From: Zoogloea sp.
GTDB lineage: Bacteria > Pseudomonadota > Gammaproteobacteria > Burkholderiales > Rhodocyclaceae
Reading direction: 5' to 3'
Assembly: GCF_030157465.1 (NCBI RefSeq)
Contig: NZ_JAOAUU010000058.1
Location: 186,001-250,000, forward strand
Length of the DNA: 64,000 nucleotides
A program made the translations under genes and the position numbers. The notes below the pieces were generated by a model. The model did not search any database and was not told the DNA's origin. It worked only from the letters and a program-made list of their open reading frames with translations. Positions within the stretch are counted from its first letter, which is position 1; every line of letters starts with the position of its first letter. Below, piece by piece: positions 1 through 64,000 of this stretch.

Positions 1-2
1 TG

Positions 3-446
3 TCGCCGGTGCCGCCTACCGGAACCGGCGGCACCGCCAGCCGGCTGGCGGTCACCGAACCGGCTTTTTTCGAGGAGCTGCCCAACGCCATGGCCGGCAC
101 GCCAAGCACCCGCACGCTGCAGGTGATGGCGCGGGTGTATTTCTCGCCGGACATGCCGTTCGAGGACACCCTGCAGTTCATGCCGATGATCGGCGCCGAA
201 TCCGACCACGCCGTGGCCGAGATGGTCGCCCTGCCCTTCATGCGCACCGGGCGGCGGCCGAACATTCCGGCGCTGGTGATGGGCGGTTCGGAAGACCAGG
301 TGTTTCCGGCGTCGATGCTGTTTTTTACCGCGCTGGCGTGGCGGGCGCACAGCGTTACCATCGAGCGCGCCGGCCACATGCTGATGCTCGACCCCCAGTG
401 GCAGGAAGCCGCCGGCGCGCTGGCCGACTGGCTGACCACGGTGTGA
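3..446 (+). CDS. alpha/beta hydrolase, C-terminal part (5' end lies outside window)
   Basis: Frame open to the window edge; late alpha/beta hydrolase pattern 'PALVMGGSEDQVFP...ERAGHMLMLD' (Asp and His of the triad). Confidence 0.75.
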   Translation, partial: SPVPPTGTGGTASRLAVTEPAFFEELPNAMAGTPSTRTLQVMARVYFSPDMPFEDTLQFMPMIGAESDHAVAEMVALPFMRTGRRPNIPALVMGGSEDQVFPASMLFFTALAWRAHSVTIERAGHMLMLDPQWQEAAGALADWLTTV

Positions 447-473
447 CACCCGGCGGGTGAAACCGGGTGCGGC

Positions 474-830
474 TCAGGGCCGGTCGATCATCGCGTAACG
501 CTTGCGCACCCGCTCCAGCACTTCAAAAGTGCCGATGAAACCCGCCGGAATGATGCCCGCGTCGCCCGGCCCGAACTCGCGGCCATTGCCGGCCGCATCG
601 ACAATCCGCAGGCGCCCGCTCATAACCTGGAAAAACTCGTGGCGCCCTTCGTGAAAGGCGATGCGCCAGGCGCCCGGCTCGCATTCCCAGTCGCCCATGG
701 AAATCCCGCCGTCCCCGGAGGCATAGCGTTCAAAGGTAAGCCGGCGCGGGGGCGTGCCGACGGCACGACTCAGGGCCGGACGGTCTTCAGCAGGATCGGG
801 AGCGGGATCGGAAAAATGGATGACAGGCAT
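474..830 (-). CDS. cupin domain-containing protein
   Basis: 118 aa ORF; cupin-like 'CEPGAWRIAFHEGRHEFFQVMSGRLRIVDAAGNGREFGPGDAGIIPAGFIGTFEV'. Confidence 0.75.
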   Translation of the reverse strand: MPVIHFSDPAPDPAEDRPALSRAVGTPPRRLTFERYASGDGGISMGDWECEPGAWRIAFHEGRHEFFQVMSGRLRIVDAAGNGREFGPGDAGIIPAGFIGTFEVLERVRKRYAMIDRP

Positions 831-971
831 CGGGGCAAAGCAAAACGGGATGAATTGAGTTGAAACAGGAAGCCGCGCAGTTTAAGCCGTAGCGGGCAAG
901 GGCCTTCGAGCCCCAATGAGTATTTTCTGTAAAACCCGCGCAGCGAGCGGCCCGGGCTTTATTGAACTGTT

Positions 972-1538
972 TCAGAAAAGTTCGACGTCGTCGCCCTTGT
1001 CTTTCATTTCGGCTTTGTAGTGCTCCAGGGCTTCCTTCACCGGCATGCCCTGCATCACCGCGTTGAACATTTCGATTTCTTCGCGGGTGGAATACTTGGC
1101 GCGGATTTTTTCCTGCAGGGCCACCCATTCGAAGGGGCTGTAGATCTTGCGCTGGTCGGTGACGAGGCCGCCGAGGGCTTCGAGGCTGAGGGAGACGTGG
1201 GCGAGGCGCTGGCTGAGCTTGTCGTAGAACTGGAAGGCGATGATCGAGCGCTGGACGCGGCTGGAGACTTCGCCGGCCTGGTCGATGAGGGTGGCCTTGA
1301 GTTCGGCGGTAGCGGGGCTGTCGGGCAGTTTTTCCAGGGCGTTGCCCATCAGGCGCATGTAGCCGGCCATCGAGGTGAAGGAGTCGGTGAGCACCTCGAC
1401 CGAGCTGCCGCCTTCCTTCATCGCGGCGTCGATCTGGCCCACGGCGAGTTCGAGCATGAGTACCGTCTCGCGCACCTGGCTCCAGTCCAGGTCGGGGGTT
1501 TGTGCGCTGCTGCCGCGCCGTTCTTCTGCTGTACTCAT
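972..1538 (-). CDS. hypothetical helical protein, weakly CheZ-like
   Basis: 188 aa from ATG at 1538 (MSTAEERRGSSAQ...); helical composition, 'IIAFQFYDKLSQRLAHVS'. Confidence 0.6.
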   Translation of the reverse strand: MSTAEERRGSSAQTPDLDWSQVRETVLMLELAVGQIDAAMKEGGSSVEVLTDSFTSMAGYMRLMGNALEKLPDSPATAELKATLIDQAGEVSSRVQRSIIAFQFYDKLSQRLAHVSLSLEALGGLVTDQRKIYSPFEWVALQEKIRAKYSTREEIEMFNAVMQGMPVKEALEHYKAEMKDKGDDVELF

Positions 1539-1594
1539 GGCTGTCTCCGGACGTGTAATCGATCCCGGTACTTTCGGCACGGGCCCGAAAAGCT

Positions 1595-2638
1595 TTAGGG
1601 CAGCGGCCCGCCGACGAAGACCGGCTCGGGCTCCAGCTCGACCCCGAAGCGGGCGCGTACGTCGGCGCGCACGGCATTGCTGGTGGCCCGCACGTCGGCG
1701 CCGGTGGCTCCGCCGTGGTTGACCAGGACCAGCGCCTGCCGCTCGAAGCAGCCCACCGGGCCGAGGCGGCGGCCTTTCCAACCGGCCTGCTCGATCAGCC
1801 AGCCGGCAGCGAGCTTCTCGCGGCCGTCGGCCTGCGGGTAATGGGGCAGGCCGGGATGAAGGGCCGCCAGCCGGGCGTACTCCGCGGCGTCGACCACCGG
1901 GTTCTTGAAGAAGCTGCCGGCGTTGCCGATCTCGGCCGGGTCGGGCAGCTTGGCGCGGCGGATGGCGATGACGGCATCCGAAACCTGCAGCGGCGTTGGC
2001 ACGGCGATGCCCTGTGCGGCCAGCTGGCGGGCCACGTCGGCGTAGCCGGTGATCGGTGTCCAGCGCTTGGGCAGGCGAAAGGTGACGGCGGCAATCAGGT
2101 AGCGCCCGGCGCCCTGCTGCTTGAAAAAGCTGTCGCGGTAGGCAAAGGCGCAGTCGGCCTTGTCGAAACCCACTGTTTTGCCGGTTTCGAGGTCGTAGGC
2201 GCGCAGGCTGTAGAAGTGCTCGCACACCTCGATGCCGTAGGCGCCGATGTTCTGCACCGGGGCGGCGCCTGCGGTGCCGGGGATCAGCGAGAGGTTTTCG
2301 AGGCCGGGCCAGCCCATTTCGAGCGTCCAGCGCACAAAGTCGTGCCAGTTTTCGCCACCGCCGACGCGAACGTAGAAGGCGTCGGCATCTTCCTGCACGC
2401 GGCTGCGGCCATGAAAGGCGACCTGCAGCACGAGGCCGGGAAAATCCCCCGCCAGCACGAGGTTGGAGCCGCCGCCCAGCACCAGCCGCGGCAGGCCCTG
2501 GATGCGCGCGTCGTCGAGCACGGCGCGCAGGGTGTCGACGCTGTCGATGGCGGCAAACCAGGCGGCGCGGGCCGGCAGGCGCAGGGTGTTGAGTGCGTCG
2601 AGGGCGACGTTCTGGCGGAGCGGATCGGGGTGGGTCAT
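1595..2638 (-). CDS. murB: UDP-N-acetylmuramate dehydrogenase
   Basis: FAD-binding '[21 protein letters not shown]', '[27 protein letters not shown]', '[11 protein letters not shown]'. Confidence 0.95.
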
Positions 2639-3480
2639 TGGCGGATTTCGGCGAAGTCCGGCGGCACCGGCATGCCCGGCGTGCGGCGGCAGGGGTTGAT
2701 GTCGAGCCCGCCGCGGCGGGTGTAGCGCGCCCACACCGACAGGGCGGTGGGCCGGCATTCGCGCAGGATGTCGGTAAACACGCGCTCGACGCACTGCTCG
2801 TGGAATTCGTTGTGCTGGCGAAACGAGATGATGTAGCGCAGCAGCCCCTCGCGCTCGATCGGGGCGCCCTTGTAGCGCACGACGATCATGGCCCAATCTG
2901 GCTGGCCGGTAACCAGGCAGTTGGACTTGAGAAGGTGGGAGTACAGGGTTTCGCCCACGTGGGGCAGCGCGTGGTCGGCGCTGAGCAGGCTCGGCGCGGG
3001 CGTGTAGCGGTCCACGTCGATCTCGAGGGTGTCGAGCAGCACGCCCTTCGGGTAGCCCATGTGACGCTGGGGGCGCGTGCTCAGCGGCTCGACGCGCACA
3101 CTAACCGGCGCACCGGCGGCGGCGCTGAGATCGCGGGTGAGGGTTTCGGTGAGCACATCGACGCTGGCAACCTTGGTCTGGTTGAACGCGTTGAGATAGA
3201 GCTTGAAGGACTTGGATTCGATCAGGTTGGGCGAATACGCCGGCACGTGAAAGCGGGCCAGCGCCACCACCGGCTTGCCCCGGGGGTCGAGCCACGACAG
3301 CTCGTAGGCGTTCCACAGGTCTTCGCCGATGAAGGGCAGGGCGTCGCCGGAAATGCCGATTTCGTCGCGTTTGCCCTGGCGGGTGATCGGAAAGAGCAGC
3401 TCGGGCGCGTAATGCTGGGCGTAGGCAACGGGCTTGCCGAGGGGCGAGGCGTCGGGATGGGAAGGGTGTCGGGTAAGCAT
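2635..3480 (-). CDS. queF: NADPH-dependent 7-cyano-7-deazaguanine reductase
   Basis: '[16 protein letters not shown]', '[12 protein letters not shown]', C-terminal '[17 protein letters not shown]'; likely start MLTRHPS; overlaps murB start. Confidence 0.93.
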
Positions 3481-3540
3481 CTGCCTATTGTAAAACGGCG
3501 GATGCCCCGCGCACCCGGACAGCGCCACGATATAAGCGGC

Positions 3541-4152
3541 CTAAGGCTCGGACAAGCCAGGACTCACCAAGCGCTCAACGTCGGCTGCGACGTGCTGCAC
3601 AAGCGCCTCCAACTCGCGAGGGCCATCGGCGCCATAGCTGACGCACTTCTCGTAGGCGGCCACGGTAAAGCAGACGCGGGTGTTGGACGCATCCGACATT
3701 CGCAAGCCTTGCGTGCCGAGCAGGCCATCGTCCTTGATGAAGACCGAATATTTCGTCGTGTAGTTTGTCGGCAGTTCAAAGAAGCGAATCCGGTAAAGCT
3801 CGTTCACCAGGGCCAGCAAATCCTTGACGGGATAGACGAAATGACGCTTCTGCCTATCGCGTTCCAGCAGGGCAGCCCCCGACCCCGCAAGGCTTACCCG
3901 CCAACCAGGCAAACCATGGCCGGGCTGTCGCAGGAAGCGTACGCTGAGTTCATCAAGCCGATAGTTCAGGGGCGGGCCACCCGCCACGAAGCTGCGTTCA
4001 GCAGCCATTGCGCTACCACCGATCAGGCACAGGAGGGCACTCAGAATGCCGCGCAACACATATCTGTGCAGAACAGGCACAGCGTAGATTCGCCCGGATG
4101 AAAAAACGGGACCCCGTTGCCGGAATCCCGTCATCTCACTGTGCAGTGGCAT
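3541..4152 (-). CDS. hypothetical secreted protein
   Basis: ORF with internal signal-peptide-like stretch 'VLRGILSALLCLIGGSAMAAERS'; true start probably downstream of the first ATG. Confidence 0.5.
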   Translation of the reverse strand: MPLHSEMTGFRQRGPVFSSGRIYAVPVLHRYVLRGILSALLCLIGGSAMAAERSFVAGGPPLNYRLDELSVRFLRQPGHGLPGWRVSLAGSGAALLERDRQKRHFVYPVKDLLALVNELYRIRFFELPTNYTTKYSVFIKDDGLLGTQGLRMSDASNTRVCFTVAAYEKCVSYGADGPRELEALVQHVAADVERLVSPGLSEP

Positions 4153-5144
4153 CAGGCCTTGCGGCGACGGGCAAGCAGACCACCCACGCCGGCAAGGACC
4201 AGGGCCAGGCTGGCCGGCTCCGGCACGCTGTTCGCGACAGTCCGGGTGTAACCGAGGTCGGTCAGGATGCCGACTTCAACAAGGCTGTAGTCACGTGCTT
4301 CCTGCGGGCCGAAATCCCGGTCGTGCTTCATCATGTCGCTGGGGAAAACGTTCTTGTCCAGATGGCTTACGCTGCTGCCCTGATCGAAGGTCGTCGGGCT
4401 GTAAAGCGCCACCGGGTTGCCGCCGTTGGCAGCCACGGCGTTGGTCCCACCGAAGTACACCCCATTGCCTGTTCCGCCGACGCTGGCCGTATCAAAGATG
4501 ACCTGATTCAGGTTGAAGCCGGCATCGATGATGACGTTGCCATTTTTGTCGCGCAGGAAGGTGTCGTAAGCACTCCACTGATTAGGAAAGTACGGGTTGC
4601 CACCCGGCACGGGATCGATCGTCGAGGCAAACCCGAGAGCATGCGTGAGTTCGTGAAAGACTGCGGCATAGAAATCGAACTCGGAGCCCAAGACCAACGC
4701 GTTGGGATCCAGCTGCCAGGCCGCGCCGAAATTCACGTCAACACTGCCGTCCGCTGTGGCGCCATTCTTGTCGATGCCGGTCAGCAGCTTGTCACGGACA
4801 ACCGATCCCACGAGCCCCGCCGCACCACTGTCTACGACTGCCGAACTGGCCGACGCCAGGGTATTGCTCAGGGGATCGTCAGAGCCCGAGGCATTCAGCA
4901 CGATCGTGCCGCTGTTACTGAAATAGTTGCCGAACATGTTCGAGAACAGATTGCCGGCCGTGACCATGGCCCCTTGCTGGGCGGCATCATTGTTGGCGCC
5001 GTCGGTAAATGCACCGGAGAAATTGAACTGAAAGGCGATACCCGCCTGGGCGGCCGAACCAAAGGCCAGACATGTGGCAACGACGCCACCTTTGAGTGCA
5101 AGGCGCACGAAGTGCGCGACTCGATTCTGCGGCTGAAGGTGCAT
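4152..5144 (-). CDS. PEP-CTERM-anchored metalloprotease (NF038122-like)
   Basis: Signal peptide, zinc motif 'FHELTHALGFAS', C-terminal 'SVPEPASLALVLAGVGGLLARRRKA' sorting signal. Confidence 0.85.
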   Translation of the reverse strand: MHLQPQNRVAHFVRLALKGGVVATCLAFGSAAQAGIAFQFNFSGAFTDGANNDAAQQGAMVTAGNLFSNMFGNYFSNSGTIVLNASGSDDPLSNTLASASSAVVDSGAAGLVGSVVRDKLLTGIDKNGATADGSVDVNFGAAWQLDPNALVLGSEFDFYAAVFHELTHALGFASTIDPVPGGNPYFPNQWSAYDTFLRDKNGNVIIDAGFNLNQVIFDTASVGGTGNGVYFGGTNAVAANGGNPVALYSPTTFDQGSSVSHLDKNVFPSDMMKHDRDFGPQEARDYSLVEVGILTDLGYTRTVANSVPEPASLALVLAGVGGLLARRRKA

Positions 5145-5465
5145 GGTTTGAATCCCGTGTTGATCAGACAGGCACGGCAAGTTGCCGCAACCATCCAATG
5201 TTAATATGAAAAGGAGCTTGCCGCCATGCAATTAATGTACCAGGAATCACATCAAGAAGCCGGAACGCCCCTCTGAAATGTAAATATTCACAAACAATCA
5301 ACTGCTTGCTGGAAAACATAAATCACTACGCTAATCCGTCAGCCCCAACGGCGGTGATCCAAACAGGATGCAGCATCAAAAAATGTAAAAAAACCCGACA
5401 AACTCAGACTGACCGCTCCCCGCCCCGGGCTCAAGGCATGCGGCCATCCCGGTGGTCAGTTCTGT

Positions 5466-6737
5466 TCAGCGGGGGCCGCGCAGGGCGGTGAGGAGTTTCT
5501 GGCCGGCGCGTCCGTCCACAGTCTGGCCAAGACGCTGCTGTTCCGCGCGGATAGCTGCCCGGCTGGCGTCGCCGAGCATGCCGTCAACAGTGCCGATGGC
5601 GTGGCCGCGGGCGATCAGCAGGGTTTGCAGTTCGCGCCGCTCGACGCGGGAGAGGCCGGGGTCGTCGGTGGGCCAGGGCGTGGCGAAGGGCTGGCCACCC
5701 TTCAGGCGGTCGGCCAGGTGGGCGATGGCCAGAGCGTAGCTTTCGGCGGCGTTGTAGCCGTAGATGGCGTCGAAGTTGCGAAACACCAGAAAGGCCGGGC
5801 CGCGCGGGCCGGCGGGCAGCATGAGCCCGGCCGGGGCGTCGCCGCCGCCCAGCGGGCTGCCGTCGATGCGGGTGATGCCACGGGCGCTCCAGCTGGCCAG
5901 CGGCTGCTTGTTGCGGCGGCCGGCGTTGCTGGCGTCGAAGCCGGACGGCAGGCGCACTTCGTAGCCCCAGGGCTCGCCTTCGCGCCAGCCGGCTTTTTTG
6001 AGGAAGTTGGCGGTGGAGGCCAGCGCATCGGGCACGCTGCCCACCAGGTCACGCCGGCCGTCGCCGTCGAAATCCACCGCGAGGCGCAGGAAGGTGGAGG
6101 GCATGAACTGGGTATGGCCGAAGGCGCCTGCCCACGAGCCGGTGAGTTGTTCGGCCTTCACGTCGCCGGAATCGACGATCTTGAGCGCATCGAAAAACTC
6201 GCCCCGGAAGTAGGCCTGGCGGCGGCCGTAGCACGACAGCGTCGACAACGAGGTGAGCAGCGGGCGGGCGCCGAAGTTGCGCCCGAAGTTGCTTTCCACG
6301 CCCCACACGGCCACCACCGTGGCCGGATCGACCCGGTAGCGGGCAGACACGGCAGCGAGCACTTCGCTCCATTGGGCCTGCATGGCGCGGCCGTCGGCCA
6401 CGCGTTCGTCGTCCACCAGCGCCGAGAGGTAATCCCAGATCGCGGTGCGGAATTCGGGTTGGTAGTCGAGGAGTTCGAGCACCTTCATGTCGGGCACAAG
6501 GCTGGCGGTGAGGCGGTCGAAGGCAGCCCCCGAAACGCCGCGCCCCTGGGCGTCGGGCTTGAGTTCGGCAAGGCAAGGCGCAAAGCGGGCCGGATCGGGC
6601 ACCGGGGCGGCTTGGGCGGCCGAGGCCAGGAACAGCGCAATGGCCACCCCCTGCAGGGGCGACTTCAGTCGCCCGCGGATTTTGGCTGGGGCCTGGGGCC
6701 CTGGATCGGCATTGATGGTCTGAAAGGGTGGTTTCAT
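5466..6737 (-). CDS. lytic murein transglycosylase (MltB family) with C-terminal peptidoglycan-binding domain
   Basis: 'VVAVWGVESNFGRNFGARPLLTSLSTLS', 'GSWAGAFGHTQFMPSTFLRLAVDFDGDGRRDL', C-terminal PG-binding-1-like repeat. Confidence 0.92.
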   Translation of the reverse strand: MKPPFQTINADPGPQAPAKIRGRLKSPLQGVAIALFLASAAQAAPVPDPARFAPCLAELKPDAQGRGVSGAAFDRLTASLVPDMKVLELLDYQPEFRTAIWDYLSALVDDERVADGRAMQAQWSEVLAAVSARYRVDPATVVAVWGVESNFGRNFGARPLLTSLSTLSCYGRRQAYFRGEFFDALKIVDSGDVKAEQLTGSWAGAFGHTQFMPSTFLRLAVDFDGDGRRDLVGSVPDALASTANFLKKAGWREGEPWGYEVRLPSGFDASNAGRRNKQPLASWSARGITRIDGSPLGGGDAPAGLMLPAGPRGPAFLVFRNFDAIYGYNAAESYALAIAHLADRLKGGQPFATPWPTDDPGLSRVERRELQTLLIARGHAIGTVDGMLGDASRAAIRAEQQRLGQTVDGRAGQKLLTALRGPR

Positions 6738-7243
6738 CAGCGGATAAAGGATTGCATCAGGGCAAAAAAGCGGCCGTAGAACTCGCTGTCGGTGACGGTT
6801 TCCTCGCCGACCTTGACGAGGCTTTCGTTGTTGCCGCCAAAGGGCAGCGACAGGGAGCCGATGCCGGTGACACTGAGGCCGGTGCTGGCCGAGCCGGCTT
6901 TAAGTTCTTCGCGCATCTGGCGCACGTTGGCGTACACGGCCGAGCCGTCGCCTTCGGACAGGCAGAACAGGCTGAAGGTGAGCTGGACCTGGGTGCTCCG
7001 GTCGGGCTGGAAGAATTTCTTGGCCCGCACGGCGTCGGGCTTGCTTTCCTCGATGAGGTAGCCCTGGCTGAGCAGCGCCCGCCGCCCGGCTTCGCAGGCC
7101 GCCGACGGCGACACTTCGAAGGATTGCTCGAAGGGCGAATCGGGGGCGAAGTGTTCCAGCCGGTAGGAGTCGTCCTTGGGCTTGGAAACCGTGCTGCAGG
7201 CGGCAAGCCACAGGCAGGCGATAAGGGTGATGCGGTAGCGCAT
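6737..7243 (-). CDS. DUF2242-like lipoprotein
   Basis: Lipobox 'LIACLWLAACST' after ATG 7243; conserved-looking 'HFAPDSPFEQSFEVSPSAACEAGRRALLSQGY'. Confidence 0.7.
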   Translation of the reverse strand: MRYRITLIACLWLAACSTVSKPKDDSYRLEHFAPDSPFEQSFEVSPSAACEAGRRALLSQGYLIEESKPDAVRAKKFFQPDRSTQVQLTFSLFCLSEGDGSAVYANVRQMREELKAGSASTGLSVTGIGSLSLPFGGNNESLVKVGEETVTDSEFYGRFFALMQSFIR

Positions 7244-7327
7244 GGGTGTTTTCACGAGACATGAACGGGTGAAGGAAGCGTGCCGGGCAGCGGGATCGAG
7301 CCGCCCGGTCAATTCATGCACCCGCGC

Positions 7328-10060
7328 TCAATGGGCTTCGTCCCAGTTGTCTCCAGCCCCCACTTCGGCAAGCAGCGGCACGGAAAGTTGCGCCACGCCG
7401 GCCATCAATCTGGGCAGTTGCTCGCGAATCAGCGCCACTTCGGCGTCAGGCACTTCGAGCACCAGTTCGTCGTGCACCTGCAGAATGAGCCGCGACTTGA
7501 CGCCGGATTCCTTGAGCCACTGGGAGGTGGCGATCATGGCTTTCTTGATCAGGTCGGCGGCGGTGCCCTGCATCGGCGCGTTGATCGCGGCCCGCTCGGC
7601 GCCCTGGCGGCGACCGACCTGCTGGGCGCGGATATCCGGCAGGTGCAGGCGGCGCCCGAACACCGTCTCCACGTAGCCCTTGGTCTTGGCCTCCAGGCGG
7701 GTGCGCTCCATGTAGGCGGCGACGCCGGGGTAACGGGCGAAGTAGCGGTCGATGTAGTTGGCGGCGGCAACGCGTTCGATGCCGAGATTTTTGGCCAGGC
7801 CGTGGGCGCTCATGCCGTAGATCAGGCCGAAGTTGATCACCTTGGCGTAGCGGCGCTGCTCGCTGGTCACTTCCAGCGGGGTGACGCCGAAGATCTCGCC
7901 GGCGGTGGCGCGGTGCACGTCCTCGCCGCGGGCGAAGGCGCCGGTCAGGCCGGCGTCGCCGGACAGGTGGGCCATGATGCGCAGTTCGATCTGCGAGTAG
8001 TCGGCCGACACGATCTTGTGGCCCTTGGGGGCGATGAAGGCGGCGCGGATGCGGCGGCCTTCCGGCGTGCGGATGGGGATGTTCTGCAGGTTGGGCTCGG
8101 AGCTGGCGAGGCGGCCGGTGACGGCCACGGCCTGGCTGAAGCTGGTGTGCACGCGGCCGGTGAGGCGGTTCACCATCAGCGGCAGCTTGTCGGTGTAGGT
8201 GTTCTTGAGCTTGGCGAGGCTGCGGTGCTCGAGCAGCAGCTTGGGCAGCGGATAGTCGTCGGCGAGCTGGGAGAGCACGTCCTCGTCGGTGGAGGGCTGG
8301 CCGGTGGCCGTTTTTTTGACGACCGGCAGGCCGAGCTTGGTGAACAGGATTTCGCCAAGCTGCTTGGGCGAGCCCAGGTTGAAGGGCTGACCGGCCAGCA
8401 CGTGGGCCTGCTGCTCCAGCTCGTGGAGGCGGCGGCCGAGTTCTTCGGAATGCTGGGCGAGCAGGAAGTCGTCGATCAGCACGCCGTTGCGTTCCATCTC
8501 GAAAAGCACCCGGGCGGTGGGCAGTTCGATGTCACGGTACAGCGCGGCAAGGCCCGGCTCGGCCGCCAGTTGAGCCGCCAGGTTGTGGTGCAGGCGCAGG
8601 GTGATGTCGGCGTCTTCGGCCGCGTATTCGGTGGCGCGGGCAAGCTCCACGTCGCCAAAACCGATCTGCTTGGCGCCCTTGCCGCAGACTTCGGCGTAAG
8701 TGAGCGTCTTGATGCCGAGGTGGCGGCTGGCCAGCGAATCCATGTCGTGGGATTTGTCGCTTTCCAGCACGTAGGATTCGAGCAGCGTGTCTTCCGCAAT
8801 GCCGGCAAGCTGGATGCCGTGGTTGGCCAGGATGTGGGCGTCGTATTTCAGATTCTGGCCGAGCTTGCGGTGGGCGTCGGATTCGAGCCAGGGCTTGAGC
8901 TTTGCCAGCACTTCGGCCAGCGGCAGCTGGGCCGGCGCGTCGGCGTAGCGGTGGGAGAGCGGCAGGTAGGCCGCTTCGCCCTCAACGATGGCAAACGACA
9001 TGCCGACCAGGGTGGCCAGCATCGGGTCGAGGCCGGTGGTTTCGGTGTCGAAGGCGGTAAGCCCGGCAGCGGAAATCTTCGCCAGCCAGGCGTCGAAGGA
9101 TGCCCAGTCGAGCAGGGTTTCGTAGCCGGTGCGATGGGCGCCGGGTTCGCCCGGAGCTTCTGTGGGCTCAGTGGCTTCGGCGGCGCCGGCAGCCGGGGCA
9201 AGCGGGCGATGGACGCCCTCTTCGAGTTCCTTCAGCCAGCCCTTGAATTCCATGCGCCGGTAAATGGCGGCCAGCACGTCCTTGTCGTCTTCACGGGCGA
9301 GCAGTTCGGTGAGCGCAACCGGCAGGCTCAGGTCGGTGACCACGGTTACCAGCCGGCGGCCGAGGGGCAGAAAATCCAGGTGTTTTCTCAGGTTTTCGCC
9401 GACCTTGCCGCCCACTTTGTCGGCGTTGGCGATGAGGTTGTCGAGGGTGCCGTATTCGGTAAGCCACTTCACGGCGGTCTTGGGGCCGCACTTTTCAACG
9501 CCGGGCACGTTGTCCACGGTGTCGCCGATCAGCGTGAGGTAATCGACGATGCGATTCGGCGGCACGCCGAACTTGGCGGTCACGCCGGCCTCGTCGAGCA
9601 CTTCCTCGCTCATGGTGTTCACCCAGCGCACGCCGGGCTGCACGAGCTGGGTCAAGTCCTTGTCGCCGGTGGAGATCACCACGTCCCAGCCGGCCTCGAC
9701 GGCCTGGCGGGTGAGCGTGCCGATCACGTCGTCGGCCTCGACGCCGTCTTCAACCAGCAGCGGCCAGCCTTCGGCCTTCACCGCCTCGTGCAGCGGCTCG
9801 ATCTGGGCGCGCAGGTCGTCGGGCATGGACGGACGCTGGGCCTTGTAGTCGGGAAACCAGTCGTCGCGGAAAGTCTTGCCTTTGGCATCGAATACGCAGG
9901 CGCGGTATTCCGCCTTGTAGTCGGATTCGAGCCGACGTAGCATGGACAGCACGCCGCGCACGGCGCCGGTGGGCTCGCCCGCCGAGTTGCGCAGGTCGGG
10001 CAGGGCATGAAAGGCGCGGTACAGATAGCTGGAGCCATCAACGAGCAACAGGGTGGGCAT
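7328..10060 (-). CDS. polA: DNA polymerase I
   Basis: N-term 'MPTLLLVDGSSYLYRAFHALP', 3'-5' exo 'AFDTETTGLDPM', pol motifs 'SADYSQIELRIMAHLSGD', 'INFGLIYGMSAHGLAKNLGI', 'LQVHDELVLEVP'. Confidence 0.98.
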   Translation of the reverse strand: MPTLLLVDGSSYLYRAFHALPDLRNSAGEPTGAVRGVLSMLRRLESDYKAEYRACVFDAKGKTFRDDWFPDYKAQRPSMPDDLRAQIEPLHEAVKAEGWPLLVEDGVEADDVIGTLTRQAVEAGWDVVISTGDKDLTQLVQPGVRWVNTMSEEVLDEAGVTAKFGVPPNRIVDYLTLIGDTVDNVPGVEKCGPKTAVKWLTEYGTLDNLIANADKVGGKVGENLRKHLDFLPLGRRLVTVVTDLSLPVALTELLAREDDKDVLAAIYRRMEFKGWLKELEEGVHRPLAPAAGAAEATEPTEAPGEPGAHRTGYETLLDWASFDAWLAKISAAGLTAFDTETTGLDPMLATLVGMSFAIVEGEAAYLPLSHRYADAPAQLPLAEVLAKLKPWLESDAHRKLGQNLKYDAHILANHGIQLAGIAEDTLLESYVLESDKSHDMDSLASRHLGIKTLTYAEVCGKGAKQIGFGDVELARATEYAAEDADITLRLHHNLAAQLAAEPGLAALYRDIELPTARVLFEMERNGVLIDDFLLAQHSEELGRRLHELEQQAHVLAGQPFNLGSPKQLGEILFTKLGLPVVKKTATGQPSTDEDVLSQLADDYPLPKLLLEHRSLAKLKNTYTDKLPLMVNRLTGRVHTSFSQAVAVTGRLASSEPNLQNIPIRTPEGRRIRAAFIAPKGHKIVSADYSQIELRIMAHLSGDAGLTGAFARGEDVHRATAGEIFGVTPLEVTSEQRRYAKVINFGLIYGMSAHGLAKNLGIERVAAANYIDRYFARYPGVAAYMERTRLEAKTKGYVETVFGRRLHLPDIRAQQVGRRQGAERAAINAPMQGTAADLIKKAMIATSQWLKESGVKSRLILQVHDELVLEVPDAEVALIREQLPRLMAGVAQLSVPLLAEVGAGDNWDEAH

Positions 10061-10120
10061 GGATTCGCGAGGCCGAGCAGGCGAAACCTCACCTCTCACC
10101 CCTCACTCCTTACAAGAAAA

Positions 10121-10846
10121 ATGACTGCAAAAGACAAACTCCCCAAGGTGGTGCCCACTACGGCGGCACAAAACTTCACGGCCAGGGAGTCGTGGCGGAT
10201 TTTTGGAATTATGGCAGAGTTCGTCGAGGCCACTGAGCGGCTCAAGCCGATCCGCCCGGCCGTCTCGATCTTCGGCAGCGCCCGCACCAAGCCCGACCAC
10301 CCTTACTACGCCAGCACCGAACGCATCGCCCGGCTTTTGTCGGATGCCGGCTTCTCGGTCATCTCGGGTGGCGGCCCCGGCATCATGGAAGCCGCCAACA
10401 AGGGCGCCTACTTCGGCAAGTCGCCCAGCGTGGGGCTCAACATCCAGTTGCCGATGGAGCAGCGGGCCAACCCCTACCAGGATATTTCCCAGACTTTCCA
10501 GCACTTCTTCGCGCGCAAGTTCATGTTCGTGAAGTTCGCCATCGCCTATGTGGTGATGCCGGGCGGCTTCGGCACCCTCGACGAAATGCTCGAGGCCATG
10601 ACGCTGATCCAGACCGGCAAGAGCCGCAAGATTCCGGTGATTCTGGTCCACGAGCCGTTCTGGCGCGGGCTGATCGACTGGTTCAAGGACAGGCTGGTGG
10701 AAGAGGGCATGATCAACCCGGAAGACCTCAACCTGATCCAGATCATCGACGAGCCGGAAAAGGTGGTCGATGCCATTTTCAACCATTACCAGAGCCGCGG
10801 CTTCCTGCCGCTGCCGGAAGAGCACGAGCTGATGCTCAACCTCTGA
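10121..10846 (+). CDS. LOG family / TIGR00730 Rossmann-fold protein
   Basis: 'SGGGPGIMEAANKGA' and 'MPGGFGTLDEMLEAMTLIQTG' motifs. Confidence 0.92.
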   Translation: MTAKDKLPKVVPTTAAQNFTARESWRIFGIMAEFVEATERLKPIRPAVSIFGSARTKPDHPYYASTERIARLLSDAGFSVISGGGPGIMEAANKGAYFGKSPSVGLNIQLPMEQRANPYQDISQTFQHFFARKFMFVKFAIAYVVMPGGFGTLDEMLEAMTLIQTGKSRKIPVILVHEPFWRGLIDWFKDRLVEEGMINPEDLNLIQIIDEPEKVVDAIFNHYQSRGFLPLPEEHELMLNL

Positions 10847-10893
10847 CCGCCCCATCGCGCAGGTTACAATCGCGGCATCGTCAGGAGACCTCC

Positions 10894-11235
10894 ATGCCAC
10901 GCGTCCATCATTTCGCCGCCCTGCTCTTCGCCGTCACCGCGGCGGCCTGGGCCCAGCAAGCCCCCCAGAAGCTCGAACCCCTGCCCGAACCACCCCCGCC
11001 GCCGCAGGGCATGGAACTCGACAACGAGGTCGAGCAGCAGGTGACCATCGGCAAGAAGGGCGAGGACACGGTGGAGGAATTCCGCGCCAACGGCCAGCTC
11101 TACATGATCAAGGTCACCCCGCCCCACGGCGTGCCCTACTATCTCTACGACGACATCGGCAACGGCGACTTCACCCGCCGCGACGCCCAGGACAGCGGAA
11201 TCCGCGTGCCCAAGTGGGTGATCAAGCGCTGGTAG
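10894..11235 (+). CDS. DUF2782-like periplasmic protein
   Basis: Signal peptide, proline-rich stretch, 'EQQVTIGKKGEDTVEEFRANGQLYMIKVTPPHGVPYYLYD'. Confidence 0.75.
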   Translation: MPRVHHFAALLFAVTAAAWAQQAPQKLEPLPEPPPPPQGMELDNEVEQQVTIGKKGEDTVEEFRANGQLYMIKVTPPHGVPYYLYDDIGNGDFTRRDAQDSGIRVPKWVIKRW

Positions 11236-11255
11236 GCTGGCGCTGCTTCACCATT

Positions 11256-11283
11256 AAAAAGGCCGGGAAAACCCGGCCTTTTT
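11256..11283. terminator. bidirectional rho-independent terminator
   Basis: AAAAAGGCCGGG-aaaa-CCCGGCCTTTTT, between convergent DUF2782 gene and sppA. Confidence 0.9.
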
Positions 11284-11300
11284 GCTGTCCGCTGCCCCGT

Positions 11301-13133
11301 TCAGGGCGCCTCGCACAGGCAGTGCAGATACATGTGCCCCGGGTCGTTCCACAGGGCCAGCGCCTGCAGCTCGCTGCGCAGACGGGCCAGCGTGGTTTCC
11401 ACCAGCGACGGCCGGGGCTGGGTGCCGTCGGGCTCGTCGCCGTTGTCGAGCAGGCGGGCCAGCAGCTGGTCGCGGGGCGACATCGGCTTTTCAACGTAGA
11501 CCACGTCGTAATCGGTCAGCCCGGCGCGGGCCGCGGCAGACTTGAGGGCGGCATCCAGCCCGCCGAGCTTGTCCACCAGGCCTTTTTCCTTCGCCTGGCT
11601 CCCCAGCCAGACACGGCCCTGGGCCACCTCGTCCACCGCTTCGGGGCTCATCTTGCGCGCCGTGCCCACCACTGCCAGAAAACGCCGGTAGCCGTATTCG
11701 ATCGTCTGCTGCAGCACATTGGCCACCTGCGGATCGACCGGCCGGCGCAGGTCGAGCCCGCCGGACAGCGGCGTGGTGCCGATGCCATCAACGGTCAGGC
11801 CGAGCTTGTCCATCGGGCCGGAGAGATCGGGCAGCATCGCAAAGATGCCGATCGAACCGGTGATGGTGGTCGGGCTGGCCCACACTTCGTCGGCCGCCAT
11901 GCTGATCCAGTAGCCGCCCGATGCCGCCACCGACCCCATCGACACAACGACTGTTTTGCCCGCCTGACGGGTCAGTTCGAGTTCGCGGCGAATCACCTCG
12001 GACGCGGTGGCGCTGCCGCCGGGGCTGTCGACCCGCAGCACGACCGCCTTGATCGCGTCGTCCTCGCGGGCCTGACGGATCAGGCTGGCCACGGTGTCAC
12101 CGCCAATCACGCCGGCCGGCTGTTCGCCATCGACGATGCTGCCCTGGGCGACGACCACGCCGACCTTGGCCGCCGGATGGGGCGCCTCTTCGCGCAGACG
12201 ATCCACATAGGCGCCGAGATCCACATGCTTGTAGCCCTTGCCCTCGGCGCCGGCGCCCAGCTTCTCGCGGAGGTATTCGCGCCATTCGTCGGCGGTCTTG
12301 ATGCCATCGACAAAACCGGCCGTGAGGGCCATTTTGGCGGCATCGCCACCAGCCGCGGCGAGCAGCTCGGGGGCTTCGCTCACGTAACGGGCAAAGCCTG
12401 CGCCGGCTTTCGGGCGGGCGGCAACGATGCCGGCCTGGTAAGCCTGCCACGCGGCGTCGAGGTAAATCTTGGTGGCCTCGCGGTCCTCGGGCGACATGTC
12501 GCTGCGGGTGTAGGGCTCGACGAAGGATTTGTAGGTGCCGACGCGGAAGACCTGCATCTTCACGCCGACCTGGTCGAACAGGCCCTTGAAGTAAGTGGGA
12601 AAGCGCCCGAAACCGTTGATCAATACATAACCGTCGGGGTTCACGAACACTTCGTCGGCGTGGGCGGCGAGGTAGTACTGGGCCTGGTTGTAGTGCTTGC
12701 CCCAGGCATAAACCTTTTTGCCGGCCTTGCGGAACTCGGCAATGGCGGCGGCCACCTCCTGCAACTTGGAGAGGCCGGCACCCGACATGCTGTCAGTTTC
12801 AACGACCAGCGCCTTGATGTGCGGATCGGTGGCGGCGGCGTGGATCGCGTCGATCACGTCGCGCAGCAGCACCTGATGAATGCCCTCGCCGCCCTGGATC
12901 AGGCTGATCGGGCTCTTGGCGCTGCGCTGCTCGACCAGGTTGCCGTTGGGGGCCACCAGCAGCCCCGCATCGGTGGGCAGTGGCGCCGGCCGGCTGGCCC
13001 ACCAGCCCGCCACGAGAAACACCACCACGGCGATGAACAGCAGGTTGAGACTGACCTGCCGCAGGCGGTCCACGGCCCCCCAGACGCCTGACACCATTCT
13101 TCTCACGACACCCGGTCGCGCGCTCCGCTCCAT
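11301..13133 (-). CDS. sppA: signal peptide peptidase SppA, 67K type
   Basis: '[23 protein letters not shown]', '[24 protein letters not shown]', N-terminal TM segment. Confidence 0.93.
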
Positions 13134-13216
13134 CCTGCTCTCCAATGTTTGCCTGCCAGGCCGCTTGTGGCAGCCCGCACGCTTTCGGCGCTCCACCAAT
13201 CCGGTAGAATCCGCCC

Positions 13217-13630
13217 ATGTTTACCAATCCCTCTCCCGACCAGATCCGCAGCTTGCTGCAGGCGGTCAAGACCATCGCCGTCGTCGGCCTGTCGCCGCGC
13301 GCCGAGCGCCCGAGCTACCGGGTTTCGCGCTCGATGCAAGGCTTCGGGTATCGCATCGTACCGGTTCGACCGGCGGTTTCCGAAGTGCTTGGCGAAAAAG
13401 CCTACGCGCGGCTCTCGGACATGCCCTTCGTTCCCGATCTCGTGGATGTTTTTCGAGCATCTGCAGAAGTCGGCCCGATCGTGGACGAATGCATCGCCTT
13501 GGGCGTGAAGCGCATCTGGCTGCAGGACGGGGTGATCGACGAGGCCGCCGCCGCACGTGCGCTGGCGGCAGGCATCACCGTGGTGATGGACCGCTGCATA
13601 TGGCGGGATTACATGGATTTTATCGCATGA
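13217..13630 (+). CDS. CoA-binding protein (YccU-like)
   Basis: '[35 protein letters not shown]', '[10 protein letters not shown]'. Confidence 0.88.
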
Positions 13631-14466
13631 GCCAGAAGCTCGCCTTTACCAAAATGCATGGCCTTGGCAACGACTTCGTGATGATCGATGCCGTTCGCCA
13701 GAACATCCAGCTCACCGAAGCCCAGGTGCGCTACCTCGGCGACCGCCACTTCGGCGTCGGCTTCGACCAGTTGCTGGTCGTCGAAACGTCGCAGACACCC
13801 GGCGTGGATTTCCGCTACCGCATCTTCAACGCCGACGGCGGCGAAGTCGAACAATGCGGCAACGGCGCCCGCTGCTTCGCCCGCTTCGTGTTCGACCAGG
13901 GCCTCACCGACAAGCGCGAAATCCGCGTCGAGACCAAAAAAGGCATCATCACCCCGCGCCTCGAAGCCGACGGCAATGTAACCGTCGACATGGGCGTCCC
14001 GGTGCTCACGCCCGCCGACGTGCCCTTCGTCAGCGATTCCGACGCGTACGTGCAGCCGCTGGATGTAGCCGGCACCACGGTGGCGATCACCGCCGTCAGC
14101 ATGGGCAACCCCCACGCCGTGCAGGTGGTGGCCAACGTGGATACCGCCCCGGTGGCCGAACAGGGCCCGCTGATCGAGCACCATCCGCGCTTTCCGGCGC
14201 GGGTCAATGCCGGCTTCCTGCAGATCGTGGATGAACACCGGGTGCGCCTGCGCGTCTTCGAGCGCGGCGCCGGCGAAACCCTGGCCTGCGGCACCGGTGC
14301 CTGTGCGGCGGTGGTGGCCGGCATCCTGCGCGAACTCGTGGTGTCGCCGGTGACCGTGGAAACCCGCGGCGGCGAACTCACCATCGCCTGGAACGGCGTC
14401 GGCACCCCGGTGATGATGACCGGCCCGGCGGTCAGCGTCTTCAGCGCTGAAATCACGCTTCCCTGA
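13627..14466 (+). CDS. dapF: diaminopimelate epimerase
   Basis: '[12 protein letters not shown]', '[21 protein letters not shown]', '[21 protein letters not shown]'; ATGA overlap with upstream gene. Confidence 0.97.
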
Positions 14467-14501
14467 TTTCCCCCAGCCTACTTCCAACCCGGCCCAACGC
14501 C

Positions 14502-15152
14502 ATGAAAGCTTCCGACGTCATCGAGTTTCTGCAGGCAAACCCCGAATTCTTCGACAAGAACTCGACCCTGCTGACCGACCTGACGGTGACCCACCCCAAC
14601 AACGGACAGGCCATCTCCCTCACCGAGCGCCAGCTGATCGCCCTGCGCGACCGCATCGCCCAGCTTGAGGACAAGTTCGCCGAGCTGCTGGCCTTTGGCG
14701 AGGAGAACGACGGCATCAGCGAAAAGGTGCATCGCCTGGGCCTGTCCCTGCTGGAAGCGGAAGACTTCGAATCGATCCGCCAGGCCATCTACGTGCATCT
14801 GCAGGAAGACTTCGCGGTGCCTCACGTGGCCTTCCGGGTATGGAACAGCGTGCTGTCGCGCAGCGGGCCGGAGTTTCTGGCAGTTGGCGAGGAAGTACGC
14901 TTTTTCACCGGCGACCTCAACCAGCCCTACTGCGGCGTCCCCACCCTGCGCGAAGTAAGCAACTGGTTCGGCCCGGCCGGCAAGCTGATCCGTTCGGTGT
15001 CGCTGGTGCCCCTGCGCCGCGACGAGCAAACCTTCGGGCTGCTGGCCCTGGGCAGCGAAGACCCGGAACGGTTCTATGCCGAGATGGGCACGCTGTACGT
15101 GACGCGCATCGGCGAGATGGTGTCCTGCGCCCTCCGCCGCCAATTGGGGTGA
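14502..15152 (+). CDS. DUF484 family protein
   Basis: 'VIEFLQANPEFFDKNSTLLTDLTVTHPNNGQAISLTERQLIALRDRI' plus GAF-like remainder; downstream of dapF as commonly seen. Confidence 0.88.
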   Translation: MKASDVIEFLQANPEFFDKNSTLLTDLTVTHPNNGQAISLTERQLIALRDRIAQLEDKFAELLAFGEENDGISEKVHRLGLSLLEAEDFESIRQAIYVHLQEDFAVPHVAFRVWNSVLSRSGPEFLAVGEEVRFFTGDLNQPYCGVPTLREVSNWFGPAGKLIRSVSLVPLRRDEQTFGLLALGSEDPERFYAEMGTLYVTRIGEMVSCALRRQLG

Positions 15153-15270
15153 GGGGCGCATAAGGCTACTGCGCGGGCCGATCTTGCGCCTGCGATGCTC
15201 ACCGTACAGTTCGTACGGTTGCGCTTCTCGGCACAACCTCGACCCGCTCGCTACGCCCTCTGCGCCCCTC
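15151..15270. repeat. ~120 bp imperfect palindromic intergenic element
   Basis: Terminal 10 bp inverted repeats GAGGGGCGCA / TGCGCCCCTC; central ACCGTAC-agttc-GTACGGT; arms partly complementary. Confidence 0.6.
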
Positions 15271-15318
15271 CGGCGCTTGGGCGGTTTATTTTTCTGATTA
15301 TTCTTTGGTTTTCCCACC

Positions 15319-16503
15319 ATGGCTGAACTCATTCTCAAATCCGGCAATGACCGGTCCGTGCTTCGTCGTCACCCCTGGATCTTCGCGGGTTCGGTAGATC
15401 GGCTGGAAGGGCGGGCGCGGCCGGGTGACACGGTGCTGGTGCAGGATTCGCGCGGCAAGCCGCTGGCGCGGGCAGCGTGGTCGCCGGAATCGCAGATCCG
15501 GGCGCGGGTGTGGAGTTTCGATCCGGAGCAGTCCATCGATCACGCTTTCATCAAGCGGGCGGTGGCGACTTCGGTGGCACGCCGGGCCGCCCACCCCTGG
15601 CTGGCCGGGCAGGAGGGCGTGCGCCTGATCCACGGTGAATCCGACGGCCTGCCGGGCGTCATCGCCGACCGTTACGGCGCCGTGGTGGTAGTCCAGCTCA
15701 CCAGCGCAGGCGCCGACAAGTGGCGCGACGCCATCGTTGCCGGGCTGGTCCAGGCCACCGGTTGCAGCGCCGTGTATGAGCGTTCGGATTCGGACGTGCG
15801 CAAGCTCGAAGGCCTCGGGCCGGTTACCGGCCTGGTTTACGGCGAAATGCCCGAATCGCTCACCATCGTCGAAAACGGCGTGCGCATGGAAGTGGACGTG
15901 GCCGGCGGCCATAAAACCGGCTTTTACCTCGACCAGCGTGAAAACCGCCAGCTCACCGGCCGCCTCGCCGCCGGGCGCGACGTGCTCAACTGCTTTTGCT
16001 ACACCGGCGGCTTCTCGCTGCAGGCACTGGCCGGCGGCGCCAAAAGCGTCATCTCCATCGACTCGTCCGGCCCCGCGCTGGCCACCGCGGCGCGCAACAT
16101 GGCGCTCAACCCGCAGCTCGACGCCAGCCGCGCCGAATGGCGCGAGGACGACGTCTTTCAGGCCCTCCGCAACCTCAAGGCCGAAGGCCGCAAGTTCGAC
16201 CTGATCATCCTTGATCCGCCCAAGTTCGCGCCGTCCGCCGCCCACGCCGAACGGGCCGCCCGCGCCTACAAGGACATCAACCTGCTCGGCTTGCGCCTGC
16301 TCAACCCCGGCGGCATTTTGATGACCTACTCGTGCTCCGGTGGAATCGGGCTCGAAATGTTCCAGAAGATCGTCGCCAGTGCCGCCTCTGACGTGGGCAT
16401 CGACGCACGCATCCTGCATCGTCTGTCGGCGGCCCCCGACCATCCGGTCGGTCTGGCCGTTCCGGAGGGCGAATACCTTAAGGGGCTGGCCTGCCAGGTG
16501 TGA
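15319..16503 (+). CDS. rlmI: class I SAM-dependent rRNA methyltransferase (RlmI-like)
   Basis: PUA-like N-terminus, 'KTGFYLDQRENRQL', 'VLNCFCYTGGFSLQALAGGAKSVISIDSS', 'FDLIILDPPKFA'. Confidence 0.92.
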   Translation: MAELILKSGNDRSVLRRHPWIFAGSVDRLEGRARPGDTVLVQDSRGKPLARAAWSPESQIRARVWSFDPEQSIDHAFIKRAVATSVARRAAHPWLAGQEGVRLIHGESDGLPGVIADRYGAVVVVQLTSAGADKWRDAIVAGLVQATGCSAVYERSDSDVRKLEGLGPVTGLVYGEMPESLTIVENGVRMEVDVAGGHKTGFYLDQRENRQLTGRLAAGRDVLNCFCYTGGFSLQALAGGAKSVISIDSSGPALATAARNMALNPQLDASRAEWREDDVFQALRNLKAEGRKFDLIILDPPKFAPSAAHAERAARAYKDINLLGLRLLNPGGILMTYSCSGGIGLEMFQKIVASAASDVGIDARILHRLSAAPDHPVGLAVPEGEYLKGLACQV

Positions 16504-16624
16504 CAAAGTCCCTGAAGGGGCAGATTTATCGGGGCACGACAAGGCGCAGACGTATATCCGTTGGTCATTGAATGGTTAAATATTGTTTCACATTGACCAT
16601 TCGGGATATTCCACGGAGATGCAC

Positions 16625-17146
16625 ATGACCACCGCTCTGCCCCCTGAGTCTCCCGAGTCTGTCTCGGCCGGCCAGAAAACCGGTATCAGCGTGGCAGAAA
16701 TACCGCGCGAGCAGCGCGTCGCCGCCTTGCTGCTGTCGCGCTACAACCTGCGCTATCTGGTCCGGCTGTATGCCGCCTTCGAGGGCGACCTGCTGCTGCC
16801 CATCGTGCTTGGCGAAGTCGCCATGTACAACGTCAGCGGCCTGCTGCCCGACGATCCCGCCACGCTGGCAGCCAGCTTCTGCGACGATCCTAACCATATC
16901 CCGCTGCGCCCCTGCAACGCCTTCTCGATCAGTTCATCCACCGGTATCCCGCGCGAAACCGTGCGCCGCAAGGTCAGCCACCTTATCCAGCACGGCTGGA
17001 TCGACCGCGACACCCGCGGCGGCCTGACCATCACCCCCAAGGCCGTGGCCCTGTGCCTCAAACCCTTCCACGAAGACAACCAGTCCGATTTTCTCGCCAC
17101 CGCCGATCGGGTGTGGGCGGCGCTGGGCGCCCCCCGGCACGCCTGA
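16625..17146 (+). CDS. hypothetical protein with winged-helix-like segment
   Basis: 'STGIPRETVRRKVSHLIQHGWIDRDTRGGLTITPKA' looks like a wHTH recognition helix and wing; start chosen for RBS spacing. Confidence 0.55.
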   Translation: MTTALPPESPESVSAGQKTGISVAEIPREQRVAALLLSRYNLRYLVRLYAAFEGDLLLPIVLGEVAMYNVSGLLPDDPATLAASFCDDPNHIPLRPCNAFSISSSTGIPRETVRRKVSHLIQHGWIDRDTRGGLTITPKAVALCLKPFHEDNQSDFLATADRVWAALGAPRHA

Positions 17147-17182
17147 ACGCCTCATGCGTTGTGCTGGCGGCCAGACCCGCCT

Positions 17183-18235
17183 TCAAATCTCGCCGCCGCC
17201 CGGAGCCTTCAGCCCGAAGTGCTGCCAGATCGATGCGGTGGCCATGCGGCCGCGGGGCGTGCGCTGCAGATAGCCCTGCTGAATGAGATAGGGTTCCAGC
17301 ACGTCCTCGATGGTGTCGGATGATTCGCCGATCGCCGCGGCGAGGTTGTCCAGCCCCACCGGGCCGCCACCAAACTTTTCCAGCATCGCGCCCAGCAGCT
17401 TGCGGTCCATCAGGTCGAGGCCCAGGTGGTCCACGTCCAGCATGGTCAGCGCCGCATCGGCCACCGCCGCGGTGATGCGGCCATCGGCGCGCACTTCGGC
17501 GTAGTCGCGCACACGGCGCAGGAGGCGGTTGGCGATGCGCGGCGTGCCGCGGGCGCGCCGGGCGATCTCGAAGGCGCCGGTTTCGTCGATCTCCACATTC
17601 AGCAGGCGCGCCGAGCGCGTGACGATGAAAGCCAGCTCCTGGGAGGTGTAAAACTCCAGCCGCGAAACGATGCCGAAGCGGTCGCGCAGCGGGTTGGTGA
17701 GCATGCCGGCGCGGGTCGTCGCCCCCACCAGCGTGAAGGGCGGCAGGTCCAGCTTGACCGAACGTGCAGCCGGGCCCTCGCCGATCAGGATGTCGATCTG
17801 GAAATCCTCCAGCGCCGGGTAGAGGATTTCCTCCACCACCGGGCTGAGGCGATGGATTTCGTCGATGAACAGCACATCGTGGGGCTCGAGGTTGGTGAGC
17901 AGCGCGGCCAGATCGCCGGCGCGCTCGAGTACCGGGCCGGAAGTCTGGCGCAGATTGACGCCCATCTCGGCCGCCACGATGTGGGCCAGGGTGGTTTTGC
18001 CAAGGCCCGGCGGGCCGAACAGCAACACGTGATCGAGCGCTTCGCCGCGTTTCCTGGCCGCCTCGATGAAGATGCTCAGCTGGTCGCGGATCTTTTGCTG
18101 GCCGACGTAATCGGCAAGGCGCTTGGGGCGCAGCGCCCGCTCCAGCGCCTCTTCCTGGTTGCTGGCGCGCTGGGCCGTGATCAGGCGGGCGGAGGGGTCG
18201 GGCTGGCCGCCCCGGATGGCATCGGTTTCGATCAT
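17183..18235 (-). CDS. ruvB: Holliday junction branch migration DNA helicase RuvB
   Basis: '[21 protein letters not shown]', '[26 protein letters not shown]', '[20 protein letters not shown]'. Confidence 0.98.
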
Positions 18236-19299
18236 TACTGGCTATCCACGACCTTGTTGTTCACGATTTCGACATGTCCGGCCGTCCATTCACGGAACAA
18301 TGCATGCCCCAGCGCCAGGAAAGTCGGCCCGAGGAACAGGCCGATGAAGCCAAAAGCCAGCACGCCGCCAAAGGCGCCGAGGGCAATCAGCAAAATCGGC
18401 AGACTGGCCGTGCGGCTGATCAGGAAAGGCTTGAGGAAGTTATCCACCGAGCTGACCGCCAGCACGCCCCACAGCACCAGGAAGATCGCCCAGCCGCTCT
18501 CGCCCTGCTGGTAAAGCCAGAACGCGGCCCCGCCCCACAGCAGCGGCGGGCCGATCGGCACCAGCGACAAAAAGAAGGTGCCCGCCGCCAGCAGCAGCGC
18601 GCCCGGCACGCCGGCAATCAGAAAGCCGACCAGCGCCACCAGCGCCTGCGCCGCAGCGGTGCCGACGATGCCGATCATCACTGCCTTGACCGTGTTGGCC
18701 GCAAGCTCCAGCAGCCGGTTGCCCAGCTCTCCCCCCAGACGCTCCGCGCCGATTTCGAGTTGAGCGTAGATGCGCCCCCCGTCCCGGTAGAGAAAGAAGC
18801 CGATGAACAGCACCAGGGCAATCTGCAGCAGGCCCTGACCGAGCATCTGGCCCAGGCCGAGAGCAAACTTGCGCGCCGGATCGATGCCCTGGGTGGCCAG
18901 CTTGCGCATCTCGGCCTGGCTGTGGGTGAGCTTGCGCACGTAAGCGTCGATGTCGCCGCCGACCAGCGGAATCTCCTTGAGCCAGGCCGGCGGGCGGCCA
19001 TCGGATTGCTCGATGAGCACGCCGACATAATCGACGAGGTTGATCACCGCGTCGGTCAGCGAGGTGGCCAGGCCGATCATCGGCACCAGCAGCACGGCGG
19101 TCAGCAGCAGGGTCATGGTGATCGCGGCCAGACTGTCGCGCCCGCGCAGGCGGCGATGCAGCGCCTGGTACATCGGCCAGGTGGTGATGCACACCGTGCC
19201 GGCAAACAGGATCGCGGCAAAGAAGGGGCTGAGCACGAGGGCGCAGCCAAGAAGCAGCAAGGCCGTGATGGCCACCTGGGCAGTACGTCGCGGAGCCAT
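18235..19299 (-). CDS. AI-2E family transporter (PerM-like membrane protein)
   Basis: Multiple TM segments; '[44 protein letters not shown]' and '[28 protein letters not shown]'. Confidence 0.9.
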
Positions 19300-19502
19300 G
19301 GGGAATATGCCTTGAATGGGGTGGCGCGATTATCGCCGAATCGTCGGGCGGCGAACGGAGGATCGACACCGCAAGGCAGCATCGGCCCTCGAAAACTCCC
19401 GATTTATGCCAAACATATAAAACAGTCTTGTTCTTATCGCGAAAAAATCGTCCAATCACTTTCTGTCCAATCAAACCAGATGGCTCTTGCCACCTCACCA
19501 CC

Positions 19503-20264
19503 ATGCTCCTCGACGAACAAGCGCGGTGCTTCTTCGACCGCTGGCACGCACTGCAGCCTGGGTCACGGAACATCGCCGCGATGCGCGGGTTCTTCGACGG
19601 CTGGCGAAGCCTCGCGCCGGCTGCGCCACCGTCGGCGCCAGCGCTCAAGCACGAACGCTTCAATGAATTTGCCACGGCTTTCCAGGCAGCCTATCGGAAC
19701 TACCGACGTAGTGGCGTGGCCGCCAATGCCTGGCGTACCGCCGGCATCGGCAAGGACGAGATGCGCAACAGCGCAGTGCTGCGCTGGCTGCTCGATGGCT
19801 TTGGCGATCATGGCCAGGGGCCGGCGATCCTGGCCGCGCTGCTGCGGCAACTGCAACGCTCCGACCTGGCAGAACTCGCCATCCGATATCCGTACTGGAC
19901 ACGCGTCGAATCCTGCCCGTTCGGCGAGCGTGAAAGCCGTATCGACATCGAGATCGAAAACCCGCACTTTATAATTTTCATTGAAGTGAAGGTCGGCGCC
20001 GGAGAATCCGGCGATCAACTGGAAAGATATCGCCAGTTGGCGACGAGAAAGGCCGGCAATACGGCCCGCGAATGGGCTGTGATTTTCCTCACGCCAACCG
20101 GGCGAGCGCCCAAAACAGAAGCGCAGCATGGCCATATCACCGCGATTTCATGGAAATCCGTTGCTGCCGTCGTGGAGCAGCATATTCGCGACACGGCACT
20201 CGACACGAGCGTGGCCGGCCTCCTGCTGCACCAATTCGCCGAGCACATGCGCACGCTCCGCTGA
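19503..20264 (+). CDS. PD-(D/E)XK nuclease family protein (PDDEXK_4-like)
   Basis: 'ESRIDIEIENPHFIIFIEVKVGAGESGDQLERYRQLA' gives D...ExK; alternative in-frame start at 19428. Confidence 0.78.
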   Translation: MLLDEQARCFFDRWHALQPGSRNIAAMRGFFDGWRSLAPAAPPSAPALKHERFNEFATAFQAAYRNYRRSGVAANAWRTAGIGKDEMRNSAVLRWLLDGFGDHGQGPAILAALLRQLQRSDLAELAIRYPYWTRVESCPFGERESRIDIEIENPHFIIFIEVKVGAGESGDQLERYRQLATRKAGNTAREWAVIFLTPTGRAPKTEAQHGHITAISWKSVAAVVEQHIRDTALDTSVAGLLLHQFAEHMRTLR

Positions 20265-20297
20265 CCGATCAAACTTCACTGCAAGGAATCCTCTCCC

Positions 20298-20954
20298 ATG
20301 AGCCAATCCCACGAAATTCACAAACTGGTCATCAGCAACATGGCCGTGCTGGAACAAGCCCCGGCGGTAGTCGACGAAGCCGAAAAACGGATTTTCGGCG
20401 CCATCGACGAGAAAATCGAAAAATGGGCGAAGGCACAGGAGGGCTGGGTAGGCTTTTTCGATTTTCTGGAAGACGAAACAAGCTTCAAGCCCGAGAGCTG
20501 GCCTGTCACTGACGACATCGGCTATCTCGCCTGGTTCGAAATCGGAATGCTGCCCAGCGAAGGCTATGAACACTATCTTTCACCGCTGGTCGGCGCGGTC
20601 ACACAGGAGTTCGGCTTTTACTTCTCGGTGCATGCACCGTGGCTGACCGGGCTGGAAAACCAGAAACGCGCCCAGCCCGGCAAGAAGTGGGCGAACTTCC
20701 TGCACGAGCACTTCCGCGAGTTTCCCCTGCTGGCGGCAAACGGCTTCCGCCCGGAAGGAGAAGCGCTCTTTCACCCCGTGCGCATCGACGCAGCGGCGCT
20801 TGCCGATGCCTATCCGGACACGCTGGACGACGCACTCGAACCCGTCGACGACGCCCTCGCCCACATCGCCGCCGCGCTGCCCGAATTCACCCGCTTGATC
20901 GAAACCGCACGAGCCCACTTCGCCAAGAACGGCGAAGACGCAGCACAAGCCTGA
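20298..20954 (+). CDS. hypothetical protein, partner of the PD-(D/E)XK nuclease gene
   Basis: 218 aa ORF, same strand, 33 bp after the nuclease gene; family not recognised. Confidence 0.7.
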   Translation: MSQSHEIHKLVISNMAVLEQAPAVVDEAEKRIFGAIDEKIEKWAKAQEGWVGFFDFLEDETSFKPESWPVTDDIGYLAWFEIGMLPSEGYEHYLSPLVGAVTQEFGFYFSVHAPWLTGLENQKRAQPGKKWANFLHEHFREFPLLAANGFRPEGEALFHPVRIDAAALADAYPDTLDDALEPVDDALAHIAAALPEFTRLIETARAHFAKNGEDAAQA

Positions 20955-20970
20955 CGCACAGCGCCGGGGC

Positions 20971-21462
20971 TCACACCCCCGGCTTCCGCCTCACGTAAAT
21001 CGTCTTCTCCACCGTCGCCACCACCTCTCCGTGGCGGTTCACCACGTCCACGGCAAAGGTCGGCTCGTATTTCTGGCCGTCGGCGGTGGCCTGGAGGATG
21101 TCCTCGACCTGCTCTGTCGTGATGCGGAAGCGGGCGCGCACGGTGCCGCGGCCGGGCAGCTTGTAGTCGATGCTGGAGGCCTTGTCCCACACCACGTAAT
21201 CCCGCCCCAGGTTGTGCATCACCAGGAGCGCGAAGAAGGGGTCGGTCATCGCAAACAGCGAGCCGCCGAAGTGGGTGCCCATGTAGTTGCGGTTGAGCAG
21301 GCCGAGGCGCATGCGCACCACCGCTTCGCGGTAGTCCGGGGCGAGGCGTTCGACGTGGATGCCGGCGCCAATGAAGGGCGGCCACAGGTTCATCAGCAGG
21401 CGCAGGGTGCCGGCGCCCAGCTTGACGTTGCGCATGAAGCCCTGTTTGAGCTTGGCGCTCAC
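20971..21462 (-). CDS. DUF4442 / hotdog-fold thioesterase-like protein
   Basis: '[35 protein letters not shown]' hotdog-like motif. Confidence 0.82.
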
Positions 21463-22049
21463 GCTTTCGACAGCCCCTTCAGCGCCTGGCGGATGCCGTC
21501 GGACACGCCGACGCCGTCGGGCAGCAGCTTGACCGCGCCGAGGGCTTCCTTCTCGTTGTAACCGAGCGCCATCAGCGCATTGATGATGTCGCCCCGGTCG
21601 TCGAAAGGCAGGTCGGCGGCCGCGCGGGAGGCGACGCCCGGCAAGGCCTTAGGCAGCTTGTCGCGCAGTTCCAGCAGCAGGCGCTCGGCGGTTTTCTTGC
21701 CGATGCCGGGAATCTTGATCAGGCGGCCGGATTCCTGCATGGCGATGGCCTGGGCGAGATCGCTGACCGACAGCCCGGAGAGCACCGCCAGCGCGGTGCG
21801 CGCGCCGATGCCGGCCACCTTGAGCAGCTGGCGGAAGGCGGCGCGTTCGTCTTCGCTGGCGAAGCCGTACAGAAAGTGGCCGTCCTCGCGCACCGCCATG
21901 TGGGTGGCGAGGCTGACCGTCTGGCCGTTGGCGGGCAGGCCGTAGAAGGTGCTCATCGGCACTTCCAGCTCATAGCCGACACCGTTTACGTCGATGAGGA
22001 TTTGCGGGGGATTCTTCTCGGCCAGGCGGCCGGTGATGCGTCCGATCAT
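21459..22049 (-). CDS. ruvA: Holliday junction branch migration protein RuvA
   Basis: '[39 protein letters not shown]', HhH '[15 protein letters not shown]' and '[20 protein letters not shown]'. Confidence 0.97.
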
Positions 22050-22084
22050 GTTTTCTGTGTGGTGAGGTGTAAGGATGAGGCGGC

Positions 22085-22696
22085 CTAACTGAAATCCGCA
22101 GCCTTGAAGGCCGGCAGGGCTTCAGCACGGGTGGCAAGGGCGGCCAAGTGCGGGTAATCGCTGTCGTCCACCAGGCCCGGCGCGCTGAAACGGGTAAACC
22201 GCCAGGCCACCGCAACGGTGATGTCGGCCTGGGTGGGTGCGGCGCCGCACAGCCAGTCGGTGTCGCCAATCTGGCGGTCGATCAGCGCGTAGGTGTCGCG
22301 GATCTGGCCGGTGGCCCGTTCGATCCAGGCCGGGTAGCGGGCGTCTTCGGGGCGAACCCGGGTTTCGTAGTAGCGCGCCACGCTTTTCTCGGCGGCGGCC
22401 AGGCCGTAGCCCACAAACTGCAGGCAGCGCCGGAAGGCGGCCTCGTCGGCGGGCATCAGGCTCTTGCCGGCCGGGGCGATGCGTTCGAACCAGGCGATGA
22501 TCTGGGTGCTGTCCACCATCAATTCGCCGTCATCGAGCACCAGGGTTGGGGCCTTGAGAAGCGGGTTGATGGCGTGGAATTCGGCAAGGTTGCGAAAGAC
22601 CGACAGGGACTGATGCTCGAAGGGAATGCCGAGCATTCGCGCGCTGATGAAGGTGCGACGGACGAAAGGTGAATCGAGCAGGCCGACAAGTTTCAT
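22085..22696 (-). CDS. glutathione S-transferase family protein
   Basis: '[34 protein letters not shown]', '[13 protein letters not shown]'. Confidence 0.88.
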
Positions 22697-23019
22697 GGTT
22701 TGACTCCCGGGGTGGATTGGGCGCAGCGGGCGGCGGTCTGGCGCAGGCGGGCAAGCACGGCATCGGCTTCGTCACGGCTCTGCACGGGAATTCGGGCTTC
22801 GTGGCCACTGCCGAGGTTGCCGCCGCCGAAGGCGATCTTCACCTCGTCGGCGCGCACGTCGATGTATTGCACGATACCGAGATTGATGGATCGCTGGGTG
22901 CCGTTCTCGGCTGGCAGGGGAAAGGGGCAAAAAGACGTCGAGCCGGCATCCTGGGCGGCGATCAGCGGCGGCGCGAGCAGCATCGCGGGCAGGACAAGAA
23001 GCAGTGGAAGGCATTTCAT
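22693..23019 (-). CDS. hypothetical secreted protein
   Basis: ATG at 23019, signal peptide 'MKCLPLLLVLPAMLLAPPLIAAQ'; overlaps GST start. Confidence 0.6.
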   Translation of the reverse strand: MKCLPLLLVLPAMLLAPPLIAAQDAGSTSFCPFPLPAENGTQRSINLGIVQYIDVRADEVKIAFGGGNLGSGHEARIPVQSRDEADAVLARLRQTAARCAQSTPGVKP

Positions 23020-23021
23020 CG

Positions 23022-23702
23022 CTATCTCCCGGTAAAGAATCGGGCCAGATCGTGGAGGCTGGCGGCACGCGGCACACCGGCGGCCAGCACGTCGTCGGCC
23101 GGCTGCAGCAGATCCGGCACCATGACTACCCGGGCGCCGGCCGCCAGCGCGCCGCGTACACCGGCGTTGGAGTCCTCCAACACCAGGCAGTTCGCCGGGG
23201 CCACGCCGAGGCGCCCGGCGGCGGCGATGAAGATGTCCGGCGCCGGCTTGCCGCGGGCAACTTCGTCGCCGCAAACCATGCCGTGCACCCGGTTCAGCAG
23301 GCCCACCGCGGCCAGCTTGGGCTCGGCCCGCGAGCGGCGGGTGGAGGTGGCCACGACACGCCCGAGGGCCAGCGTGTCGAGTACGTCGAAAAGCTCGGTG
23401 ACACCGCCCTTGAGCGGAATCCGCCCTTCGTCGATGGCGAGCTCATAAAGGCGGCCGAAGCTTGCGTACAGCGCCTCGACCGGATAGTCGTCACCCAGGT
23501 GCCGACGGATCACCGCCGGGCCGTCCTTCGAGTTGAGGCCGACCATTGCCAGCCCGACTTCGTAGCGCCATTCGAGACTCAGCTCGGCGGCGGCCGCGGC
23601 AACGGTGGCAAGGGCAACCCGCTCGCTGTCGAGCAAAAGGCCGTCCATGTCGAAAATGACCGCGTGGACATCGGCGGCGGCGAACGGGGGCGAAAAAATC
23701 AT
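23022..23702 (-). CDS. HAD family hydrolase (beta-phosphoglucomutase-like)
   Basis: '[16 protein letters not shown]', 'VVATSTRR', '[46 protein letters not shown]'. Confidence 0.92.
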
Positions 23703-24661
23703 GAGGCGACTCCCGGCCAGCGCCCGAAAGCCAGCGTGGCGGCGAGGACGAGGCCGTGCAGGTTGGCAGCGGCAATCGTCAGTTTGAGGGCCGGCGCCAG
23801 TTCGGCTGGCTCGGCGGCGTGGGCCATCAGGTAGCGGATCGCGCGAAACGAGAGGATCAGCGTGAGCGCGGCGGCGGCGGCGCCCTGGGGCAGGCGGTCA
23901 CGCCCCACCATCAGCACCAGCCAGCCGTAAGCCAGCAGCACCAGCCCCAGGAAGGCCCACTTGGCGCCATCGGGGCCGAGACGCACGACGAGGGTGCGCT
24001 TGCCGGCGGCTTCGTCGCCGCGCCGGTCGGGGAATTCGTTGATGAACAGAATCGCCGCCACCAGCAGCGCGTATGACAGACCGGCAATTGCCGGGATCGC
24101 CGAAAACGCGCCGCGCTGCACGTAATCGGCGCCGATCACGACGATCAGCCAGCCCGCCGCCACCGCCGCCTCGCCCAGCCCGCGGGACACCAGCGCCAGC
24201 GGCGGCGCGGTGTAGGCCCAGCCGAGAAAGAGCCCGACGAGACCGATCAGCAACAGGCCCGGCGCCGACTGAAGCGTGAGCCACAACCCGGCGGGCACCA
24301 CCAGCGCCAGCAGCGCGTGGCCGAGGCGGCCGGTCTCGGCCACGGAGAGCACGCCGTTCTGGATGAAACGGCTGCCGCCGGTGAAGGGAAAGAGCCGCTC
24401 GGTGTTGGCAGCATCGGCGCCGCTGCGGGCGTCGTGGTAATCGTTGAGCACATTGATGCCGGCGTGGGCGACAAGGGCAAACAAAACCGTCAGCACCGCC
24501 TTGCCCGGGTCGATGACGAGGCCACTGCCGTGGGCCGCCGCCAGCCCGATGAGGCAGGCAAACAAGGTCACGCCCAGAAAGGCCGGGCGCGTAGCAAGCA
24601 GGCAGGCCAGCAGCGGCCGGGCACGCAGGGACGGGGCGGGTTCGGTGGGGGTGGGCGCCAT
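23699..24661 (-). CDS. UbiA-family prenyltransferase
   Basis: '[34 protein letters not shown]' and '[24 protein letters not shown]' Asp-rich motifs, multi-TM; start MAPTPTEP at 24661. Confidence 0.85.
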
Positions 24662-24817
24662 GGCGGGTCGAGACGTGATCGAAGCGCCAATGCTGCGGTG
24701 CGGCGCCCTGCGGGTCAAGCAGCGGCAAGGCTGCCCAAGGCCGGCAACAAAGGCCGGCCGCCCCCCGGCCGAATCAGTTAGCATCGGCGGCTCCCCCCTC
24801 GATCTGCGCTTCCGACC

Positions 24818-27259
24818 TTGCATACCGTCGCCTCCGCCCGCCATCGCCCGTCGCCCGCCCCCTTCGGTTCCCGCCTCTACGGCGGCCTGCTGGCCCTTGT
24901 CGCCGTGGCCGCGCTGGCCGGCTGGTTCATGCTGTATCCGCTCGATCGCGTCATGGCCGGGGCCCTGCTGGCCGGCTATGGCCTGCTTGTGGTGCTGCGG
25001 CCGGCAAGCTGGCTGATCCTCGTGCCGGCCTTGTGGCCGGTGGTGGATCTCGCCCCGTGGAGCGGGCACTTTCATGTCACCGAAAGCGACGCCCTGATAC
25101 TCGCAACGCTGGCGGCCCTCGGCCTGCGTGAAGCCTTTGCGCCGCCGCCGGCCACCCTGAGCGGCCGCGCGCCGGTCAAGCTGACCCTGCCGGCGCTCGT
25201 CCTGTTCGGGCTGCTGGCCGCCAGCGTGGTGATTTCCGGCCTGCGCGGGCTGTATCCGCTGCCGCCCCTGGATGCCGCGGCGCTGGTCAGCTATAGCTCG
25301 AGCCTCAACGCGCTCAGGGTCGGCAAGGGCTTCGTGCTGGCTTTCGCGCTGATTCCCTTCCTGCACCTGGCCATCCGGCGCGACGGCGACGCCGCACTCG
25401 AGCGCCTGACCCGCGGCATGATGTTGGGCCTGGGCACCTGCGCGCTGGCCGCCCTGTGGGAACGCCTCGCCTTTCCCGGCCTCACCGATTTCGCCAACGA
25501 CTACCGGACCACCGCCCTGTTCTGGGAGATGCACGTCGGCGGCGCCGCGCTGGATGCCTGGCTGATGCTGTGCTTCCCGTTCGCCGTGCTGGCCCTGTCC
25601 CAGGCCCGCAGCGCCCCCGGCAGGGCGCTTGCGCTGCTCGTGCTCGGCATCGGCAGCTACGCGCTGTTCACCACCTTCTCGCGCATTGTCTATGCCGCGC
25701 TGGTCGTTTCCCTGAGCCTCCTCGGCGTGCTGGCCCTGATGCGCCCGGCATCGGCGTCAACAACGCCGCGGCGCCCGGGCGTGCTGGTGGCGCTCATCGC
25801 CGTCGCGCTGCTGGGCTGCGGGCTGACTTTCCCGGAAGGCGGCTACCGCGCCCTCCTCGCCTTTGTCGGCGCCCTCCTGCTTGCCTACCTGGGCGGCGGC
25901 GCACTGGCCGGCATGCGCATCCGCCAGCTGGTGGCCGCTGTCGTGGCCGGCGCCTTCCTGCTCGCCATCAGCGTTCCGGCGGCGCTCTGGCTGCCGAAGG
26001 GGGTTTACCTGATCTACGCCCTGTCGTGGGCGATCACGGCCGGCCTGCTGGCGGTACGGGCGCGCCGGCACGACACGGTGCCCAGCCTTGCCGTCGTCGC
26101 CCTGCTCACCTGGACCACGCTCAACGTCATCAGCATCAGCGCCTTCTGGAGCGAGCCGACCCACTTCACCGGCACCGCCCTGGCGGCACTGCTGGTACTG
26201 GTCGTGCTCGCCGTCCAGGCGCTGGCCAAAAAGCCGCTCTGGTCGCCCAAAGCCCACGACCTCTACGGCGCACTGGCCGTGCTGGCCCTGGGCGCCATGC
26301 TGACCACCACCCTCGGCAGCTACTACATGAGCGGCCGCGTCGCGGCCACCGGCGACGATATCGACGTGCGCCTCAAGCACTACACCAACAGCCTCGGCCT
26401 GATGCACACCAGCGGCGACACCCTTGCCGGAATCGGGCTGGGCCGCTACCCGGACGCCTATTTCTGGGCAGTCGACGATCCTGGCGTGCCCGGCTCCCTG
26501 TCGCTGCTTCAGGACAGCCGGGGCCGCTTCCTGCGCCTGGGATCGGCCCGGGGCGTCCGCCACGGCGACGAAGTGCTGACGCTTTCCCAGCGCATTCCCC
26601 TCGATACGGCCAACCCGGTCCGCTACCGCTTCCGGGCCCGCAGCGAGACAGAAGCGGTGCTGCAATTCAGCCTGTGCCGCAAGCACCTGCTCTACCTCGA
26701 AGGCTGCACCTTCGGTAGCGCCAACCTCAAGGGCGGTGCCAGCTGGCAGAGCCTCGAAGGGGTTTTTGCGGATCCACTCGGCCAGCCGGGCCGGCCGCCC
26801 CGGCTGGCCGCGTTTTCCATCACCAACAAAAGCCGCACGCCCATCGACCTGGACGGCTTCGAACTGCTCGACGCCCGGCTCGAACCCCTGCTGAAAAACG
26901 GCGAGTTCGAACGGGGCATGGATTTCTGGTTCTTCACCTCCGACCGCGACCACCTGCCCTGGCATGCCAAGAACCTGTTTGTGCACACCTATGTCGAGCA
27001 GGGCGCCCTCGGCCTCGGGGTGCTGCTGCTGACCCTGGCGACGGCCTTCGTGCGGCTGCTGCGCCAGCCCACCCGCCTGCAGGCCCACGCCGCCACGCTG
27101 CTCGCCGCACTGGTTGGCGTGACCACGGTGGGGCTGGTGGACAGCCTGCTGGACATGCCGCGCATCACGCTCTTCCTGACCCTGCTGCTGTGGCTGGGCC
27201 TGACCCTGCGCCGGCCCGAAAATTCCGCATTCCGGCACGAACCGGCCAGCGGGCAATAG
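24818..27259 (+). CDS. O-antigen ligase/polymerase-like membrane protein (TTG start)
   Basis: Many TM segments; C-terminal 'DHLPWHAKNLFVHTYVEQGALGLGVLLL' resembles the Wzy/WaaL-family motif; ~150 aa hydrophilic segment immediately before it. Confidence 0.7.
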   Translation: MHTVASARHRPSPAPFGSRLYGGLLALVAVAALAGWFMLYPLDRVMAGALLAGYGLLVVLRPASWLILVPALWPVVDLAPWSGHFHVTESDALILATLAALGLREAFAPPPATLSGRAPVKLTLPALVLFGLLAASVVISGLRGLYPLPPLDAAALVSYSSSLNALRVGKGFVLAFALIPFLHLAIRRDGDAALERLTRGMMLGLGTCALAALWERLAFPGLTDFANDYRTTALFWEMHVGGAALDAWLMLCFPFAVLALSQARSAPGRALALLVLGIGSYALFTTFSRIVYAALVVSLSLLGVLALMRPASASTTPRRPGVLVALIAVALLGCGLTFPEGGYRALLAFVGALLLAYLGGGALAGMRIRQLVAAVVAGAFLLAISVPAALWLPKGVYLIYALSWAITAGLLAVRARRHDTVPSLAVVALLTWTTLNVISISAFWSEPTHFTGTALAALLVLVVLAVQALAKKPLWSPKAHDLYGALAVLALGAMLTTTLGSYYMSGRVAATGDDIDVRLKHYTNSLGLMHTSGDTLAGIGLGRYPDAYFWAVDDPGVPGSLSLLQDSRGRFLRLGSARGVRHGDEVLTLSQRIPLDTANPVRYRFRARSETEAVLQFSLCRKHLLYLEGCTFGSANLKGGASWQSLEGVFADPLGQPGRPPRLAAFSITNKSRTPIDLDGFELLDARLEPLLKNGEFERGMDFWFFTSDRDHLPWHAKNLFVHTYVEQGALGLGVLLLTLATAFVRLLRQPTRLQAHAATLLAALVGVTTVGLVDSLLDMPRITLFLTLLLWLGLTLRRPENSAFRHEPASGQ

Positions 27260-27299
27260 GCTACCATCGAGCCTGTCGTCCTCCTGCCGGAACCCCACC

Positions 27300-28574
27300 G
27301 TGAACGCATCGTCCGGACACCTCCCGGCGCGCAGTGCCCTGCGCCTGCTGCTGCTCGGCCTCGCCGCCGCCATCGCCACCGCAGCGGCCCTGCCAGCCCG
27401 GGCGGCCGTCATTCTGGTCGGCCCGAACGAATCCGTCACCCGCATCGCCGACGCAGCGAAGCTCGCCCGCGATGGCGACACCGTGCTGATCCGCCCCGGC
27501 ACCTACACGGGCGACGTGGCGAGCTGGCCGCAAAAATCCCTTGAGATCCGCGGCTTCGGCGGCCGACCGGTACTTGCCGCCAACGGCCACAGCGCCGAAG
27601 GCAAGGCGATCTGGGTCATTCAGAACGGCAACTTCAAGATCGAGAACATCGAATTCCGCGACGCCACCGCCTCCGACGGCAACGGCGCCGGCATCCGCTT
27701 CGAACAAGGCCAGCTCGAGGTGCGCGACTGCATTTTCGAGAACAACCAGAACGGCATCCTGACCGCCAACTTCGAGGACGCCGAACTGCACGTGCTGAAC
27801 AGCGTGTTCAGCCAGGCCCCTCAGGACACCACCGCGCTGCATCACCTGCTCTACGTGGGCCGCATCAAGTCGCTGGTGGTCGAGGGCAGCCGTTTTCACC
27901 AGGGCTATCAGGGGCACCTGCTCAAAAGCCGGGCCCGGCGCAACGAGATCCGCTACAACCTGCTGCTGGACGGGCAGGGCGGCTCGGCTTCATACGAACT
28001 GGAATTTCCGGAAGGCGGCGCGGCGCTCGTCGTCGGCAACGTCATTTCCCAAAGCGCCGACAGCGCCAACCCGATCGTCGTCGGCTACGGCGCGGAAGGC
28101 AGCCACTGGCCGGAAAACCGGCTGCTGCTGGCCCACAACACGCTGATCAACAACGGCTGGCGGCCGGCCTGGTTCACCCGCGCCTGGACCAGCAAGCTGC
28201 CTCCCGACACCACCGTCGTCACGCGCAACAACCTCACCGTCGGGCTGGGCCTGTTCACGCTGGCCCTGAGCGGCGAGCACCACGGCAATTTCGCCCTGCC
28301 CTCCGGCGCCCTCAACCCGGGGGCGCTCGACTTCAACCCGCCCGCCTTCCTGCGCGGGCGCGTGGGCAAACCCGACGGCCCCTATGCCCTTGAGCTGACC
28401 CCGCAGGCCGAATTCGCCTTTCCGGTAGGTACCAACCCGCTGGCAGCCCCCACCGAATGGATGCCCGGCGCCTTCCAGAGCACCGGCATCGTCATGCGCA
28501 AGGCCCCGGCCGCCGAACCGGTCACCGAAACCCGGCCCGCCCCGCGGGAGAAAACCCCGTCACGCAAGCTCTGA
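27300..28574 (+). CDS. right-handed parallel beta-helix repeat protein, exported
   Basis: GTG start, signal peptide, 'ARDGDTVLIRPGTYTGD', 'GNGAGIRFEQGQLEVRDCIFENNQNGILTA'. Confidence 0.8.
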   Translation: MNASSGHLPARSALRLLLLGLAAAIATAAALPARAAVILVGPNESVTRIADAAKLARDGDTVLIRPGTYTGDVASWPQKSLEIRGFGGRPVLAANGHSAEGKAIWVIQNGNFKIENIEFRDATASDGNGAGIRFEQGQLEVRDCIFENNQNGILTANFEDAELHVLNSVFSQAPQDTTALHHLLYVGRIKSLVVEGSRFHQGYQGHLLKSRARRNEIRYNLLLDGQGGSASYELEFPEGGAALVVGNVISQSADSANPIVVGYGAEGSHWPENRLLLAHNTLINNGWRPAWFTRAWTSKLPPDTTVVTRNNLTVGLGLFTLALSGEHHGNFALPSGALNPGALDFNPPAFLRGRVGKPDGPYALELTPQAEFAFPVGTNPLAAPTEWMPGAFQSTGIVMRKAPAAEPVTETRPAPREKTPSRKL

Positions 28575-28578
28575 ACGC

Positions 28579-29184
28579 TCAGGCCCGGCGCAGGGCAATG
28601 TGGCTGCGGATAAAGGCGCTGGCGCCGCTGCGGAAGCGCTGGTCGGGCGCACCCGACAGCCACTGCCGCACCAGCCCGCCGACAAACAGGAAGGTGTCGT
28701 AGGCCATCGCCTCCGGGGTGGCCACGGCACGCAGCTGCCCCTTGTTCGCGGCACGGGCGTAGGCATCGGTCAGCTGCTGGAGAAAATCAAACTGGCCGGG
28801 CGTGCACGCCATCATCGGGCTCAGTTCGTCCACGTATTCGCACTTGAAGATCAGGATCTCGAAAGTCTCGCGCGTTTGCGGCTCGTCGATCAGAGTGTGG
28901 ATGATCGCCAGCAGCGCCCGCTCGATGCCGCCCAGCGGGTCATCGTCACCCTCGTCAAAGACAACCCGGTCCAGCAGCGGCAGGGTCGCCTCCTCGCGCA
29001 TGGCAAAGAACAGCTCCATCTTGTTCTTGAAATGCCAATAGACGGCGCCGCGCGTTACGCCGGCGGCGGCGGCGATCTTTTCCAGGCTGGTTCGACCCAC
29101 ACCACACTCCAGAAAAATCCGGCGCGCAGCCTCAATGATGTGACGGCGCGTCACTTCGGCCTCTTCCTTCGTCTTACGAACCAT
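28579..29184 (-). CDS. TetR family transcriptional regulator (AcrR-like)
   Basis: '[47 protein letters not shown]'-type HTH; divergent from the RND operon. Confidence 0.93.
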   Translation of the reverse strand: [201 protein letters not shown]

Positions 29185-29223
29185 TTGGCATTCTCTGGAT
29201 CAGAAATGAGCGACCGGGGTATT

Positions 29224-29247
29224 TACATACATTCATGATTGTATAAA
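29224..29247. promoter_or_regulatory. putative AcrR-type operator
   Basis: TACATACATTCATGATTGTATAAA between the divergent tetR and RND genes; resembles the E. coli acrAB operator as I recall it. Confidence 0.65.
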
Positions 29248-29290
29248 CTATGCCCCAATACAAACCAGAAATCCAGCCCCGGAGTTCATC

Positions 29291-30511
29291 TTGAACACGC
29301 ATCCCAGCCTTCTGCCCTCCCCGTCCCGCGCCGCCCTGACGGCGCTGGCCGCATCCCTCGTGCTGCTCACCGCCTGTTCCGGCAAGGACCAGGCGGCCGG
29401 CGCGCCTCCTGCCGGCGGCATGCCGGCGCTGCCCGTCACCGTCCTCGAAATGCAGCCGACCAAGGCCGAGACCAGCATCGAGGCCGTTGCCCAGACCGAA
29501 GGCGCGCGGGAAGTGGAAGTGCGTGCTCGCGTCGGCGGCATCCTGATGAAGCGCGTGTACGAAGAAGGCGCCACCGTAAAGGCCGGCCAGCCGCTGTTCC
29601 AGATCGACCGGGCGCCGCTCGAAGTGGCCGTGGCCCAGGCCAGGGCCCAGCTCGCCGAAACCAAGGCCCGCGTGGACCAGACCCAGCGCGAGGCGGCCCG
29701 CCTCAAGGGCCTGCTCGCGCAGCAGGCCATCAGCCAGCGTGAATACGACACCGCCAGCTCCGACAACGCGGTGGCCCAGGCCTCCGTGCAGGCCGCCCAG
29801 GCCAGCCTGCGCCAGGCCGAGCTGAACCTCTCTTACGCCACCGTCACCGCCCCGGTGAGCGGCGTCACCGGCCGCTCGGTGGTCTCGGAAGGCACCCTCG
29901 TCGCCACCGGCAGCGGCACCCTGCTGACCACCCTGGTGCAGGTGAACCCGATCTGGGTGCGCTTTTCGGTGAATGACGCCGAACTGGCCGCCGCGATGCC
30001 CGAGGGCCGCTTTCGCGCCCAGGCGATCCGCGGCATCGAGCTGATCCTGCCCGACGGCAGCATCTACCCGGTGCGCGGCAAGCTCAACTTTGCCGCCAGC
30101 CAGATCGACCCCAAGCTGGGCACGCAGCAACTGCGCGGCGAGTTTGCCAATGCCGAAGGCCGCCTGATGCCGGGCCAGTTCGTGCGGGCCCGCCTGATCA
30201 CCGGCGAGCGCGACGGCGTGTTCAAGGTGCCCCAGGGCGCCGTGATGCAGACCGACATGGGCCCTGTGGTGATGCTCGCCGGCGCCGGCAACAAGGTCGA
30301 GCCGCGTCCGGTCAAGACCGGTCAGTGGAGCGGCAAGGACTGGATCATCACGGGCGGCCTCAAGGCCGGCGACAAGGTGATCATCGACAACCTGATCAAG
30401 CTTCGCCCGGGTGCCACCGTGGCGCCCCACGCGCCGGGCCAGGGTCCGGGCCAGGGTCCGGGCGCAGGCGCCAAGCCGGGCGCACCCGCCGCGGCGCCGG
30501 CCAAGGGTTAA
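29291..30511 (+). CDS. efflux RND transporter periplasmic adaptor subunit (AcrA-like)
   Basis: Lipobox 'LVLLTACSG'; 'GGILMKRVYEEGATVKAGQPLFQID'; 'ELNLSYATVTAPVSGVTGRS'. Confidence 0.95.
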   Translation: MNTHPSLLPSPSRAALTALAASLVLLTACSGKDQAAGAPPAGGMPALPVTVLEMQPTKAETSIEAVAQTEGAREVEVRARVGGILMKRVYEEGATVKAGQPLFQIDRAPLEVAVAQARAQLAETKARVDQTQREAARLKGLLAQQAISQREYDTASSDNAVAQASVQAAQASLRQAELNLSYATVTAPVSGVTGRSVVSEGTLVATGSGTLLTTLVQVNPIWVRFSVNDAELAAAMPEGRFRAQAIRGIELILPDGSIYPVRGKLNFAASQIDPKLGTQQLRGEFANAEGRLMPGQFVRARLITGERDGVFKVPQGAVMQTDMGPVVMLAGAGNKVEPRPVKTGQWSGKDWIITGGLKAGDKVIIDNLIKLRPGATVAPHAPGQGPGQGPGAGAKPGAPAAAPAKG

Positions 30512-30524
30512 GGGAGCACCACGC

Positions 30525-33500
30525 ATGTCACGCTTTTTCATCAGCCGACCGATCTTCGCATCGGTCATCTCGATCATCATCATGATCGCCGGCCTCATGG
30601 CCTCGCTCACGCTGCCGGTCGCCCAATACCCGGAGATCACGCCGCCCACGGTGATCATCTCCGCCACTTTCCCCGGCGCCAACGCCGAAACCCTCTCCAA
30701 GACCGTCGCGGCCCCCATCGAGGAGCAGCTCTCGGGCGTCGAGGGCCTGCTCTACTACAACTCCCAGAGCACCTCCAACGGCACGGTCAGCATCACCGCC
30801 ACCTTCGAGGTGGGCACCAACCCGGACACCGCCCTGATCGCCGTGAACAACCGGGTCAAGGTGGCCGAACCGCGCCTGCCCGATGACGTGCGGCGCACCG
30901 GCGTGCTGGTGCAGAAGCGCTCCAACAACATCCTGATGTTCGCCGCACTGCGTTCTCCGGACAACACCTTCGACGCCCTCTACCTGTCGAACTACGTGTC
31001 CCTGAACGTTGTCGAGGAGATCCGCCGCATCCCCGGCGTGGGCGACGCCCAGCTGTTCGACCCGATCTACGCCATGCGCGTGTGGCTGAAACCGGACGTG
31101 ATGGCCAAGCTGGGCATCACCACCTCCGACGTTGCCGCCGCCATCAAGGTCCAGAACACCCAGAACGCCGCCGGCAAGATCGGCGCCGAACCGGTGACCA
31201 ACGGCCAGCAGCTCACCTACACCGTCACCGCCAAGGGCCGCCTGCTGAGCACCGAAGACTTCGGCAACATCATGCTGCGCGCCGAAGGCCCCAACGGCCT
31301 GGTGCGTCTGAAGGACGTGGCGCGCATCGAACTGGGCGCCGACAACTACGACCGCAGCGGCAAGGTCAACGGCGCACCGGTGTCCGGCATGGGCGTCTAT
31401 CTGCAGTCCGGTGCCAATGCGCTGAACACCGCCAAGCTGGTGAAGGCACGCCTCGACGAAATGTCGAAGAGCTTCCCGAAGGGCATGGAGTATTTCGTCC
31501 CCTACGACACCACCCGCTTCATCCAGGAATCCGCCAAGGAAGTGCTGTGGACCCTTGGCGAAGCGGCCCTGCTGGTGATCGCCGTGGTGTATGTCTTCCT
31601 GCAGAACTGGCGCGCCACGCTGATTCCCATCGTGGCGGTGCCGGTGTCGCTGGTCGGCACCTTTGCCGGCATGTGGCTGTTCGGTTTCTCGATCAACACC
31701 CTGACCCTGTTCGCCATGGTGCTGGCCATCGGCATCGTCGTGGATGACGCCATCGTCGTGCTCGAAAACGTCGAGCGCCTGATGAACGAGCACAAGATGT
31801 CGCCGAAAGAGGCCGCCATCGAAGCCATGCGCGAAGTCTCGGGCGCCGTCATCGCCATCGTGCTGGTGCTGTGCGCGGTGTTCATTCCGGTGGCCTTCCT
31901 CGGCGGCATCGCCGGCAAGCTCTACCAGCAGTTCGCCGTTACCGTGGCCGTGGCCGTGGTGATCTCCGGCATCGTCGCCCTGACGCTCACGCCGGCCCTG
32001 TGCGCCCTGCTGCTCAAGCCCACCCACGAAGAGAAGCCGATTTTCCGCCCCTTCAACCGGGCCTTCGAAGCCTTCACCCGCTCCTACACCAAAACCGTCG
32101 GCCTGACCCTGCGCCACGGCATCATCGGCACCCTGGTGCTCCTGCTCACCGTCGGCGGCGCCTTTGGCCTGTTGCGCATCGTGCCGGGCAGCTTCGTGCC
32201 GTCCGAAGACCAGGGCTACCTGTTCGGCTTCGTCACCCTCTCCGACGGCGCCTCGGCCCAGCGTACCGGCGTGGCGGCCGAGCAGATGCGCCAGCGCATC
32301 ATGAATGAAGACATCGAGAACATCTTCTTCATCAACGGCGTGGACTTCATCACCGGCAACAACCGGCCCAGCGTGGCGACGACCTTCATCGTCTTCAAGC
32401 CCTGGGAAGAGCGCACCATCACCACCGGAGAAAGGGCCGGCCAGTTCATGGGCGCCGGCATGAGCCTCTCCGACGGCATGGGGCTGGTGTTCAACCCGCC
32501 GCCCATCCAGGGCCTCGGCACCGCCGGCGGCTTTGAGGTGTACGTCCAGAACCGCTCCGACGGCGACGCCAAGAACCTCGCGGCAATCACCGCCCAGTTC
32601 GTCGAAGCCCTCAAGAAGCGCCCCGAACTGACCGGCCTGAACACCTTCTTCCGGGTCACCGCGCCGCAGCTCTACGTCGAAGTGGACGAGCCCAAGGCCC
32701 TCTCGATGGGCATCGCGCTCGACGCCATCTACGCCACCCTGCAAGCCAACACCGGCTCGCTGTACGTGAATGACTTCAACCGCAGCGGCAAGACCTACAA
32801 GGTGCTGGTGCAGGCCGACGCCACCGCCCGCATGAAGCCCGAAGACCTGCTCAAGCCCTACGTGCGTGCCGCCAGCGGCGCCATGGTGCCCCTGTCGGCC
32901 GTCGCCACGGTCAAGACCATCACCGGCGCCGAAATGGTCGAGCGTTTCAACGGCTTCGTGGCCGCCAAGGTGCTGGGCAGCGCTGCGCCGGGCTACAGCT
33001 CGGGCGACGCCATCAAGGCGGTGGAAGAAGTCTCCAGGGCCACGCTGCCCGAAGGTTTCCGCACCGAATGGGTCGGCCAGTCCTTCCAGGAAAAGCGCAC
33101 CGGCAGCGCCTCGGTCATCGCCTTCGTGTTCGGCATCATCATGGTGTTCCTGATCCTCGCCGCCCAATACGAGAAGTGGTCGCTGCCGCTGGCCGTGATC
33201 ATGGCGGTGCCCTTCGCCATGCTGGGCGCCCTCGTCGCGGTGCTCATCCGCGGCATGCCCAACGACATCTACTTCCAGATCGGCTTGCTGGTGCTGGTGG
33301 GGCTGGCGGCCAAGAACGCCATCCTGATCGTCGAATTCGCGGCCCAGAAACAGGCCGAAGGCATGGGCGTCGTCGAAGCGGCACTCGAAGCGGCCCGCCT
33401 GCGCTTTCGCCCCATCGTGATGACCTCGCTGGCCTTCGTGCTCGGCGTGCTGCCGCTGGCCATCTCGTCCGGCGCCGGCTCGGCCGCCCGCCGCTCGATG

Positions 33501-33653
33501 GGCACCGGCGTGGTTGGCGGCATGCTCGCCGCCACCTTCATCGCCACCATTTTCGTGCCCCTGTTCTACAAGTGGCTCAGCCGCGGCAAGCTGCGCCACC
33601 CGGCCGGCGATCTGCCCAAGAGCCACGCCGCCCACCAGGAGGTGAAGCCATGA
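30525..33653 (+). CDS. efflux RND transporter permease subunit (AcrB-like, HAE1)
   Basis: 'MSRFFISRPIFASVISIIIMIAGLMASLTLPVAQYPEITPPTV', 'VLAIGIVVDDAIVVLENVERLM', 'GLAAKNAILIVEFA'. Confidence 0.97.
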   Translation: MSRFFISRPIFASVISIIIMIAGLMASLTLPVAQYPEITPPTVIISATFPGANAETLSKTVAAPIEEQLSGVEGLLYYNSQSTSNGTVSITATFEVGTNPDTALIAVNNRVKVAEPRLPDDVRRTGVLVQKRSNNILMFAALRSPDNTFDALYLSNYVSLNVVEEIRRIPGVGDAQLFDPIYAMRVWLKPDVMAKLGITTSDVAAAIKVQNTQNAAGKIGAEPVTNGQQLTYTVTAKGRLLSTEDFGNIMLRAEGPNGLVRLKDVARIELGADNYDRSGKVNGAPVSGMGVYLQSGANALNTAKLVKARLDEMSKSFPKGMEYFVPYDTTRFIQESAKEVLWTLGEAALLVIAVVYVFLQNWRATLIPIVAVPVSLVGTFAGMWLFGFSINTLTLFAMVLAIGIVVDDAIVVLENVERLMNEHKMSPKEAAIEAMREVSGAVIAIVLVLCAVFIPVAFLGGIAGKLYQQFAVTVAVAVVISGIVALTLTPALCALLLKPTHEEKPIFRPFNRAFEAFTRSYTKTVGLTLRHGIIGTLVLLLTVGGAFGLLRIVPGSFVPSEDQGYLFGFVTLSDGASAQRTGVAAEQMRQRIMNEDIENIFFINGVDFITGNNRPSVATTFIVFKPWEERTITTGERAGQFMGAGMSLSDGMGLVFNPPPIQGLGTAGGFEVYVQNRSDGDAKNLAAITAQFVEALKKRPELTGLNTFFRVTAPQLYVEVDEPKALSMGIALDAIYATLQANTGSLYVNDFNRSGKTYKVLVQADATARMKPEDLLKPYVRAASGAMVPLSAVATVKTITGAEMVERFNGFVAAKVLGSAAPGYSSGDAIKAVEEVSRATLPEGFRTEWVGQSFQEKRTGSASVIAFVFGIIMVFLILAAQYEKWSLPLAVIMAVPFAMLGALVAVLIRGMPNDIYFQIGLLVLVGLAAKNAILIVEFAAQKQAEGMGVVEAALEAARLRFRPIVMTSLAFVLGVLPLAISSGAGSAARRSMGTGVVGGMLAATFIATIFVPLFYKWLSRGKLRHPAGDLPKSHAAHQEVKP

Positions 33654-35053
33654 TCCGCCCCCGCCTGACCCTCGCAGTCGTGGCCGTCGCCGGTGCGCTG
33701 GCCGGCTGCACCCTCGGCCCCGACTACGTACGCCCCGAGGCGCAGATCCAGCTGCCGGCGCAGTACGCCGCCGCCCCGCTGGCCGCCAGCCCGGCCATCG
33801 CCAGCAACTGGTGGACGCTGTTCGGCGACGCCCGGCTCGACGAACTCGTCCGCCAGGCCCTCGCCACCAGCCCCGACGCAATGATCGCCGCGGCCCGTAT
33901 CGAGGAAGCCGACGCCGTGCTGCGCCAGGTGGACGCCGCGCTGCTGCCGCAGATCAATGCCAACGCCTCCACCGGCCGCGCCCGCACCATCCTGCCCAAC
34001 ACCACGCCGCCCAAGGGGCTGGTGCGCACCACCAACAGGATCGGCCTGTCCACCGCCTTTGAACTCGATGTGTGGGGCAAGCTGCGGCGCGCTTCCGAAG
34101 CGGCCCGCGCCCAGGCCCTGGGCACCCGCTACGCCAGCGAAACGGTATCCCTCAGCCTCGCCTCGGCGGTGGTTCAGGCCTACCTCAACCTGCGCGCCAT
34201 CGACGCCGAACTGCTGGTCACCCGCGACACCGTGACCAGCCAGGCCAGCAGCACCCGGCTCACCCGCACCCGCTTCGAAGGCGGCATTGTTTCGCAGCTC
34301 GACGTCCAGCAGGCCGAAGGCGCGCTGGCCGGCTACAGCGCCGCGCAGCTCGAACTCGAAAAGGCCCGCGCCCTCTCGGAAAACCTGCTCGGCCTGCTGG
34401 TCGGCCAGCCCGGCCTGCAGGTTGCGCCGGGCGATCTGCGCAACCTGCCGGTGCCGCCGGTACCGCCGGCGGGGCTGCCCTCGACCCTGCTCGAAGCCCG
34501 CCCCGACGTGCGCCAGGCCGAAGCCGAGCTGATCGCCGCCAATGCCCGCATCGGCGTGGCCAAGGCCGCGCTGTTCCCCAGCATCACGCTCACCGGCACC
34601 TACGGGCGCGAAAGCAAGGATCTGTCGCAGCTCTTCAACGCTCCGGCCGCGGTCTGGTCGCTGGGCGCCGGCATCACCCAGCCCATCTTCGAAGGCGGCC
34701 GCCTGCGCGCCCAGGTGGACCAGGTTACGGCGCAGCAGAAGCAAAGCCTCGAGAGCTACCGCAAGGCGGCCCAAAGCGCCTTCCGCGAAGTGAACGACGC
34801 CCTCGTCAAGCTGCGCCAGAGCGGCGACGCCGAAGACGCCTACGGCCGCGCGATGAACGCCGCCCAGCGCGCCCGCCAGCTCGCCCAGGTGCGTTACGAC
34901 GGCGGCTACTCGCCCTACCTCGAAGTGCTCACCGCCGAGCGCACCGCCAACGAAGCCACCCTCGCCTGGGTCCAGAACCGGCAAGCCCGGCTGGGCGCCT
35001 CGGTGGAACTGTTCAAGGCGCTGGGAGGAGGCTGGGAGCCCCGGTCGAACTGA
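33650..35053 (+). CDS. efflux transporter outer membrane subunit (NodT/OprM family)
   Basis: Lipobox 'VAGALAGCTLGPDYVRPE', 'FELDVWGKLRRASEAARA', 'ARPDVRQAEAELIAANARIGVAKAALFPSITLTG'. Confidence 0.95.
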   Translation: MIRPRLTLAVVAVAGALAGCTLGPDYVRPEAQIQLPAQYAAAPLAASPAIASNWWTLFGDARLDELVRQALATSPDAMIAAARIEEADAVLRQVDAALLPQINANASTGRARTILPNTTPPKGLVRTTNRIGLSTAFELDVWGKLRRASEAARAQALGTRYASETVSLSLASAVVQAYLNLRAIDAELLVTRDTVTSQASSTRLTRTRFEGGIVSQLDVQQAEGALAGYSAAQLELEKARALSENLLGLLVGQPGLQVAPGDLRNLPVPPVPPAGLPSTLLEARPDVRQAEAELIAANARIGVAKAALFPSITLTGTYGRESKDLSQLFNAPAAVWSLGAGITQPIFEGGRLRAQVDQVTAQQKQSLESYRKAAQSAFREVNDALVKLRQSGDAEDAYGRAMNAAQRARQLAQVRYDGGYSPYLEVLTAERTANEATLAWVQNRQARLGASVELFKALGGGWEPRSN

Positions 35054-35351
35054 CCGGTGCGGCCGGCGCCCGGCATGAAGCGGCGCGCCGGCCCGCGGTT
35101 TCGGGATGCCGTGGCGCGATTCCTGGCCCGGGCGCGGGGCCTTCCATTGAATGACCTATCCTTGACCGGGGTCGCGCCCCCCGCAGGCACCCTGCTTTCT
35201 TGCTTCGCCAGGACACCAGGCAAAGAAGGCGACCCGGCTCAGACGGGCTTTTCTGCACGCAGCGTGCCTTTACTCAAGCTACGGTCGAACTGCAGCCCCT
35301 CGATCACACAGCGGATTGGGAATGAGACTCAGACAACCGGCAGAAGGTAGG

Positions 35352-35395
35352 ATGAGCGCTCATTCCGGGTTCCGCTTCGCGGCCCCGGAATGAGC
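35352..35395. promoter_or_regulatory. overlapping palindrome / hairpin upstream of MFS gene
   Basis: ATGAGCGCTCAT palindrome overlapping a perfect 12 bp stem GCTCATTCCGGG...CCCGGAATGAGC. Confidence 0.5.
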
Positions 35396-35447
35396 AACTG
35401 AAGCTTCTTGCAGATCACAAAAACAATAATCCGGAGACTCCCCCCCC

Positions 35448-36635
35448 ATGAACGACGAAGACCGACAGCGCCTGCAGGTTCTGTGCGCCGGCATTCTTGG
35501 CCTGATCCTTTTTCTCGGTGTGGCGCGCTTTGCCTACACGCCGCTGTTGCCACTGATGCGCGAGCAGGCCGGTCTCGGCGCCGCGGCCGGGGGCTGGCTG
35601 GCGGCAGCCAATTACGCGGGTTATCTGTCCGGTGCGCTGCTCGCCTCGAAGATCAGCGACCTGAAGCTCAAGGACAGGCTCTACCGCGCCTCGATGGTGG
35701 TGGCGGTGGCCGCCACCGCGCTGATGGGCCTGGCCAGCGGCGAGGCGATGTGGGCGCTGCTGCGCTTCGTCGCGGGCCTGAGCACGGCGGGCGGCATGCT
35801 GCTCGGGTCGGGGCTGATCATGAACTGGTTGATGCGCCACCGGCACCGCAGCGAGCTGGGCATCCATTTCTCCGGCATCGGTCTGGGCATCGTCATCTGT
35901 TCGCTGGCGGTGGCGCTCATGAGCCACTGGTTCGACTGGCGGGCCCAGTGGTATCTGTTCGGCGTGCTGGGCGCCTTGCTGGCGATTCCGGCCTGGCGCT
36001 GGCTGCCCAGGCCCGACACCACGCCGCTGGCGGGCAGCGGCGCGCACATGGAGGATCGTCCGCCCGGCCGGCTGTTCCTGGCGCTGATGATGGGCGCCTA
36101 CTTCTGTGCCGGCGCGGGCTTTGTGGTGAGCGCCACCTTTATCGTCGCCATCGTGAACGGCATGCCGCAACTGGGCGGCAAGGGCGCGTGGGTGTTCCTG
36201 GCGGTCGGGCTGGCCGCGGCGCCGGCCTGCATCGTGTGGGATCTGATCGCCCGGCGCACCGGGCAGCTCAATGCGCTGATCCTTGCCAGCGGGCTGCAGG
36301 CCCTCGGCATCCTGCTACCGCTGCTCGGCGACGGGCTGGGCACGGCAATGGCCGGGGCGGTGCTGTTTGGCGGCACCTTCGCCGGCATCGTCAGCATGGT
36401 GATGTCGATGGCGGGGCGCTTCTATCCGACGCGACCGGCCAAGATGATGAGCAAGCTCACCGTTGCCTACGGCGTGGCCCAGATCGGGGCGCCGGCGATC
36501 ATCGGCTGGCTGGCCGGGCAGAACGGCAGCTATGCGTTCGGGCTTTACCTGGCGTCGGCGGTGATGCTGGTGGGCATGTTCCTGTTCGGTCTGCTGCGGC
36601 TGGTGGAACGCCGCGAGGGCGCCCGGGCGGCCTGA
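35448..36635 (+). CDS. MFS transporter (YbfB/YjiJ family)
   Basis: 12-TM-like; 'GVARFAYTPLLPLMREQAGLGAAAGGWLAAANYAGYLSGALLAS'. Confidence 0.9.
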   Translation: MNDEDRQRLQVLCAGILGLILFLGVARFAYTPLLPLMREQAGLGAAAGGWLAAANYAGYLSGALLASKISDLKLKDRLYRASMVVAVAATALMGLASGEAMWALLRFVAGLSTAGGMLLGSGLIMNWLMRHRHRSELGIHFSGIGLGIVICSLAVALMSHWFDWRAQWYLFGVLGALLAIPAWRWLPRPDTTPLAGSGAHMEDRPPGRLFLALMMGAYFCAGAGFVVSATFIVAIVNGMPQLGGKGAWVFLAVGLAAAPACIVWDLIARRTGQLNALILASGLQALGILLPLLGDGLGTAMAGAVLFGGTFAGIVSMVMSMAGRFYPTRPAKMMSKLTVAYGVAQIGAPAIIGWLAGQNGSYAFGLYLASAVMLVGMFLFGLLRLVERREGARAA

Positions 36636-36674
36636 CCAGGGGCGCCGGACTACACCACCGCGGGGCCTTTTGCC

Positions 36675-37673
36675 TCAGGCCCCAGGCAGCTTTTCCACCT
36701 TCGCCTTATCTTCAGCTACTTCGGGCTGCGCGGCCTTGCGCTCCCGAACCACCTTCCACTCGGCCTCCGGCATCACCGTGACCCGCACGTCCGGGGTTTG
36801 GGCCAGACCGCCGAGAATCACCCCGCGCAGGGGCGACACGTCCTGGAAATCGCGCCCCCAGCCCAGGGTGACGTGGCGCAGGTCGGGCTGGATGCCGTTG
36901 GTGGGGTCGTATTCGGCCCAGCCGCTGTCGGGGCACCACACGGCCACCCAGGCGTGGGAGGCATCGGCGCCGACGAGGCGCGGCTTGCCGGGCGGCGGAT
37001 CGGTGAGCAGGTAGCCCGACATGTAGCGGGCCGGCAGGCCGATCGAGCGCAGGGCCGCGATCATCAGGTGGGCAAAATCCTGGCAGACGCCGCGCTTTTT
37101 CTTGAGCACTTCGAGCACCGGGGTGCCCACTTCGGTGGCTTCCGGGTCGTAGGTGAAGGTTTTGAAGATCAGCTCCATCAGCGCGTGGGCGCCGACCAGG
37201 ATGGGCACGCCGGGCTTGAAGACCTGGGCGGCGAAGGCGGCCAGCAGCGCATCGCGCGGCGCCCGCGGCGAGGCGTAGAGATAACGCTGGGCGTCAAGGG
37301 CGTCGGCGGCCAGCGGCTTGGGCCGGTAGCGCAGGCTGTCGCGCACCTGCTCCCAGGGGCGCGAGTCGGCGGGTTTGAGCAGCGGCTCCCGCCGGATCAC
37401 CGTCACGCGGCTTTCGGCGCGCACCACGAGGCCGTCGTGGGGCGTGTCGAGGGACAGCCAGGTTACCGGGTTGCCGAAGGCGTCCTCACCCTCGATCAGC
37501 CGCGCGAGATCGGGCTCGACCACGATGCGGCCGGATTCACGGCTCTGCCACGGCAGCGCGCGCGGAATCAGGTGCAGCAGGTGCTGGGACAGGGACACCG
37601 GAACACCGCAGGGCGGGTATTCGGTTTCGTGGATGACGATGTAGGCGGTGCTGCTGGGCGTCGCGGAAGTCAT
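36675..37673 (-). CDS. transglutaminase-like family protein
   Basis: Catalytic Cys/His pattern 'KKKRGVCQDFAHLMIAALRSIGLPARYMSGYLLTD...ADASHAWVAVWCPDSGWAEYDPTNG'. Confidence 0.92.
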   Translation of the reverse strand: MTSATPSSTAYIVIHETEYPPCGVPVSLSQHLLHLIPRALPWQSRESGRIVVEPDLARLIEGEDAFGNPVTWLSLDTPHDGLVVRAESRVTVIRREPLLKPADSRPWEQVRDSLRYRPKPLAADALDAQRYLYASPRAPRDALLAAFAAQVFKPGVPILVGAHALMELIFKTFTYDPEATEVGTPVLEVLKKKRGVCQDFAHLMIAALRSIGLPARYMSGYLLTDPPPGKPRLVGADASHAWVAVWCPDSGWAEYDPTNGIQPDLRHVTLGWGRDFQDVSPLRGVILGGLAQTPDVRVTVMPEAEWKVVRERKAAQPEVAEDKAKVEKLPGA

Positions 37674-37689
37674 GGGCTGGGCACGGGTT

Positions 37690-40215
37690 TCAGGCGGCGA
37701 AGGTTGCCTGCGCGGCGTTTCGCCCGACGTGGCTGAAGTAACGCATCGCGAGGCGTTCGGACAGGCCGCGGCCGGCAGCGGCAAGCTGGTCCAGGCGGTC
37801 GGCCAGCGCCAGGCAGGCGGCCTTGCGCTCGGCGGCGGGGCGGGACGCTTCGAGGCGCACCCACGGGAAGGTCTGCACCCCGGAGAAGGACTTTTCCAGT
37901 TCGGCAACGGCCAGCTTCCCGTCGCCGTCCAGCTTGCCCAGGTAGTTGGCCACCATGCGCAGCTGGAAGGCCAGCGCGTGGGGGTTGGCGTCGTCCAGCG
38001 CCAGCAGGTGGAAGGCCGGCAGCAGCTCGGGCCGGGCGCGATAGCGGGTGCGGTAGGTGATGATCGAGTCGCACAGTTCGAGCAGGGCCTCGACGGCCAG
38101 CTCCTGGTGCAGCACTTCGGCAATGTTCACGTAACGGCGCAGGAAGCGCGCCAGCGTGGTCGCGAGCATGTCGAGCCGCTCGATGCGCCGGCCGACGATG
38201 TGCAGGCGCCAGCCCATGTCGCGGGTCATGTTGTCCATCGCAAAGCCCGACAGCGACACGAAAGTGGTGAGGGCTTCGTCGAGGAAATCGAGCAGGGCAG
38301 AGACATCGCTGGCCCCCTCGCGGCAGGTTTCGATCTCGGCCGACAGGCGCTTGAGGGCGTGCCAGTGGTCGAGCGAGAGGTGTTCGCGCGCCTGCCCGGC
38401 GCACCAGGTGAGGCGCTGCAGGTTGGTGGCCAGACCCTGGTCGGCGCGACGGTCGAGCACCGCCCGGAAGAGTTCCAGCTCGGCCTTGACGATGGGCCCG
38501 TCGATGGCTTCGGCCTCGACGAGGCCGGCGCCGGCGGCAAGGTGAAGCATCATGCCGAGCGCTCCGGCGCGCTCGCTGCGACGCCCTTCCGAGAGGCGCG
38601 ACAGGGCCACCCGGGCCAGCCGGGCGATGGCGTCGCAGCGCTCGCTGTAGCGGCCGAACCAGAACAGGTTTTCGGCGAGACGCGACGACAGGGTGCCGGT
38701 TTCGGTAATCAGGTCGTCCACGCCGATGGTGTTGTGGAGCAGGCTGAAGCCGGACACCGGGCCATCGGACAGCACCCAGGTATCCTTGCTGCTGCCGCCC
38801 TTCTGCAGGGTCAGGATGCGCGCGTTGTCGACGCCGGCCACCCGCGCCAGGCCGCCCGGCATGACCTTGTAGCCCTCGGGCCCGATGGCGGCGTAAACGC
38901 GCAGGCCCATCGCCCGGGAGCGCAGCTTGCGCCGCTGGCCGCCGGACCACACCGGCGCGCGGGAGAGCTTGACGAGCTCCTGGGCCACGAAGGCCGACGG
39001 GTCGGCCTCGATGCGCGCGGCCAGCGCGTCGAGCTGGTCCGGGCCGAGCCGGTCGCCAAAGATGATTTCGCTGGAGAGGCCGGGAAAGGTCGGCTTGATC
39101 ACCAGATCCTTGAGGTTGGCGAGCACTTCCTTGCGGGCCGGGGTTTCACCGCACCACCAGGTGGCGACCGAGGGCATGGCGAGTTCCTCGCCGAGCAGAT
39201 GGCGGCAGATGCCGGGCAAAAAGCCGGGCAGCGCGGCCGATTCGAGCAGACCCGAACCCAGCGCATTGGCCACCAGCACGCGGCCGGCGCGCACCGCACC
39301 GAGCAGGCCGGGCACGCCGAGGGCCGAGTCGGCGCGCAGTTCGACCGGGTCGCAGAAGTCGTCGTCAAGGCGGCGCAGGATGGCGTGAACGCGCTTGAGA
39401 CCGGACACCGTCTTGAGATAGACGGTGTCGTTGCGCACCGTCAGATCCTGCCCTTCCACCAGCGGAAAACCCAGGTAGCGGGCCAGGTAGACGTGTTCGA
39501 AGTAGGTTTCGTTGAAGGGGCCGGGCGTGAGCAGCACGGTGAGCGGCGGCTCGCCGTCGCTGGGCGCCTGGCTGCCGAGGCTGCCCTGCAGGCCGTGGAA
39601 GAAGCGCGCCAGGGTTTGCACCTGCATGTCGCGGAAGAGATCGGGAAACGCGCGCGACACCAGCAGGCGGTTTTCCAGCGCGTAGCCGGCGCCGGAGGGC
39701 GACTGGGTGCGGTCGGCAATCACCCACCATTGCCCGTCGGGCGAGCGGGCCAGATCGGCGGCGTAAAGGTGCAGGTGCGTGCCGCCAACCGGTTTGATGC
39801 CCTGGCAGGGCCACAGGAAACCCTTGTGACCAAAGACCAGCTCGGGCGGCAGCAGGCCTTCCGAGAGCGTGGTTTGGGCGCCGTAGAGATCACCCAGCAG
39901 CGCGTCGAGCAGGCGCGCGCGCTGCCCAATGGCGGTGGCGATGCCGCGCCACTCGTCGGCCGGCAGGATCATCGGCAGCAGATCGAGTGACCACGGCCGG
40001 CCCGTGCCGCGGGGGTCGGCGTAGACGTTGTAGGTGACGCCGTTTTGTTGAATGCCGCGGGCCAGCTGGGCGGCGCGGGCCTTCATGGTCTCGCCGCCGG
40101 ATTCGTCGATGTGCTCGAGGAACTGCTGCCAGTGCGGCCGCACGTCGTCCTCGCCGCACAATTCGTCGTAGCTGTCGGGGCGGTAGGTGTAGTGGGCGAG
40201 GAAGGGGCTGGTCAT
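37690..40215 (-). CDS. circularly permuted type 2 ATP-grasp protein fused to alpha-E domain
   Basis: 'MTSPFLAHYTYRPDSYDELCGEDD...', 'FLWPCQGIKPVGGTHLHLYAADLARSPDGQWWVIADRTQSPSGAGYALENR'; C-terminal 'LSSRLAENLFWFGRYSERCDAIARLARV' alpha-E-like. Confidence 0.9.
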   Translation of the reverse strand: MTSPFLAHYTYRPDSYDELCGEDDVRPHWQQFLEHIDESGGETMKARAAQLARGIQQNGVTYNVYADPRGTGRPWSLDLLPMILPADEWRGIATAIGQRARLLDALLGDLYGAQTTLSEGLLPPELVFGHKGFLWPCQGIKPVGGTHLHLYAADLARSPDGQWWVIADRTQSPSGAGYALENRLLVSRAFPDLFRDMQVQTLARFFHGLQGSLGSQAPSDGEPPLTVLLTPGPFNETYFEHVYLARYLGFPLVEGQDLTVRNDTVYLKTVSGLKRVHAILRRLDDDFCDPVELRADSALGVPGLLGAVRAGRVLVANALGSGLLESAALPGFLPGICRHLLGEELAMPSVATWWCGETPARKEVLANLKDLVIKPTFPGLSSEIIFGDRLGPDQLDALAARIEADPSAFVAQELVKLSRAPVWSGGQRRKLRSRAMGLRVYAAIGPEGYKVMPGGLARVAGVDNARILTLQKGGSSKDTWVLSDGPVSGFSLLHNTIGVDDLITETGTLSSRLAENLFWFGRYSERCDAIARLARVALSRLSEGRRSERAGALGMMLHLAAGAGLVEAEAIDGPIVKAELELFRAVLDRRADQGLATNLQRLTWCAGQAREHLSLDHWHALKRLSAEIETCREGASDVSALLDFLDEALTTFVSLSGFAMDNMTRDMGWRLHIVGRRIERLDMLATTLARFLRRYVNIAEVLHQELAVEALLELCDSIITYRTRYRARPELLPAFHLLALDDANPHALAFQLRMVANYLGKLDGDGKLAVAELEKSFSGVQTFPWVRLEASRPAAERKAACLALADRLDQLAAAGRGLSERLAMRYFSHVGRNAAQATFAA

Positions 40216-40419
40216 CGGAGGATAGCGAACGCTCTTCCCCGCGGCGGGGGATTCAAAGGTTTGCGGCAGGCGGGCGCCGGCGGGTGCGAGGATACATCCA
40301 CACCCGCCGGACCGATTGTCGAACAAGCGCGTGTCCGTGAATAAGTGACCGAGGCAGGCGCGGTGAACCGCCCCGTGCCGACCCCGGACTCTGTACGGAC
40401 ACGCTTCGAGGCTTAGCGC

Positions 40420-43400
40420 TTAGCGCCGCAAATCCAGCGTGAAGGGAAACTCCTTCTCGACCGGGGAAACCTTCAGCTTCACGTCGCCCGGCGTGTGACC
40501 CATCCGGAAGAAGCGGGCCAGACGACGGCTTTCGGCCTCGAAGGCGTTGACCGGGAAGGTCTCGAAGCTGCGCCCGCCGGGGTGGGAAACATGGTATTGG
40601 CAGCCGCCCAGCGAACGGCCGGTCCAGGTGTCCACCAGGTCGAAGACAAGCGGCGCGTGGGGCTTGATGGTCGGATGCAGGCACGATGGCGGCTGCCAGG
40701 CCCGGTAGCGCACGCCGGCGACGAACTCGCCCACGGTGCCGGTAGGCTGCAGCGGAATCGTGCGGCCATTCACGGCCAGCACGAAGCGATCATCCGACAT
40801 GCCGGTCACCTTCACCTGCAGACGCTCGACCGACGAATCGACGAAGCGCACGGTGCCGCCGATGGCGCCCTCCTCGCCCATCACGTGCCAGGGCTCGAGG
40901 GCGCTGCGCAGCTCAACCTGAATGCCGCGCACCGCAAAATCGCCGATCTTCGGGAAGCGGAACTCCATGTGCGGCGCAAACCATTCGGTGTCGAAGGGCA
41001 GACCATGGGCCTGCATGTCCTCCATCACGTCGGAGAAATCCTGCTGCACGAAATGCGGCAGCAGGAAGCGGTCGTGCAGCTCCGTGCCCCAGCGCACCAG
41101 GCGTTCGGGCTGGTAGGCGTTTTCCCAGAAGATCGACATCAGGCCGCGCAGCAGAAGCTGCTGGGACAACGACATGCGCGCATGGGGCGGCATTTCGAAG
41201 GCGCGCAGTTCGAGCAGGCCGAGGCGGCCGGTGGGGCCGTCTGGCGAGTAGAGCTTGTCGATGCAGAACTCGGAGCGGTGGGTGTTGCCGGTCACATCGA
41301 TGAGCAGGTTGCGCAGCAGGCGGTCGATGAGCCAGGGCGGCACGTCCTCGCCGAGCTTGGGAAACTGCCTGAAGGCGGTTTCGATTTCGTACACCGAATC
41401 GTTGCGTGCTTCGTCGATACGCGGTGCCTGGCTGGTCGGGCCGATGAACATGCCCGAGAACAGGTAGGACAGGCTGGGGTGGTTGTGCCAGTACGAAATC
41501 AGGCTGCGCAGCAGATCGGGCCGGCGCAGGAAGGGTGAATCGGAGGGCGTGGCGCCGCCGAGCACGAAGTGGTTGCCACCGCCGGTGCCGGTGTGGCGGC
41601 CGTCGACCATGAACTTCTCGGAGGTGAGGCGCGAGAAGTGGGCCGCGTCGTAAAGGTGGGTGGTGCGCTCGACGAGTTCTTCCCAGTTGCTGGCCGGATG
41701 GATGTTCACCTCGATCACGCCGGGGTCGGGGGTGATGCGGAAGTGGGTCAGGCGCGGGTCGGACGGCGGCTCGTAGCCTTCCAGCACCACCGGGGTGCCG
41801 AGATCTTCGGCCGTGGCTTCGATGGCGGTGACCAGCTCGAGGTATTTCTCGAGGCTGGACAGCGGTGGCATGAAGACGTGCAGGGTGCCGTTGCGCGGCT
41901 CGACGCACATGGCGGTGCGCACGATCCAGTCGGCCGATTCGAACTTGCCCGGCGTCTTGTCGGTGGGGCTGAGCTTTTCGGCGGCCTTGGCCGCCTTGAG
42001 GGCCGCGGCGGCGCGGGCGGCAGCCGACGAGCCGAAGCCGGGTTCGTCATCGCGAAGGGCGTTGAGCACGGCCGTCTGGCCGCCCGGGAGCTGGCGCCGG
42101 ATGGCCTTGTACTCGGGCAGCGGCGGGAATGACTGGTGGTTGTCCGGCGGATTCACATACGGGTAGCTGCCCTTCTCGACCCACGGCTGGGAATCCAGCG
42201 GCAGGCGGTAGCCCAGCGGCGAATCGCCGGGGATCAGGTAGCAACGTTCGTCGCGCAGGAACCACGGCCCGGTCTGCCAGGCGCCGGTGTAGGGGCTGAT
42301 GGAAACCGGCAACACGTAGCCAACCGGATTGGGCAGGCCGTATTCATACACGCGGCGGATGCGGTCGCGCTCGAGCGGATCGTCGAGGCGGGCATCGAAG
42401 GGGTCCACGTTGCCCGGCAGGCGACGCTCGCGCCACAGGTAATAGAAGGCGTCTTCATAGGCCGGGAACACGCGGCGCTGGTCCACGCCAAGCCGCGAGG
42501 CCACGCCGGCGAGGAAGGTGTGGGCCATGTCGACCTTGACCGGGCCGGGGGTGGAGGCGTCGCCGATGAGGGCGCGATTCATCCACACCGGCTCGCCATC
42601 CTTGCGCCAGAAGCAGGTGAGCGACCAGCGCGGCAGCTGCTCGCCGGGATACCACTTGCCCTGCCCGAAATGGGCGAGGCCTTGCGGGGCGTACTTGTCG
42701 CGCAGGCGGTGGTACAGATCCTCGGCGCGGATGCGCTTGTTGGGGCCCATGGCCTCGGTGTTCCATTCGGCGCCGTCGGGGTCGTCGACCGACACGAAGG
42801 TGGGCTCGCCGCCCATCGTGAGGCGCATGTCGTGGGCTTCGAGATCCACGTCGATGCGGTGGCCCAGGGCTTCGATCGCGGCCCACTGTTCCTCGGTGTA
42901 GGGCTTGGTTACCCGCGGCGTTTCCTTGACGCGGGTGACTTTCATGTGGTGCTCGAACTCGCACTCGCATTCGCCGATCAGGCCCGAGATGGGCGCGGCG
43001 GACGAGGGGTCGGGCGAGCAGGCCAGAGGAATGTGGCCTTCGCCGGCGAAGAGGCCGGAGGTCGGGTCGAGGCCGACCCAGCCGGCGCCGGGCAGGTAAA
43101 CCTCGGTCCAGGCGTGCAGGTCGGTGAAGTCCACTTCGGTGCCGGACGGGCCGTCGAGCGCCTTCACGTCGGCCTTGAGCTGAATGAGGTAGCCCGACAC
43201 GAAGCGCGCCGCCAGACCCAGGTGACGCAGCAGCTGAACCAGCAGCCAGGCCGAGTCGCGGCACGAACCGGTGCGCTTGGTGAGGGTTTCTTCCGGCGTC
43301 TGCACGCCCGGCTCCATGCGGATCACGTAGCCGATGTGCTTTTGCAGATCGGCATTGAGCTTGACCAGGAAGTCGACGTTGCGCAGCTTCTCGCGGGAGA

Positions 43401-43800
43401 TGGTCGCAAGATAGGCCTTGAGCAGCGGCGTGGCCTCTTCCTTGAGCAGGAAGGGCGCGAGCTCGTGGCGGAGGGCGCCGGCGTACTCGAAGGGAAAGTT
43501 CTCGGCCTCGGGCTCGAGAAAGAAATCGAAGGGGTTGATGACCGACATTTCGGCAACCAGATCCACTTCGACGCTGAACGCGGTGACTTCGTCCGGGAAG
43601 ACCAGCCGGGCGAGGTAGTTGCCCTGTGGGTCCTGCTGCCAGTTGATGAAGTGCGGCTCGGGCAGCACGCGCAGCGAGTAGGACAGAATGCGCGTACGGC
43701 TGTGAGGCGCCGGGCGCAGGCGCACCACCTGCGGGCCCAGGGCTACCGGGCGGTCGTAGGTGTAGGCGGTCAGGTGATTGAGGGCGACATGGATTGTCAC
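40420..43800 (-). CDS. transglutaminase-like / DUF2126 protein (GTG start)
   Basis: N-term 'LNHLTAYTYDRPVALGPQVVRLRPAPHSRT', 'RTGSCRDSAWLLVQLLRHLGLAARFVSGYLIQL', 'DLHAWTEVYLPGAGWVGLDPTSGL'; long C-terminal 'GGEPTFVSVDDPDGAEWNTEA' DUF2126-type region. Confidence 0.92.
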   Translation of the reverse strand: MTIHVALNHLTAYTYDRPVALGPQVVRLRPAPHSRTRILSYSLRVLPEPHFINWQQDPQGNYLARLVFPDEVTAFSVEVDLVAEMSVINPFDFFLEPEAENFPFEYAGALRHELAPFLLKEEATPLLKAYLATISREKLRNVDFLVKLNADLQKHIGYVIRMEPGVQTPEETLTKRTGSCRDSAWLLVQLLRHLGLAARFVSGYLIQLKADVKALDGPSGTEVDFTDLHAWTEVYLPGAGWVGLDPTSGLFAGEGHIPLACSPDPSSAAPISGLIGECECEFEHHMKVTRVKETPRVTKPYTEEQWAAIEALGHRIDVDLEAHDMRLTMGGEPTFVSVDDPDGAEWNTEAMGPNKRIRAEDLYHRLRDKYAPQGLAHFGQGKWYPGEQLPRWSLTCFWRKDGEPVWMNRALIGDASTPGPVKVDMAHTFLAGVASRLGVDQRRVFPAYEDAFYYLWRERRLPGNVDPFDARLDDPLERDRIRRVYEYGLPNPVGYVLPVSISPYTGAWQTGPWFLRDERCYLIPGDSPLGYRLPLDSQPWVEKGSYPYVNPPDNHQSFPPLPEYKAIRRQLPGGQTAVLNALRDDEPGFGSSAAARAAAALKAAKAAEKLSPTDKTPGKFESADWIVRTAMCVEPRNGTLHVFMPPLSSLEKYLELVTAIEATAEDLGTPVVLEGYEPPSDPRLTHFRITPDPGVIEVNIHPASNWEELVERTTHLYDAAHFSRLTSEKFMVDGRHTGTGGGNHFVLGGATPSDSPFLRRPDLLRSLISYWHNHPSLSYLFSGMFIGPTSQAPRIDEARNDSVYEIETAFRQFPKLGEDVPPWLIDRLLRNLLIDVTGNTHRSEFCIDKLYSPDGPTGRLGLLELRAFEMPPHARMSLSQQLLLRGLMSIFWENAYQPERLVRWGTELHDRFLLPHFVQQDFSDVMEDMQAHGLPFDTEWFAPHMEFRFPKIGDFAVRGIQVELRSALEPWHVMGEEGAIGGTVRFVDSSVERLQVKVTGMSDDRFVLAVNGRTIPLQPTGTVGEFVAGVRYRAWQPPSCLHPTIKPHAPLVFDLVDTWTGRSLGGCQYHVSHPGGRSFETFPVNAFEAESRRLARFFRMGHTPGDVKLKVSPVEKEFPFTLDLRR

Positions 43801-43849
43801 GGGAGACTCCGTTCTCGGGGCTGCGGGTTTCAGGCTTGCTGAAAGCTAT

Positions 43850-43865
43850 AGCAATATTTATGCCA
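43850..43865 (-). promoter_or_regulatory. putative sigma-54 (-24/-12) promoter for the transglutaminase cluster
   Basis: Minus strand TGGCATAAATATTGCT: GG-N10-GC, consensus TGGCACG-N4-TTGCW. Confidence 0.7.
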
Positions 43866-43992
43866 TTCATCCCGCACAGCTCATAGAACGTTTGAATGCA
43901 AATCCAGGGCCCTGGCGCACCGCAAGAACGGGGTTTCAGCGCCCCAAACCGCCGCCACGCACCGTTCATGCACCAAGTCGAGGACTCATGAC

Positions 43993-44009
43993 CGCACCAT
44001 TTCGGTGCG
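43993..44009. promoter_or_regulatory. putative NtrC binding site
   Basis: CGCACCATTTCGGTGCG, 14/17 to TGCACCAWWWTGGTGCA, about 160 bp upstream of the predicted sigma-54 start. Confidence 0.55.
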
Positions 44010-44261
44010 CAAACGATCTCAAGCACCACTTCCGCGCCCGCTCCGCCGAAACACCTCCGATCACGGAAGCGCCGGTTTACCTGCGTGGCGAAGAACAATC
44101 TGGCAGAAATATGTAAATTGATGAAACAAACAAAATCGCGCGTGAAGTAAGCCCGCAAGCGCCGCAGCGCTCACACGGATCATCCGGGTCCGCCGGTGCC
44201 AACCCGCACCCTGGAACACTAATGGCCCCAATGAAGGGCCACACCCCCCGGAGACTTATTG

Positions 44262-46190
44262 ATGCGCCAGACACCTTTGCGACCGGCCCTGGGCCGCGCG
44301 CTGAAACTGGCCGGAAGCGCCCTGCTTCTGACCAGCGCCCTCCCCGCCCTTGCCCAGATCACGCCGAAGCCGCCCGAATCGCTGGCCGGCGTCAGCCGTC
44401 CGGAGCCGTCCAACCTGCGTGACTTCGTTGCCAACCGGACTCTCGCCACCGCGCTCGGCAAGGCCTTGTTCTGGGACATGCAGATGGGCAGCGACGGCGC
44501 CACCGCCTGCGCGTCGTGCCACTTCCATGCCGGCGCCGACAGCCGCTCGAAGAATCAGCTCTCGCCGGGCCTCAACCGCAGCCCGAACGCCGACACCAGC
44601 TTCCAGGCCGGCGGCCCCAACACCCAGCTGAAGGCCTCCGACTTCCCCTTCCACCAGTTCGCCAATCCGGACGATCGCAACTCGGCGATGACCCGCAACG
44701 TGAACGACGTGGTGGGCTCCCAGGGCGTGTTCCGCGAGCAGTTCAGCGCCGTTGTCAGCGGTCAGCGGGCCGAGGCGCGCCAGCTCACCTGGGACGCCAT
44801 CTTCAACGTGGACGGCCAGGTCACCCGCCAGGTCACGCCGCGCAACAGCCCCAGCGTGATCAACGCGGTGTTCAACCTGCGCAACTTCTGGGATGGCCGC
44901 GCCCAGACAATCTTCAACGGCGTCAATCCCTGGGGCAAGCGCGATGGCTCGGCGCGGGTGTACAAGAACGTGTCCACCCTCAACCTGCTGGGCGGCACCT
45001 CCACCAAGGTCACCCCGGTGTCGGTCGAGATCGACAACGCCAGCCTCGCCTCGCAGGCTTCCGGGCCGCCCCTGAGCGCCGCCGAGATGTCGGCGGCCGG
45101 GCGCGGCTTCCCCGACATCGGTCGCAAGATGCTCAGCCTGCGCCCCCTCGCCGGCCAGCAGGTGGCCAGCGACGACAGCCTGCTCGCCAGCTATCGCGCC
45201 GGCTCGGGCGACGGCCTGTCCTCCGCCAACTATGCCGAGCTGATCAAGACGGCCTTCCGTCCCGAGTGGTGGAACGGCAAGCAGTCCGTCACGGTGAATG
45301 GCAAGACCTACAGCCAGATGGAGGCCAACTTCAGCCTCTTCATGGGCCTCGCCATCCAGCTCTATGAAACCACCCTGGTTTCCGATCGCAGCCCCTTCGA
45401 CCGCTATGTCGAAGGCAGCAGCAGCGCCATGACCCCCCAGCAGGCCATGGGCATGGGGCTGTTCTGGGGCAAGGGCAAGTGCGTCAACTGCCACGGCGGC
45501 GCCGAGTTCACCAACGCCAGCATCCGCCGCCGCCTGATTACCGACCGCATGAGCAGCATGCTGATGGGCGACAACAACCGTGCGGTGTACGACGAGGGTT
45601 TCTACAACATCTCGGTCACCCCGACCACCGAAGACCTGGGCGTGGGCGCCAACGATCCGTTCGGCAATCCGCTTTCGTTCAGCGGCGTGGCCAAGCAATC
45701 GCTGCTCAAGTTCAATTACCTGGAAAAAGCCCTCGCCAATGTGCTTGTGACCCCGCTGTCGCGCATCGCCGTCGGCGGCGCCTTCAAGACCCCCGGCCTG
45801 CGTAACGTGGAGCTGACCGCCCCGTATTTCCACAACGGTGGCGTGGCAACGCTCGAGCAGGTGGTCGAGTTCTACAACCGCGGCGGCAACTTTGCCTACG
45901 CCAACCGCACCAACCTGGATGCCGACATCCAGCCCCTCAGCCTCTCCGCCACCGAGAAGGCGGCCTTGGTGGCCTTCCTGCGCGCCCTGACCGACGAGCG
46001 GGTACGCACCCACGCGGCGCCTTTCGACCACCCGCAACTGTTCATCGCCAACGGCCACACGGGCACCAGCTCCGCCGTCACCGGCGACGGCAGCGGCCGG
46101 GCGGCCACCGAATGGCTCAACCTCGGGGCGGTGGGGCGTGGCGGTTACAGCGCCAGCAGCATCCCGGCGAACTTCCTCGGCCAGAAGTAA
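44262..46190 (+). CDS. di-heme cytochrome c peroxidase / MauG-family protein
   Basis: Signal peptide, heme motifs CASCH and CVNCH, 'FKTPGLRNVELTAPYFHNGGVATLEQVVEFYNRGG'. Confidence 0.9.
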   Translation: MRQTPLRPALGRALKLAGSALLLTSALPALAQITPKPPESLAGVSRPEPSNLRDFVANRTLATALGKALFWDMQMGSDGATACASCHFHAGADSRSKNQLSPGLNRSPNADTSFQAGGPNTQLKASDFPFHQFANPDDRNSAMTRNVNDVVGSQGVFREQFSAVVSGQRAEARQLTWDAIFNVDGQVTRQVTPRNSPSVINAVFNLRNFWDGRAQTIFNGVNPWGKRDGSARVYKNVSTLNLLGGTSTKVTPVSVEIDNASLASQASGPPLSAAEMSAAGRGFPDIGRKMLSLRPLAGQQVASDDSLLASYRAGSGDGLSSANYAELIKTAFRPEWWNGKQSVTVNGKTYSQMEANFSLFMGLAIQLYETTLVSDRSPFDRYVEGSSSAMTPQQAMGMGLFWGKGKCVNCHGGAEFTNASIRRRLITDRMSSMLMGDNNRAVYDEGFYNISVTPTTEDLGVGANDPFGNPLSFSGVAKQSLLKFNYLEKALANVLVTPLSRIAVGGAFKTPGLRNVELTAPYFHNGGVATLEQVVEFYNRGGNFAYANRTNLDADIQPLSLSATEKAALVAFLRALTDERVRTHAAPFDHPQLFIANGHTGTSSAVTGDGSGRAATEWLNLGAVGRGGYSASSIPANFLGQK

Positions 46191-46211
46191 TTCCGCGCAT
46201 GTCGATGTGAA

Positions 46212-46245
46212 AAGGGCCGTCCCTCGGGGCGGCCCTTGTGTTTTT
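46212..46245 (+). terminator. rho-independent terminator
   Basis: AAGGGCCGtCCC-tcg-GGGCGGCCCTT followed by gtgTTTTT. Confidence 0.8.
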
Positions 46246-46259
46246 CAGGCGCCGGCGCG

Positions 46260-47912
46260 TCAGGATTTTTCCTGCGCTTCGCGCATTGCGCGCTTGTTGA
46301 GCTTGCCAACGCTGGTGCGGGCCAGGCCTTCGACGAACTGCACCTGCAGCAGCACGCCGTAGCGGGACACGCCGGTGGATTCAATCAGGCGGGCGGCGAA
46401 GTTGCGGATCTCATGCTCGGTGACCTGTCCGACGCTGGCCGGCTTGAGGGTGACCTTCGCCAGCGGGCGCTCGCCCCATTTTTCGTCGGGCACGCCGATC
46501 ACCGCCACCTCGGCCACCGCCGGGTGCCGGGCCACCACGTCCTCGATCTGCAGCGACGATGTCCATTCCCCGCCGGTCTTGATCACGTCCTTGATGCGGT
46601 CGGTGATCTGCAGGTAGCCGGCCGCGTCGATGTGGCCGATGTCGCCGGTGTGGAGCAGGCCGCCCTGCCACAACCCGGCCGACGCCTCGGCGTCGTGGAG
46701 ATAGCCCTGGGTGAGCCAGGGGCTGCGCACCACCACCTCGCCCACCGAACAGCCATCGCGGGGCAGTTCGGCCAGGTTCTCGTCGACCACCCGCAGGTCC
46801 ACCAGCGGCATCGGGATGCCGGTCTTGGCGCGCAGCGCCGCCTGCTCCTCGGGCGAGGCCGCCAGCGCGGCGCCGGAAAGCTGGGCCAGGCTGAGAATGG
46901 GGCAGGTTTCGGACATGCCGTAGCCGGTAAAGGCGTCGATGCCCCGCGCCATGGCGGCGCGCGCCTGGGCCTGGGAGAGCGCCGAGCCGCCGATGATGAG
47001 CTTCCAGCGGGACAGGTCGATGACCTTGGACAGCGGATGGACCAGCAGCATGTGCAGGATGGTCGGCACACAGTGGGAGAAGGTCACGCCTTCATCGCGC
47101 ACCAGTTTGAGCAGGGTTTCCGGCACGTAGCGGCCGGGGTACACCTGCTTCAGGCCGAGCATCGTCGCCACGTAGGGCAGGCCCCAGGCGTGCACGTGGA
47201 ACATCGGGGTGATCGGCATGTAGACGTCCTCCCGGTGCAGGCGCCCCTGGACCGGCGCGTTGCCGAGGGCCGCCGCCGTCGCCAGGGTGTGCAGCACGAG
47301 CTGACGATGGCTGAAATACACGCCCTTGGGCAGACCGGTGGTGCCGGTGGTGTAAAAGGTGGTGGCCTTGGCGTTTTCGTCGAAATCGGGAAACGCGTAG
47401 TCGGGCGAGGCCGCGGCCAGCAGCGCCTCGTATTCACCGTCGAAATCCACCGGCGGCGGGCCCTCGGCCGGGGCGTCCTCGATCAGCACGAAGCGGCGCA
47501 CCGTTTCAAGCTTGCCGGCAATGGCGGCGATGATCGGCCAGAACTCGGCATTCACCAGCACCACGTCGGCGCGGGCATGGTTGAGGGTATAGAGGATCTG
47601 CTCCGGGCTGAGGCGCACATTCACCGTTTGCAGGATGGCGCCCATCATCGGCACCGCAAAAAAGCATTCGAGGTAGCGGTGGCTGTCCCAGTCCATCATC
47701 GCCACCGTTTCACCGGCCTCCACGCCCAGCCCGGCCAGCGCACTGGCCAGCCTGCCGATACGCTCGCGGAGCACCCGGTAGGTGTGGCGTCGCCCGCCCA
47801 TGTAGGTGATTTCCTGCTCCGGCGCGATGGCCAGCGGTGTGTGCAGGAGCTGCTTGATCAGGAGCGGGTAGGCGTAGGCCTCCGGCGTGTGTTCGATCAG
47901 CTTGACGGGCAT
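46260..47912 (-). CDS. AMP-dependent fatty acid--CoA ligase (medium-chain / DmdB-like)
   Basis: 'ATTFYTTGTTGLPKGVYFSHRQLVLHT' P-loop, 'GYGMSETCPILSLAQL', 'HTGDIGHIDAAGYLQITDRIKDVIKTGGEWTSS'. Confidence 0.93.
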   Translation of the reverse strand: MPVKLIEHTPEAYAYPLLIKQLLHTPLAIAPEQEITYMGGRRHTYRVLRERIGRLASALAGLGVEAGETVAMMDWDSHRYLECFFAVPMMGAILQTVNVRLSPEQILYTLNHARADVVLVNAEFWPIIAAIAGKLETVRRFVLIEDAPAEGPPPVDFDGEYEALLAAASPDYAFPDFDENAKATTFYTTGTTGLPKGVYFSHRQLVLHTLATAAALGNAPVQGRLHREDVYMPITPMFHVHAWGLPYVATMLGLKQVYPGRYVPETLLKLVRDEGVTFSHCVPTILHMLLVHPLSKVIDLSRWKLIIGGSALSQAQARAAMARGIDAFTGYGMSETCPILSLAQLSGAALAASPEEQAALRAKTGIPMPLVDLRVVDENLAELPRDGCSVGEVVVRSPWLTQGYLHDAEASAGLWQGGLLHTGDIGHIDAAGYLQITDRIKDVIKTGGEWTSSLQIEDVVARHPAVAEVAVIGVPDEKWGERPLAKVTLKPASVGQVTEHEIRNFAARLIESTGVSRYGVLLQVQFVEGLARTSVGKLNKRAMREAQEKS

Positions 47913-48046
47913 GGAGAGGCCCTCCCTTTGTTATCGTTTTGTGAAGGGCGATCAGCTTAACAGGGCGGCCCGCCTGCCGGACACCGCGACGTACACGGCC
48001 AGAGGCCGCCCGTGGCGGCCTCTGGCGACACCGGATCACTATGGGT

Positions 48047-48934
48047 TCAGGCCGTGGTGCTGGCCCCGGTAAACCACGCCAGCCTGGCGGCCAGGCTCAC
48101 CACTTCGCCAATGATCAGCAGGGCGGGCGGATGGATGCCGGCCGCCGCGGCGATTTCGGGCAGGGTTTCGAGGGTGCCGGTCACCACCCGCTGGCTCGGC
48201 AGCGTGCCGTTTTCGACGAGTGCCGCCGGGGTGTCTGCGCCGCGGCCGTGGCGGATCATGGCCTCGCAATGGGATTGCAACATGCCGACGCCCATGTAGA
48301 TCACCGCGGTCTGGTGCGGCCGGGCGAGGGCCGTCCAGTCGAGCGCGGATTCGCCGGCGCGGCGGTGGCCGGTGGCAAACACCACCGACTGGGCGTAATC
48401 CCGGTGGGTGAGCGGAATGCCGGCATAGGCGCCGGCCCCGCAGGCCGCGGTGATGCCGGGCACCACTTCAAACGGAATGCCGGCCGCCAGCAGTTCTTCG
48501 AGTTCCTCGCCACCACGGCCGAAGATGAAGGGGTCGCCCCCCTTGAGGCGCACCACCTGCCGGCCTTCACGGGCAAGGCGCACCAGCAGCTGGTTGATCT
48601 CCTCCTGGGGCACCGTGTGATGGCCGGATTCCTTGCCCACGTAGATGCGCTCGGCGGCCGGATTGACCAGCGCGAGCACCCCTTCACTGACCAGGTGGTC
48701 GAGCACCAGCACGTCGGCCCGGGACAGCAGGCGCGCGGCGCGCAGCGTCAGCAGCTCCGGGTCGCCGGGGCCGGCCCCCACAAGGGCAACCCGGCCGGTG
48801 GCAGCGGCACCCGACAGCGCCGGGCGGGCCACATCGGGCACGCTGCCCCGGTGAGCACCGATCAACTGGTCCAGGAAGGCGCGCAAGGCGCCGGCGGCAG
48901 GCATTTCAAGAGCGACAGAGACGGGCGGCGGCAT
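48047..48934 (-). CDS. cobA: uroporphyrinogen-III C-methyltransferase (SUMT, NirE/CobA)
   Basis: '[34 protein letters not shown]', '[23 protein letters not shown]', '[32 protein letters not shown]'; divergent from nirS. Confidence 0.93.
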
Positions 48935-48992
48935 GGCGGGAGATCCGGAATCATGACGGCCGAAATCTAACAGTCGTATCGCGTTTTCGAAC

Positions 48993-49006
48993 TTGACCCC
49001 TGTCAA
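48993..49006. promoter_or_regulatory. putative FNR/DNR-family binding site upstream of nirS
   Basis: TTGAC-CCCT-GTCAA, dyad-symmetric FNR/CRP-superfamily box, ends 83 bp before the nirS ATG. Confidence 0.75.
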
Positions 49007-49044
49007 GGAAGGGTAATGGCTGCCGGGCGCACTCTTCGCCGTAA

Positions 49045-50820
<1,776 letters not shown>

Positions 50821-50887
50821 TCGTCGCTGACCGCTGCCGTCAGGCCCTGTGCCTGCCGGCAGCTTTCTGCTTGAAAAGGAGAAAACC

Positions 50888-51205
50888 ATGAAATATTCGA
50901 TGATTCTCGCCGCCCTGCTCGCCACCGCCGCCAGCGGCAGCGCCCTCGCCGCCGACCCGGCCGCCGCCGCCCAGAAGGCCGGCTGCATGGCCTGTCACGC
51001 GATGGACAAGAAGCTCGTCGGCCCGGCCTTCAAGGACATCGCCGCCAAGTACAAGGGCCAGGGCGACGCCGTGGCCAAGCTCAGCGACAAGGTTCGCAAG
51101 GGCGGCTCCGGCGTGTGGGGCCCGATCCCGATGTCGCCCAACCCCGTCGAAAAGATCAGCGACGGCGACCTGAAGGATGTCGTGAGCTGGATTCTGAAGG
51201 GCTGA
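50888..51205 (+). CDS. nirM: cytochrome c551
   Basis: Signal peptide, 'KAGCMACHAMDKKLVGPAFKDIAAKYKG', 'GPIPMSPNP'. Confidence 0.92.
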   Translation: MKYSMILAALLATAASGSALAADPAAAAQKAGCMACHAMDKKLVGPAFKDIAAKYKGQGDAVAKLSDKVRKGGSGVWGPIPMSPNPVEKISDGDLKDVVSWILKG

Positions 51206-51228
51206 AAAGAGCGCGGATCAAGGTAGCT

Positions 51229-51254
51229 GCAGGGGCGACTTCGGTCGCCCCTGC
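51229..51254 (+). other. GC-rich UUCG-tetraloop hairpin downstream of nirM
   Basis: GCAGGGGCGAC-TTCG-GTCGCCCCTGC, perfect 11 bp stem; no U tract. Confidence 0.75.
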
Positions 51255-51331
51255 GCGCATTCAATCACAGGCAAGCCGTTGATCAGCGTCCGCGGGTGGC
51301 TGACGCCGCCCCCACAAGTCGCCCGGCATTC

Positions 51332-51345
51332 TTGACACCCATCAA
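51332..51345. promoter_or_regulatory. putative FNR/DNR-family site upstream of nirC
   Basis: TTGAC-ACCC-ATCAA, about 55 bp before the nirC start. Confidence 0.7.
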
Positions 51346-51399
51346 TGCCCGCGCCGGCAGGCCGACCTACTGTGTCGGCGTTGCCTGAAGGAGTTCGTG

Positions 51400-51750
51400 A
51401 TGGATCGTCCGCTGTTGCTCCACGTGGCCGTGCTGCTCGGCCTCACCGCCCTCGCGGTGAGCGCTGCCCAGTCCGCCGAACCGCCCCAGCCCGACCCCGC
51501 GCGCCAGCAGGCGCTGGTCCACATGGTTCGCCAGGATTGCGGCTCCTGCCACGGCATGCGCCTCACCGGCGGCCTCGGCCCGGCCCTCACCCCCGAGCGG
51601 CTCGCCGAATGGCCCGACGACTCCCTCGTCGCCACCATCATCCACGGCCGCCCCGGCACCGCCATGCCCGGCTGGGAGCGCTTCCTGAACGAATCCGAAG
51701 CCGGCTGGATCGTCGCCCGGCTCAAACAGGGCTTCCCGCCCCTCGACTGA
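51400..51750 (+). CDS. nirC: c-type cytochrome NirC
   Basis: Signal peptide, CGSCH heme motif, small monoheme cytochrome between nirM and nirF; GTG at 51397 also possible. Confidence 0.85.
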   Translation: MDRPLLLHVAVLLGLTALAVSAAQSAEPPQPDPARQQALVHMVRQDCGSCHGMRLTGGLGPALTPERLAEWPDDSLVATIIHGRPGTAMPGWERFLNESEAGWIVARLKQGFPPLD

Positions 51751-51752
51751 CC

Positions 51753-52928
51753 ATGCGCCTCGCTGCCCTGATTCCCGCCTTCGCCCTCGGCCTTGCCGCC
51801 TGCGCCAGCACGCCCCCCGACGCCGTGCGCGGCACCGGCGATCTGGGCGTCGTCATCGAGCGCGCCGCCGGCCGCGTGCAGGTCATCGAGCACAGCCACA
51901 ACACCCGCCTCGGCACCATCGCCGGCCTCGGCGATCTCTCCCACGCCCACGTGGCTTTCTCGCGCGATGCGCGCTACGCCTACGTTTTCGGGCGTGACGG
52001 CGGCCTCACCAAGGTCGATCTGCTCACCCGCCGCATCGACAAACGCGTCATCCAGGCCGGCAACTCCATCGGCGGCTCCGTCTCGCAAAATGGCAAGCTG
52101 GTCGTCGCCCAGAACTACGAACCCGGCGGCATCAAGGCCTTCGACGCCGACACCCTCGAACTGCTCGCCGACGTGCCCGCCGAATACGCCCCCGGCAAGT
52201 TCTCCCGCGTCGTAGGCCTGGCCGACGTGTCCGGCCAGCGCTTCGTTTACGCCCTCTTCGACGCCAACGAAATCCGCGTCACCGATTTCTCCGACCCGAA
52301 AAATCCCGTCACCACCCGCTACCCCGCCGGCAAGCAGCCCTACGACGGCCTCGTCACCCCCGACGGCCGCTACTTCCTGGCCGGCCTGTTCGGCGAGGAC
52401 GGCATCTCGCTGCTCGACCTCTGGAAACCCGAGGCCGGCGCCAGAAAGATCCTCGCAGGCTACGGCCGCGGCGAAGAAAAGCTGCCGGTCTTCAAGATGC
52501 CCCACCTGCGCGGCTGGTCGCTGGCCGCAGGGCAAGCCTGGCTGCCCGCCATCGGCCGCCACGAAGTGCTCGTCGCCGACGCCGGAACGTGGGCCGAAAC
52601 CGGCCGCATCCCGGTCAAGGGCCAGCCGGTCTTCGTCATGGCGCGCCCCGACGGCCGCCAGATCTGGGTCAACTTCGCCTTCCCGGACAACGAATGGGTC
52701 CAGGTCATCGACACCGTCGACAAGCGCGTCGTGCACACCTTCAGCCCCGGCAAGGCCGTGCTGCACATGGAATTCACCCCCCGCGGCGAAAACGTCTGGC
52801 TCTCCTCGCGGGACAGCAACCGGGTCAGCGTCGTCGACACCGCCACCTTCGCCGTCCGCAAGGAACTCCCCGCCGACGCCCCGTCGGGCATCTTCTTCAC
52901 CTCGCGCGCCCAGCGGATCGGATTCTGA
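51753..52928 (+). CDS. nirF: heme d1 biosynthesis protein NirF
   Basis: Lipobox 'GLAACAS'; d1-propeller-like 'RGTGDLGVVIERAAGRVQVIEHSHNTRLGTIAGLGDLSHAHVAFSRDARYAYVFGRDGGLTKVDL'. Confidence 0.95.
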   Translation: MRLAALIPAFALGLAACASTPPDAVRGTGDLGVVIERAAGRVQVIEHSHNTRLGTIAGLGDLSHAHVAFSRDARYAYVFGRDGGLTKVDLLTRRIDKRVIQAGNSIGGSVSQNGKLVVAQNYEPGGIKAFDADTLELLADVPAEYAPGKFSRVVGLADVSGQRFVYALFDANEIRVTDFSDPKNPVTTRYPAGKQPYDGLVTPDGRYFLAGLFGEDGISLLDLWKPEAGARKILAGYGRGEEKLPVFKMPHLRGWSLAAGQAWLPAIGRHEVLVADAGTWAETGRIPVKGQPVFVMARPDGRQIWVNFAFPDNEWVQVIDTVDKRVVHTFSPGKAVLHMEFTPRGENVWLSSRDSNRVSVVDTATFAVRKELPADAPSGIFFTSRAQRIGF

Positions 52929-52929
52929 G

Positions 52930-53958
52930 ATGAGCGCCACCCTCGCCGACAGCCTCGACTTTCGCCTGCTCAACGACTTCCAGCGCGGCTTTCCGCTGGT
53001 CACCGAACCCTGGGCGGCCCTCGGCGGGCAGCTCGGCTGCGGCGCCGGCACCGTTCTCGCCCGCCTCGCCGCGCTGCAGGCCGACGCCAAGATCAGCCGC
53101 GTCGGGCCGGTGTTCGCCCCCAACCGCATCGGCGCCAGCACCCTGGCCGCCATGGCCGTGCCGGTGGCCGACCTGCCCCGCGTCGCCGCCATCGTCAGCG
53201 CCTTTCCCGGCGTCAATCACAACTACCGCCGCGAGCACCGCTACAACCTGTGGTTCGTGGCCAGCGCCCCCGACGAAAGCGCCCTCGCCCTGTCCCTCGA
53301 CGCCATGGGCCGCGCCACCGGCTGCCCGCCCATCGCGCTGCCGCTGCTAGAGGAATTCCACATCGACCTCGGCTTCGATCTGGCCAACGGGCGCCGCACC
53401 CGCCACGCCGTCGGCCCGGCCATGCCCCGCCGCCAGCTCGCCGCCGCCGACTGGCGCCTCATCGACGCCCTCCACGACGGCCTGCCGTGGCTTGCCCGCC
53501 CCTACCAGGCCATCGGCGAGGCCTGCGGACGAACCGAAGCCGACGTCATCCAGACCCTCGCCGGATGGCTCGCCGACGGCACCCTGCGCCGCTTCGGCGT
53601 GGTCGTGCGGCACCGCGAACTCGGCTACCGGGCCAACGCCATGTGCGTGTGGGCCGTGCCCTGCGAGGTGGTCAGCCGCCTCGGCCACGCCCTCGCCAGC
53701 CACGACGGCGTCAGCCTGTGCTATCGCCGCAGCAGCCCCGGCCCCGAGTGGCCCTACACCCTTTTCTGCATGATCCACGGCCAGTCCCGCGATGCCGTCG
53801 ACGCGCGCCGCGCCGAACTCGCCCACGCCGTCGGGCTCACCGCCTTCCCGTCGGCGGTGCTGTTCTCCACCGACTGCTACAAGCAATGCGGCGCCCGCTA
53901 CACGGCCCCGCAAACACTGCCGGCAGGCCGCGACACCCGCCCCGGCCTCGCCGCATGA
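52930..53958 (+). CDS. fused siroheme decarboxylase NirDL
   Basis: Two tandem AsnC/Lrp-like units in one ORF ('NDFQRGFPLVTEPWAALG', 'VNHNYRREHRYNLWFV'; then 'DALHDGLPWLARPYQAIGEACG', 'WPYTLFCMIHG'). Confidence 0.9.
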   Translation: MSATLADSLDFRLLNDFQRGFPLVTEPWAALGGQLGCGAGTVLARLAALQADAKISRVGPVFAPNRIGASTLAAMAVPVADLPRVAAIVSAFPGVNHNYRREHRYNLWFVASAPDESALALSLDAMGRATGCPPIALPLLEEFHIDLGFDLANGRRTRHAVGPAMPRRQLAAADWRLIDALHDGLPWLARPYQAIGEACGRTEADVIQTLAGWLADGTLRRFGVVVRHRELGYRANAMCVWAVPCEVVSRLGHALASHDGVSLCYRRSSPGPEWPYTLFCMIHGQSRDAVDARRAELAHAVGLTAFPSAVLFSTDCYKQCGARYTAPQTLPAGRDTRPGLAA

Positions 53959-54422
53959 GCCGCCCCGCCCCCACCAGCCTCGACGAACTCGACCGGCGCA
54001 TCATCAACGCCCTGCAAGGCGGCTTTCCCATCGTCGACGAACCCTACTGGGAAGTCGCCGCAAGCCTCGGCACCACCGAAACCGAACTCCTGGCCCGCAT
54101 CCAGCGGATGCTCGAAGCCCGCGTGCTGACCCGCTTCGGGCCCATGTTCCAGATCGAACGCCTCGGCGGCCGCTTCGTGCTGGCGGCGCTGGCCGTGCCC
54201 GAAGAGCGCTTTTCTGACGTCACCGAGCGCGTCAACGCCCTGCCGGAAGTCGCCCACAACTATCGCCGGGAGCACGCGCTCAACATGTGGTTCGTGCTCG
54301 CCACCGAAACCCCCGACGGCATCGAAGCCGCCACCCGCCGCATCGAGGCCGACACCGGGCTGAAGGTTTTCGCCTTTCCCAAGCTGCAGGAGTTCTTTGT
54401 GGACATGAGGCTGAAGGCATGA
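53955..54422 (+). CDS. nirG: siroheme decarboxylase subunit NirG
   Basis: AsnC-like 'LDRRIINALQGGFPIVDEPYWEVAASLGTTETEL', 'AHNYRREHALNMWFVLATE'; ATGA overlap. Confidence 0.88.
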   Translation: MSRPAPTSLDELDRRIINALQGGFPIVDEPYWEVAASLGTTETELLARIQRMLEARVLTRFGPMFQIERLGGRFVLAALAVPEERFSDVTERVNALPEVAHNYRREHALNMWFVLATETPDGIEAATRRIEADTGLKVFAFPKLQEFFVDMRLKA

Positions 54423-54916
54423 CCACAACAGCCCTTCCCGACGAGTTCGACCGCCGCCTGATCATCGCCACCCAGGCCGGCCTGCCGCTGGTGCCGCGGC
54501 CCTACGACCTGCTGGCCGAACAGCTCGGCGTGAGCGCCGAGGTAGTCAAGGCGCGCCTCGCCGCCATGCTCGAATCCGGCCGCATCCGCCGCATCGGCGC
54601 CGTGCCCAACCACTACGCCATCGGCTACACCGCCAACGGCATGTCGGTGTGGGACGTGGACGACGCCCACATTGCCCGGCTCGGCGAAACCATCGGCAAG
54701 CTCGACTTCGTCACCCACTGCTACGAACGCCCGCGCGCCCTGCCCGACTGGCCCTACAACCTGTTCGCGATGGTGCATGGCCACGACCGCGCCACGGTGC
54801 TGGCCCACATCGACGAAATCGCCGCCCTCCTCGGCCCCGACTGCCGCCGGCACGACGTCCTGTTTTCCACCGCCATCCTCAAGAAAACCGGCCTGCGCAT
54901 CGGCAACGACGGCTGA
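54419..54916 (+). CDS. nirH: siroheme decarboxylase subunit NirH
   Basis: 'FDRRLIIATQAGLPLVPRPYDLLAEQLGVSAEVVKARL', 'CYERPRALPDWPYNLFAMVHG', 'VLFSTAILKKTGLRI'; overlaps nirG. Confidence 0.88.
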   Translation: MTTTALPDEFDRRLIIATQAGLPLVPRPYDLLAEQLGVSAEVVKARLAAMLESGRIRRIGAVPNHYAIGYTANGMSVWDVDDAHIARLGETIGKLDFVTHCYERPRALPDWPYNLFAMVHGHDRATVLAHIDEIAALLGPDCRRHDVLFSTAILKKTGLRIGNDG

Positions 54917-54927
54917 CCGGCCGGATT

Positions 54928-55809
54928 TCAGCCCTCCAGCCGCTTCACCAGCGTAAACACCGCCCGGTGCGTGGGCGCGTCGGCGCCGTGGCGGCGGGCC
55001 ATGTCCAGAAAAACACCGGTGATCGCGTCGATCTCGGTGCGGCGCCCGGCCTCCACGTCCTGCAGCATGCTGGCCCGGTTGGCGCCGGTGGCAAGGGCCA
55101 CCGCCACCACCCGCTCGCGGGCGGCCGCGGCGTCGAGGGGCAGGCCTTCGGCGCGCAGCACCGGCCAGGCTTCATCCACCAGCGCGTCGAGCAGGCGGCG
55201 ATGCGGCGGGGCCACCAGCGCCCCGTTGGTCACCCGAAAGATCGCCGCCAGCGGGTTGATCGCCAGGTTCATCAGCAACTTGACGAGACGCGCAGCCACG
55301 ATGTCAGGCTCGATCCGGGCCTTGAAACCCGCCCGCTGCAGCATCGAGGCCACCGCCTCGAAGCCCGGCGGCAGCAGTGTTTCGCCCGCCCCCGAAGGCT
55401 GCACCCGCAGCCCGTCGCGAAACGCCCCCTCGGTGGTGATGCCCTGCCCGGCCGGCACGTCGCCGCAGACCGCGCGCAGCACGTCTCCGGTCAGCCCGTT
55501 CTGCAGCGACACCACGCCGCACGGCCCCATCGCCAGTGCCGTGCGGGCCGCCTCCGCGGTGTCGCCGGCCTTGACCAGCACGATCACCCAGTCGGCCCCG
55601 GGCAGCGCGTCCGGCCCGAAGGCATCCGGCCGAAACCTCACCCCGCCCACCTCGACCCCGGCCCGTAACTCCGCGGCCCGCGCCGCGCTGCGCGCGATCA
55701 CCGCCACCGGCCCCAGCGCCGCCAGCCGCGCGGCAAAGTTCAGCCCAAGGGCGCCGGCGCCGACGATGGCGAGGGGATAGCGGGCGGGGGATACAGGATT
55801 CGGAGTCAT
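54928..55809 (-). CDS. panE: 2-dehydropantoate 2-reductase
   Basis: 'YPLAIVGAGALGLNFAARLAALG', 'VSLQNGLTG', 'KLLMNLAINPLAAIFRVTNGALV'. Confidence 0.88.
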   Translation of the reverse strand: MTPNPVSPARYPLAIVGAGALGLNFAARLAALGPVAVIARSAARAAELRAGVEVGGVRFRPDAFGPDALPGADWVIVLVKAGDTAEAARTALAMGPCGVVSLQNGLTGDVLRAVCGDVPAGQGITTEGAFRDGLRVQPSGAGETLLPPGFEAVASMLQRAGFKARIEPDIVAARLVKLLMNLAINPLAAIFRVTNGALVAPPHRRLLDALVDEAWPVLRAEGLPLDAAAARERVVAVALATGANRASMLQDVEAGRRTEIDAITGVFLDMARRHGADAPTHRAVFTLVKRLEG

Positions 55810-55849
55810 CGATAAGGAGGCAACAACAGGAACTGCAAGGCCAGCCGGA

Positions 55850-56527
55850 TCAATCGCCCGGCATGGCGGAAACCGTCAGCCGGCTGCCCTGCTGGACGAG
55901 GCGGAAATGCCTGAGCACGTTCATCCCGAGCAGGGCGGTGTCGCCGATGTCCGGCATCACCGCCACCTTGGCGTTCTTGAGTTCGAAGCCACCAAAGCGG
56001 ATCGCCGGCACCCGGGCGACGCAGCCTTCGGTGGTGCCGTTGGCGGTACTGAAAGTTTCGCGCCGGCAACAGCCCGGCTCGCCAGCGGCGCTCAGGTCGA
56101 AACCGATAGCCGAACATTCACGAATGCCGATGCGCTGGCCCAGGCTGCTCGGGATCGAGGTCAGGCTGGCGCCGGTATCCACGATGAAACGCGCCGGCTG
56201 CGAGGCCACCCAGCCCGTCACTTCGTAATGCCCGCTGCGGCCAAGCCGCAGTTCCAGCGCGTCGCCGTTCATCACCTGGACCGCCGTGCTGCCCCGCGAC
56301 ACCGACACCCAGTAGCTGGCCGCCAGCGTGCCCAGCCCGATGAAGGCCGTCCAGAACAGCGCCGGCAGCAGCCAGCCTCCCGACGCGGTGCCGGCCGGCG
56401 CCGCGCTGCGCTTGCCCACCGTGAGGCGGGCCTTGACGTCGAGCAGTCGCTGCTCCTTGTCGCTTTCGGGCCGGATAAAGCGCCCTGCCGCCTGCTTTTG
56501 CACGTTGTCCCGGTCATCCACCGACAT
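55850..56527 (-). CDS. retropepsin-like aspartic protease (TIGR02281-like), membrane-anchored
   Basis: Single TM plus 'ARFIVDTGASLTSIPSSLGQRIGI' and 'VMPDIGDTALLGMNVLRHFRL'. Confidence 0.85.
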   Translation of the reverse strand: MSVDDRDNVQKQAAGRFIRPESDKEQRLLDVKARLTVGKRSAAPAGTASGGWLLPALFWTAFIGLGTLAASYWVSVSRGSTAVQVMNGDALELRLGRSGHYEVTGWVASQPARFIVDTGASLTSIPSSLGQRIGIRECSAIGFDLSAAGEPGCCRRETFSTANGTTEGCVARVPAIRFGGFELKNAKVAVMPDIGDTALLGMNVLRHFRLVQQGSRLTVSAMPGD

Positions 56528-56614
56528 TCCGTTTGCTCCATTCCGTTACCGACCACAGCCCACAATATGCACCTCAAAAGCGCCTCGGAGTTCACCGCCA
56601 CAGGCGGGGCCGGC

Positions 56615-58912
56615 TCAAAGCTTGTCGCCCTCGGCCGGGGCCGGTGGCGCCGGCGGCGGTGCTTCGGGCTGCACCGACTCGGGCGGCGGCGCTGGCGGGG
56701 CGAGGTCCACCGGGGCGGCCGGAGCCGGCGGAGCCCGGCGCCGCGGACGCCGGGGTTCGGGGGCCGGTTCCGGTTCGGGCTGCACGAACAGGCCGCTTAC
56801 CCAGCCCCATGCCCGCTTGAGCAGGCCGGGTTGTTCCATCGACACGAAACGCGCCTTCGGATCGATCAGCCGGTTGGCCAGCGCGTAGTGAAAGGCGTCG
56901 CCCACAATGGGTAAGGCGCTCCGGGCACCCTGCCCCCAGTAGTCACTGCGCAGCGTGACGCGGTTGTCGTTGAAGCCCACCCAGGCGCCGGCCACCAGTT
57001 GCGGGTGCATCAGGATGAACCAGCCGTCGGTGTTGTCCTGGGTGGTGCCGGTCTTGCCGGCGAGGTCGGCGCGCAGCCCAAACTGATTGCGGATCGCCAC
57101 GCCGGTGCCCCGGTCGACCACGCCGCGCATCACGTCGAGCAAGGTGTAGGCGGTGCCCGGCGCCAGGGCTTCTTCGGGCTCGGCGGGGGCGAACTCCTCC
57201 AGCACCCGGCCTTGCCCGTCCTCGATGCGGGTCACCAGCACCGGTTCGATGTAGGCGCCGCCGTTGGCCAGCGTGCCGTAGGCCGACACCATCTCCTTGA
57301 GCGTCACCGGGCTGGTGCCCAGAGCCAGCGAGGGCACGACTTCCAGCGGGCTCTGGCGCACGCCCATCGCGTAGGCCAGCTTGGCCACCCGCGCGGCGCC
57401 GATCTGCTCGACGAGCTGGGCGGTGATGCGGTTGCGCGAATACACCAGCCCGTCGCGCAGGCTCACCGGCTTGCCGCTGGGGGCGGATTCGTCGCTGGGC
57501 TGCCAGCTTTCACCGTTGGGCAAGGTGATGTCCACCGCCTGGTCGATGATGGTGTCGGACGGGCTCAGGCCCTTGTCGAAGGCCGCGCCATACACGAAGG
57601 GCTTGAAGGTGGAACCCGGCTGGCGGCGGGCCTGCTGCACGTGATCAAAAGGATCCTGCACAAAATCGCGGCTGCCCACCCAGGCGCGCACCTGGGCGCT
57701 GCGCGGGTCGAGGGCCATGAAGCCCACCTGCACGCGGGTCTTGTCCTGGCGCAGGGCCTCGATGAAGGGCTTGTCGGCCAGGAGGCGCTGGAGCGCTTCC
57801 TCGGGCGTTTGCCCCGCTGCCAGCGCCGCGCGGTAGGGCCGGGATTCGCGCACGAAGGCCTCGACCAGCTCCGGGCTGCCCGCCCAGCCCTTGCGCGCGC
57901 CCCAGGCCTGGTCGGCCAGGCCCTGCAACTGCCGGCCGCGCCGCACCACGGCCTGCGTGGCCTGGGCCTGCAGGCGCGAATCGAGGGTGGTGCGCAGCAC
58001 CAGTCCGTCGGCGTAAATGTTGTAGCCGTTGCGGTCGGCCCAGGCGATCAGCCATTTGCGCAGCTGCTGGGCAAAGTGCGGGGCCGGGCCGGGGGCTTCG
58101 AGCTGGCGTTCGAAGTCGATGCGCAGCGGCTTCTTTTGCAGCGCCGCCAGCCGCGCCTCGTCCAGCTTGTCGCGCCGGGCCATCTGCGCCAGCACGATGT
58201 TGCGCCGGGCCACCGCCCGCTCGGGGTTGATGACCGGGTTGTAATAGCTGTTGCCCTTGAGCATGCCCACCAGGGTGGCGCTCTCCAGCACGTCCAGCGA
58301 GCGCGCCGACTTGTCGAAATAGGTGCGCGCCGCCATTTCGATGCCCCAGGCGTTGTACAAGAAGGGCACGGTGTTGAGATAGGTTTCGAGGATCTCGTCC
58401 TTCGAATACAGCGCCTCGATCTTGAACGCGGTGATCGCCTCCTTGAGCTTGCGCGTCAGCGTTGGCGCGCGGCCTATCTCGTCGGGAAACAGATTGCGCG
58501 CCAGCTGCTGCGTCAGGGTCGAGCCGCCCTGCTTGTCGCCGGAAAAGGTGCGCAGCGCAGCGCCGCCGAGGCGATAGAAATCGATGCCGTGGTGTTCGTA
58601 AAAGCGGTGGTCCTCGGTGGCGATCAGGGCCGCCGTCACCTGCGGCGAAATCCCGGCAAGCGTCACCCACTCCCGGTTCGCCCACTTGAACACCGCCAGC
58701 TCCTTGCCATCCGCCGACATCACCCGCGCCGGCTGCTCCAGCTTGGCCTTGCGGATGTCGCCAATGCCCGGCGTGAAGGGAATCAGGATGATCGAATAGG
58801 CCAGCAGCAGCGCCGGGGGCGCCGCCAGCGCCAGCGCAATGCCGCGCCGGGTGGGGTGGCGGAGGCGGGCGAGAAGCGGGGTGGCACGGAGCCTGAGATC
58901 GGCAAGGTTCAC
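56615..58912 (-). CDS. class A penicillin-binding protein (bifunctional transglycosylase/transpeptidase)
   Basis: 'ALIATEDHRFYEHHGIDF', 'GGSTLTQQLARNLF', 'RQPGSTFKPFVYGAAF', 'SRNRITAQLVEQIG', 'LAGKTGTTQDNTDGWFI'; Pro/Glu-rich C-terminal tail. Confidence 0.96.
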   Translation of the reverse strand: MNLADLRLRATPLLARLRHPTRRGIALALAAPPALLLAYSIILIPFTPGIGDIRKAKLEQPARVMSADGKELAVFKWANREWVTLAGISPQVTAALIATEDHRFYEHHGIDFYRLGGAALRTFSGDKQGGSTLTQQLARNLFPDEIGRAPTLTRKLKEAITAFKIEALYSKDEILETYLNTVPFLYNAWGIEMAARTYFDKSARSLDVLESATLVGMLKGNSYYNPVINPERAVARRNIVLAQMARRDKLDEARLAALQKKPLRIDFERQLEAPGPAPHFAQQLRKWLIAWADRNGYNIYADGLVLRTTLDSRLQAQATQAVVRRGRQLQGLADQAWGARKGWAGSPELVEAFVRESRPYRAALAAGQTPEEALQRLLADKPFIEALRQDKTRVQVGFMALDPRSAQVRAWVGSRDFVQDPFDHVQQARRQPGSTFKPFVYGAAFDKGLSPSDTIIDQAVDITLPNGESWQPSDESAPSGKPVSLRDGLVYSRNRITAQLVEQIGAARVAKLAYAMGVRQSPLEVVPSLALGTSPVTLKEMVSAYGTLANGGAYIEPVLVTRIEDGQGRVLEEFAPAEPEEALAPGTAYTLLDVMRGVVDRGTGVAIRNQFGLRADLAGKTGTTQDNTDGWFILMHPQLVAGAWVGFNDNRVTLRSDYWGQGARSALPIVGDAFHYALANRLIDPKARFVSMEQPGLLKRAWGWVSGLFVQPEPEPAPEPRRPRRRAPPAPAAPVDLAPPAPPPESVQPEAPPPAPPAPAEGDKL

Positions 58913-59006
58913 GGCGGTGGGGCTGGCATCGGCGCAGCGGTTCGTTCAGGGCGGAACGACTTTTAACACACCTCCCGCCTTGCAGCCCACGCCGGGCAGG
59001 CCTCCT

Positions 59007-59378
59007 TCAGCCCGCCTTCGGCTCGGCCTGCGGCAGGGAGGCGTCGCCGGATGTCTGGTGAAAAACGTGTTCTTCCACCGGGCGACCGCCCACCAGGTGC
59101 TCATCGACAATGCGGTCCATCACCGCGTCGGTCACGCCGTAATACCAGGTGCCGTCCGGCTGCACGCACAGAATCGGGCCGCCCCGGCAGGCCGCGAAGC
59201 ACGCGGCGCGGGTGCGCTTGACGCGCAGATCACCGGCATCCAGCCCGGCCGCCTTGAACTTGCTGCCCAGGCTGTCGAACAGCGCCTGGGCCTGTCCGTC
59301 GGCCGTGCAGCGGGGGCCGGTGCACACCAGCAGGTGACGGCGGTAGGCGCCGATTGTGGGTTTGACGATCCCGCTCAT
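59007..59378 (-). CDS. (2Fe-2S) ferredoxin domain protein in cobalamin cluster
   Basis: 'HLLVCTGPRCTADGQAQALFDSL', 'VKRTRAACFAACRGGPILCVQPDGTWY'. Confidence 0.88.
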   Translation of the reverse strand: MSGIVKPTIGAYRRHLLVCTGPRCTADGQAQALFDSLGSKFKAAGLDAGDLRVKRTRAACFAACRGGPILCVQPDGTWYYGVTDAVMDRIVDEHLVGGRPVEEHVFHQTSGDASLPQAEPKAG

Positions 59379-60367
59379 GCCTCCACCTCGTTGGCTTCGT
59401 CGCTGGCCTGGGTGGCATCGAGGGGTTCGGCCAGCAGCGCGGCGATGTAGTCCTCGGGCAGGCGATGCTCGGCGGCCAGTTCGGCAGCGCTGCGGCCGCT
59501 GGCATGCAGGCCGGCACGCCAGCCGGTGAGGCCGGTCGAGAGCGAACGGCCAGCCTGTTCGCCGTGATGGGTGGCGCCGCTTTCCACGTCGTATTTGTTG
59601 CGGTAGCCGCGCGGGGTAACCATCAGCCCGTGCTGGATGAAGGTGTTGGAGTTGCCGATCAGGACCGTGGACAGCATGCCGATGTCGCAGTCGGTCATCT
59701 TGTCCAGCGTGGTGAATTCGATGCGCTGCCTGGGCCGGTAGGCCGACTTGACGATGGCCACCGGGGTGTCGGGCCGGCGGTGGCGCAGGAAGAGGCGGCG
59801 GGCTTCGACGATCTGCCCGGTGCGCCGGCCGCTTTTGGGGTTGTAGAGCGCGACGACGAAATCGGAATAGGCCACCGCGTCGAGGCGGCGGGCGATGGTC
59901 GGCCACGGGGTCAGCAGATCCGACAGCGAGATTGCGCAGAAATCATGGGTCAGCGGCGCGCCGACCAGTGCGGCGCAGGTGTTGAGCGCCGAGGCGCCGG
60001 GGATGATCTCCACTTCGACGCCGGAGTCGGGCGTCCAGCCAGCCTGGAACAGCACCTCGAAGGTCGGCCCGGCCATGCCGTAGACGCCAGCGTCGCCGGA
60101 CGAGATCAGCGCCACCTTCTTGCCTTGGCGCGCGCGCTCGAAGGCTTCGATGGCGCGGTCGAGTTCCTCGGTCATCGACTTCCGGATGACCTCCTTGCCT
60201 TCCAGAAGATCGGCCACCAGGCGGATGTAGGTGACGTAGCCGATGATGGTGTCGGCTTCGGCGATGGCGGCGCGGGCGCGGGCGGTAAGGTGGTCGTGAC
60301 TGCCGGGGCCGAGGCCGACCAGCATGATCTTGCCGCCTGCGGAGGCGAGGTTCGGGGTGTCGCTCAT
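59375..60367 (-). CDS. cobJ: precorrin-3B C17-methyltransferase
   Basis: 'IMLVGLGPGSHDHLTARARAAIAEADTIIGYVTYI', 'VALISSGDAGVYGMAGPTFE', 'DFCAISLSDLLTPW'. Confidence 0.93.
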   Translation of the reverse strand: MSDTPNLASAGGKIMLVGLGPGSHDHLTARARAAIAEADTIIGYVTYIRLVADLLEGKEVIRKSMTEELDRAIEAFERARQGKKVALISSGDAGVYGMAGPTFEVLFQAGWTPDSGVEVEIIPGASALNTCAALVGAPLTHDFCAISLSDLLTPWPTIARRLDAVAYSDFVVALYNPKSGRRTGQIVEARRLFLRHRRPDTPVAIVKSAYRPRQRIEFTTLDKMTDCDIGMLSTVLIGNSNTFIQHGLMVTPRGYRNKYDVESGATHHGEQAGRSLSTGLTGWRAGLHASGRSAAELAAEHRLPEDYIAALLAEPLDATQASDEANEVEA

Positions 60368-60768
60368 TGGGGAATCCTTGCGATGGAGACGGTGGCGTTG
60401 CGGCCGTCGGGGCCGCGATACTTGAGTTTTTCGATGATCAGCTGATCCATGCCCACACCGGCGGCAAGCAGCGCCGCCGCCTCGGATACCGACGGCGTGC
60501 CGGTGTACTTGCGAACGGTTTCCGACGGGTGGGGCACGGGCACGGCGGCCAGCTCGGCGGCCGGGTAAAAATGAATCGTCCAGCCCTGCCAGCGGGCCAG
60601 TTCGAGCAGGCCGGGCTCGTCGGCCTTGAGGTTGATGCTGGCCACCGCAGCCACGTCGGCGAGGGCCGCGCCGCAACTGGCGAGGGCATCGACCACGGCC
60701 CAGACGAGGGTGGCGGCCGGCGTCCCCCGGTCACAGCCAAGGCCGAGGGCGATGGGCTGGCGCTGCAT
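60364..60768 (-). CDS. cobE: cobalamin biosynthesis protein CobE (CbiG C-terminal-like)
   Basis: 'IALGLGCDRGTPAATLVWAVVDAL...IASINLKADEPGLLELARWQG', 'VSEAAALLAAG'. Confidence 0.85.
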   Translation of the reverse strand: MQRQPIALGLGCDRGTPAATLVWAVVDALASCGAALADVAAVASINLKADEPGLLELARWQGWTIHFYPAAELAAVPVPHPSETVRKYTGTPSVSEAAALLAAGVGMDQLIIEKLKYRGPDGRNATVSIARIPQ

Positions 60769-61538
60769 CACGACGCCACCGGCGGCCGGTAGATAACGCG
60801 TTTGCCGGCCAGGCGGGGGGCCAGTTCGGCGGGCAGCGCCCGGTGGCTGATCCACAGCACGGCGCCAAAGCGTTCGGGCACCACGTCTTCCAGGCGCGTG
60901 AAGGGGTGGAGGTTGCCGGGCAGGGGGCCGCTGCGGCCGTTGGCGTGGCGTACCCACCAGTCCGGGCTGCCGGCCTCCTGCACGAGGGCGACGGGTTCGT
61001 CGTTCACCACCGCCGCGCTGGCCCGGACGATTTCGTCGTGACTGGCTTCGAAGGTCCAGCCCAGCTCCCGGCCGAGCAGATCCACGGCAAGGGTCTGACG
61101 GGCGTCGGAGGCGGTGGTCAGCACCGTGGTGGCCCCGAGTGCGGCGGCGAGGGTGCCGGCCAGCGCGTTGGCGCCGCCCAGGTGGCCGGAGAGCATCGGG
61201 ATGACGAAACGCCCGGCCTCGTCGATGACCACCACGCCCGGGTCGGATTCCTTTTTGCCGAGGTGCGGGGCAACCAGCCGCACCATCGCGCCCAGCGACA
61301 CGATGGCGACGATGCCGTCGAAGTTGGAGAACAGGATCGGAATCTGCTCGCCGGTCTTGCCGGCGTAGCAGGCGGCAACACCGGGAGCGGCGGCCTCGGC
61401 TTCCGCGGCAAATTTCTCGGGGGCGAACAGGCGGGCGCCAGGCAAGGCCGCGACAACGCGGCCGGCCAGCGCAATGCCGTGGCGGGTGATGGAGACGACG
61501 GCGATACGGTCGTGGGAGAAGGGCAGGTGCTGGGGCAT
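60768..61538 (-). CDS. cbiG: cobalamin biosynthesis protein CbiG (N-terminal and central region)
   Basis: 'IAVVSITRHGIALAGRVVAALPGARLF', 'DPGVVVIDEAGRFVIPMLSGHLGGANALA'. Confidence 0.88.
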   Translation of the reverse strand: MPQHLPFSHDRIAVVSITRHGIALAGRVVAALPGARLFAPEKFAAEAEAAAPGVAACYAGKTGEQIPILFSNFDGIVAIVSLGAMVRLVAPHLGKKESDPGVVVIDEAGRFVIPMLSGHLGGANALAGTLAAALGATTVLTTASDARQTLAVDLLGRELGWTFEASHDEIVRASAAVVNDEPVALVQEAGSPDWWVRHANGRSGPLPGNLHPFTRLEDVVPERFGAVLWISHRALPAELAPRLAGKRVIYRPPVAS

Positions 61539-61559
61539 CGTGATGTGTGCGGTTTCCGG

Positions 61560-62339
61560 TTAATTGGGGGCGACTGCAGGGCGTTTTCGGCAGCCGCGGC
61601 GCAGCTCGCCGCGCACCCGCCTGGGGTTCTGGACGAGCAGCAGCGAGAGGTAATTGACCTTCTCGCCGGCGAGGCTGGCTACGTCGGGCACCACGCGTTC
61701 GTCGGGCGAGCCGACTTTTTCGATGAAGCAACTGGTGGCAAGGAGACCGCGTTTCTCGAGTAGCGCGAGCACTTCGTCGAGCAGCGGTTTCACCTTGAGC
61801 AGCACGAGGGTGTCGAATTCGTCGAGGAGCCGGTCGATGACCGGCACGCCGTAGGCGGCGGGAATGACGGCGAAGGTTTCGTCCTCCTCGGCCAGCGTGA
61901 GGCCGGTGGCGGCCGCGGCGGCGGCGAAGGACGAAACGCCGGGGATCGTTTCCACCGCCACGTCCGGCGCCAGTTCGCGCACGACGCGGGCCAGGTGGCC
62001 GAAGGTGGAGAAGGTGGACGCGTCGCCCTCGACGAGGAAAACCAGATCGCGGCCTTCCTGCAGCAGCGCAACAGTGCGGGTGGCGGCGCGGGCCCAGGCT
62101 TTGGCGAGGGCCACCGGGTCGCGGGTCATCGGAAAGACCAGCGCCTCCGCGTCGTCCGGTACGGCCAGGCCGCCGCGTTCGACGATGCCCAGCGCGTAAG
62201 ACGAGTCCTCGGCCTTTTTGACCGGGTAGAGCCAGCGCGCGCCGGCGCCAAGCGCGGCCCAGGCGCGGCGGGTGATCAGCTCCGGATCGCCGGGGCCCAG
62301 GGAGGCGCCGATCAGGCGGCCGAGGGGTTTGTCACTCAT
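61560..62339 (-). CDS. cobI: precorrin-2 C20-methyltransferase
   Basis: 'GRLIGASLGPGDPELITRRAWAALGAGARWLYPVKKAEDSSYALGI', 'VFLVEGDASTFSTFGHLARVV', 'IPGVSSFAAAAAATGL'. Confidence 0.93.
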   Translation of the reverse strand: MSDKPLGRLIGASLGPGDPELITRRAWAALGAGARWLYPVKKAEDSSYALGIVERGGLAVPDDAEALVFPMTRDPVALAKAWARAATRTVALLQEGRDLVFLVEGDASTFSTFGHLARVVRELAPDVAVETIPGVSSFAAAAAATGLTLAEEDETFAVIPAAYGVPVIDRLLDEFDTLVLLKVKPLLDEVLALLEKRGLLATSCFIEKVGSPDERVVPDVASLAGEKVNYLSLLLVQNPRRVRGELRRGCRKRPAVAPN

Positions 62340-63610
62340 GAAATGTCCTTGTAGGCAGAAACAATCCACACCGGGTTGTGGGCGGCGAGACGGTGCATGT
62401 CGAGGATGGGCTGGCTGCGGGAGGCCTGCAGCTGGACCACATCCCAGACAGCGCCCGCCGCGCTGAGCGCCGTGGTGGCGGTGGCCAGGTTTTCGAGGGT
62501 GACGAAATTCATCACCAGCCGGCCGCCGGGGGCGAGACGGGCGAGGACGAGGTGGATCAGCCCGGCCAGCTCGCCTCCCGATCCGCCAATGAAAACGGCG
62601 TCGGGGTCGGGCCAGGCATCAAGCGTGTCCGGCGCCTTGCCTTCGACGAGGGTGTAGTTGCTGGCGCGCAGGCGGCGGGCGTTTTCGCGGGCGTTGGCGG
62701 CATCGCCGGCGTTTTTCTCGATGGCCCAGACATGGCCGTGGCGGGCCAGTCGGGCGGCTTCGAGGCCGACCGAGCCCGAACCCGCGCCGATGTCCCAGAC
62801 GCGGCTGTCGGGCCGCAGGCAGAGTTTGGCCAGCGACAGCGCGCGCGCCTCCTGCTTGGTGATGAGGCCTTTCTCCGGCGTGCGCTGAACGAAATCGGCG
62901 TCGTCGAAACCGAAGGTGGCGCGGGTGTCGGGCGGCGCGATGCGTTCGAGCACGACGATGTTCGGGTCGGGAAATCTCTGACTGGCAGCCTCGGCCAGGG
63001 GCAGATCGGCAAAGACGCGTTCATCCGGCAGGCCCAGGCAGGCGGCCACCGAGAGGCGGAAATCGTCGCCGTGGCCGGCCGCAATCAGCGCCCGGGCGAT
63101 GCGCTCGGGGCTGTTCTCCGGGCTGGTGAAGACGCCGATCAGCGGATGTTCGGCGGCGGCGCGCACGAGGCCGTACAGGCCGTGGTCGGGCGTGGCGCCC
63201 ACGTTCCATTCGCCGGCATCGCGGCTGTGCACCGAAACGATTTTCGCCGTCTGCCAGGTTTTTTTGAGGCGGGCGAAGGCCAGTTGCAGCGTCGATACGG
63301 CGGGCAGCACTTCGATGGCATCGGCGCCGAGCCTGCCGATCAGAAAGCCGGCGATGCCGTGGCACAGCGGATCGCCGGTGGCGAGCACGGCAACGCTGCG
63401 GCCGGCCTCAAGCGCGGTGCGAATCCACTCGGGAACGCGGCCGAGCTGGCCGTCCATGGCCTGCTTTTTCTGTGGGCCGGCGGCAATCAGGTCCAGCGTG
63501 CGTTGGGCGCCGATTAACAGGTCGGCGGCGGCGAGGCGGGCCTGGGCGCGGGCGGAGAGGCCGGACAAGCCGTCGTCGAGGATGCCGATGAGGGCGCAGG
63601 GTTCAGACAA
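62336..63610 (-). CDS. cobL: bifunctional precorrin-6Y methyltransferase/decarboxylase (CbiE-CbiT fusion, CobL)
   Basis: CbiE-like N-term, CbiT-like 'LCLRPDSRVWDIGAGSGSVGLEAARLARHGHVWAIEKN', 'AVFIGGSGGELAGLI'; TTG start at 63610 inferred. Confidence 0.9.
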   Translation of the reverse strand: MSEPCALIGILDDGLSGLSARAQARLAAADLLIGAQRTLDLIAAGPQKKQAMDGQLGRVPEWIRTALEAGRSVAVLATGDPLCHGIAGFLIGRLGADAIEVLPAVSTLQLAFARLKKTWQTAKIVSVHSRDAGEWNVGATPDHGLYGLVRAAAEHPLIGVFTSPENSPERIARALIAAGHGDDFRLSVAACLGLPDERVFADLPLAEAASQRFPDPNIVVLERIAPPDTRATFGFDDADFVQRTPEKGLITKQEARALSLAKLCLRPDSRVWDIGAGSGSVGLEAARLARHGHVWAIEKNAGDAANARENARRLRASNYTLVEGKAPDTLDAWPDPDAVFIGGSGGELAGLIHLVLARLAPGGRLVMNFVTLENLATATTALSAAGAVWDVVQLQASRSQPILDMHRLAAHNPVWIVSAYKDIS

Positions 63611-64000
63611 GATCGTGTTCCTCCACGGTAACGATGGGCACGCCTTCAAAGTTGCAGGCGAGCACGGTGAGGCGATGGGGGCCGGGGTAGCGCTGGCGCA
63701 GGCTGCGGATGGCACGTTCGGCCAGCGCCCGGTGGAAGGCCACCGCCAGATCGAGTTCGGCCAGGCGTTCGGCAGCGAAGCGGGCGGTTTCGGCGGCGCG
63801 GATTTCGTCCACCAGATCGGGCGGCGCGCCGACTTCGGCCGCCGCCGAGGCGATCAGCTCGCGGTCCACTTCTTCGCGCCAGGCGTGGGTGACCGACAGG
63901 CCCTGGGCGATCTTGGTGAGCTTGCCGACCATGGCGCCGACGATGATGTGGCGCATGTGCTGCTTCACCGCGGTCTGGAAGGCGGCCTTCACAAAGTCAC
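63603..64000 (-). CDS. cbiD: cobalt-precorrin-5B C1-methyltransferase, partial (runs off window end)
   Basis: 'KAAFQTAVKQHMRHIIVGAMVGKLTKIAQGLSVTHAWREEVDRELIASAAAEVGA'. Confidence 0.85.
   Translation of the reverse strand, partial: DFVKAAFQTAVKQHMRHIIVGAMVGKLTKIAQGLSVTHAWREEVDRELIASAAAEVGAPPDLVDEIRAAETARFAAERLAELDLAVAFHRALAERAIRSLRQRYPGPHRLTVLACNFEGVPIVTVEEHDLV

Follow-up and report, generated by a model that had tools for sequence, protein, structure and literature searches.

A predicted NtrC-activated σ54 promoter in front of the transglutaminase/DUF2126 putative amidoligase cluster of Zoogloea

Gene cluster and promoter elements at the locus

The stretch of Zoogloea DNA analysed here (64 kb, referred to as the window) carries on its minus strand a cluster of three genes, which are listed in Table 1 together with the elements upstream. 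The start of gene 2 is likely the ATG at 40215, based on alignment to relatives, and the order of gene 1 followed by gene 2 is kept in most loci examined. ATP-grasp, alpha-E and transglutaminase-like genes occur together here according to their Pfam matches, with an order that is conserved in most related loci, a combination which PMC6376114 and PMC5666114, citing Iyer et al. 2009, describe as a peptide-modification system. A Cys-His-Asp triad is visible in the sequence of gene 1, and the triad motifs of both transglutaminase domains can be read as GSCRD/LHAW/LDPT and GVCQD/SHAW/YDPT, so both domains are probably active. Genes 1 and 2 are separated by approximately 200 bp in which neither a σ70-like promoter nor a terminator was found, and genes 1 to 3 are probably expressed as one transcript. 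On the other side of the promoter region lies a divergent MauG/di-haem peroxidase-type gene (44259–46190 of the window), which is present in only some of the congeners.

Table 1. Features of the DUF2126 cluster and its upstream region (window positions)
Feature	Position	Strand	Remarks
Predicted NtrC site I, CGCACCGAAATGGTGCG on the minus strand	43993..44009	.	Exact GCAC-N7-GTGC in 20/21 Zoogloea
Predicted weak NtrC site II, conserved half-site TTGGTGCAT	43969..43985	minus	Centre 24 bp promoter-proximal of site I
σ54 promoter element TGGCATAAATATTGCT	43850..43865	minus	Exact consensus; GG at -24, GC at -12, N10 between
Predicted transcription start	43839	minus	About 12 nt downstream of the -12 element, from standard σ54 spacing
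GGAG ribosome-binding site of GTG 43800	43807..43810	minus	AACGGAG...GTG conserved in all congeners
Gene 1, transglutaminase-like + DUF2126 putative amidoligase, 1126 aa	40420..43800	minus	Pfam PF09899, PF08379, PF01841 far over cut-off
Gene 2, circularly permuted ATP-grasp/alpha-E fusion	37690..40215	minus	Pfam PF14403, PF04174, PF04168
Gene 3, second transglutaminase-like protein (5' end approximate)	36675..37679	minus	Pfam PF01841, PF08379; order conserved

All sequences named in the initial annotation were found where it had placed them. The proposed σ54 match with GG-N10-GC spacing is a perfect -24/-12 element, with TGGCATAAATATTGCT corresponding exactly to TGGCAT-N5-TTGCT, including the TTGC context, and it is the sole exact match to TGGCAYNNNNNTTGCW across the window. 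In the complete genome (4.7 Mb) the consensus pattern occurs 19 times versus four times for a reversed control pattern, while in simulated 350-bp regions the σ54 consensus was found in 182/200,000 cases and jointly with GCACC-N5-GGTGC in 0/200,000. Near-matches to the σ54 consensus are at chance level within the window, and the exact match is rare, but by itself is not proof. The predicted leader, from the inferred start to the conserved GTG, would be approximately 39 nt; both this startcodon and its proposed GGAG ribosome binding site are retained in all congeners. Scans of the promoter region for terminators and Rfam RNAs gave no matches.

The centre of the GCACC-N5-GGTGC palindrome (site I) is located 150 bp upstream of the -12 C, and it matches 10/12 specified positions of TGCACC-N5-GGTGCA. 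The palindrome had been put forward as 14/17 to the NtrC consensus, and while it is present, such a score carries no weight by itself: with up to three mismatches there are 57 matches to TGCACC-N5-GGTGCA in the window versus 54 expected, five of these with two mismatches, and the palindrome score alone is therefore nothing special. From the additional GCACC half-sites suggested earlier, the one at 43970 is conserved in the congeners: wherever the palindrome is exact (20 Zoogloea promoters), a TGGTGC half-site is centred at precisely +24 bp from its centre. The alignment shows no such conservation for the half-sites at 43917 and 43959, which seem incidental. Since the single-sequence matches are weak, the case for the predicted promoter rests on conservation across relatives rather than on the sequence of this one locus.

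Conservation of the promoter elements in related genomes

At 109 loci the DNA upstream of the orthologue was searched for TGGY-N7-TTGC within -110 to -20 of the startcodon, with the expectation taken from dinucleotide shuffles. Conservation in close relatives had been set beforehand as a test of the proposed promoter, and the σ54 site was found in 21/21 Zoogloea species (0.23 expected), always in the same place and with variable inner bases, while the palindrome core GCAC-N7-GTGC is exact (8/8 positions) in 20/21 and matches at 7/8 positions in the 21st. The DNA between the two elements cannot be aligned among congeners, but both elements are kept. The σ54 site was also found in 30/30 Pseudomonas loci (0.46 expected), which, given how closely related they are, cannot be taken as 30 independent cases, in 12/23 other Rhodocyclales and relatives (0.23 expected) and in 11/22 Burkholderiales (0.15 expected). 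A further 110 genomes of the same GTDB family contained the strict σ54 motif in 58 cases and the palindrome in 42, versus 0.88 and 0.90 expected, respectively.

The conservation has its limits, as the exact 8/8 palindrome is absent from many Burkholderiales and Pseudomonas promoters, with the latter containing only NtrC-like half-site pairs, and no σ54 site was found directly upstream of the DUF2126 gene in the Marinobacter loci and in some genera of the Rhodocyclaceae. In the genus g72, which includes Thauera (L310–L339), the palindrome is present in 8/8, and in two sequences from this genus (L317 and L322) the position expected for the promoter reads GCGCACGCTTCTTGCT, with the -12 TTGCT kept and the -24 GG changed to CG.

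NtrC as the probable activator

The genome has one rpoN gene (Sigma54_CBD, E 5e-60) and a single ntrC gene scoring above the curated cut-off. A genome-wide search for GCACY-N5-RGTGC gave 58 sites, and the 46 palindrome-holding loci among the matches listed were examined for a nearby σ54 site. Only four of these 46 have a good σ54 site within 300 bp downstream of the palindrome, these being glnA, the ammonium transporter gene amt, a gene for an NMT1-like substrate-binding protein, and a second ATP-grasp/alpha-E operon. Both glnA and amt are classical NtrC targets, and in aligned promoters from the genus (23 of glnA and 21 of the second operon) the two elements are likewise conserved. As the same motif pair precedes glnA and amt, the activator of the DUF2126 cluster promoter is very probably NtrC. 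The NMT1-like protein, which has a Tat signal (L112, contig C5 of genome G000), is a probable further NtrC target and perhaps part of a nitrate-type transporter; its palindrome and σ54 site are spaced 110 bp apart, which is off the helical ladder described below.

The genome also encodes about a dozen further σ54 activators, which match the NtrC model below the cut-off, and together with the divergence of the palindrome in Pseudomonas and the Burkholderiales this would fit a genuine σ54 promoter served by another enhancer-binding protein. We consider this improbable, given that glnA and amt of this genome have the same palindrome, and that the homologous operon of B. cenocepacia requires NtrC (PMC5491218). 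Less probable still is that the palindrome serves the MauG-type gene diverging at 44259, either in place of the amidoligase cluster or together with it: although it lies between the two genes, approximately 250 bp from the MauG-type start, the upstream gene varies among congeners (MauG-type, acyl-CoA synthetase or nirE(-like)), and most of them have a gene other than the MauG-type there, often on the same strand, yet keep both elements in front of gene 1. An assignment of the palindrome to the MauG-type gene was rejected because of this variation between species, which also indicates that the junction has been rearranged repeatedly. Finally, chance motif matches in front of genes driven by an ordinary σ70 promoter would agree with the lack of enrichment of near-matches to either consensus in the window, but this has next to no probability left and is in practice already refuted, as the motifs are kept far more often than shuffles predict in four clades and in the 110 additional genomes, and no σ70-like site was found in a scan of positions 43600–44300.

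Second operon, fused operons and Anbu

The second ATP-grasp/alpha-E operon of this genome (L163, and positions 5887–8254 of L168 on contig C139 of G000) has its own NtrC palindrome GCACTGTTTTGGTGC and σ54 site TGGCACGCTTCTCGCT, both conserved in the congeners. In many of the relatives in which no site immediately precedes the DUF2126 gene, this gene follows ATP-grasp and alpha-E genes, in some cases separated from them by Anbu or a transglutaminase gene. Among the nine such fused operons for which the analysis covered the upstream DNA, the σ54 site precedes the first gene in 5/9, and was not found at the operon head in the other 4/9; Marinobacter (L055–L057) and an uncultured lineage (L015) have fused operons with no recognisable σ54 site either at the head or before DUF2126. 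The missing sites were considered as an argument against the promoter, and this was rejected, with the exception of Marinobacter and L015, as in many of these loci gene 1 is inside a longer operon, with the site at its head in 5/9. A Burkholderia locus (L072) has a σ54 site and an exact palindrome at the operon head, and the same gene order as B. cenocepacia I35_5080-5083.

The gene encoding the proteasome-like protein Anbu stands alone on another contig (positions 1480–2232 of L181, contig C32 of G000), away from both amidoligase operons, and no σ54 site or palindrome was found in its upstream DNA; hence the Zoogloea cluster does not have the arrangement with Anbu inside the operon. Anbu adjoins DUF2126 in only a few relatives, for example L043, L243 and L248. 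In these and other merged loci the ATP-grasp, alpha-E and/or Anbu genes are directly upstream of DUF2126, physically linking the systems. The two Zoogloea operons are best read as the split form of one system, each part with its own NtrC promoter.

Spacing between enhancer and promoter

We compared the distances in the promoters of the DUF2126 cluster from Zoogloea and further Rhodocyclaceae (L082–L103 and L242–L351), glnA (L212–L234) and the second operon (L182–L202). In the Zoogloea DUF2126 promoters, the centre of the palindrome is 106, 117, 128, 138, 149/150, 160, 169, 172 or 217 bp from the -12 C. The glnA sites are approximately 85.5 and 116 bp away, and for the second operon the distance is 63 or 73 bp. 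With the exception of 217 bp, these distances share a single ladder with steps of approximately 10.7 bp. Since this first phasing test was post hoc, it was repeated on the 110 new genomes, where collapsing the exact palindromes by genus left 14 distances (R=0.76 at 10.65 bp; Rayleigh p ~4e-5). Only 9/20,000 random sets were equally phased in a Monte Carlo simulation, and all 14 distances are within 3 bp of the phase of the Zoogloea set, whereas the distance to the startcodon is less phased (R ~0.4). Shared ancestry among the genera lowers the true significance of these values, with the distinct Zoogloea values alone giving p ~0.003. The distance between enhancer and promoter thus differs by whole turns of the DNA (~10.7 bp) among species as well as among promoters, as predicted by looping.

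Proposed mechanism and implications

Under nitrogen limitation NtrC is phosphorylated and oligomerises, and through DNA looping it drives the ATP-dependent opening of the σ54 complex. For the DUF2126 cluster, phosphorylated NtrC dimers would bind site I as well as site II, which is weaker and lies 24 bp closer to the promoter. The bound NtrC would then assemble, bring about a DNA loop and remodel the σ54 RNA polymerase waiting at the -24/-12 element. The remodelled polymerase would then switch on the genes for the transglutaminase-DUF2126 protein, the ATP-grasp-alpha-E fusion and the second transglutaminase, probably as one transcript. We regard it as highly likely that the promoter of the DUF2126 cluster is an NtrC-activated σ54 promoter, with binding, looping and a nitrogen response predicted for Zoogloea. 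The σ54/NtrC control originally proposed for this locus is supported by the conservation of the motifs, their presence at glnA and amt, the presence of both rpoN and ntrC, and the ntrC data from B. cenocepacia.

The predicted regulation of the widespread DUF2126/ATP-grasp/alpha-E/transglutaminase set suggests that these putatively amide-forming genes serve at times of nitrogen scarcity, and their enzymatic role is most likely in an ATP-driven peptide or amide-bond pathway for nitrogen scavenging or turnover. More broadly, and with less confidence, we favour the view that DUF2126, ATP-grasp, alpha-E and transglutaminase proteins form one nitrogen-starvation system under NtrC/σ54 control across beta- and gammaproteobacteria, the split parts of which have retained or acquired their own NtrC promoter and the enhancer distance of which has evolved by whole turns only, with selection acting on both the nitrogen-scavenging amide function and the looping geometry. 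The placement in a nitrogen-starvation regulon tells experimenters which condition and which mutant to examine.

Comparison with known systems

A close counterpart within the genome is the glnA promoter, which in this genome and in the congeners likewise has GCAC-N7-GTGC sites and a TGGCAYG..CTGCT element. It differs in having two strong sites, 30 bp apart and at 86 and 116 bp from the promoter, whereas in front of the DUF2126 cluster a strong site, 150 bp away, is paired with a weak one at a spacing of 24 bp.

In B. cenocepacia H111, genes I35_5080-5083 encode DUF404/407, DUF403, transglutaminase and large transglutaminase proteins, and are among the common targets of σ54 and NtrC, with log2 ntrC/wt ratios under nitrogen limitation of -8.2, -9.4, -9.4 and -6.0, respectively, although they were reported only as members of the regulon (PMC5491218). 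Loss of their transcription in an rpoN mutant is reported as well. These genes share the domain set of the Zoogloea cluster (DUF404/407 being ATP-grasp and DUF403 alpha-E), and from the gene order in L072 we infer that the large transglutaminase protein is of the DUF2126 type. The organisation differs: in B. cenocepacia the genes form a single operon that starts with a free ATP-grasp gene, and in Zoogloea they are divided over two operons that each have a predicted NtrC/σ54 promoter. Control of this gene set by NtrC has already been shown for the Burkholderia homologues; the idea is not new for the family and the novelty is modest in this respect. For Azoarcus olearius BH72, nothing that bears on this gene set was found in the main text of the RNA-seq paper.

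The Anbu operon of P. putida (PP_2685-2688) is induced by nitrogen limitation, which PMC7801951 and PMC8050072 attribute to NtrB/NtrC, citing Hervas et al. Like the Zoogloea cluster, it contains ATP-grasp, alpha-E and transglutaminase genes, but the four-gene operon as described there has Anbu inside and no DUF2126, whereas the Zoogloea Anbu gene is elsewhere.

With regard to the spacing, the natural loop lengths of the Vibrio qrr enhancers, which are activated by LuxO with σ54, cluster approximately 11 bp apart (PMC4740811). While that system combines LuxO with small-RNA genes, the promoters described here combine the predicted NtrC sites with a protein operon in another lineage, at distances from 54 to more than 170 bp, and the whole-turn ladder would be a second natural case, after Vibrio qrr, in which the helical phase of a σ54 enhancer is under selection.
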